Origin: Epinephelus fuscoguttatus
Lineage: Eukaryota; Chordata; Actinopteri; Perciformes; Serranidae
Direction: 5' to 3'
Assembly: GCF_011397635.1 (NCBI RefSeq)
Contig: NC_064753.1
Span: forward strand, 36,747,822 to 36,811,821
DNA length: 64,000 nt
Shown piece by piece: positions 1 through 64,000 of this stretch. The position numbers and the translations under genes are program-made. The notes beneath the pieces are model-generated. The model was given only the letters and a program-made list of their open reading frames with translations, was not told the DNA's origin and made no database searches. The first letter of the stretch is position 1. Every line of letters begins with the position of its first letter.

Positions 1-2680
1 AAGCAATAACATTCAGAGGGAGACTGATGCTGACTGTACTAGCCAAATCAGTGGCTAGTTGAATTGGAGCCAAATATAGCACAGAGAAGGATTTCCATTA
101 GGAGACTGTGATTAAAGCAAGAGAAGTGTCCACATATAATATCAAGACATCGCTCTGCAATACATTTTTTATTTCCAATTTGTCCTTGAACATGACCCAG
201 GGCGGGTAAAACTGCCTCATGTTGTGTACTACTGAATAATTCTGATTGCTAATGATTGTAAATGACTGCTGATGTGGGTTTGTCTATATCGTTAATGGGA
301 CAGAGTGATGACAAAGCTTGCCTTGCCAGTGACCCGAAGCCTTATATTAGCTTACTGACTCAACACTTCAGATGGAAATGGAGGCTTCAACCCCCAGCAA
401 GTCACATAACAACTGAGATGAGACGAAGAATTTTTGTTCACAAATATGAATGTGTTTACTAAAACATCTTTTTTTTTTTTCATTAAGCTGTTTCCCACTT
501 CTTACAGGGTGTAAATAGAAATAATAGAGTGTATCTATACTGACCATTCTACTTTAAAAATGATAGGGTCTCATAATAAAAACCAACTGTACATTTTTGA
601 ACGGCTCACATGTTTGTTTTTGTAACAATGACGGACATAGCATGAGGACAGACGTGATACAAGTGTCAGTTTAATCAAGGAAATAGTTTAAAGATACAAT
701 AAGGAACACGTCTTCAGAGTAACTCTGAAACGTGTCCCCAAAGCACCATGGGAAATTGAAATGTTACAGAGAGAAATCAGGAGTTAAGCACAATACAAAA
801 CCACATCTGAACATTGGTGAATAATCCATCCCTCGATCTTTATACAGCACTGAAGAGTGATATCTGTAAAAATGTACCTGAGGTAAGACAAAAACGAGAA
901 AAGTGAAGTTAAATCACAAGCGTGTATTTAAAGAAAAAGTCTGGTATTTTCCCACATTTTTCTTATTATCAGCAAATACCATTAGAAACCAAAATCAGCA
1001 ATCTGTTGGCCCTTTTCTCAGTATTTGGTAGCTTATTTGTGCATACTGAAGATGATCACTTTTTGTTTTATTTTGTTTAATTTAATTTATTTTAATTTAA
1101 TTTAATTTAATTTTGGTTGTGTTATTTTATTTTATACATTGTATTTTAATTTTTAAAACAGGTTACAATAATACAATTTTATATTTTAAAAAGTGCAGTA
1201 ACAGTTTATTTGGATAGTCCACCTACACATAATTTATTGAGTATTTTGTAATATTTCCACAATTTTACTGTTTTGCTCTGTCTGTAGATATTTATCTAAA
1301 GGGTATATGTGACAATTCACTACAGATTTTTAAACTTAAATTGTTCACATATACTCGATAGATAATTTTTTAAACATCTACAAAATAAAGCAAAGCAGTT
1401 GAATTGTTGAATCTCAGCTAACATGCTATTGAAATGTTACAAATACTCGACAAACTCTCTGTAGGCAGACTGTCCAAATAAAATGTTATCTAAAAGAGAC
1501 AAAGTAATTTCCCCAAACAGCTGGGCACTGTAGTTTTAAGCAAATGTTACTCAAACAGGAGTAAACAGTGCATTTGTTGGGGACTATTTTCGGCTGCGGA
1601 TGAATACACATTTGATACATATTGAACCATTGAGTGTTTAGAGCAGCAGGACAACGTAAAGTGCCCATGTTCTTTGTATTAAAGTAACATAGCATTTCTG
1701 TAACAGTTGGCTCACTGATGTGCTTTCCAATAGTTTGGGGGAAAAGTAAAAATAAATACTAAAATAAAGTAATATTATAACTCAGACATTGGCTGCACTT
1801 GTTGGTGGGGATATTGAAAGGTCCAGTGTGTAGGATTTAGGGGCATTTATTGGTAGAAATGGTATATAATATTCATAACTATGTTCTTATTAGTTTATAA
1901 TCACCTGAAATCAACTGTCTGCCATTTCGCTCTACAGTAGCCCAGAATGGACAAATGAAACACTGGCTTTAGAGAGGGCAGTTCACTTTTTTGTGTTTTT
2001 TGGGGTTTTTTTGCACTTTCATGACAGCCACCGTAGTTCTCCTACACACTTGGCACACGGGAAAAGTTTCAGTTCTGCAAACCCACCGCCAGAAGCCATT
2101 AAATCCCACACACTGGACCTTTAATTGTTGGTTTTGGTCTTTTCGTGGGATTTGACATGTAGATTATCACCAGCTTTATCCTAAAATAAAGAGACTGACT
2201 GAGAGGTCTCTGCTCACTGTAAAATATCAGGAGAAGCAGGCAGCATTTCAGAGGAGAACACAAATGTTTTGGAACAGCGTTGGATACAACCTCCTTAGCA
2301 ACGCTACGTCTCCCTCTCCATGTCTAATTATTGCATTGAATTTATGCCATTTCATTGCAAATGGAACAATCCATTGAGAACGCAGCAAACTAAAGCCCGC
2401 AGTGTGAGACCGCTTCAACACAGACAATGGAGAGTGGAGTGAATGAAAGCTTGTTGAGCATATCAAACAAACATTTTAATCAAATCACATAAGTCAAACT
2501 GTTTTGTTTGTATTCTGGTAACAGAATGTTTTTGAGTTCACCCTGTGGTTTTATACGTGTAGCTGGAGGGAACCACCTCTGTGGATATAGTAACAGACCA
2601 CACACTCTGACGATAGGGAGGATTTAGGTGTAGATAAAGTTTTAGGAGAAGGCCTTGGGGACAGTGGGGGAGAAGAAGGT
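1..2680. other. Intergenic, 3' flank of rs1
   Basis: No coding exon is recognisable here. The short open frames are AT-rich and lack splice sites or family similarity. The stretch holds a TTTAA-type low-complexity patch around 1077-1135 and a MITE at 1817-2122. Part of it is probably the rs1 3' UTR, since that gene stops at 2681 on the minus strand, but I could not fix its poly(A) site. Minus-strand AATAAA words occur (for example near 1206) without other support. Confidence 0.5.
1817..2122. mobile_element. MITE-like element with terminal inverted repeats
   Basis: The left end reads AAAGGTCCAGTGTGTAGGAT and the right end is its near-perfect inverse, ending ACACTGGACCTTT. The roughly 306-bp body has no coding capacity. 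Related, more degraded copies lie at about 13819-14121 and 41398-41694, each starting with a GTGTGTAGGATTTAG-like left end and closing with TAAATCC-TACACA-like sequence. This is a non-autonomous DNA element of a type common in teleost genomes. I did not identify a convincing target-site duplication. Confidence 0.6.
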
Positions 2681-5600
2681 TCAGATGCATTTGCTCATGC
2701 AGAGCAGCAGCTCCAGGCGCAGAGCGATGCGTGTGTGCCATCCGAGGGGGAGGATGCGGATGTAGCGTGCAACAATGGGGGGCCGTAGGAGGTTCTGCAC
2801 AGACGAGGAGCGGTCAGAGTTTCCATAAAACACCTGAGAGAGGGAGAGGAGCAAAAGGTCAGGATGGGTTCATTTAGATTTACAATAATACTGACTGAAA
2901 CTGTTATGTAATTAAAGTTACTATGGTTACTGCTAATAATATCAATAATGATTATAGCATATGGCTGCAGCAAACAATTATTTTCAAGACTTAAAAGATT
3001 GTTTGATTATGGAAATTGTTGGTGGCTAATTTCTTGTAAATTGACCCATTAAACTGCACAAGAGAGTAGAGATGAGATGATGCAATATTTCCTCAAGCTT
3101 CACATTTTGTCTGTGTCACATATATTCCACAGTTCAACTGACCCTGTTGTTTCCAGTCTGGTCTTTGTAATAGATCCAGTTGAGTTTTTCGTCTGTGCGG
3201 TACTGAACGCTGTACTTGGTGATCCACTCCTCAGCGTCACAGCGGCCCTGGGTGAGGATCCCTGACACCACCGTCACCTCCCTCAGGTCGATCTGCAGCC
3301 ACTGACTGCTGTCCTGGAACTTAGACAGCCAGGCACACCTGCAGGAGAAACACAAACACCGGGTGTGATGCAGCAGTTAAACATGGACACATGGTCCAGT
3401 TTGACCTGCTGATGTTTTCTCAGAGCAGATGGAGATGCATCATTACAGCTGGTTACAGACCTTTTACAGGTGTTATCAATAACATTAACAATGGCTCTGT
3501 TCTTTTCAACTGTACCAGTGAGCCATGATAATGTGACAGAGAGCTGGCATGCACAATATCAGGGCTAAGGGACTAAATGAAATTCGATAATCGTTAGTTT
3601 TATCATATACTCCTGTGCTTTTCTTATGTCTCATATGTCAAAATGTCTTCTGTGAAAAAGACCCGTTGCTTTGTTTATGATACCGAAACTGAACTTTTCA
3701 GAAAATATCTGATCAAAGAATTCCTAAATTGTTGATCAGTGTAAAGAGTTTGACTTCTTGGGTATAAAATTATATGCATCTTTTGCATCGTTGAGCCCAC
3801 AGAACAAGAGCCCTAGAGACTTCCACCAGCCGAGTGGATAACTTCCAGCGTAGAGTAGACGTCCGCTAACTTGAATGGAGATAAAATATTTAATTTTGTG
3901 GCTCTTCTAGACTTTCAAAACGTTATCGAACCTAATTGATCAAATCCAGATAGTCAGGGGCGTGGTCATAGCCCATTCTGGCTGTCATATGAAGGCAAAA
4001 TCTGGCCAGAATCAGGCCAAGTCTGTTATATAAATTTTGGGTATTTTTTAAAACTGAAGGCTACATTTTAATCAGTGCTCAAAAAGCATTGTTCCAAAAA
4101 ATACCATTTTTAAATATTTAGGGTGAGAGCTGTTGCACCCGGCTCTCACCATGAGGCTAATATTGGAAGAGAAAGAAAGAAAGAAAGAAAGAAATACTGT
4201 TTTCTATACAGAAAAAAATAGGTAAATAAAGTAACTACATTACCGAGGTGAGCTCGGTTGCACCTGTAACCACACCCAATAGTGATGTTATGGCTTCTTG
4301 AAGCACACCTGTACATCACAGAAGGCAGGTGAGAAGTGAAACCACTGATGGTCAGCAAACACGTGATTGTCAGAGGTATTGAATGTCTTTGTATAAAGCT
4401 GTATATAACATTTAAAGCATACTGTATCTGCGATTCAGAATCTGAGCTGGGATTGTCTGCATACGGCTCTCAACATGGAGGTGGCTGTGCCAACATGATC
4501 TCTTCCCCACTCGTCATATTTTCCTGCTTAGGCAGAAGCCTCCGGAGTTATTCAACAACAGCAACCATGCTGACAGAGCTAATGGCAGGGGCAAAAATCC
4601 CATTTCATAGTTGGGGGGGACAATAAACAGTAAAATTTTAGAGAATAATTCCAGGGGGGGACAAGGAAAAAAAGTTGTAGTCTGTCTTTTATACAGCATC
4701 TTTTACTGCAATTTGATGCTTTAATCTTCTCTCTATCTCTCCAACAGGCAGAGTGAATGTCTATACTAACTGAACTAAAACTAAAACTAAACATTTCCTG
4801 CAATTAAACAGGTAAAGTGGTTTATAAACAGTGTGCTGTGAGATCTGCCGCTGCGCACCTCACAACCGTGCGTAATAGTCGCACGTAATGACCGCTCCTC
4901 GTCTGCACGTCTTCGATGTTTGTCTCACTGACAGGAGGAGAGCCTACAGACAGGTACCCATACGAGCCGCTCCGCCACAACCGTGCGTAATAGTCACGCG
5001 TATTGACCGCTCCTTGTCAGTTAGACTGCGTGTCTTTCATGTTTGTCTCACTGACAGGTGGAGAGCCTACAGACAGGTACCCATTGCTCCGCCACTGACT
5101 GCTCTTGTCCTGTCCTCTCCCTCTTCTTTCTCTCCTGTCCTCTCTGACTATCACTAAACTCTGAGCTTAATCATTAGCTTTTAGCTTAGCAGCACTCGTA
5201 ATTGAGTAGGCTTTTGAACAATGCAGAAGAAATGTTGCAGACAGTTTATATTATCAGCCTGTGCCTGGGGCTTGTTGTAACAGTAAATGGGATGTGTTGT
5301 AACTTGTGTAAGTTAAACTGTGTCTGTGTGAGTGAACATCTTACCCTGCGATGCGCGATGTGGGCAGCGGTTCCAGCCACACGCTGCTACTGCTGCCAAG
5401 CAGCCCCGCCCGTTGGAAAGAGTGTGGGATATACCACTACTAGGAATGGGAGGGGACTAAATCTTTTAAGATTTAAATAGCACATTATTGTGCGATTATA
5501 ATGAGTACCGCTTACATTGTGCTGTTAATAAATACTACTGCATTGTTCAAAAATTATTAATTGTGTCTCAAATGATTCTGGGGGGGGACAGCTTTACTGA

Positions 5601-8600
5601 GGGGGGAGTCATGTCCCCCCTGTCCCCTCCGGGATTTCCGCCCCTGGCTAATGGTGTTAACACTGGGGAGGGGGGTGACCGAAGGCTGGGCTATTGTGCC
5701 ACTGTGTGAGCAAAGTGCAGAACAGCGGCAGACAGTTAGCTAGTGGGATACACACACAGGGACTCACATGCAAGAACATGCACACGGGGTCTACCGAAAC
5801 ACTCAACAGAGGGGCTTAGATTACAGCACACACAGAGGTAGCATGGCTTCATTCTCTGCCCAGGATGCCATTACTCTATCTTTACACACCAAATAGTGCT
5901 TTGCCGTTATATTATTGTTCTGAATGTCGTACACAGATCCTTTAAAATTGGAGGTGAGAAAAACAATGTAAAAACAGATCAGAGCCTTCAACACTGAGTC
6001 TACCAGCTCCTCAGAGTCTGCAGTTTTATTTAGCAAATCTATTCTTGCATCGCTTGTCTTATTTATATCTTAATGTTTTAAAGCAAGAGCATATGGGCAT
6101 GTCGACCTTAGCAAATGCACTTTACATAATGAGAAATGGGTTACATCTTTCTCTTTGACTGCATTTTTGACTGCTGTTAGACAGACACCACAGATGGCAC
6201 ACACCCAGACATTTGTTTATTAGGGTTAGAACAGTCGGCAACATCCTGGCAAAAATCTCAGCATTTTTTTGCGAGAGATTAAAAATATATGCAGCTTTAT
6301 AACTGCATACATTTTGTTTAAAATCTGTTTTGTTTTTGCGAGCAGAAAGGTCTATGTGTTGGGCTGCACCTACCCAAAGCCTTGGCTGTTGAGCCGGGCC
6401 TTGCTCGGGAGCCACGAGGAGAACCAGCCGGTGTACTGGTCCTGGTTGGAGCAGGTGATCTGGTCTGGACTCACCGATCCGGCCTCGAAGCCCAGAGGCT
6501 TGTGGTACGGACACTCTGCAGGAGGATCAGAGACAGAGTTATAAAACAGAGGTCTTAATTTAAATCTCTTTTGTTAATGTGACTGTTTTTAAAGGCCCCC
6601 TGGTCACACGGATTTCAAGGTCACCACCCCGACAGAGAAGTCCACAAACATGTCTGCCAACAGCTGAGCAATAAAAACACTGAAATGCGACCACCGATAT
6701 AACCTTTTCTAGGTGCTTAATTCTCCATCTTTTCATCCTTTCTCTCCCTCTCCATCCTCACACCCTCCTGCTCCCAAAGCCCCCGCTGTTAGCAGACCCA
6801 GTGTGACCCATATCCCATCCTAAAAGCCTGCAGTTTAATTCTCCACAGTGAGAGATCAGCGATGTCCATTAGGGTGGCAGGCGGACAGATGGCCATGTTC
6901 TACTCTCCACAGCTTTGTTGCTCCTATATTTTGATCTGTCAATCTGCCCTCTCACTTCCACTAAAAAACACATGAGCACAAGTCCTTTGTTGACTTAGTA
7001 AATGCACATTATAAAAACATAAACCAGGGAGACGAGAGAGCTGCACACAAGTTTTTTTTTATCCTAAAGACTCAGATGTAACATCAGCTGAGGATATGTA
7101 GAGCAAACCTGCTGCGCTTTTGTTTACTACTGGCTGAAGCGTATCTGGCACAGGGTCACATCCTGTCTAATCCCAGTATTACAACGCATACAGCAGCGGC
7201 AGCAACGCCTGTGTGAGTCAGGAGATAAGTGTTTACATAACAGTAATGCGAGTGACTCTATAGTCCTCCCTAATGTATTTCAAGAGTAGAATAAAAATAT
7301 TCAGATGGCTGCATTAATGGTAAACCCCGAGAGGTGAGACACAGTGAAACTGAGGTGAAAGAAAGTCTGAGGCCGCTCAGGAAAGTCTGTCTCACTCATC
7401 ATTTATCATCACCAGGTCCATGTCGTGGTAATTACTGGTTTCTGTGATTGTGCAATCGCCACAGTCTATTACGAGCCCTGTAATCTGAGCATCATGTTCT
7501 GAGATAATGAATATCTGCTGAACTTCTTTCTCCTCTCCGTCACCCGTTGCCATGTGATTTGTGGCTCAGCTGACTCACATTGATTCACCAAGGAAAACCC
7601 TTTCACCGTTCACTGTACATCAGCTCTGTTTTTCTCTTCTCTTCAAGTCTGACATGATTCAAGTCTGATCTTTATGTCTCAGGCCCAGTGAGGCTGCCAT
7701 CAGTCATGTTTGTTTGTGTGTTGCTTTGTAGAGAGATCTCAAAAACTTTCAGAGATTTGGCACAAAGTTTAGCCCCAGTCCTTAAAGTGATTTGGGAAAA
7801 ATGGAGATTTCCATCTGCAGATGAATGTGACAGGAAATGATCAAAAGCTCCACACCAGCTTCTAATGGATTATTTTGACAAGTGCTACGTCCAAGTACAA
7901 GAATTAACGAAAACAATCTGCCACATGTGTCCCATGATTGTCTTTATTGTGTGAGCTCTGATGCAGATGCAGACCACATTTTCTATTACTGACACATAAA
8001 TTTAGAGGATGCAGTGTTTCTGTTTCTTTTCATGGCTCCATCTGCATCATCTACTCTGAGGATGTCCAGTGGAGCATGTCCACCCTGTGGCGTCAAATCT
8101 GGAGTCTAATGCACTCATGCATGTACATGTACATACAGAGATTCCCCTTCTCTCCATCACACAAGAAATCTCTCCATCCATCTACATTATAAAGCTTAAA
8201 TTGTCTGTCATATAGTCAGCTCATTTAAATATTTTTTTCAAGAAAAATGCAACAAATTTGGTGGTTTCAGCCTCTCATTTACTTTGTGTTATATTATAGT
8301 ACAATGACTTTTTTGAAATTCATAAATAAAACTAATTAAAAAATTAATCCATGAATGGACTACATTTTTGGCAGATTACAGGAGCTGTTTGTGATATTCA
8401 GAGCATATCTATGATTTAGAGTCTGAGCCAGGATTGCCTGCACACGGCTCTCAACATGGAGGTGGCTGTGCCAACATGATCTCTTCCCCACTCGTCATAT
8501 TTTCCTGCTTAGGCAGAAGCCTCCGGAGTTATTCAAATGATGCAGGGAGTAGCCTTTTGTGTTCTTGACGCGGAAGGGGTCAGCAGTACGAAGGGATCGA

Positions 8601-9260
8601 TGGTTAGGTTTAGGCAACAAAACTGCTTGGTAATGGTTAGGAAAAGTTTGTGGATGTCACTACAAAACACCTGACTTTGAGTGGCACAAATGCTGCAATG
8701 CTGCTGTTTGTTGATTTTGAACACCAGTCTCCTAGGTCAAAGTCCAGTGTTTGCTGGACCTATCCACATCCCCTCTTGCACGCCCTGAGTGGGTTTTCAC
8801 TATCTTTCTCTAAACTATATCTGTTGCTCTGAGAGTCAAAATAATGATGTGTTGGTGGGAGGCTCAATACGACATCTCACACAGATGCAAAAGAGTGCCT
8901 GTGGTGCCACTATATTGACACACCACCAAAGCAGTGTCCTTGACATTCTGGGAGTGAGACCAGGCTGGCCGAGCCGGTGTGAGCAGCTAATGGTACAAAC
9001 AGCATGAGCAGTGCTAACAACAGCAACAGTGCTGACAGGGCTAACAGTGTAAACATGGGGGGAACCAGAGGGTGGGTGTTACACTTCCACATTAACATCG
9101 TTCCACCACTGTGGGTCAGGTCGGCATTCGCAGTAACCACTGCATGAGCACAGTGCAGGGCACCAGCAACTGGCTAACCAGTGGGATATGCACACAGGGA
9201 CTCACATGCACATGCTGCTAAACTGTCAACCATAACAAAGAACAGATAAGCTTGGATTAC

Positions 9261-9301
<41 letters not shown>

Positions 9302-10726
9302 AGCGTGACTTCATTCTCTGCTCAGGACACCACTACTCCACCATATCTTGACATAGCACAGAGTGGTTTGCTGCCATATTAATGCTCTGGATGTCACATA
9401 CAGCTCACATAATTAAAGTAATAAATAGTTGCAGTCATGCTGCCTTGTACACTAGATTGCCAGCAGGTTGAACAGTCGCACATGGAGCATATGATTTTCA
9501 TCCTCGTCCACTCTCAGTCAGCTGAGGTTGGCATGTTAATTAACTGAATCCAACACTGCCATCACACTTTAGCCCGGGTCACAAGTACTATTATTAGTGT
9601 AATGAGTCCATTTGATCATCTAATCAACAAGACACTTTACTAGTGTGTCAAAGAGTGGTCTCAATTAGAAAATGAGCAAATCTGTGCTCAGTGTGAAGTA
9701 AAGTGCACATGTGATGTGAAATCCATCATGAATGGACAAAATGTCAGTTTGAGATTAAAGTGCACTGAATTAAAACCATTCATTTTTTCCCCACTAATGA
9801 ATGGGTGTATTTTTAAGTAAGTCACGGGTTACTGGTACAAATAACAGTCTTTTTTTTATTTATTTTTTCAGAGGGAGGACTGTATTTGATGGTTCCTACC
9901 TGGCATGCAGTCTGTCCCTCGCACCATTGAAGAGCCAGTCCCAATGGAGGAAGACTCAGTCGGGGTTGCTCCTTCTTCACACTCACATTTGCAAGACCTG
10001 CTGGTCCACGCCTCAGACACTCCCACCTCATGTAAGCACACAGAAACAACACTGAAGGATGCAATCCAAAACAGTGTCTAAAATACTAAAAATACGAATC
10101 CCATTATTTTAACAGTACAGCTGTTTTGCAAACGAAAATGTAAAAATAAGTTTCATGGATGACTGAAGAGGCTGAACCCTCTAGTATTGTTTTTTTTCCA
10201 GTGAATCATTTGACATTGACCAATGTCAACTGGAGAAAGATTGCTTAACATCAAGCTGAAATGTCTCTGGTGTGGCTGATCTAAATGTGTTTTTTTTTTA
10301 AAAAAAAAATCTGTGGACTTCATATTATGCAAACACTGCTGATTTTAACTCTCTAAAAGTTCATTAATCTCTGACATTTTTTCTGAGGTTTCTTCTTACC
10401 TCCTGAGCGTGACTGCTGATGAAGACTGTTCAGTCAGATGGAAAGAAAACACAGAGGAGGGGGGAAAAGACACGGTAGTCACCCACATTAGCAAATAAAA
10501 TCTGTGCATCAATCTGTCAATTTACCACAATAAGATAGGTAAAACAAACAAACAAACAAACAAACACAATACATAGAGAATCAAGTATGATGTAACCAAA
10601 GAAAAATCCTGGATGTCTTCACAACTCAACGGCAGCACAAAGTGAAAAGAGTGTTAAGACAGAAATCGTACCGTTAGCTCCCAGAAGGAGCAGGGCCAGC
10701 AGGAAACGCTGTGCGTAGAGACTCAT
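2681..10726 (-). CDS. rs1: Retinoschisin (RS1), six coding exons, complete
   Basis: Secreted discoidin-domain protein; in mammals it forms disulfide-linked octamers on photoreceptor and bipolar cells and maintains retinal layering. Minus-strand exons in coding order: 10672-10726, 10400-10425, 9900-10026, 6374-6515, 3143-3338, 2681-2833. All joins are GT-AG and in frame, giving 232 aa (human 224). Exons of 26, 142 and 196 bp match the human exon sizes as I know them. The N-terminus is a hydrophobic signal peptide ([16 protein letters not shown]). The Rs1 domain cysteines are present: SCKCEC near residues 39-43 and C67. The discoidin domain spans C71-C227, with C118/C150 and the terminal C231 that pairs between subunits. 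[16 protein letters not shown] and [10 protein letters not shown] are close to identical to mammals. Exon 3 carries about seven extra codons, which accounts for most of the added length. Introns hold a nested hAT element and two copies of an older repeat. Confidence 0.96.
4171..4194. repeat. (GAAA)n microsatellite
   Basis: Simple tandem GAAA repeat in the intron between rs1 coding exons 4 and 5. Confidence 0.8.
4415..5945. repeat. Older interspersed repeat, copy A (interrupted)
   Basis: The left part (4415-4577) matches 8400-8535 and 9014-9040, sharing the words ACGGCTCTCAACATGGAGG and GCAGAAGCCTCCGGAGTTAT. The right part (5655-5945) matches about 9050-9410, sharing GGGACTCACATGCA and TTCATTCTCTGC. 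The two parts are separated by the hAT element at 4586-5646. Compared with copy B, this copy lacks about 480 bp after the shared GAGTTATTCAA. No coding capacity was recognised and the family is unknown to me. Confidence 0.65.
4586..5646. mobile_element. Non-autonomous hAT-like transposon inserted into an older repeat
   Basis: The element starts CAGGGGC and ends GCCCCTG, a hAT-type terminal inverted repeat. It is flanked by a perfect 8-bp duplication GCTAATGG at 4578-4585 and 5647-5654. The 1061-bp body encodes no transposase. Inside it, about 4850-5095 is a diverged tandem pair (unit about 120 bp) sharing TGTTTGTCTCACTGACAGG and GAGAGCCTACAGACAGGTAC. The flanking sequence is copy A of an interspersed repeat also present uninterrupted at 8400-9410, so the insertion is younger than that repeat. 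Confidence 0.85.
8400..9410. repeat. Older interspersed repeat, copy B (uninterrupted by hAT)
   Basis: Second copy of the repeat described at 4415-5945, in the intron between rs1 coding exons 3 and 4. It is continuous where copy A carries the hAT insertion (around 9040). It contains a segment of about 480 bp (8536-9013) that copy A lacks. A (CA)n tract expands an internal ACACAC stretch also present, shorter, in copy A. Confidence 0.65.
9262..9298. repeat. (CA)n microsatellite
   Basis: About 18 CA units, lying inside copy B of the interspersed repeat. The corresponding site in copy A has only a few units, so this expansion followed duplication of the repeat. Confidence 0.85.
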
Positions 10727-10798
10727 CTTCCAACCTGCTCCAAACCAGACGACACCGACTGTAGACTGAGCAACCACCCCAGCAGCAATAGACAGGCT

Positions 10799-10813
10799 GG
10801 ATTACAATAATCT
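10799..10813. promoter_or_regulatory. Paired OTX/CRX-like sites upstream of rs1
   Basis: GGATTA (10799-10804, TAATCC on the rs1 strand) and TAATCT (10808-10813) lie about 75-90 bp upstream of the rs1 start codon in opposite orientations. OTX2 and CRX, the photoreceptor K50 homeodomain factors, bind TAATCC/T, and mammalian RS1 is known to respond to CRX. Six-base sites are frequent by chance, so only their pairing and position support them. Confidence 0.35.
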
Positions 10814-11017
10814 CCACGGGACACTAATGGCCTTACCTAATGCCATCCTTATCTGACAAAGCCCCTCCTACAGCTGTTCACCCACCACCATCAACACCAT
10901 CAACGACCACCACACAGTGTGAAGAGCACTGCACAGCCGCAGGGGTCAAGTCAAAAATTCTGCGGAAAAAAACAAAGCCAGAGAGGTCAATCGGATATAT
11001 GACATGATTTGGGTTGC

Positions 11018-11042
11018 GTGTGTGTGTGTGTGTGTGTGTGTG
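11018..11042. repeat. (TG)n microsatellite
   Basis: About 12 TG units in the rs1 upstream flank. Confidence 0.8.
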
Positions 11043-11739
11043 CAAGAGAGTGGGAGAGAGAGGTCTGCAGGGTGGTGACGGCTAATGCTGGGCCTTGTGA
11101 TCCATATGATTGACCAGAAGGTCGACTTTTCTGTGACAGTACAGCTCTCCTTGTATTTGCTGCATCTAAAAAAAGAAAGAAAGAAAGACAGAAATATGAA
11201 ATAAAGGAGATGAAAATGTTCAGTTGAGCCAAACTGATAAAGCAGCTGATATTAGCTTTATGAAGATATAAAGGTATATGTTGGATGATACACGGTAACA
11301 AAAAATTACTTCTAAAAACATATACATCTGCAGTAATTTAGAAACACTGACAATGTTATTTAAAAAGCTGATACACTGTAATTGGTTGATTCTTTTTTTA
11401 ATCTTCAAACCATAGTTTATTCAGGGAAAATTAACTGAGCATTAAACCCTTTTAAAGCAATGCTCTGTGTTCACATTCAGTGAGCTAGAAGGCTACACAT
11501 ACATGATGGTAATCACAATAAAATGATGAAAAAGTCCATAAAAACAAATAACTAGCAGCAACATCTATCAAGAATTAAAACAGCAATAAAAAATAGTGAA
11601 AGGACGAAAAATTAAATAATGAAAACAAAATCTGCTATAAATGAAGGATACATAACAACAATAAAAACAATTAAAAAAATGATCATATCCGTCAATTTAC
11701 CAAGGCAGGAACACTGTAAAATAACCATATCATCTAGCA

Positions 11740-12074
11740 CAGTGGTTCCCAACTGGTGGGTCATGGTCCAAAAGTGGCTCAATCTCACTCATGGACTGCA
11801 AGTGACTTGAATGTGACGAGTTTGAAAGTGCTTAAAGAGTCAACACACTTTACTTTGAAGTACAGTGAATTTGCGGCACACAGCTTTTATTTTGAAGTGC
11901 CGTCTCCTGTTGTAGAGTAAGTAACTAATGGACAGCTACTTGACAGAGATACAAAACTAGCTCGACAACATGGCAAACACAAGTATGACGCTGAATGTAT
12001 TAAACTGTGTGGACCTTGGACTAATGACAGAGGAGAAATTCGGACTCTGTGGCTGGACCAGTCGGGAACCACTG
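11740..12074. mobile_element. Small non-autonomous hAT element with perfect 8-bp duplication
   Basis: A 335-bp element with ends CAGTGGTTCCCAACTGG and, inverted at the right, CAGTGGTTCCCGACTGG. The flanks carry the identical octamer ATCTAGCA at 11732-11739 and 12075-12082. Both the terminal CAGTGGTTCCC word and the octamer duplication are diagnostic of hAT elements. No transposase frame is present. Confidence 0.88.
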
Positions 12075-12140
12075 ATCTAGCATACACTTCAACTGATCTA
12101 CTGACACATACCTGCCTAAGTTCAATACTTCTTGTAACTT

Positions 12141-12308
12141 AAATTGGTGTGAAAGAACAAAAAGCTAATTTATCAGGGTCAGTACTGATCTGAGGAGTTT
12201 CAGTGTGTGTGAATATCAAAAGATTTAATTAAATTGGTGTGAAAGAACAAAAAGCTAATTTATCAGGGTCAGTACTGATCTGAGGAGTTTCAGTGTGTGT
12301 GAATATCA
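12141..12308. repeat. Exact 78-bp direct duplication, 90-bp spacing
   Basis: Bases 12141-12218 and 12231-12308 are identical over 78 bp. Both begin AAATTGGTGTGAAAGAAC and end GTGTGTGAATATCA. The perfect match indicates a very recent duplication or an assembly artefact. No feature of known function overlaps it. Confidence 0.85.
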
Positions 12309-12996
12309 GTGTCAGGCCCAGTAAGCCAGTATTGTTGAAAGATTTAATTATTGGATTGTCACATTAAGCTCAGATACAATTAAAAATGATAATAAAATGG
12401 CTACCCTGGAACACTGGTTCTAGGGTATTAGGCAGAGGTCATTATTTTACTCAGTGATAGAAAAGAGGTTCCTTTAGAAAAAGGTTGGGAACCACTGCCC
12501 TAGAATAAAATCTGTTTCTACTCGAGTAAATAATCTTTAAAATAAGAGAAGAATCAGAAAAACCTTAAAAAATAAATCCAAAATTGTGCTTCTTTGTGAA
12601 TTTTCTCTGCTGATAAGAACTGTGATAAGTGAGGAAGGAAAAGCCCAAACGTTGGAACAAAATGCACCATGATTAGAATAATACATCTTCTATTATCTCA
12701 AGAATCAGATCAGGCACGGCATTCAAAAGTTATAGACAAGCTCAGAGCTGTCTCAGGTTAAAGGGTCAGGCTTTTATTATCTGCTGTAGATACTCAGGCC
12801 ACAGGCGTCTAAACTCACACTGAGGGTTTCAAAGTCTGCTGGCTGAAAGTAATTAATCCTAATTACACAAAGCTGTTTTCAATTTGTGTTCATTAAGACA
12901 GCCTTTTCCTTCCTCACTCTCATCGCGCCTGCTCTTGTGCCTGCTGTTCTCTTGAAAAAGCTGCTGTAAACTCATTCATAAAACTGCTGAAGAAAA

Positions 12997-13516
12997 ATGA
13001 AGGCTCCTGTCAGAGCAACACGCAGGATTCTTCCACATTCAAAGAAGAGGAATCAAGTTCACTCTGCTCTCATCTACAGAGCTCACAAAGAGGTGAGAAT
13101 CACAGCAAAAATAAGAACTTGCATGGATATATGGTGTTTGACACTTGACCAAAAATTCTTGTTTGTCTTGAGGTGATTTCAGTTATTTTAAGAGGTAAAA
13201 AAAAAAATCCCATCCTCCAAAATGGACTGTACAGGTTGCTTTGAATTAAGACAATGAAAACAGTCCTCTGGTGTTTGTGCTACTCAAAACCTCCTGCAAC
13301 TTTCCCTCTCTCCCGCAGGTCAGTCCAGCTGGGATGAAGAGTCCAGACTTCCTGGCCAGTCGGCAAAGTTTTCCAAGACTGGTCCTGCTCAGGCTGGTGA
13401 GCTCAGAGGCTTCCCGGCTGTCAAAAGCCAACAGACTGAAAGTGATCACCCTGCGGGAGATCAGTGCTGCTCTTGTACTCGTACAACGGAGGATTCGTAC
13501 AAGAGCTGCTGCATGA
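12997..13516 (+). CDS. H2B-type histone-fold protein, two exons, 97 aa
   Basis: Exons 12997-13092 and 13319-13516 join in frame across a GT-AG intron (GAG|gtgaga ... cccgcag|GTC). The ATG has A at -3 and the first in-frame TGA upstream is at 12988-12990, so the start is well fixed. The product has a short basic tail (residues 1-20, KAPVRATRR, SKKR) and then a histone fold. Residues VHSALIYRAHKEVSP match H2B helix alpha1 and loop. VSSEASRLSKANRLKVITLREI (23-residue region near 59-81) aligns with the canonical H2B stretch [21 protein letters not shown]. It ends RRIRTRAAA soon after alpha3, so the H2B alphaC helix is absent (usual H2B about 124 aa). There is no histone 3' stem-loop; an ATTAAA follows at 13555, suggesting a polyadenylated, replication-independent variant. 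Function inferred only: a divergent, possibly germline H2B variant. A decaying H2B-derived gene is the alternative. Confidence 0.72.
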
Positions 13517-13554
13517 GGAGTTGGAGATGTTGATTATTTTTATTAACGTTTATC

Positions 13555-13560
13555 ATTAAA
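13555..13560 (+). terminator. Poly(A) signal ATTAAA of the H2B-like gene
   Basis: ATTAAA begins 39 bases after the stop codon, with a GT-rich stretch some 40 bases further on. It replaces the stem-loop expected for replication-dependent histone mRNAs. Confidence 0.45.
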
Positions 13561-13818
13561 GAGTTTATTGTGCTTTTAATCTGTTGCCATTCTAATGCAA
13601 GTTTTGTGTGCTGATTCCAAGTAAGAAACGATTAAGTATCCGCCACCAGTAGAAGTTCACAAATGAAATTAAGATTTAAGAGGGGGCAGAGGCAGGTTTT
13701 TAGTGTTGGATGCAAATTCCTGATATGGTAGACTTTTTTTTTTTTTTTTTCCCTTCCCTTTACACAAATTACAAAAGTAGGGTGTGAGCATGAGCAGATA
13801 AGGTAGCGTGCCTATTTG

Positions 13819-14121
13819 CTTTAAGTGTGTGTAGGATTTAGTGGCATCTAGTGGTGAAGTTGTAGATGGCAACTAACAAACTTCTCCCATGTGCCATGCA
13901 TGTCAGAGAGCTACGGTGACTGACGTGAAAACACGAATGGCCCCATGTAGCGCTAGGGTTGGGTTTGTCTGGTCTGAGCTACTGCAGACTCTGTGGGACC
14001 CACTGCAAATAAACAGTTCACTCTATGGTAACAGTTTCTTATTTTCAGGTGATTATAGACTAAAAACCATTACGGATATTCTGTTTTTGCCGACAGATGC
14101 CTTCTAAATCCTACTTACTGG
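13819..14121. mobile_element. Degraded MITE, same family as 1817-2122
   Basis: The left end GTGTGTAGGATTTAGTGGC and the closing TCTAAATCCTACTTACTGG are inverted relatives of each other and of the copy at 1817-2122. It is non-coding. Confidence 0.5.
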
Positions 14122-14582
14122 ATATTTAGATATAAATTCAAAGGTTATTTGCTCACATCTGTTCTTACTTGCTAATGTGTAAACCAATCTGTCGCTCTCA
14201 AATCACAACTCTAGTCTGTGTCTGCTTCTACAATACTTTTGTTGTAAATTTATAAATTCATATAGGCTCCATGTTGAGGGGAATATCCAAATCAGGCAAA
14301 AAGTCTATGTACTGTAGAAAATGACAACAGCCAAAACATCTGCAGGATAATGCAAGCCTCATTTATCCAGTCGTCTGCTCAGTACTTCTCAAACACATGC
14401 ATTTTTGCTAAAATATTAAAACATGTTAGTATAAACAATGACATGCATAGCTGAGTAGTGTGCTTTGGCATTTGAAAGCTGCTCAAATGAATGTTCTGAT
14501 AAAGTGTCATTAAATGTGGCCTCCCATGACTCCAGTTCATTGAGAATGTTAGCATTTTTTGGATTTTCCGGTCACCGTGGCG

Positions 14583-15072
14583 CAGTGGCGTAAGGATGTT
14601 GTGACGGGCCCCAGTGCATGCTATTATGATGGGCCCTAACACATGCTATCATGCATGTATTGTCTTGACACGTATAGAGACTTGACATTAAACAACAACA
14701 TACATGTTACCCAGTAATCATCACTGCATATTTGACAAAATATCAAAGAAAGGAGGAAATCAATCATTCAACTAAATTGTTTTTATAGTATATTTATAGA
14801 TTTTATAGCTTATATGGAAATAGCATATCATTTTGCTTTAGATAGCTACTGACTAAAAAAAAAGAAAGAAAAAGAAAACCCTAATGTAGATGGGTTTGCC
14901 TTTTTGAGGATGTATACAGGAACTTAATATTCTTTTTCTTCATTAGCTTTGAGCACATATTTCCAAGCTGGCAATCTGAAATACTTACAAGGGTCTGCTC
15001 TCTATACGGCCCCTCCACTCCAGGGGCCCCAGAGAAATCACACTGCCTGCACTGTCTATATTTACGCCCCTG
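14583..15072. mobile_element. Probable hAT-like element
   Basis: It starts CAGTGGCGTAA and ends TTTACGCCCCTG, giving short hAT-type inverted ends. The flanking octamers CCGTGGCG (14575-14582) and CCATGGAG (15073-15080) agree at six of eight positions, consistent with an aged target duplication. No transposase frame is visible in the 490-bp body. Confidence 0.55.
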
Positions 15073-15430
15073 CCATGGAGGCAAGCCAGGAAAAGTTTTC
15101 TTCACAAATTCAACATAACGGGTGGTGAGTTACTGATATAAAATCTGTCATTTTACTGTGATGTACCTTTTAAAAAAGATGCTCATACACCTGACTTGTT
15201 TGAATTGGCCTGAGGGTGGTGCCAAAGCAAAGATTGTTTAAATCACAATTAACCATGAGGACCAGAATAAACTTTCATGGCTGGAAGTTTCCATGATATC
15301 CAAAGTGTCAACAGGTCTCCTCCTTGTGAAGCTTAAAATAATTAGCATTTCGGTGGACGCATGGGGCACAGAAGTGATTTGCAGGAGTGAAATGACTCAT
15401 GTTGACAGTTACCTGGGGAATATTCCTCCG

Positions 15431-15727
15431 GTATTTAAAGGAGGAGCAGCAGAGGAGGTGGAGCAGCTGGCCCTCCATTCTGTGCTGTGGTTTCTGCCTC
15501 CGCCTCCTCGGTGCGCTCTCGTCTCCCCCTGTTGCAGCAGCAGCTCCTGCAGCATCCACAGCTTCTCTGGAAACACTTTTAAAACCTAAACCTTCTGCTG
15601 ACAGTCATTTAGAGGGCATGTAGCAGCTGTCTGGCTGCAGCTTCGACGCAAGTTTTTTTTGTGTGTGTGCGTATCAAACGAGTTGCGTGCTCCATTCATC
15701 ATCGCGCGGGTAACCTACAGGCTGCAG
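15431..15727 (+). promoter_or_regulatory. Putative ppef1 promoter and 5' UTR exon
   Basis: A TATTTAAAG word at 15432-15440 precedes a GC-richer block that ends in a good donor (GCTGCAG|gtagga) at 15727. A pyrimidine tract of 17 consecutive C bases ending in CAG (16347-16365) then offers the acceptor for the exon carrying the ppef1 ATG. This is inference from sequence signals only; the block has no recognisable coding content. Confidence 0.35.
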
Positions 15728-16448
15728 GTAGGACCAGAAACAATGCTGATGCAGTGATGTTCTTGCACCTGCTGCGTAAATAAGCAGCATGTTGGGGTAT
15801 GATGCTGTGTGAAAATGCAGCTAAGACAGGGATGCCCAATTAGCAGTATTTTCCTTTTGCTTTGATATTTTCTGTGCAGTTCCTTGATCTTGAAAGTGTT
15901 GAAGCGTGATTAACAGCCGTACATAAGCTTAGTGTCATTCCCTCGTTACGGTTGCATATGTTTTGTGAGGTTTTCATATTGAAGCCTAATTTTCATTCAC
16001 ATTTTCTGACCATCCGAATAAGCTGGAAGGAAAACAATTGCGCTTTAACCTTATTTTCCTCACTAATATAGACCAATGCAGATATAAAATCAAAATTGAT
16101 GGACTGATGCATATTCACATGTGATTCAACTCTGACCACCCACAGCACGCACTGGTCAGTGTGTGCTTAACAGAAAACTGGTAAACACTGCAACAGGTGG
16201 CCTGAAAAGGACCATTTTCCAGGGGTGCTTATACTCTCTAGAGTAATTATCAGTGAATTAAACCATGCTGCTGTGACATGTGACTGTCTTACATGTTTCT
16301 GTGACTTGGTAGAAACCTGAAGAACTAAACCCATGTCTCCTTTTCACCCCCCCCCCCCCCCCCAGCAGTTGCATGCCACCAGCCAGATGTGCCCCAGCTT
16401 TGGAAAACTGACTTGATGTGACCCCCTGGGACTTCCTTGTTGGACATC

Positions 16449-17889
16449 ATGGGATGTGGCACTTCTGTTGCTATGGAGACACAAGAGAAAAAAGTGGAGA
16501 CAGTTAAAGGTGTGTGGCAGGTGGCTGTTACTATGATCCAGGACTGAGGTGTGTTGTTTTTTTGTTTTTTTTTGTCATGTCAATGGAAAATTTAGACATT
16601 TGGACGTGCTGCCCCCGAGGAGAGGTGTGAGGACACACTGGCATCAAATTAGAGCTGAGGTGTGGGTACACCTGGTCTGTGGGTAGATCAGGCAGGCAAA
16701 AATAGGCTGTAAGTGTTGGATGCTAATTGGAGTACAAGCTCAGAAATAACTTTGATGAGGTGTTTAGGAAGGATGATAGAAGGGAACATAGTGTTACTCA
16801 TATGCTTGTGTACTTGCACACTTAATTTCCTGCATTCTGGTGAAAGTTTCTGCACCAATTTGTGCATTTTCTGCATCAGTTTATGATTTAAATGTCTTTA
16901 ATGTTGTTGAAGCAAAAGTCCTTTGCTACTTGTGTGCTATTTCTGGAGGGGACAAATGCACATGTTCTAAATATTTTCTAAATAATTAGGGTGACATGCT
17001 CTCCCCCTCCCCAAAATTTACGCCTATGTCTACGAACACTCTGCCATTGACAGTATAGATCCTCAAATATCTCTTGTCCTGTCCTCAGTTGATGACAGAT
17101 TAATTATTTCTGGGCTGATTAATAATGTCATTGATTTTTTTGAGCTGAACATTCTCTGTATGCAGCTTCTTAGATATAAAGATTTACTACTTTTCTCAGT
17201 TTTTTTGTGCTTTGGTTTTTGGTTTTTAACAAAATAACACTTAGTCATATAACACTGAGTTCAAGATGTCATCTTGAACTCAGTGATGGGTGATTTTCTT
17301 TAACATTTATAGACTTAACAATTGATTTACTGAGAAAATAACTGTCAGACCAATCAATAATGGAAATAATCATTAGTTGCATCCCTATTAAAAACTAGGG
17401 GTGTAAGAAAATAATACACTTGAGTATTGCAATGTTATGTTTTGTGATACTGCATTGATTCTCAGAAACTCTCAAAATTTTGAATCACACAGAGCCCCTA
17501 AAGTCCCAAAAGGGATTTTTTTTTATTATCTTGAGGGAACATGTTATTATATTGTAGATAACTCTGTACTGTAGATAAATTGTGCACACAATATATTAGT
17601 TAGCCCATTATTTTGTGCACACTAGATTAAGATTGTTATAGTACAAGATAATTATGTTGTGTACACAAGGTAAAACAAAAAAACCTTTCAGGACTTGGAT
17701 GTTACAGGAACCATGATAAATACAAATACAAAATACAGATCCCACTGTTCAGATTGCATAAAAAAGTAGTCTTTTTTGGGGCGTCAGTAGCGTAGTGGAT
17801 AGTGCCGGCGCCCCATGTACAGAGGCAATGCCTCGCTGCAGCGGTCACAGGCTCGACTCCGGCTTGCAACCCTTTGCTGCATGTCAACC

Positions 17890-17934
<45 letters not shown>

Positions 17935-18672
17935 CATTTCAATCTGTCCTGTTCATTGAAGGCAAAAAGCCCCCAAAAAAACAATCTTTAAAAAGTAGTC
18001 TTTTTTGGTTGTGTTCTTTATACTAACATGGTTTTACAAAATTAGATTAAAATATAAATTGAGATATATTGCCTTGCTTACACTATTGCAGTATATTGAA
18101 TATAATAAATGAATATATTTAAATATTTCTCAAACTTAAAACTTGTGTTTCCTTGCGTTGAACAACAACAGTTTGTGGACTGTGAAAACAAGATTTTTTA
18201 CCTCTGACTTTGCCTTTGACCACTTTAAAGGAGAGCAAAAATAAGAAAACATTTGTGAATCCCAGAAATCAATGGGTATTGACAAAATAAGAACAAATCG
18301 TAGATATGAGCAAACATAAGAGAAAATTTGTTCGTATATTGTGTCTTGCATGAGGCTCATTACCTGGAAACTGTTCCATAAATAGTGTATTATTAGCAGA
18401 AGTGTTATGGTTTAGTATTTGACGCATCTCACTGTCACATTTTGTTGTATAAATCTGATGATAATTTTTGCAGTAGTACATTTTCCTCTGAGTTATTACA
18501 CACACAGGTGCACACACACACACGCACACACCAGATGTTTGACAGATGGTGGTTTTCTTTCTTCACAGTCTGTCTTCTCTCTTTAATGAGCGCTGTTTCT
18601 CCTGAAAGCTCTTTTAATTTACTTAGTTTTTCCAGTCCCACTGTTGCTCATGGCCTCCCCTGTGTCTTGTTA

Positions 18673-18714
<42 letters not shown>

Positions 18715-18871
18715 GCCTTGCACATGATTTTATTCAATTACCTTTTTTTCTACACTAAATTGTAGTTTTTTTTCTCCCCACAGACGACACAGTGAAGTCT
18801 CCCAGCCCAGCTCTGAGTAAGACCCTGCTCATCTATCAGTCTGTGACATATGTGATGTGTGCATACATCCA

Positions 18872-18934
<63 letters not shown>

Positions 18935-21418
18935 ATTTTTACATTTTACATATTTACACGGTGATGTTTATTATACAAAAGATGCATTCAAATTCAGAAT
19001 CAGTTCCTGAGTTAGTGACACAGACGTAAAATGTAATATTCCTGTCACTTTGTGCTGGAACTGAGAAGCACCATGCTGTGCTGGAACATTGAATTAGAGC
19101 TCACATGTCATATTCATGCACTGTTTGTATGCGACTCCAGATATTTAAACATGTCTCCCATTTAAAAAAAAAAATGTAAGAGCTCTTGTTTTTGTCGCAG
19201 CTATGAAGGCAGCTGTTCTGATCCAGCGATGGTACCGGCGCTACATGGCCCGTCTGGAGATGAGGCGCAGGTATACCTGGAACATCTTTCAGTCCATCGA
19301 ATATGCCGGGGAACAGGACCAGCTACAGGTGACTCTGCTTAAAAACTCAAGTCCACATGCACGCTAATTTTCAGAAGCATCATCATAAAGCTTGAACATC
19401 TTTCTGCTTTGTTTTTCTTTCCTCAGCTCTCCAGTTTCTTCAGCTTCATGCTCGACAACTTCACACAGCTGAATGGAAATGGACCAGGTAAAGAGCCAAA
19501 ATGCTCTTCTGTCCACAGAGTAGTGGATCGTATTGTGTACTGAAAACTTGAAATTCATTGTTGTTATTTGGAAATGTTGGTGATAAAGCTGATTTTAAGG
19601 AAACATCATTTTCTAACAGTGCTCACAGTGTTGGAGAAACCACCTAAAACTATAGTTTACCAGCTACTTCACAATAATACATGGTTAAACTACATCTTAA
19701 CTACCAGTATTCTCAAGAAAGTTTTCTTGTCAAAATAAAACTGCTCTCAAAAAGTAGTTCAACTACACCCAAACGACATTATGGGAAATGATCACTATGA
19801 TCACGCCTGAGTCTGGACCTCCATGCTTTTACATGAAGGTACAACTCCTGAGTTAAGTGTAGGTGTGTTTGATTAAGGGAGTGAGGCGGGCTAGTCCTCA
19901 ACCAGGCAGCCCAGGATGAGTTTTAAGGAGACGAGAGGGAGCAGTCTTTGGGGTGGAATTAGGAAAACGCTTAACTTTTAGGGAAATTTACAATATTTGA
20001 TTGTAGATATTTTGGATGCAAATAAGATGTGATTCTAGTCAAAGAGCAGGTTAAGTCTTTGACCTTTTGACCAGAGCAAATTGACAAATTGGGAAGAAGG
20101 CAATGAGCAGTGAAACAAGAAACAACCCCAAAAATTTGCAAGAAATTAGAAAAAAAGAGAAAATTAATGACAAGAAAATAAATAAATAAATAAATAGATA
20201 GATAAATAGATAAAATAAAATACTGTAAAACAAACAAGTAAATGACCTGGAAATTTAAATATTATAATAATTCTCTACCATGATTTTAAATATGTAATAA
20301 TTATAATTGTAAATTTTCTTTTCCCTAGTTTTTTCTTTATTCCCTATTATTTTAAATAATTTAAAAAATCGATTTACTTATTGCAATTTCATTACCAATT
20401 TCTTACCAAGTTACTCATTGCTTTTTTCCCATGGTTCCCATGAAAGAAATTGCACCAATTTGCCGAAGGTCCAAAGGTTTAAAAGCATCTGAAAGCAACA
20501 TAAAAAAGTGATGTTGCTCCAGTTTTAAAGGGTTAAATGACAACCATGGCTTATATGCGGTGGCATTGTGCTGTATCATATGGCAAAAAAGCACCATTAA
20601 TCATGACTGTGCAGTTTTTAATGAACTACGCAAACTGTACGACCCAAAGTAGTACTACTGAAACTGAAACTGTAGTTAAACTAGTATTTGAACTACATTT
20701 AGTTCACTACACCCCAACACTGAGTGCACATGCGGATACAAATGCAGGAACAAAAATATATTCTACTTAATTATTTTTGCATTGTGCATGTAAAGCATTC
20801 ACTCATAACAACAGCTTCAGGGCTGCTTGTGTCTCTGACGTACTGAAGCTTAAATATCTGAGGTGATTTTGAGTCATTTAACCTTTTATTCATGTCCTTT
20901 TTTAGCTTTGAATTATTGCTTTTTTATTCATTTTTATTTTGGTGTGGTGTATGATTGAAGAAAGATGTTTTCAACTAAATATCTACTTTAATCTAAATAG
21001 TGAGAGATAGAATATTAACATTACAGTAGGTGGTGCAGTTGGTGTTTAATGGTTGTTGGAAGGTTATATATAGATGTTTGTTTTTCTTAACCTCCGTCAG
21101 TTAACACCAGTTTTGTTAGTCATGCCACTGTATTTTGGTCTACACTAGAAAACCCATTGCGTATATCCCGTTGCTTAGCAACTACTGTGAATGTGGAGGC
21201 CAACGTGTTGGTGTGTTGCACTGACACAGCTGTGGCTTAAGTATGTATTGACCCTCTCATTGCACTAAAAAGCGTAACGCTCCATTGACAAGCTCGTCCT
21301 CAGGTCAGCACGTATTGCTTAACATGTGCTGTACATCCTCTACGTGGGTTTTACACTGAGTCAACATAAGTGATGCAAAGAGGCCAGACTCTGTTGTCTG
21401 TGTTTATTATATACAGCA

Positions 21419-21468
<50 letters not shown>

Positions 21469-24400
21469 TGTGAGACAGAATAGAGGGCATTTAATCGACA
21501 CAAAAGGGAAAATAGACAAAAGACGTACAAAAGAGAAACAGGCCTGGAGCTAGATGTCTGTTTGTGGCTTGTTTGTTTGCATAAATTAGAGGGTTTCATT
21601 AGCATATTGGAGTGGTCTTTTAATACAACGGTGAGGTCACACAGAGCTGGATGTGCTGCTGTGTCGAGCTGTTTATCACAGGGAACTACAAATTAAAACC
21701 TGTATATATATAGGATTGTAGTTCAGTGGGCAAACCCTCCTTTTATTTTTTATTTTTTATTTTTTATTTTTTAATCCAAGCATTTTAAGGTGACACTTTC
21801 TATTAAGGCCATGTCCATAATGCATTATACGCACATTTGCAAGACATTATTATGCATAGATAAGCCTTTATAAAACTCTGAATTAATGTTTACAGTCATG
21901 AATGACAAGTTTATATTTATAAACAGTTAAAAGTGGTTGAAATAATGTAATATCCTCCTGGGACTTTATCCTTTTTAATTTATCCTAGCTGTTTGGGATA
22001 AGTAGGACCAAGTAAGTATAAAAAACTAAACATTGTCAATCATAATTAAGTTCCAATGTCCTCAAACAAGTCCCAATGTCTTCTAATGAGTACTACCGAA
22101 TTAACAGCATCTTAGCTTGTTACTGTTGCTAAAATTGGTCAAATTTGTTGCCGTATCAAACTACAAACATTATTAATCACAAGTTTCAACCATAAAATGT
22201 GATCAGGTTTTGGACCATGTCCACTTTTGTGTCGGGATTGGCTGCAGACTGACTTAGCAGAAATGGCTGCTATCTTGTTTTTACATGGATTAGTGTATTG
22301 TGCTCTTACTACCACTAGATGGCACAAAAAAGTGTCTACGAACGAGGACAATAGGCCTAAGTTAAGAGGAGTGAAGTATAAGGTGAAGTTAACCATACAT
22401 GTGATGTCCACATATGAGCACACAGGGTCTCAGGAGGATATAAGGTCAGCATTTATGACCTGAGCAGCCAGCCATCAGGGGGCAATTGAGATGTCATGGC
22501 TTCACTTTTGGGGAGCGGTCATGCTGTCTGTCTTTGCTATACAGTCTGTGCTCTCCTGTGTCTTTAGATTCAACTCATTTTGACTCAAGTGACAACACTT
22601 AGTCCATTTATCAGATTTTGTGCAGCAGGAGCCATAAAAGGCTTTATACAACTTTTCCCAAATGTGCAGTATGTATAAAATTAGCGGAGAAGCCTAAATA
22701 AAACTCTGTAATGTAGGTTATTATGGGAGTATAAAACATTGTGAGGATTCCACTTTTTGCTTATAGTGGTCGTAATACCTCAGGGCTACTATTAGTATGC
22801 AAATAAGTCTGCCATCAGAGATTTTGTCGTACTATAATATCTGTTACTCCAAGGGATCTAATATCTCTGGTTTTAGGCCACTGTGAGTAATGTTACAGAC
22901 CAATGAGCAGTACTGCTTCATGGCAATGACAGTATGGTCACAGCCGCTTACACTGTCCTCCAGACTTGATCTCCCAGCTGCTGGACCCGGTGGTGGACCC
23001 CTGGTTAGACAGAGAGACCTGCTACAACTTGATCCCTGTTGCAGAGTCGTACACCGGGCCCCGACTGTCGTTTCCCCTCTCTGTCTCTGATACGAATGCT
23101 CTCCTCAGTGCATTTAAGGAGCAGCAGGTACTGTAATAAGGGTCTTTCTCTCTCTGTTAGTTTCATTGCCTCACATAATATTTTGAGTGTTTTTACTGTC
23201 TCCATTACTTTTCACAGACTCTACATGCCAGATATGTTCTGCAGCTGCTGTACGAGACCAAGAAGCTCCTCAAACAGATGCCCAACATCATCCACCTGTC
23301 GACATCCTACACCAAAGAGATCACTATATGTGGTGGGTGACCAGCGCCTCTGTTTCACTTGCAAATTCAAGATTCATAGTTGTCATTTTTAAAAGAAAAC
23401 TTTTTATATTTAGAAGTATTCCTTCCTTACACAACAGTCGTTTCAGTCTCATCGTTGCCATTTGCTGCTGTGATGAGCTGCTGCTTGTGCACCTGCTACA
23501 TCACACAGTACAGTGGGCAGCTGAATAAATAAATGACCTGCTTACTGGTTAAATAATCACTGATGTCTTTAAATGTGTTTTAAATACAGCTAACTGTATC
23601 TTAATGGCAGCGTTCCAAGAATGGAGGTCGTGTTTATTTGCACACTGATCAGGCACTTGACTCCTTTTTCACTGCTGCCTCCTCCTGCAGATACGCATCT
23701 CATTAAAGCCAAGAATACTTGTTATGACTAAAACAGAAGACACAACGTTTGGTGGTTGTTTTCATACCGTCGGGGAATTTTACACCTCCTCTGTAAATCA
23801 GGGATTAATTAAACCAGAAATAGGATTTAAAGTTCTTAACTGCTGTGATTTTCATTTTGGCACAGGTGATCTGCACGGGCGGCTTGATGACTTACTTCTT
23901 ATATTTTATAAGGTAAAGCTAAATTTTTTAGCATCGTTCAAACATCGCTGAAGTGTGCACTCAATACATCTACGATCTGATTTTAAGTTTGTTGATTTCA
24001 CTGTTGTTCAGAATGGCCTTCCCTCTGCGGACACGCCTTATGTGTTCAATGGGGACTTTGTGGACCGCGGGAAAAAGTCCGTAGAAGTAGTCGTCCTCCT
24101 GTTCGCCTACCAGCTGCTTTACCCTGATTACATGCACCTGAACCGAGGCAACCATGAAGACCACATCATGAACCTCCGGTGGGTTGGGTGAAGAAGTGAA
24201 ATGAAAGAAAACAAGTGTCCATCTAGGTTTACCACAAACACAAGGGTACTAAAATTAATTTTTATGTTGTTGTTTTAGATATGGGTTCACAAAAGAAGTC
24301 ATGCAGAAATACAAGGTACCGTGACGTCCACACACGTCCTTATTCTGCTTTTATTATGTCCAGAACTCATCTGTGAAAATAATTCCTTTCCTGCTGCATG

Positions 24401-27400
24401 CAGACTCATGGACGAGAGATCCTCCAGCTGTTTCAGGATGTTTTCAGCCTTTTGCCTGTCGCAACCGTCATTGATGGAAAGATCCTAATTGTTCATGGAG
24501 GGATATCAGACCAGACCGACCTGGACTTCCTCAGCTCCATAGAGAGGCACAAGGTCAGTGGAAACTAATGCCTCCAGCTGTGTTGTTATAGCTGCAGTAA
24601 TGGATTTTGGCCACAAGAGGTCAGAAAAGTATTTTTAAAAATGCTGACAAATTCACAGCCAACACTCGACAATGTAGACTGGTAACGTTACCAAACAGCT
24701 GTCTAAAGTCAGATCCAGCAGACAAGGTCCATGCTGAATGCTAAAGTGTTTTTAAACAACTTTCAGTACTGCACATCACATACCTTTTTATTGCTTGTGT
24801 TTTTTTTATTCTTTTAAATGACTGGCCAAAGATACAGAAAATGATCATTCATCAATCAGATAAATGAAAAGTAATGATGGATTTCTTCATGAACAGCCGT
24901 CTAAAAATTGAAATTAAAATTCATTGTGTTCTCATTAAGTCCATAAAAGCAATTCTGTGCAAATCACTGCTTGAAGAAGAGGAGCATATGGGGCTTTACA
25001 GTGTGTACAACATACTGTAGGTTACCCTCTGACCTCAGACACTCAACATACATCAGTTTGAACTTCAGTTTAGAAAGCAAATAACTTTGTCCTTATTTTA
25101 TTTCTGTCTTCCCTTCTTTGCTCCTGTAGGTGAAATCTGCCCTGAGGTTTCCCAGGTGTAGTTTGGAGCAGCTGGACATCAGTCAGTCCTGCAGACAAAT
25201 GAAAAGAATGAGATCCACAGCCAGCTCTCGTCCCAGCAGCAGTCGCAGCTACAACAAGAACCAAAGAACCCCGAGCCACAGGTGTGACAGCACTGCAGCC
25301 CACAGACGCTCACAGATGTTGTAGGGGTTTTATTAAGGTCAGTGTACTGTTAGAGTTCTCGTCTGAAGCGACCCTCTCTTCTACTCCTTCTGTAGAAAGA
25401 GGCGATGTGGACACAGCCGACAAGACAGCGCCGCCTCCACTTCTTCCTCCTCCTCCTCATCATCCTCGTCCTCTTCGCTCTGCTCTCCTCGAACTCCATC
25501 GTGCCTCTCTCCTCGTCCGTGCCTGTCTTCTCCCTGCACGCCTTACAATATCAATGTCCTCCAAGTGCCTTTCCTGGACTCTCTGTCCTCTGTCCCCCCT
25601 CCTTCACCTCCACAACAGGATCGGGATTGGAAACAGGTCAGAGGAGTGGATTCAGTGGAGAAGAAAATAATATTGCTCAATTCCGCTGTATAGTGTCTTA
25701 TTTTTTCTGATTTCCTCTCTGTTGCAGATAGTGGATATATTGTGGAGTGACCCTAAAACCCAAGAAGGCTGCAGTCCCAACACATTCAGAGGAGGAGGCT
25801 GCTACTTCGGCCCTGACGTCACACAGAGACTGCTGCTCCAACACGGACTCCAACTGCTCATCAGATCCCATGAGTGCAAACAGGAGGGATATGAGCTCTG
25901 TCATGATGGACAGGTAGATGGGATGCAACAAATCCATACAGATTGTCCAAATGCTTAAAATGACTGAATCATGAGACAAATTATGCTTGCTTGTTCTACA
26001 GGTGATCACCATTTTCTCAGCATCAAACTATTATGAGGAGGGAAGTAACCGTGGTGCCTACATCAAAGTAGGCCGAGAGCTGGTTCCCCGCTTCTACCAG
26101 TATCAAGTCAGCCGCACAACACGCAAACTCACCCTGACACAGAGGTACAACAGCTGCCTGGTGTGTTTATAATTGTTTATAGTGGCTCTTGAAGATTTCA
26201 GTCCTGGATGATCCAGGACAGGGATTCTTGGCAACACATGTATTACGACAGGTCACAGAGTTCTGGGGTCAGCAAAACAAACTTTGTCGTTTTAATGAAG
26301 AAGTCAGGCAATAATTGGGCCTTTTCCCATCATTCTGTGAGCAATTGTGATCCGATTTCACACTGCACACAGGATGAATCTGCAGACAGTAAAAGGGTTT
26401 GGTTACCTCGCTAATGCCTACCATACACTAGAAGACTTAGAAAATACTTTGAGAATACTTTGAAACAACTAGGTCTGACACCCCTTGACTTTTAAGTCAC
26501 ACACAAGATTTTGCGATGACTGGGCATTTTGCAGGGTCGCTGTTTGCAAGACTACAACTAGATTCCTTTTGAGATTATTTCCCTTCCTGCTCCCGGTGAA
26601 AAACTTTACACTAAACTCACTTTAAGAAATATGATATATTTACAATTTCTTATGTGTACATAACTCAAGCAGCACAAGCTAAAAGAGGTCATATGTCGAT
26701 AGTATTCTTGTCAGTTTGGCATCAATATAATCCATGAAGAAACTGTATTTGCATACAAACTTTACATTTTGGATTTTGTCACCTTAAGGAGACCGTGGGA
26801 ATGAGAGGCGAGCCATTTCAAAAGTAGAGATTTCTCACTAAAATAAGTGCCGGTTGGTTGATCCGATACACGCCAATTGGATTCTTTAGATAGATTAAAT
26901 TAGTCTGTGATAGTGAAATCACATGAGAAGTCATTTGGTGTAAGGCTGGCAAAAGTTGAAGGTGTGCGGCCTGTCACCTGTTGCTCTTTATCTAAAAGTT
27001 CACTGTGGCTGTTCTGTCTTGTTCCATTACTTCCTGCAATATTCCAAATTGATGTACTGTAAAGAAAGGTTTTTTGGTTTTTTTGACGTATTTTTGTGAA
27101 ATTATAGTGCTGAGCTCATTGAAAAACTCATTGCATTTCCTTAACTGCTTTCAGTGTGAAGCTGCAGTAGTAGGGTATGTTCAGTTTGAATGACCTTAAA
27201 GCTGCAGTAGGTAGAAAGCCTGAAAACGGTTGATTTTTGAGTCTCATCTGAGTTAGGTTTCGTTCGTCTCCGCCCTGAGCCCCTCCTACCAGACGAGCAC
27301 GCGAGTATTTTATCCTACTTGGTTCTGTTTCTCCCTCTCTGGGAGCCTCAGCTCTCGCTCTCCGCACAGCAGCCCTCCCCATCCCTCCCTCGTGGCCCCG

Positions 27401-29837
27401 CACATATACCCCTGAGGCTCGGCTCTCCCTCACCGCACAGCAGCCCTCCCCATCCCTCCCTCGTGGCCCCACACATATACCCTGAGGCTCGGCTCTCGTT
27501 CTCCACGGAGAGCCCTTAGCTCCCCTCCCACGGCCGACCCTTGCGCCCTCCGGCTGGGCCCGGCCCCACCTCACCCTTCCCCTCCCTCCGGGGCTCCGGG
27601 GAACCGAGTTCTGTCTTCCTTTTTTTGGGTTGTTTAGCCGTGCTGCTAAATGTTGGAATAGCTATTTTACCTGGTGCACTGTTCGCCATTGCCGCTTGCT
27701 CTCCCCTTCTGCTGGTGGCACAGGAACACGCATATGCAGTAGAACAGCCAATAGGAACGCAGTGGTCTGAGCTGACCTTTGATTGGTTGATGCACATCGG
27801 CACAATACTGATTCTTTAGAGACTGAACACAGAGCCATGGTGAGGTGCAGAAACCTATTGTTTGTCTCAGACCACTTGATTTACATTATGCTTAGAGGAT
27901 ATTATCAAATTTTTACTCAATTATACCAAAACAATGTTGCCTACTGGAGCTTTAATACAGCATTTTTTCTGCAAATATAAACCTTGACACCCACTTAATT
28001 ATATTGCAAATGTGTAAATATTGCAATACCTTCCTCAGTGGGCCATAGGCTCAGTCACCATTGTCTTACCTTATAGATAATGACTTAACGTCGTCAAAAC
28101 AAGAAATTTGAAGATGCAACCAGGCTCTGTGTAGTTGTGATGGACATTTTCACTGCTTTACTTATATATTTTCACGTTTCACAGAATAAATCATTGACAG
28201 ATTAATCGACAATGAAAATAGATATCTGTAAGAAGGCTTTTGTTTTCATGTTCGTCTGCAGAGTACGGGTTGCAGAAGGCTCTGCCCTCAAGGCCCTGAA
28301 GGAGAAGCTGTTCTCCCATCGCTCTGAGCTGCTGTCGGGCCTCCAGCAGTATGATCAGAATAACACTGGTGCGCTCTTCTCACTGCATTTACCTCACTTA
28401 TAAACATGTATTTACCCAGGTGGACATGTATAGTTGTTATATGAAAGCATATCTTTCTTTCAGGTACTGTTTCAGTTTGTGAATGGGCTCAGGTGCTGGA
28501 GTCTGTACTGAGACTGGATCTGCCCTGGAGGACACTTCGTCCACACTTAGCCCGTCTGGCACCAGATGGCAGTGTGGAGTATCAGTCCAGCTTTGAGGAC
28601 ATGGAACCAGGGCTTCCTCTGCCTCAGGTCAGAGAGGTGAAGGGCTCTCCTAATCAGAGGTGGAAAGCAACCAAGTACATTCACTCATATAGTGTCCTTA
28701 AGGGCTGTTTTGAGAAACTTGTGACATACCATTCGTATTTTGCCGGTAAAAAGTTGCTGAAAAGAAGCTGGATAATCTTCTAAAGCATTTACACATTCAT
28801 GTAAATTTAATATTTCCAACACAGGAGACTTGACCTTTTTCACTTGACAGTAACAATAGGATGCCTTGCTGGAGTTTACACCTCTCTATATTCAGGAATA
28901 GGAATACTTTTACTTATAAAGGAGAATTTTTCCCTAGTGGGCGGCACGGTGGTGAGGTGGTTAGCACTCTCGCCTCACAGCAAGAGGGTTGCCGGTTCGA
29001 TCCCGGGCGTGGGAGCCCCTCTGTGCAGAGTTTGCATCTTCTCCCCGTGTCAGCGTGGGTTCTCTCCGGGCACTCCGGCTTCCTCCCACAGTCCAAAGAC
29101 ATGCAGATTGGGGACTAGGTTAATTGATAACTTTAAATTGTCCGTAGGTGTGAATGTGAGCGTGAATGGTTGTTTGTCTCTATGTGTCAGCCCTGCGATA
29201 GTCTGGCGACCTGTCCAGGGTGTACCCTGCCTCTCGCCCGATGTCAGCTGGGATAGGCTCCAGCCCCCCCCGCGACCCTCAAGAGGATGAAGCGGTTAGA
29301 AGATGAATGAATGAATTTTTCCCTAGTGGTACTGGAGCTTTGAGGATTATAGTACTTATTCGACCATTGTTGCTACTAAACATGGCTAGTGGTTGTTGAG
29401 TATTCTGTTTTTATATTTTCCCCTTTTCTTCTTTTAGATGACTCCAAACTTGGCTGAAACTCTGTTCAGATACAGGACAGACATTGAGATTATATTCAAC
29501 ATTATAGACAAAGACCATTCAGGTAAAAAAAATATTGAATCTCTTTGAAAACGATGTGTCAATCATCCAGAATGAATTCCTTTAAGTTCCGTCTGTGTTG
29601 CCGTGTACAGGTCTGATCTCCATCGAGGAGTTTCGTCACACCTGGCGGCTCTTCAGCGCCCACCTGGGAGTCGATATTGACGACAGTGCCATCGATGACC
29701 TAGCTCGAAGTATCGACTTCAACAAAGACGGCAGTATAGACTTCACAGAGTTCCTGGAGGCCTTCAGAGTGGTACACAAACTGGACAACAAGGATCACCA
29801 ACTTAATGGAAGGATGGATAGAGAAAAGTGTTCGTGA
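16449..29837 (+). CDS. ppef1: Protein phosphatase with EF-hands 1 (PPEF1), 18 coding exons
   Basis: Ca2+-regulated PPP-family Ser/Thr phosphatase of sensory neurons. Exons: 16449-16509, 18784-18816, 19201-19328, 19427-19487, 22964-23127, 23218-23332, 23866-23912, 24012-24178, 24279-24315, 24404-24553, 25130-25281, 25396-25636, 25728-25913, 26002-26144, 28262-28368, 28464-28627, 29438-29522, 29611-29837. They join in frame to 755 aa. N-terminal MGC suits myristoylation and palmitoylation. The IQ motif ([18 protein letters not shown], about 37-56) should bind calmodulin. Metal and catalytic motifs are intact: GDLHG near 188, GDFVDRG 217-223, RGNHED 248-253, H302 in HGGIS, H500 in SHEC. A Ser-rich insert (about 322-452, with a run of 12 Ser) splits the catalytic domain. 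EF-hand loops lie at 593-604, 676-687 and 716-727. Exon 16 could instead end at 28636 (+3 codons). I choose ppef1 over ppef2 from its place between rs1 and phka2. Confidence 0.95.
17780..17989 (+). mobile_element. tRNA-derived SINE with perfect 19-bp target duplication
   Basis: The head carries an A-box-like AGTAGCGTAGTGGATAGTG and a B-box-like GGCTCGACTCC, as in tRNA-derived SINEs. Next come TTTGCTGCATGTCA, a (CT)n tract and a tail ending near AAAGCCCCC. Identical 19-bp flanks (17761-17779 and 17990-18008) mark a target-primed insertion. A relative in the opposite orientation lies at 40783-40962. Confidence 0.85.
17893..17930. repeat. (CT)n microsatellite inside a SINE
   Basis: About 19 CT units at the internal pyrimidine tract of the SINE. 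The related copy at 40783-40962 has a shorter GA tract at the same place. Confidence 0.85.
18674..18713. repeat. (TG)n microsatellite
   Basis: About 20 TG units in ppef1 intron 1, ending 70 bases before the exon 2 acceptor. Confidence 0.85.
18876..18933. repeat. (TG)n microsatellite
   Basis: About 29 TG units in ppef1 intron 2, shortly after the 33-bp exon 2. Microsatellites of the same sense therefore flank that very small exon on both sides. Confidence 0.85.
19626..20722. mobile_element. hAT-like element in ppef1 intron 4
   Basis: The left end is CAGTGTTGGAG and the right end ACCCCAACACTG, inverted relatives with the hAT CAGTG terminus. The flanking octamers AGTGCTCA (19618-19625) and AGTGCACA (20723-20730) match at seven of eight bases. 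Inner sequence near both ends repeats words like TAGTTNAACTAC. The 1097-bp body shows no intact transposase. Confidence 0.7.
21420..21466. repeat. (TG)n microsatellite
   Basis: About 23 TG units in ppef1 intron 4. Confidence 0.85.
27196..27955. mobile_element. TTAA-bounded element with GC-rich core, in ppef1 intron 14
   Basis: It begins TTAAAGCTGCAGTAGGTAG and ends GCCTACTGGAGCTTTAA, so the two ends are inverted copies that both include TTAA. TTAA termini are typical of piggyBac-type target sites. The 760-bp body has a GC-rich core with a tandem pair of about 70 bp (27357-27490, sharing GCACAGCAGCCCTCCCCATC). Long open frames across the core are compositional. A relative of the left end occurs at 52645. 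Confidence 0.55.
28941..29312 (+). mobile_element. Teleost tRNA-derived SINE (371-bp type), full length
   Basis: The head GCGGCACGGTGGTGAGGTGG and B box GGTTCGATCCC are tRNA-like. The body has the common fish-repeat words CGGCTTCCTCCCACAGTCC and CTGGGATAGGCTCCAGCC, and the tail is a short GAAT repeat. A 17-bp target duplication flanks it (28924-28940, 29313-29329). Two more copies lie at about 50827-51141 (plus) and 55765-56130 (minus). It sits in ppef1 intron 16. Confidence 0.88.
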
Positions 29838-32729
29838 ATAAGAGTCTGACTACTGCAGTATCGAAGTGCTGTATGATCAGCAGAGAAACTAACAGTGAAC
29901 AGAAAGTAGAACAGCAGGGAAAAGATGAAATATTTTAGTATTTATTAAGACTTGAACATTAAAACTAGAAGTTATTATTGTTGCATTTTGTCATTTGTGC
30001 ATTTTAGCCACGCTATAGCAGGGCGGCTCTAGGGATGGTAATGTCAGTCCCTGGGTTACTTCAGTCCACCACTTTGGTTTCAAAGTGAAAATATTCTTCA
30101 CAGATATTGGATGGCTGACCAGAAACTTTATACAGACATTCATGGTCCACAGAGGATAAGTTTGTAAGACTTTGGTGATCCATTGACTTTTCATCTAGCA
30201 CCACCAGCAGGCCAGAGTTCTCAGTGCAGCGAAACCTCTCCACATCAACCAAGTGGATAGGAATGCATTTTAAGACATTCATGGTCTCCAGATGATGGAT
30301 CCTAATGACTTCAGGGACTGACGTTCCCTCCAGTGCCACCACCAGGCTGAGATTTTTGAGCATTTTGGTGTGAAATGGCTCAATAAAAGTTTAAAAGGAT
30401 TGGTGTGACATTTGGTATTATCTAGAATGATTATGTTAAAGGAACAGTTGACCCCACAATCAAAATATATATTATTCACCTTACCTGTAGTGCTGTTTAT
30501 CAATCTACATCCAGGGATGTTGCTTGGTACACGTCCTGCATCCCTGACGCATTAAAATCTGAAAGGACGCAGTAAACTCACTTTCAATGCATCCAGGGAA
30601 TGCACCTGATTATTTTCACAGATAATGCTACATTGTGAACAATCCTCAAAGAAGTGGCATCTGGAACTTAACTTATTTCTTATGTCACAGACACCACTGA
30701 GAGCAAAACTTGTGTTTTGGACATTATCATCATACTATCGTTGATGTGTCGACGTTTTTGTAATAGTGCTCTGCCCTGATCTGACACCTGCCTGCCTGCT
30801 GTAATCCCAGGCTGTCCTAACCTCTGTGCCACCATTGCCTGGCTGGACAATAACCTTATATTTCAATGCCTGTGTGCCGTCAACAGCCGTGGTCAGAGGC
30901 AATATGTTTTTGGGTCGTCCGTCCATCTGTCTGTCCCTCCCATTCTCGTGAACACGATATTTCAAGAATTCTTTGGCAAAACTTCCTCAAATTTGGCATA
31001 AATGTGCACTTGGACTCAAGAATGAACTGATTAGAATTTGGCAGTCAAAGTTCAAGTTCACTGTGACCTCACAAAACATATTTTTGGCCATAACTCAAGA
31101 ACTCATACACTAATTATGACAAAATTTCACACAACTGTCTAATAAAATGATGAAGTGGTGGGTGTAGTTCAGTGGAAAGAAAATAGTTCTACGTGAAACT
31201 TTAAAAATAAGGTCTGTGGATTATCTTGAGTAAACAGGTCATGAATTCTGGAAAGAGACTGTTGTTGCTGTTGACTTTTTCCAAATGTTTTTTTTTTTTT
31301 TTTGGCCCTTTGAGCACCTCAAGCAGACTGCCATCCAATTATATTATTTTTGAGAGAAGGCACACATCCTTACTGCTAATGCCTCCAACACTCAGCACCT
31401 CACACCAAGACAACTTAGACTGATAAATGCCACTGCAGGTAAGAGGAAAAATATGTATTTTGGATTTGGGGGTGAATAGCTGCATTTATATAGCACTTAT
31501 CCAGAGCACTTCACAATTTGCCTCTTATTCACCAGTTCTCACACACACACACACTCACCGATGGCTCCTAACTTCTGTGCAAGGTGCTGACCTGACTACT
31601 GGATCACCGAGGTCACAGCAAAGTCACCAAGACACCACACGAACCTCGAGCAAGTCAAAATAAATGCTAGGAAAAGTATGGAGCTGGTTCTGGGACTACA
31701 TATTTTAGGTACAGTTTGATTAAGCACAGAGGTCTCCTCAGACTCCTGTATGATGCAGCACTGTTACCTGTCAGTGCTGTAGTATTACATGTATCGATGC
31801 CCAAAGACTTCAGCAGTAGAAAAAAATAGAAACACACTGATGCTAATGTTACAGTTTCAGTTAGTGTGTTCAGCTCTTTATCAAAAATGAATAAAGTCTT
31901 TTTTAAACCAGTGACTTGTATTTTGTGTTTGTTTTCAGACCAAGGGTGTCGAACTCATCTTAGTGCATGAACCACGAACAGCCTAATTTGATCTCAGGTG
32001 GGCTGGACCAGTAAAACCATTGCATAATAATCTATAAATAACAACACCTCTAAAAGCATGCTGGTATTTTTGGCCAACTGCATTTGACATACTGTGCACT
32101 GGGGCATACCAAATATTTTTCTGTCACACTACAAAGTATAGTAGTATGAGTACTGGAATGTGTTTTAGTATGTGTGTGTTCCTACACTACTTCACTCTGG
32201 CATCCTGCCTACTATAATTACCATACAGTGAGAGCTGTTTAACAGGCCCAGGCATCCTGTCAGTAAATGATGGGTTCAGATTTTACTGTGCAGCACACAC
32301 ACTAAACGTGCACATGCTCTCCAGTTGCGAGAGGCAACTGGAGAGAGTGAAGAGTGGGAGACAAACAGGGAGGTGTGGGGACTAATCATTTTTAAACTGA
32401 CTGACAAAAAGGAGGAAAAACATCAAAGAACCCTGGCACTAAAACAAGATGCTCATGTCAAGGTGTTTGATAGCACTTTATGTCTTAAAACGAGTGAAAC
32501 TGCTCTAAAGCAGGTAAAAACAGTGTTTCCCCTGTTTCCTCCTTATCCATCTGTCAGAGTGTTTTGCACTGTCTTCCCCCTCCTTCCTCCCTTCCGTCCT
32601 CCCATCTGCCCATCCTATAGTAATCCCAGGACACATCTCCCCTCCCCTAAATCTTCAACCTCTCATATCCTTCCCACTTTCACTGTCCAAGTACTTCTCT
32701 GTATTCTCCCATTACATCTGGGAGTTCGG
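29838..32729. other. Intergenic between ppef1 and the CCP-EGF gene
   Basis: No exon was recognised. About 30005-30365 and 30905-31190 read like degraded interspersed repeats (the latter opens GTCCGTCCATCTGTCTGTCC and contains CGTGAACACGATATTTCAAG). 30432-30520 is another short fragment of repeat character. 31295-31310 is a T-run and 31543-31555 a short (AC)n. The last few hundred bases before 32730 are pyrimidine-rich and probably hold the promoter and 5' UTR of the next gene, without a clear TATA box. Confidence 0.45.
29958..29963 (+). terminator. Poly(A) signal ATTAAA of ppef1
   Basis: ATTAAA lies about 120 bases after the ppef1 stop and is followed by a T/G-rich stretch. Confidence 0.5.
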
Positions 32730-35700
32730 ATGGAGCTCCTGGCAGCACTGGTTGCTCTGCTCTGCGTCTACGCTCCAGGTACTTCTTCAACTTAACTTCC
32801 ATACTTGTGCTGTGTTTCCAGACAACAACACGCATTCATTGTGAAACTGTCCTACAGTGTGTGGAGCTGCAAGATGCAGTGGTTTAAGACACCTGGAGAA
32901 CGGGCAGACGTTTTTCCGGTATGGTGGACTGCTAGTGATCTTCTGCTGTCGTCCTGGTTACAAGCTCCATGGATACAAAACCAACAGCTGTGTGTCAGGA
33001 CACTGGTCCCGGGATACCCCAGTATGTGTTGGTGAGGCGCTTCATTCATGAATTCTGTTTCTGTAAGTAGATGCATTTAGAGGATTATGTTGAATCATTT
33101 GTCTCAACTTTTGTTCAAGTAGTATTCTCCTTTTTTTGCTTTTGCTATAGTGCAGAGTAGAGAATTTGTAGAGAGCTGAGAGGAGACAACAACAAAGGCA
33201 ACAGAGGTCCTCGGTCAGACTCAAATTTTTCTACTTTCCATGATATCCTTTCCCCTCTATCAGGTACAGGCTGCTCCAACCCAGGGCTGCTCACCCACGG
33301 GACGAGCAGCATGAATGAGGATGGCTCCTGGGCAGTGTTCAACTGTAATAGTGGCTTTCGGCTACATGGGCCCTCAATGTTATACTGTAAGGGCCACACC
33401 TGGAATAGTACAAAGCCTGTGTGCAAAGGTGAGCCTAAAAAATACTCTGCTATTAAAGCAATAGTTTGACATTTTTGAAAATATGCTGTCTTGCAGAGGG
33501 TTAGATGAGAATAGTTATACCTCTCTCATATCTGTTGGGTAAGTTTGTAGATGGAGCTAGCAGCTATTTAGCTCAGCATAAAGACTGGGAAAGGGGGAAA
33601 AGGATAGTTTGTCTCTGTTTTGAAGGAACATGCATTGGTTTCAGTTTCCGAGAAGCGTTTGAGCCACCAATCATGGGTGTTTTTAACTGACCCTCTGCAG
33701 CATTTCACAGCTTCATTTGAGCCACCAAACCCAGGTGCTTTTCACCCTCCTTTTCCAGTAACTTTTGTGCCACCAAACTCAGGTATTTTAAACCAAAACA
33801 TGATCCTTTCCTGACCATAAACAATGCCTAAACCTAATCAGACATTTGCCACAGTGTTGCTGAAAAGTGTCATTTAATCATGGTTTTACAGAAACGTACA
33901 ACGAGAACATTTTTTTCTGGCCATTAGGTTGTCTAAGTGTGTATTTTCAGAGATACAGGACTTCAGAGCAATAGCCATTTGTTTTTGGGATAACGGGCTG
34001 TCGCAGAAATTTGTTGTTGGTCCAGCTGGACATTTTTCAGGCAGATGGGGCTTCGGTATTTTGGTCCATTGGAACAATGGGCAGACCACTCATATGTTAC
34101 TGTAAAAATATAACGAGCAGTATTGATCTTTTCATCTAACTCCGGCCAAGAGAGTGAATAACCACAGATGCAAATTAGCTATTCAGCTAACTCTGGTATA
34201 GAACCTGTTCTGTACATGGTCCCTGTCAACTAAACCAATAAACCAAACTAAACTAAACTGAATTTCCCAAAATTATTGACTATTCCCTTAAATGTGACCT
34301 TGGTACTGCCTTTGTATCACATTGTGTTAATTCTCCCATTTTCATTGATTCCAAACAGCACTGTGACTGAACTGAGACTCTTCTCTCCTTGTTAGAGTCT
34401 GACATGATGAGCTCAGTCTTGGGTGTCAGTGTTCAAAAGCCAAACATACACCAAGACTTCCAGGCTGCTGCAGTTTTGAAGACACAGCAACAATCCCACT
34501 ACGACATCCTCGCCAATACTGCCTCCAAAGAAACAAACCTCAAATTCGGCTTGTTGTCTCACACGCAATCCCAAATGTCCCACAGGGAGAGGATTAAAGT
34601 GACTAACCCCAAAGTCCACCTGCAGCAAGATTTTCAGTTTCTTAATTTGAAAGTCAAAGATGGAGTCCAAACAACTCATCATGAGGCTCAACTTCAGGAG
34701 GCAAATACAGCTCAACGACCAGAAACTGGAACTGGAAGACATGGCTCAGAGGCAAAAGCTTCACAGGAGGAAGCAAAGAAGCTGGATGAAGTTGCCTCTA
34801 AATCACATCTACCAACCACCGCCTCATCTACCTTATCATTAGTGTCAGGAACAGAAAGATCAGCATCTTCAACACCTTCATTTTCAACAGCCCATACACC
34901 TGCTGTCATAAATGTGATGATTGCACCGACTTCACCTCTCCACCTCACAAAATCTCCTTCCCCTGTGCTTGGCAGTGAAAAAGCGCCAAAGTTTGAAGAA
35001 CCTGTCACATCCTGGGATGATGTGAATCCATCTGAAGTGGTAACCAGCTCCTCACAAACTGCAGATGAAGACCAACAGGCTGAAACTGTCCTCCAGTATC
35101 CTCCACTGTCTCAGCCTGGGTCCGTAGAGAAAGAGGAGCCCACCGAGACGTCAAAATACACTTTATCTACTTTGGTTTATTTGATTTCTACCACTCTCTC
35201 CTCTACTTCATCACCTGCTTCCTCTGCACCCTCCCTCTCTACCTCAACTACCTCAAGTCCCAGCTCCACCAAGTCCAATAATGTGCTTTCAAACACCTCC
35301 ACCACCACTGAGCCAAGACTTCACCAAACTAAATACCACAGCCTCACAGTGAACACCACCTCCAAACCACCTCTGCTGGCTACAAGACTCAGACCCATGT
35401 GCACGTACCCACCTGTGCCCGCTCACGGGACCTTCTACTTCCGGAATGTAGAGAACCCAGGTCCCAGGGAGTACAGACATTACATACAATACGCCTGCTA
35501 CCCTGGTTACACGCTGGCTCATGGAGACATTCACAGCTACTGTCAGCAGGGGGGCACCTGGAGCGGAGTCACACCTGTTTGTCTGGGTAGGTGGTGTCGC
35601 TGCTTTTCGACTTTTGATTTATTTGAAAATGGCTGACAAGGAAAAGAAAAGATGTGCTTATAGCTAATGAAAAGGGAGCATGATAAGAGCTTTATTCAGA

Positions 35701-36636
35701 TATTGTTTTGTTGTTTATCGTTTATATTGTTATACAGAAAGTCCTCACATTTGAGAAGCTGGAATCGACTAAGTGTAAACTCAATGTGCTTAAGATACAT
35801 CGTATATGATAAATATGAAATATCATGTAAGATAATAAAGTATTATATATATAGAAACAAGGGGGACATGACAAAAACAAATAAGGTATTATCTTTATCC
35901 TTTAAAAAAAAAGAGGAGATTCAGTCTGTGTTTCAGTCATATAGATTTATCCTGTCAGTTATCTGTTTAAAAGATAATAACATCAGTTCTTCTGCTACAC
36001 AGATCATCTCATCCTGAAATAACTCATACTGCCAAAGATCAGTTTTAACGCTACAAGTGAGTTACAGCCTCTGCTGCTGTAATAGATTCAAACTGAGTCC
36101 TCTCCAGTCATTTACCTCTGCCAACCCTGAGAGTCAGCACATAAATGCTTAGGTTAATCTCTCATATCGTAGCTGTTGTAATGACCCTTAAATTTGTTAA
36201 TTCTCCCTGAACTGATCCATCCTCTGTCCTTACTGTTTGTCTCCAGAGTTGACACCATGTTCAGTCAACAACGGAGGCTGTTCCCAGCTGTGCTCTCACT
36301 CCCAGCACCACAATCAGACCTCCAGTCAGAACCAAACCAGAACTCAGTGCCACTGCAGAGCTGGATTCACTCTGCTGGATGATGGGCGGACATGTCGAGG
36401 TGAGCTTGTTTATGCCTTTTTCTTTCCTTGTAACATTCTTCCTGAATCCTCTGGGCTCTTCCTAATAACAATGCAGCGTTCACTGAGATGTGTTGCAGCA
36501 CAACAGGGAATCTCCTTCACATGTTTTATGTGTCTGATGTTTCATGGCTCACAGACGAGCGTACAAGTGAGCTGTGAAGTTTATTGCAGCACCATCTACT
36601 TGATACTTTAGGTAGTCTCTAAGTTACACGTGCCTG

Positions 36637-36674
<38 letters not shown>

Positions 36675-39600
36675 ATCATTTGTGAGAACCATTAGTGGAT
36701 AGTGTTGATATTACTTTTGAACAGTGTCATTATCAGTGTTCATTTTGACAGACAGTCCTCTCTGAGTGATTATAGCTTAGTTTCAGCAGTAGAAATTCCA
36801 CTGCAGTAAAATAAGGCTTGTAAACATTCCTGTCTGACAGATGGTTCAAGAGAAATGAGCATTTATTTTGGTCCTCACTTCAAAAGATTTTATCCTTCTT
36901 GGACCAGACTTTGTCCACATGGTCTTCTATTTGTAAAGATGTGTGAGGATACGGAAAGATGTTGAACCATTAACACAAGAAAGCAGAGGTGGAAAGAAAC
37001 TAAGCACAGGTATGTCATGGACCAGGCAGTAAAAGCACAAAAAACACAGGTTTTAAGTTTGTGTGGTTTGTGTGGCTGTGGACACGGCCATCACAATGTC
37101 ATTAAGCACAGTTTGGGGGTACTTTTACTTTACTTAAGTATCTCATTGTTAGGCTACTTCACACTTTTACTTCACTACACTTAAGAGGAAAAAATACTTC
37201 TTACTCCACTATATCTGCCTAACAGCTGGAGTTATTAGTTACTTTGCAGAATAAAATTTTACAAACAAAACATGATCAGTTTAAAAGATGATACTGTGCT
37301 TTAGATTAAACTATTCAACAGTATATAAAGTAACAAAATGTGCTCCACCTCCACCAGCTGTAACATTAAAATGCTGATTATGAGTTAAGGCATCAGTAAT
37401 AAAATTCCAATTATATGCTGTATATAATAATAAACTCCCTGGAAAGTAATACTCTGCTCAATAAGCCCTCTTATTTCAAGCCGACTTAAACATTAGACTT
37501 ATACTTGTAACAGCAGATTTTTTTTTTTTTTACTTAACAGTATTTGTACTTTGAGGAAAAAAAATAGGGACTGCTGCACTGGCTTACGGCTCTGTGTAGT
37601 TAGTTGTAAAAACAATCAGGTGCTCTTCAAGGATGGGGCAAAGAGTCACAAACAAACAACTGGCCAGCTCTCTCGGTGTGTAAGTCCATGGTATAGACAG
37701 TCCAGAAAATACATCCAAGGCATTCTGACTGCAGTTAAAAATCCTTTATTAATACATGGATAAACAAACAAGTTTCGACTGAAGTCTTCATCAGGATGGA
37801 AAATGCATTGGAAACAGGTGTGCAATTTAAGAGCATGTACTGGTTTTTGTGACACAGGTCACAAAAAAAGCCAGCTTTAATGCAGCTGATGAAAAACATC
37901 CGGTAGAGGCAGGTAACTTAGGGTGTTTTCACACTTGGTCCTTTTCAGCCCTCTAAGCGGACTCAGAGCGGTGACTCAGCATTTTTTTATGCTTATGGGA
38001 ACACTCCAAGAGAACTCGGACCCCTCTGAAGCGAACTGAACTCGGGAGATGGTCTGAGTTCAGTTTGCTTCAAGTCTGTGGTGCGGTTCACTTAACCTGT
38101 GCCTTGTGAACACAAAAGGCTCCGGGTCCGCTTTGCCTTTTCCTACTGTATTGTAACCCTCCAAACTTGCCGTAGACAGATCTCACACTATTTCAGTGGG
38201 ACACGTAATAAACACAGTGGAACCATGGCCACAGGTAATGACAGCACGACCAGTGGACTGACGATGAAACAACTGCATTGCTCTAGCTATGGAACGAGGA
38301 AATCATCAAATGGCAACTGTCCACAACGCACAGAAATGCTTAGGTTTTCCTCCAATTTTAAGTTCAAACCGCACTGCAGTGCCACATTAAAGTAAAAACA
38401 AAACTATGTCAATATACAGTATATATACACAGGTTATAGTGTGAACAGAAAGAAGATTGAGGCCCCATCAGAGCTGTAGTTGACCAGAAAGAGAACAAAG
38501 TCCTTTTTCTGTTGGTCCACCTTTTGGTGCAATTTAAAAGGACTGAGTTTGGTTCATTTAAAAATGACCAAGTGTGAAAACACCCTAAAAAAAAACAAAT
38601 GAAAGTAGAACCAAAGCTAAACTGAAAACCAACCGCGATAATACGATGAACTCAGGTAAAAAACAGTGCACAGGATGACACCAAGTACACAGGGATGAAC
38701 GCAGGATGAACCGATAAAGAACAAAGGGAAACACACGGGTATATATACACAGAAAACTAATCACAAGAACGAGACACAGCTGGAGGAAGGAGGACACAAG
38801 CAAAAGGAGGGAAATGGGGATTGGCTAACAACAAGGGTTGGGTGGGGAACACTAGGGTGGAGCAAACAAGACTAATACAGAACAGGTGTGAAGGGAAGAC
38901 TCTGGGAACCAAGGCTATTCAAGAGAAGGCTGAAACACGGGGTCAAACATGGGGGGATTGCACATGCGCAGTGTAACTTGAGCTGCGATGCTGGAGGGTG
39001 ACAGCAGGGGTGCTGGATAAAAAGCGCAGGATCCGCTCAGGCGATCAAGGAGTGCGCTTGGTGCGGTCTGCTTGGGCTTTTGGACGGCGGCTCCCTGAAG
39101 TTGTTGGAATTGCATCTCTGTCATTCTCACCCACAACGCAGGCCACCAGTGACAGTCCAGTAATAAGCTGTGAAAATGACATGCATGCACATCCCCTTTA
39201 TTCCGCGATCTCACGCCATCTACTGAGCCTTTGAGGAAGTGCAGACCAGATTTTACTGCGCATGTGCAATCCCCCCATGTTTGACCCTGTGTCTCAGCTT
39301 CCTCTTGAATAGCCTTGCTGGGAACAGGGAAGGACTAACGAGACAGGTGTGACAGAAAACAGGCGGGAAAACACAAAGACAGGAAGTAAAACCAGACATG
39401 ACACATGAGGAGAGAATCTACAAAATAAAACAGGAAAGAGTTTAAACATGAAACAAGGAACACAAACAGAAAACTCCAAAACAAAACAAAGGATGACGGA
39501 TTATAAACAAAAAAGCCAGGATCATGACAATATTAGTATAGCTTTCATAGTAAAATAATATTGATTAACATGTGCACATAACAATGAAAAATGTGAAAAG

Positions 39601-40424
39601 TCTTTGGCGATTACACTCCATCGAGATTGATTTTAGGAGGGTGATGAATCCATAGTTGAATAGGGAACCATCCAGGGTGTAGACGCTGGTGGTGGTAGAG
39701 GTGGTGAAGATGAGATGAGAAGAGGATGTGGAGAAAATGGAGAAGTGCTGATGATCTGGATGAGTCTTCGTTGAGCTTGTCCTGGACTCTGGATACGATG
39801 GCTGAAGATGAACGGGGTGGAGGAGGGCGCAACAATCGTGCCTAAAATGACAGCTGACAGCAGCAGAGGAGAGAGCAGATTTAAAATTTTGCCATAATAC
39901 ATCCCCCTCAATGATACATGTCCAAAAAACATGACTAACAGGCAATGATATAAGAAGCCAGAAGTACATAATAATGATCTACAAGCTCGCTGAGTCCTTT
40001 CTGCACATCCTTGTTTCCTGTCTCTGAAGAACAGGAAGTCAGAAATCATCTGCGATATGGTTTGCTCATTACAGGCCCAAACAGCAAGCAAACATGGAGA
40101 CACATCAATGACAGAGCGGCAGAGGGTCATGACCACCTTTCATCTGCTGTGTGTTTCTTTCATCTCAGTGCAGCCTGCAGTGTGTTTTTGTCACACTGAC
40201 TGAACACAAGAGTGTGTGTTTTAATGAATCTGTGTCCATCCTGTCATTCTATATGTTCTGTCTTTATGTGTGTAATAATTACTGTTTGCATGTGAGTAGA
40301 TTTAGACGAGTGTGTGGAGAGACAGCATCAGTGTCAGCAGACATGCATCAACACATTTGGTTCCTTTACGTGCAGCTGTGATGACGGCTACAAACCAGCT
40401 CCTGACCAGACGTCCTGCACAGGT

Positions 40425-40479
<55 letters not shown>

Positions 40480-42924
40480 TATTAGTACATTTGTCTCTGT
40501 TCATGTCATTACATCAGTGAACAAAGAGGGGTTTTTTTGCGTCACTCTCTTTCTTTCCAGACGTGGATGAGTGCCTGCTGCCTGCAGGTGTAACAGGCTG
40601 TGTGTTTGGCTGTGTTAACACTCCTGGGAGCTTCTACTGTCAGTGTCCTGCTGGCTACAGCCTTCAGACTGCAGACAGCCACTGCAGAGGTTAGCGGACA
40701 CACGCTAAACATTACGTTAAACCATGCCTTGCTTGATGTGGATCTGAATATTAAATAAATCATTAAATATCCCATTTTTAAAGATATTTTTTTGGGCATT
40801 TTCAAGCCTTTAATTGATAGGACAGATGAGTGTGAAGGGGGAGAGAGAGAGAGAGAGAGGGGGAGTGACATGCAGCAAAGGGCCACAGGCTGGAGTCAAA
40901 CCCGGGCCGCTGCTGCAACAGCCTTGTACTAGCCTGCTCTACCACTAAGCCACCAGCGCCCCAAATATCCCATTTTTAAAACAAATTATGTACACATACT
41001 GAAAGTCTGGTTTGGTAGTTTCTACTAGAAACCATTCAGGTGTTCAGTCTTTTTATTTTTCTTCTTCACCCTTTTGGAAAAGTGGTCCGCACTTTTACAA
41101 AACAAAATCAAATTATATCTACTCTAGGTGCTCTGTCTATTACCTTGTTATCTTGTATTCAGTGAGGAAAACTTGTTTTTCTCGTATGCCTCTATGGTGA
41201 AGGAAGATTTTAAAAAAGGTGGACATTCTTCATGGTTTGAAATCATTGGGGACAACGTTTAACAGCAAAACTATATCAAAATATCCATTTACAAATTCAC
41301 ACAACTCGTGCAGTAAAATCCAAGTTACAGATCGAATGCACACTCTTGCTCAGACACACTACTTTTCTATGTATGAGACTGTTTGTACAAGTGTGTTTTA
41401 AAGGTGAAGTGTGTAATATTCAGTGGGACTTGGTGGCGTCTAGCAGTAAAATTGCAGTATGCCAATGGCCCTGTGTGGAGCCAGTGTTTAGTTTGTCTGT
41501 TCTAGGCTACGGCAGAAACATGGCAGTGCAACATAGCGATCTCCATAAATGAAGACCCACTCCCTATGTAGATATAAACAGCTATTTCAGGGTAGGGAGA
41601 ACACAGAAATTCTTATTCTCAGTTCATTATGTGTTAAAGGGAGAACTTCCACCAATAAAGCCCCCTAAATCCTACACACACACACTGAACCTTTAAATAG
41701 ACTAAAATGTATGTGTTTGGGAAGTACTGAGCAAACGACTGGAGAAATTAAACTTGGAATATACTACACGATTTGTGTGAGAGTTTATAAAAGGATGTTT
41801 TGATGTAGTTTTGCTGTTAAACTTGGTCCCCATTCACTTCAGTTAATTAAGGACGTTCACTTTTTTTTTTCTTCATTCACTGTGAAGGAATGAGCGAAAA
41901 ACAGTTTTCTTCAGGTATTCAAGTTAACACATGGTCAGTATTCCTTTAAGCTATGGGGAAGTGTAACCCAAGAGTTACATGACTGACACGCTTGCTTTTT
42001 CAGTGACAGAACAACAATCCTTTTGATTGTTTCCACCAGGCATATGTGGATAAAGTCAAATTTTTTAAAGAAACGTTACCAAAAAATGAGCGCCAAGCAT
42101 TGCCAACACAAAAAATGATGTCTTTCTACTGTATCAATGTAGCTTTGTCCTTTGCACTTTTAATAATATAGCAATAAAACAGATCCTGACATGGAAAAGG
42201 CGTAGACTTAAACTGCATTTTTTCATATCCAGATATAGATGAGTGTGCTGTTAATCAGGGGCTCGGGCCATGTGCAGAGCAGTGCCACAACTCACCGGGA
42301 TCCTACCGATGTTCCTGCACGTACGGGCACATCTTAGCTGGAGACGGACACAGCTGCATCGCTGAGTGTCCACCTGGGTACAGGAAGCAACCAGCAACAG
42401 CAACACCTGAGAATTCAACTGCACAAGCTTTAAGGGAGGAGTGTGTAGGTAGGAAAATAAATAAAACCTTGCATACCTATATATTTCTCTAAAGACATCA
42501 TCGGTAGAGTTCTCAAACTTGTGTGTCCACACAGATATAAATGAGTGCGAGGAGGAAACGTGTGAGTGGCAGTGTGTCAACCTGCCAGGCTCTCACCGCT
42601 GCATCTGCCCCAGAGGATACACACTCCATAGAGATGAACGACGCTGCAAAGGTCACTGGGGTCATACACACTCGTACTGAGTGAAATTCATTTAAATGAT
42701 TATGTTAATGTGTAAATATATTTACTGTAACTATGTATACTAAGTGAGGTTTCTCTTCCTCTCCTCCAGACATTAACGAGTGCAGTCGTAAAAATGGAGG
42801 CTGCTCTCACCTGTGTTTGAACCAGAAAGGTGGTTATAAATGTGCCTGCCCAGCCTCCCATCGCCTCTCCCCCTACAGCTGGAAGAAATGTGTACCGAGG
42901 ACAACAGCAAACACTGCTGGCTGA
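32730..42924 (+). CDS. Secreted CCP-mucin-CCP-EGF mosaic protein, 10 coding exons, 823 aa
   Basis: Exons: 32730-32778, 32858-33031, 33264-33428, 34396-35586, 36247-36399, 40300-40422, 40561-40689, 42233-42448, 42535-42651, 42770-42924. Every junction is phase 1, so modules are exon-symmetrical. Residues 1-16 are a signal peptide ([16 protein letters not shown]). CCP/sushi modules lie at about 23-73 (four Cys, [10 protein letters not shown]) and 78-128 ([10 protein letters not shown]). Residues 130-460 form a Ser/Thr/Pro-rich, mucin-like stretch encoded in one 1191-bp exon, which ends with a third CCP (about 463-526, [11 protein letters not shown]). Six EGF modules follow; the last five open with D[LVI][DN]EC, the calcium-binding signature. 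No transmembrane helix or GPI signal is visible, so a soluble or matrix protein is likely. Fibulin-like or complement-related matrix proteins are the nearest architectures, but I do not recognise a specific ortholog. Extra symmetrical exons may hide in the 36400-40299 intron. Confidence 0.85.
36639..36671. repeat. (CA)n microsatellite
   Basis: About 16 CA units in the large intron after the first EGF exon. Confidence 0.85.
37918..38588. mobile_element. MITE with perfect 23-bp terminal inverted repeats
   Basis: 37918-37940 starts TTAGGGTGTTTTCACACTTG, and 38566-38588 is its exact inverse complement. The 671-bp body has no transposase. Flanks do not show a convincing duplication beyond a possible TTA/TAA. 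Confidence 0.8.
38906..39325. mobile_element. Fold-back element with ~70-bp inverted arms
   Basis: Arm 38906-38972 and arm 39255-39325 are inverted copies, sharing GGTCAAACATGGGGGGATTG and CACATGCGCAGT with few mismatches. The loop is about 280 bp and non-coding. The surrounding A-rich sequence (38590-38900 and 39326-39530) reads like one older repeat, in which this element may be inserted. Confidence 0.7.
40427..40478. repeat. (GT)n microsatellite abutting a splice donor
   Basis: The tract starts within a few bases of the donor of the second EGF exon (exon ends at 40422, then gtgtgtatgtgtgtgt). It holds about 25 GT units and supplies many competing GT dinucleotides. Confidence 0.85.
40783..40962 (-). 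mobile_element. tRNA-derived SINE, minus orientation
   Basis: On the minus strand the head reads GGGGCGCTGGTGGCTTAGTG, with a B-box-like GGTTTGACTCC, the shared TTTGCTGCATGTCA and a (CT)n tract. Target duplications of 18 bp (AAATATCCCATTTTTAAA) flank it at 40765-40782 and 40963-40980. It is a relative of the SINE at 17780-17989. Confidence 0.85.
41398..41694. mobile_element. Degraded MITE, same family as 1817-2122
   Basis: It opens AAAGGTGAAGTGTGTAATAT and closes AAATCCTACACACACACACT followed by GAACCTTT, inverted relatives of the family ends. It is non-coding and lies in an intron of the CCP-EGF gene. Confidence 0.6.
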
Positions 42925-43312
42925 GCTGGAGGACACCTCAAACAGGCCAAACAAATGCTGGTGGTGGTGTCTGTACTATTTTTATCCCTCTTCATGTCTT
43001 CTCTCTTTGTGAAGAGACAAGAAATAACACAGAAGCAAGCATCACTACAGTTTTAACTGACGGTGCGCTTCATCCTCGGATCCGTGAAACTGACTAACAC
43101 GTGGCTGTTGATAAGAACTCTCACTTAAATACATATGAGCTGCCTGTCAAACTTATTTAATCGATTTCAGCCATTTCTCCTTTTAAACTGTTTTTAATAC
43201 TTTATTAAAGAAATTAATTAATTTAATTAATTAGTTATTAATTGATCCATTTTGATTGTTGTATTTAATATTTTTGCTGTGTGTGTGTATATATGTTTTA
43301 AGTTTGTGGCTG

Positions 43313-43318
43313 AATAAA
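43313..43318 (+). terminator. Poly(A) signal AATAAA of the CCP-EGF gene
   Basis: AATAAA lies about 390 bases after the stop codon, just after a (GT)n stretch. It is the first strong signal downstream. Confidence 0.5.
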
Positions 43319-43601
43319 CATATAAATGTATTAATCATATTCCCTATATTTAGTCATGGATATAATTAATGAAATTCTTCATGTATTGATGAATGAATAA
43401 TTTTGAAATGGATGGGAAACTTTCCAATGTAACACTGCAGAAGTTTAAAATTATAAGGAACAGATTTGAATTTGTGGTAAACTGTCCGTCACCGGCAAAT
43501 TTAGCTATTTGCGATGTTTCCTTGCCTCATTTGTGAATTCAGCACCACAATCTGAGCTCTTAACACCCTCTACACAAACCTAAGGGAAAAGTAAAAAGTT
43601 T

Positions 43602-43752
43602 TTACCTGTCATTCGGCAGCAGGGTGTGTCTTCCCAAGATATTAATCTTACAGTTGTCTGATTTCTGCCCAGAATAATGAACGTTCCAACACTTGAAATC
43701 CAGTATTTCCACGGACCTCTCCACTGATGCTTTAGTCACAGACGGGCTAAAA
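43602..43752 (-). other. Candidate minus-strand exon with strong acceptor
   Basis: Read on the minus strand, a long pyrimidine tract (TTTTCTTTTGTTTTTTTCCT) ends in CCTTTTAG at 43753. It is followed by a frame of about 49 codons, containing ERSVEILDFKCWNVHYSG, to an in-frame TAA immediately after GACAGG. Alternatively an ATG at 43794-43796 opens a 64-aa frame whose N-terminus resembles a signal peptide. I recognise no family. It could be a terminal exon, a pseudo-exon or chance. Confidence 0.18.
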
Positions 43753-44129
43753 GGTACCAGGAGGAAAAAAACAAAAGAAAATGCTCTTCCGTACATTAGG
43801 ATTTTTAGTATTTAATGTATTGTTAATGATATAAAGTATATACTAAATATGATATAAATAATCTGACGATGATAAATTATAGAATATTCATTCCATGCTT
43901 CAACATGATTGTGAATTGTGTCAACACAGAGAACGAGGAAGATGAGTCACTGAGCAACACACACCAACACATGCTATCACACACGTAGGATTAGATAAAC
44001 ACACAAGCAGACAGAGAGACAGCTAAAAATGTGATTAAAATTGAGCAGAGAGGAGGCTTGCTTGCTGATCAAACTGGAGACACAGCACTTCAGGTGTGCA
44101 AAAAAGGGTGCTGTCATGTCCAGTGTGTA

Positions 44130-47100
44130 ACCAGCATATATCAGGTAAAATTGGAGTATTGCTTGGGAAGATACCAGAGAAACCTTCACCCAAGATGCTC
44201 AGGTATCGTTACAGTGCCAAAAAGACAGAATATCATGAACACAATAGTAAATTCAAACGTCCTGTTTCCACACCACTCTCAAGTGGACAAGGAATAAACC
44301 CCCAAAACTGTGCTGGTCAGGAAAAACTGGAGTACTCCTTGGGAAGATAAACACAGGAGAGACCTTCTTCCAAGGTGTGCAGGTGCTATAAAAGTAGCAA
44401 AAACACGAAATATCTTTAAAGATATAATGAATTACAAATGTGATGTTTCCACACCACTCTCAAGTGGACAAGGAAAAAAACAACAAAATCGTGCCAGTCA
44501 GGTAAAAATGGAGTATTCCTTGGGAAGATAAACACAGGAGAGACCTTCTTCTAAGGTGTGCAGGTGCTATAAAAGTAGCAAAAACATGAAATATCATTAA
44601 CAAGACAGTGAGTTCAAATGTCCTGTTTCCACACCACTCTCAAGTAGACAAGGAAAAAAAAACAAAACTGTGCTGGTCAGGTAAAAATGGAGTATTCCTT
44701 GGGAAGATAAACACAGGAGAGACCTTCTTCCAAGGTGTGCAGGTGTCATAACAGTAGCAAAAACATTAAATTTATTATCGTGTTCATGATATTTAAAGTT
44801 CCTATCTCCACACCACTCTCAAGTGGACAAGGAATAAACCCCCAAAACCGTGCTGGTCAGGTAAAACTGGAGTATTCCTTGGGAAGATAAACACAGGAGA
44901 GACCTTCTTCCAAGGTGTGCAGGTGTCATAACAGTAGCAAAAACATTAAATATCATGAACAAGATAGTAAATTCAAACGTCCTGTTTCCACACCACTCTC
45001 AAGTGGACAAGGAAAAAAAACAAAACTGTGCCGTTCAGGTAAAACTGGAGTATTCCTTGGGAAGATAAACACAGGAGAGACCTTCTTCCAAGGTGTGCAG
45101 GTGTCATAACAGTAGCAAAAACATTAAATTTATTATCGTGTTCATGATATTTAAAGTTCCTATCTCCACACCACTCTCAAGTGGACAAGGAATAAACCCC
45201 CAAAACTGTGCTGGTCAGGTAAAACTGGAGTATTCCTTGGGAAGATAAACACAGGAGAGACTTTCTTCCAAGGTGTGCAGGTGTCATAACAGTCGCAAAA
45301 ACATTAAATATCATTAACACGATAGTAAATTCAAATATCCTGTTTCCACACCACTCTCAAGTGGACAAGGAATAAACCCCCAAAACCGTGCTGGTCAGGT
45401 AAAATTGGAGTATTCCTTGGGAAGATAAACACAGGAGAGACCTTCTTCCAAGGTGTGCAGGTGCTATAAAAGTAGCAAAAACACGAAATATCATTAACAA
45501 GACAGTGAGTTCAAATGTCCTGTTTCCACACCACTCTCAAGTAGACAAGGAAAAAAAAGCAAAACTGTGCTGGTCAGGTAAAAATGGAGTATTCCTTGGG
45601 CAGATAAACACAGGAGAGACCTTCTTCCAAGGTGTGCAGGTGTCATAACAGTAGCAAAAACATTAAATTTATTATCGTGTTCATGATATTTAAAGTTCCT
45701 ATCTCCACACCACTCTCAAGTGGACAAGGAATAAACCCCCAAAACTGTGCCAGTCAGGTAAAAATGGAGTATTCCTTGGGAAGATAAACACAGGAGAGAC
45801 TTTCTTCCAAGGTGTGCAGGTGTCATAACAGTAGCAAAAACATTAAATTTATTATCGTGTTCATGATATTTAAAGTTCCTATCTCCACACCACTCTCAAG
45901 TGGACAAGGAATAAACCCCCAAAACTGTGCCAGTCAGGTAAAAATGGAGTATTCCTTGGGAAGATAAACACAGGAGAGACCTTCTTCCAAGGTGTGCAGG
46001 TGTCATAACAGTAGCAAAAACATTAAATATCATGAACAAGATAGTAAATTCAAACGTCCTGTTTCCACACCACTCTCAAGTGGACAAGGAATAAACCCCC
46101 AAAACCGTGCTGGTCAGGTAAAACTGGAGTATTCCTTGGGAAGATAAACACAGGAGAGACTTTCTTCCAAGGTGTGCAGGTGTCATAACAGTCGCAAAAA
46201 CATTAAATATCATTAACACGATAGTAAATTCAAATATCCTGTTTCCACACCACTCTCAAGTAGACAAGGAAAAAAAAACAAAACTGTGCTGGTCAGGTAA
46301 AACTGGAGTATTCCTTGGGAAGATAAACACAGGAGAGACCTTCTTCCAAGGTGTGCAGGTGTCATAACAGTAGCAAAAACATTAAATATCATGAACACGA
46401 TAGTAAATTCAAATGTCCTGTTTCCACACCACTCTCAAGTGGACAAGGAAAAAAAACAAAACTGTGCCGTTCAGGTAAAACTGGAGTATTCCTTGGGAAG
46501 ATAAACACAGGAGAGACCTTCTTCCAAGGTGTGCAGGTGTCATAACAGTAGCAAAAACATTAAATATCATGAACACGATAGTAAATTCAAATGTCCTGTT
46601 TCCACACCACTCTCAAGTGGACAAGGAATAAACCCCCAAAACTGTGTTGTTCAGGTAAAACTGGAGTATTCCTTGGGAAGATAAACACAGGAGAGACTTT
46701 CTTCCAAGGTGTGCAGGTGTCATAACAGTAGCAAAAACATTAAATATCATAAACACGAGAGTAAATTCAAAGTTCCTGTATCCACACCACTCTCAAGTGG
46801 ACAAGGAATAAACCCCCAAAACTGTGTTGTTCAGGTAAAACTGGAGTATTCCTTGGGAAGATAAACACAGGAGAGACTTTCTTCCAAGGTGTGCAGGTGT
46901 CATAACAGTAGCAAAAACATTAAATATCATTAACACGATAGTAAATTCAAATATCCTGTTTCCACACCACTCTCAAGTGGACAAGGAATAAACCCCCAAA
47001 ACCGTGCTGGTCAGGTAAAATTGGAGTATTCCTTGGGAAGATAAACACAGGAGAGACTTTCTTCCAAGGTGTGCAGGTGTCATAACAGTCGCAAAAACAT

Positions 47101-47330
47101 TAAATATCATTAACACGATAGTAAATTCAAATATCCTGTTTCCACACCACTCTCAAGTGGACAAGGAATAAACCCCCAAAACCGTGCTGGTCAGGAAAAA
47201 CTGGAGTATTCCTTGGGAAGATAAACACAGGAGAGACCTTCTTCCAAGGTGTGCAGGTATCATAACAGTCGCAAAAACATTAAACTTCTTTAAAGATATA
47301 ATGAATTACAAATGTGATGTTTCGACAGAG
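44130..47330. repeat. 180-bp satellite array, about 18 monomers
   Basis: Tandem monomers of about 180 bp, marked by CACACCACTCTCAAGTGGAC, GAGTATTCCTTGGGAAGATA and CTTCCAAGGTGTGCAGGTG in each unit. Both ends are degraded. Monomers are mostly above 90% alike by eye. A segment of about 26 bp occurs in two orientations among monomers: most read TAAATATCATGAACACGATA, while those near 44765, 45125, 45665 and 45845 carry the inverse complement. The edge units near 44400 and 47280 carry a third version built on CTTTAAAGATATAATG. A second variable block is AATAAACCCCCAAAAC versus AAAAAAAACAAAAC. Open frames inside are period artefacts. Confidence 0.93.
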
Positions 47331-47902
47331 CTCTTGTGATTTATAGAGGTGGTAATGGACATTTTATACTTGTGCTACAAACTTTCTGGCCTGTGCTACA
47401 AAATCACCACCCTCTGTAGCACCAGGGCTATGGGCTAAAAACGTTAACGTACAGCCCTGATGACATAATGTTAAAGATTAAACTTCCTTGCCATCACAGA
47501 CCAAGACAATGCCAATGTGAGTACATGGCTCCACTAGTCAAATGCAGAAATGAAAAACCATGTGATGCTAAAGACAGTTGATCAGAAAGAGGGAAGTGTT
47601 TTCAGAGAAACATAAAGAGATCATTGTAGCACTAGTTAAAAAGCTGCAATTCAAATTCAACTCACACATAAGTGACTTCAAGTACACACATCACTGAGAA
47701 AAACACACAGAGCTATACTGTCATGCAATACAAAACAATAGCACGTCGATCCTTACCTTGTCCATGGTGTTCAGGATTTCACAGTGAGGCCCTTTAAATC
47801 CACTTCCCAGAGCAGGTGAAAGTCCAGCAGCATGCAGAGGACTCTCAGGTGCAGCCTCCACTGAGGAGCAATTTGAAGTGTCTTCCTCACTCCGGGAACT
47901 GC

Positions 47903-48210
47903 CCATTGGTCCGACATCCGACTGTTCCGACCATATTAAACCCATTGTTCCGAAGTCGGTTCCGAAATTATCATGATGCCCTGTGGTTAAGGTCTGGTTA
48001 GGTTTAGGCACAAAAACCGCTTGGTTAGGGTCAGGAAAAGATCATGGTGTGGGTTAAAGTTAAAAAGAAAGTGACAAACACATAAGCCGTGAGCCTGCTC
48101 CGCCTCAAGCCTTTCCCAGCTGACCCAAAGCCGGTCTCGGCGCACCATACGCCCGCCGCGAGCCGTTCAGCACCGCGGACAGTCGGACTAATGGGATGTT
48201 GGACCAACGA
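47903..48210. mobile_element. Short element with imperfect inverted ends
   Basis: The left part reads CATTGGTCCGACATCCGACT and the right part contains GGACAGTCGGACTAATGGGA and TGTTGGACCAA, inverted relatives. The middle has GGTTAGGTTTAGGCA and CTTGGTTAGGGTCAGG, related to words at 8605-8645. It is non-coding. Confidence 0.45.
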
Positions 48211-48570
48211 CATGGACCCGTGACTCCGCTGTGACTCCTCTTCGTTGTTTGTTGTGTTTGTTCTTGACAGTAACATTTTCCTTTCTCCGACAAATGGTTG
48301 AATTCAAACAACCAACTACCGAGTTTAACGTTAACTGCTGCAACATCTGAACAAGTTTGAAAGCTAGGCTAAATTAAGTCAGCAATTGGTCAAAGCGCGG
48401 AAGCGAGAGGCGTGTCCGTCCTTCCCTCACACAAACTATGGTAATATCCCACCTGTGTCTCGATAATTCAGGAGGAGAAACTCGCAGTGGTCTCTTCGGT
48501 GCCGCCAGACCAACTGACTGTCTGCCTGTGTGGTCAGTCCTATTTCAAGACTTTCTGCTGTTCGATGACG

Positions 48571-48578
48571 TGACGTCA
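48571..48578. promoter_or_regulatory. Perfect CRE (TGACGTCA) in a GC-rich block
   Basis: The palindromic CREB/ATF site lies in a CpG-richer stretch (about 48360-48650) within an otherwise AT-rich intergenic region, directly preceded by GATGACG. It looks like a promoter whose transcript I could not identify. On the minus strand, a clean donor (ATGGACAAG|gtaagg) follows at 47755-47757. Confidence 0.35.
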
Positions 48579-48649
48579 CAGTCCATCGAAGTTAAGAACA
48601 TGGCGAGTTACAGAATAGAACAGAACGCCCGCGCGCACACGTACAGTCT

Positions 48650-50800
48650 ATGGCACACACACACACACACACCATTATAATTTCAAATCATGATATAATA
48701 GAGAAATAAACTAGTGTTTCATGTGATATGATGCATATTGTACATGTTTACACGTTTTATAATGAAGCACCAAAATATGAATTTATTTCAGTATTCAGCC
48801 CAGTCCACTAAATATTTTACACACAGATTATCTCTATTAAACAAAATATTCATATTTTGTGAAATTTGTGGGTCAGTCTTATTTAGCCTAGGCCTAATAG
48901 CCCCCCGCCCCCTAATAATTAACTTTTACTTAATGGGAAAATATTGAACTCCTACCACTTTTATGCCACAGCTGTATTTGTTTGTTACTTCTCAGAGTAT
49001 GCTTTAATGTGTAAATAGATCTGCAAGGCTTTTATTTCATCTCCTCTTTTTCTGTTTTCTATCATGGAAACTCTTTTGTAAGCAAATCAGCCTGCAGTGG
49101 TTTCGGGAAACTACTCACATTACTTCAGAGAGTTACAGGATTAGCAGCCACAGATACTGAAATAAAAGTCTTTCTGGTATCTCAACAGTTTACACTCAAC
49201 TTCACCACATGTCATGGCCCACCTCTCCGTCCTGTTTTAGTTGGAAATCTCACCTTATCTTAGATTTCACTGATATAATGAGAAAAAACAAGACAGGGTT
49301 GCAAAATAACAATGCTGTGGTCACAAAGGCCATGTGGCTCAGCCTCTCAACTTTTCTCAGATACATAAAGACACACATCATACACATGTTGATCTGATTT
49401 CTCCTGACACTTTTTGAGCACATGTAAGGGAAACCAAACAGGGAATGGACAATGGATGACCCAGACCCCACCTCATCACTGTAACTGTACTGTTACACGA
49501 AGCCTACCTGTTTCACACACAGCATCTCAGGCTCATAAGCTCTGGGTTTACTGAACTCTGATCAGAAACACAGCCTGTGAGCTCAGTTTTCTGACACAAG
49601 AAAATACAAAAAGTAATACTAATAAAATGTGAGCATATACATACGCCTACACCAACATATACACTTGAACACATACACATCTGTAAGCATGCATACATAT
49701 ACACATGGCTGCATACATACTGCTATACACACTATAAGTCTGTTAACTATCAGGAATGGCAAATGTAAAGTAGTACGTTTTCAGATGAGATTTAAAGATG
49801 TGAACAGAGTCAGCTGATCTGATGCTCAATGGGAGGCTCTTCCAAAGCCAAGGAGCAAGTACTGAAAAGGCTCGATCACCCTTTGTCTTTAACTTGGACT
49901 GTGGAACACTTACTTACAAGACCCAGACTGGCAGACCTGAGGGGCCAGTTTGGACGTGTAAAAACAAGGCAAGGATATCCAGTGTTGGTGTACAAAAGGA
50001 CATGTGGGAAACAGTAAAAGATAAATGACAGGTCATCATTGTTGGTGAAATGATTTTATTATTGTATGAACATACTTTGAAAATATCATGAACATTTTCT
50101 AATGGAAATGAGCAGCCTGTTAAAATAAGCAAACATGTCTTTAAATTGTTAAATAGGAGATCTGTATAATGTTTTTTTAATAAAATATTTATATATATTA
50201 GTTTAATTCTCTCTATTTTTGTTAGATTATTGTTGAGTAGATGTAGCATTAAAATATAACATACCCCTGTTTCTCATTATTTTGCTTTCCCAATCACAGC
50301 CATGAGATTTTTTCCTTTCTGGGCACAAATCTTACAGTCAAGCATGTGATAACATTCGTCTCGGACTTTCAAAGACCCTTTTCAACATACTCCAGACCTC
50401 TCTGGTACTTCCATTTCATTCTTTTTGAATACATCATGCATATACTGCATATATACACACTGTATACATATAAACACCACTATGTATTAAAGTAGAATTA
50501 AACCCCAGCACACTTATTTTCACTACATGTAAATAAACAAAATGTTGAGGTACGTGCTAAATGTTGACTCACATTATCAGAAGTAAAACCCTGGGGTGAC
50601 CTTTGTATGCAGACAAATGGATTAATTGTCATTCATGGTACAAAACACACAACACATACACAAGGACAAAAACATCCAGGCATTCAAGGAAAACTACAAC
50701 TCTTGTTCCCATACATGTTCATGTTATTACAAGACGACAACAAGGAAGGTTCACTATCATCAGCACTGAATTATAAAGAGCCTGGAAGCTGTCAGAGGTA
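48650..50800. other. Intergenic, no gene seen
   Basis: AT-rich sequence with a short (CA)n at 48652-48672 and no recognisable exons. Short frames near 49513-50249 lack splice context and family similarity. Confidence 0.45.
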
Positions 50801-50826
50801 ATAATAATAATAATAATGATAATAAT

Positions 50827-51141
50827 AACTCCTGGTTCAAACACAGGGTGGGGGAGCCCTTCTGTGAGGAGCTTGCATGTTCTCCCTGTGCCAGTGTAGG
50901 TTTTCCTTATGTATTCCGGCTTCCTCCCACAGTCCAAAAATATGCAGGTTAATTGGTGACTCGAAATTGCCCGTAGGTGTGAATGTGTGCGTGAATGGCT
51001 GTCTGTCTCTATGTGTCTGGCGACCTGTCCAGGGTGTACCCCGCCTCTCGCCCAATGTCAGCTGGGATAGGCTCCATCCCACGCGACCCCCAATAGAATA
51101 AACGGTTACGGAAAATGAATGAATGAATGAATGAATGAATG
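50827..51141 (+). mobile_element. 5'-truncated SINE, same family as 28941-29312
   Basis: It begins at the B-box region (CCTGGTTCAAAC), keeps CGGCTTCCTCCCACAGTCC and GCTGGGATAGGCTCC, and ends in (GAAT)n. AATAATAATGATAATAAT occurs on both sides, which may be a target duplication, though the sequence is simple. Confidence 0.75.
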
Positions 51142-51654
51142 AATAATAATGATAATAATATGTTTAAATGATGTAATTTGAGGCTACAATTTGATTTCAT
51201 GATTAACATTTGATTATTTTCCCATCATATTCAAGGTCAGCCACTACAGTAGGACAATAAATTATTAAATTACTAAATAAAATATAAAACAAAAAAATAA
51301 CAGCAAAGAATCAACTACTGATTTGAGGAAAATAATCATTTGTGAGCACAAATCATCAAAATGTTTACTCTGATAACTGCCGAGCTGTGTAAAATTATAT
51401 GTTCAGTTACGAGACAGTTCAGTGTTTATATAATATTCTCACACACACAACACCAAAAGCACAGAGATGTGCTTATATCCTTGCATATACAGAATGTTAG
51501 TAAGTCCTGAAAACCACACATATGAGAAGCATGTTTAGGTAATAAATAAGTTCACAATCCAGACTCGAAAAAAGGAAAAAATAAATTCTGAGACAGTGCT
51601 CTGAAATCAGCTGCCAAGGCTATGATGTTACATCGGGGTATGAGAGCTACAGTG

Positions 51655-51660
51655 TTTATT
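51655..51660 (-). terminator. Poly(A) signal AATAAA of phka2
   Basis: The minus-strand AATAAA lies about 110 bases after the phka2 stop codon at 51772-51774. Confidence 0.55.
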
Positions 51661-51771
51661 GACGGGTGAATACTCACAAGCACCACATGAGCTGTATGAG
51701 CTGATAATGAGAGGCTTTGCCGCCTTTGGTCAGATGAGCCTTAAGTTATAAAACACGTCCAGTCTGCTGTC

Positions 51772-63895
<12,124 letters not shown>

Positions 63896-64000
63896 CTACA
63901 GAGGGATAAAAGGTAATGATATCATTTCTTTACAAATTCTCCAGTCTTTAAACTCTCCCCATTTCTCTGCACCATTGCTGTGGGCATCACATTTTAAAAA

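What the first reader, a model, noticed from the sequence alone, without database searches (positions are those of the whole stretch)
12997..13516. Intron-split, tail-truncated H2B-like histone next to rs1 and ppef1
A two-exon gene encodes a 97-residue protein with clear H2B fold marks (EASRLSKANRLKVITLREI against [19 protein letters not shown]). It has a basic N-terminus, lacks the alphaC helix, lacks a histone stem-loop and has an ATTAAA signal. Canonical H2B genes are intronless and clustered. Established knowledge: mammals have divergent germline H2B variants, some X-linked (H2B.W, H2B.L). Inference: this may be a fish germline H2B variant, possibly ancient in this block.
Basis: partly seen in the sequence, partly recalled or inferred. 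Interest (0 to 1): 0.72.

Follow-up and report, generated by a model that had tools for sequence, protein, structure and literature searches.

The report
Short intron-split fish H2B variant
A fish genome carries a small gene for a strongly altered and shortened version of the DNA-packaging protein histone H2B, interrupted at exactly the same point as a little-studied H2B relative known from egg cells, which suggests an old, undescribed member of that group.

Summary
Exons 12997-13092 and 13319-13516, joined by a 226-nt GT-AG phase-0 intron, encode a 97-residue basic protein between rs1 and ppef1. H2B is its best match by phmmer against PDB, by an HMM of this genome's own H2Bs and in a whole-genome search, where the 28 non-self loci read are all H2B. 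Pfam's Histone model misses it: it is very divergent (24 of 82 aligned residues identical).

The new point is the intron. The one other intron-split H2B found in this genome (C15, H2B.K-like) has its intron at the same codon boundary and phase (YKVLKQ|V versus YRAHKE|V). A published survey gives such an intron only to H2B.K (vertebrates) and H2B.N (mammals, alphaC truncated), both expressed in oocytes. The window gene is most likely an old, fast-evolved branch of that type, without alphaC and outside both known loci. Long neutral decay is unlikely. Expression, orthologs and age could not be tested, nor could the fold. It is a new variant of a known kind.

The parts
12997..13092 (+). Exon 1: ATG, basic N-terminus, alpha1-like segment ending ...LIYRAHKE
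   Evidence: aligned with H2B alpha1 by phmmer; the H2B HMM gives 25.8 bits to the spliced product and 18.4 to the frame holding exon 2 alone
13093..13318 (+). Intron, 226 nt, GT-AG, phase 0, at the same codon boundary as the intron of the H2B.K-like gene on C15
13319..13516 (+). Exon 2: VSPAG...EASRLSKANRLKVITLREI...RTRAAA and TGA stop; alpha2, L2 and alpha3 region, alphaC not recognisable
13555..13560 (+). ATTAAA poly(A) signal, starting 39 nt after the end of the stop codon
2687..6462 (-). rs1 (retinoschisin) exon matches 6373-6462, 3140-3337, 2687-2839; other exons not mapped
   Evidence: tblastn with a probe from recall; Pfam F5_F8_type_C on the last two
23862..29780 (+). ppef1 (EF-hand phosphatase) exon matches; 5' exons not mapped
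   Evidence: probe from recall; Metallophos, EF-hand on two exons

Best explanation
The feature is a protein-coding H2B variant gene that descends from the same intron-bearing H2B stock as H2B.K and H2B.N. Shown here: the open frame, the homology to H2B, the intron slot shared with this genome's H2B.K-like gene, no Rfam stem-loop, and no recognisable alphaC. Inferred: it is spliced and polyadenylated in germ cells, most likely oocytes or early embryo, independently of DNA replication. The protein would pair with an H2A and replace H2B in some nucleosomes. Without alphaC those nucleosomes would lack H2B's share of the acidic patch and the C-terminal ubiquitination lysine. With an altered L2 loop they would hold DNA and bind patch-reading factors differently, giving looser or specially marked chromatin.
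For: H2B homology and control. Whole-genome search, 31 matches: 2 are the gene's own exons; 28 of the 29 others had loci and all 28 are H2B (27 with the exact test motif, 1 with a single change). Intron at an identical boundary and phase to the C15 H2B.K-like gene, in a stretch that phmmer aligned without gaps and without knowing the intron. Literature: intron at one shared place in H2B.K and H2B.N only; H2B.N truncated in alphaC; both in oocytes (PMC8857922). Neutral decay to about 0.95 changes per site (my Jukes-Cantor estimate) would leave 82 codons free of stops in 4.2% or 5.4% of trials, with 9-19 frame-breaking indels expected at assumed rates. No stem-loop match, as in the H2B.K-like locus.
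Against: Sequence alone does not favour H2B.K over canonical H2B (24 of 82 identical to each), and in the genome search canonical H2Bs are the next best hits while the H2B.K-like gene is not listed. The locus matches neither H2B.K nor H2B.N. The extra residue and proline in alpha2 could upset the histone fold, and no structure was obtained. No transcripts, no orthologs. Codon-position identity shows only mild constraint (0.43, 0.49, 0.38 against the H2B.K-like gene; 0.45, 0.51, 0.28 against canonical). One of four canonical control loci (L023) also lacks a stem-loop match, so its absence alone is weak.
Confidence: 0.55

Rival explanations
1. It is an old variant now dying or just dead: a gene recently released from selection whose frame is still open.
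For: Very low identity, Pfam Histone silent, proline and extra residue in alpha2, alphaC not recognisable, only mild codon-position asymmetry.
Against: Open frame, splice sites, start codon and poly(A) signal are all intact. A long neutral history is unlikely under the simulation; only a recent death would fit.
Confidence: 0.2
2. It is an intact gene, but its product no longer works in nucleosomes. Like the sperm protein H2B.L, it may be a basic, histone-fold-derived protein with a non-chromatin role or a sperm-packaging role.
For: pI 12.0; altered alpha2 and missing alphaC; precedent of H2B.L in the subacrosome and the same suggestion for H2B.N (PMC8857922).
Against: The end of alpha2 (EASRL) and the N-x4-IT-x-REI stretch of L2 and alpha3 are kept, as expected if pairing with H2A and H4 still matters.
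Confidence: 0.15
3. It is a diverged duplicate of a canonical H2B that gained its own intron independently.
For: Equal identity to canonical H2B and to the H2B.K-like protein (24 of 82 each); canonical H2Bs are the next best hits in the genome.
Against: The intron falls on the same one of roughly 250 possible slots (82 aligned codons times three phases) as the H2B.K-like intron.
Confidence: 0.07
4. Chance open frames that resemble H2B.
For: Pfam gives no hit.
Against: 0 of 100000 residue shuffles reach the identity (the one gap was placed to fit and shuffles were not realigned). The exon 2 frame outscores the best of 100 resampled windows. Exon 1 and the intron slot agree as well.
Confidence: 0.02

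Closest known systems
H2B.N (H2BN1, mammals)
   Same: Two exons with the intron in the same part of the histone fold as H2B.K; C-terminal truncation that removes alphaC; strongly diverged fold (42.4% HFD identity to canonical in human, PMC11742582 passage); poly(A) signal reported.
   Different: Reported only in mammals, overlapping MYO1D-DT (PMC9526256 passage); this gene lies between rs1 and ppef1. No direct sequence comparison with H2B.N was possible.
H2B.K (H2BK1, bony vertebrates)
   Same: Identical intron boundary and phase to this genome's H2B.K-like gene; neither locus has a stem-loop match.
   Different: The C15 gene keeps a near-canonical fold (exon 2 is 92% identical to canonical) and a full alphaC; the window gene has neither and lies elsewhere.
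H2B.W and H2B.L (mammalian testis variants)
   Same: Diverged H2Bs of presumed germline use.
   Different: Called intronless and mammal-only in PMC8857922, although its methods annotate exons for H2B.W and a cited title speaks of an interrupted X-linked H2B gene.
Canonical replication-coupled H2B
   Same: Fold family.
   Different: Single open frames, mostly clustered on C3, C4, C12 and C22; stem-loops found in 3 of the 4 canonical loci examined.

Membership tests
Histone H2B superfamily | Significant H2B sequence match over alpha1-L1-alpha2-L2-alpha3 | tested here: met
   phmmer E 6.4e-5 to canonical H2B; 25.8 bits to the own-genome H2B HMM; 28 of 28 non-self loci read are H2B. Pfam PF00125 not met.
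H2B.K | Intron in the histone fold at the shared position | tested here: met
   Same boundary and phase as the gene in L032
H2B.K | Shared location near GBX1, ASB10 and ABCF2 | tested here: not met
   A neighbourhood of homeodomain, ankyrin and ASC channel genes on C15 holds a different, near-canonical gene. The human order is recalled apart from ABCF2 beside H2BK1; ABCF2 itself was not found in the 46 kb read there.
H2B.K | Near-canonical fold with full alphaC | tested here: not met
   24 of 82 identical; no alphaC recognised
H2B.N | C-terminal truncation that removes alphaC | tested here: met
   definition
H2B.N | Location beside MYO1D(-DT) | tested here: not met
   Flanks are rs1 and ppef1. 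This genome's myo1d locus itself was not searched: 13 tries unanswered.
H2B.N | Groups with mammalian H2B.N in a tree | not testable with these tools
H2B.N and H2B.K | Oocyte-biased, polyadenylated expression | not testable with these tools
   Only the ATTAAA signal and the lack of a stem-loop match were seen
Replication-coupled H2B | 3' histone stem-loop, no intron | tested here: not met

The most novel reading that the evidence does not exclude
This is a living member of an alphaC-less, intron-bearing H2B lineage outside mammals. Either fish have kept an H2B.N-type histone at another place, so H2B.N is far older than reported, or truncated oocyte H2Bs without an acidic patch arose twice from H2B.K.
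Probability: 0.35. Interest if true: 0.72.

Novelty: new variant of a known kind. Interest (0 to 1): 0.5.

Why it matters
In the papers seen here, an intron-bearing H2B without alphaC is described only from mammals, as H2B.N, which mouse lacks and whose protein has not been determined experimentally. A fish counterpart would let one ask, in laboratory fish, what an H2B without its half of the acidic patch does in oocytes. It would also bear on whether H2B.K and H2B.N share an ancestor, which the published tree could not settle.

Tried and rejected
Relatives of the 97-aa protein in viral contigs and genome contigs: none confirmed (84 and 537 pattern matches); these collections are viral and prokaryotic.

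An alphaC relic in another frame (recent frameshift): rejected, scores within shuffles in all three frames.

Further intron-bearing or diverged H2Bs in this genome: nine weak Histone-model places chosen from the listing (151 matches, list cut) were read; 6 are H2A-like and 3 match none of the H2A, H2B, H2B.K-like, window or short H3 probes. The other weak rows were not read, so 'one other intron-split H2B' means one found.

Literature, open-licence PMC only: no paper holding ppef1, H2B and synteny; none with histone H2B variant, teleost, oocyte and intron; H2B.N, H2B.K and fish together give one paper; the wider listings (one search showed 25 of 831) showed no title on such a fish gene. Three papers were opened: PMC8857922, PMC9526256, PMC11742582.

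Waiting scripts, made only to space out retries; scripts also ended with a wait. The first form of the resampling test crashed and was rerun; the motif count read one strand only and was redone on both.

Full report
WHAT IS THERE. The window is a stretch of contig C2 of a 1.05-Gb genome in 26 contigs, held here without a name. A two-exon gene occupies 12997-13516. The product is 97 aa, pI 12.0. The gene lies between rs1 on the minus strand and ppef1 on the plus strand; naming these two rests on human probes typed from recall plus Pfam domains.

IS IT H2B. Yes, but far diverged. phmmer against PDB found 173 sequences at E up to 10; of the 60 shown, 59 are named as H2B and one is labelled H4. 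The best single canonical H2B has E 6.4e-5. The top row (E 9.5e-11) is a chain with two H2B copies and is inflated by counting both. Pfam's Histone model does not report the protein even at E 10. An HMM built from eight H2Bs of this genome plus its H2B.K-like protein gives the spliced product 25.8 bits. The open frame that holds exon 2 scores 18.4 bits, against a best of 11.6 in 100 resampled windows. In a whole-genome search with the protein, 31 matches were found: 2 are the gene itself and 29 are others at E 0.002 to 2.9. Loci were given for 28 of the 29; all 28 are H2B (27 with the exact test motif, one with a single change). The remaining one was not read. No second copy of the window gene appeared.

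THE INTRON. The Histone family search listed a partial match on C15. Reading it showed a two-exon gene, MTNDISKKKG...YIYKVLKQ | VHPDTG..., with an 80-nt phase-0 intron. Exon 2 is 92% identical to canonical H2B. Around it lie frames with a homeodomain, ankyrin repeats and an ASC channel domain, which I read as gbx1, asb10 and an asic gene. Human H2BK1 is beside ABCF2 on 7q36.1; the order GBX1-ASB10-ABCF2 is recalled, and ABCF2 was not found in the 46 kb read here with a recalled probe. I therefore call the C15 gene H2B.K-like rather than proven H2B.K. The window gene's intron falls at YRAHKE | V, the same boundary and phase. Raman et al. 2022 (PMC8857922; abstract, passages, and sections 5 part 1, 6, 7, 9, 10 and 11 part 1 seen) state that H2B.K and H2B.N are the intron-bearing H2Bs, with the intron at the same place; that most H2B.N lost alphaC and that H2B.N arose in mammals; that H2B.K reaches bony fish; and that both are expressed in oocytes. 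PMC9526256 (passages seen) agrees. The shared slot is the main evidence that the window gene belongs to this stock rather than to canonical H2B, because identity does not decide it (24 of 82 to each). The comparison with H2B.N rests on the papers; I had no H2B.N sequence.

WHAT CHANGED. Kept: EASRL at the end of alpha2, N-x4-IT-x-REI across L2 and alpha3, Y-x3-K-x-V at the intron, SF in alpha2. Lost: a recognisable alphaC in any of three frames, hence H2B's acidic-patch residues and the C-terminal ubiquitination lysine (roles and from recall). Altered: the L2 loop ([10 protein letters not shown] to NRLKVITLRE), plus one extra residue and a proline inside alpha2. Whether alpha2 still folds is open, since the structure job did not complete.

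IS IT ALIVE. The frame, splice sites, start and ATTAAA signal are intact. In a simple neutral simulation at 0.95 changes per site (my Jukes-Cantor estimate from positions 1 and 2), 4.2% (from H2B.K-like) or 5.4% (from canonical) of 20000 trials keep 82 codons free of stops. At assumed rates of 0.05 to 0.1 indels per substitution, 9 to 19 frame-breaking indels would be expected. This argues for selection over most of its history but not for the present. Codon-position identities show only a mild excess at positions 1 and 2. No transcript data or relatives could be consulted; two collection scans confirmed none.

3' END. No Rfam family reaches its threshold anywhere in the window. In six control loci the same search found five histone stem-loops, in three of four canonical loci (L027, L030, L034), and none in canonical L023, in the H2B.K-like L032 or in L001, which holds this gene. 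With the ATTAAA signal this fits a polyadenylated mRNA, as published for most H2B.K and H2B.N genes, but L023 shows that a missing match is not decisive.

HOW IT PROBABLY WORKS. Inferred: a germline, most likely oocyte, histone that replaces H2B in some nucleosomes and removes H2B's part of the acidic patch. A dying gene, a non-nucleosomal role, or an independent intron gain are ranked as rivals.

FILING. It meets the intron test of H2B.K and the truncation mark of H2B.N, but fails the location of both and H2B.K's conserved fold. I therefore file it as an unnamed intron-bearing H2B variant related to that pair, not as H2B.N or H2B.K. The searches of open-licence PMC made here listed no paper that, by title, describes such a fish gene; only three papers were opened.

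Noticed in passing
11740-12074: A hAT-like non-autonomous element about 0.9 kb upstream of the gene: inverted ends CAGTGGTTCCC/GGGAACCACTG flanked by the same 8 bases ATCTAGCA on both sides; the class name is from recall.
   Followed up: partly
12139-12308: A 90-bp tandem duplication, 1.9 copies at 100% match, so very recent or an assembly effect.
   Followed up: no
L032 (C15:37469000-37475000) with L035-L038: The H2B.K-like gene lies about 10 kb from an ASC-channel (asic-like) gene. From recall, human H2BN1 near MYO1D also lies close to ASIC2 on 17q, and H2BK1 close to ASIC3 on 7q. H2B.K and H2B.N may thus be copies from an early whole-genome duplication, making H2B.N older than mammals. Not tested: the myo1d search did not complete.
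   Followed up: partly
34371-36608: Downstream of ppef1, plus-strand frames with a Sushi repeat and an EGF/FXa-inhibition-like domain: an unidentified gene, probably of a secreted protein.
   Followed up: no
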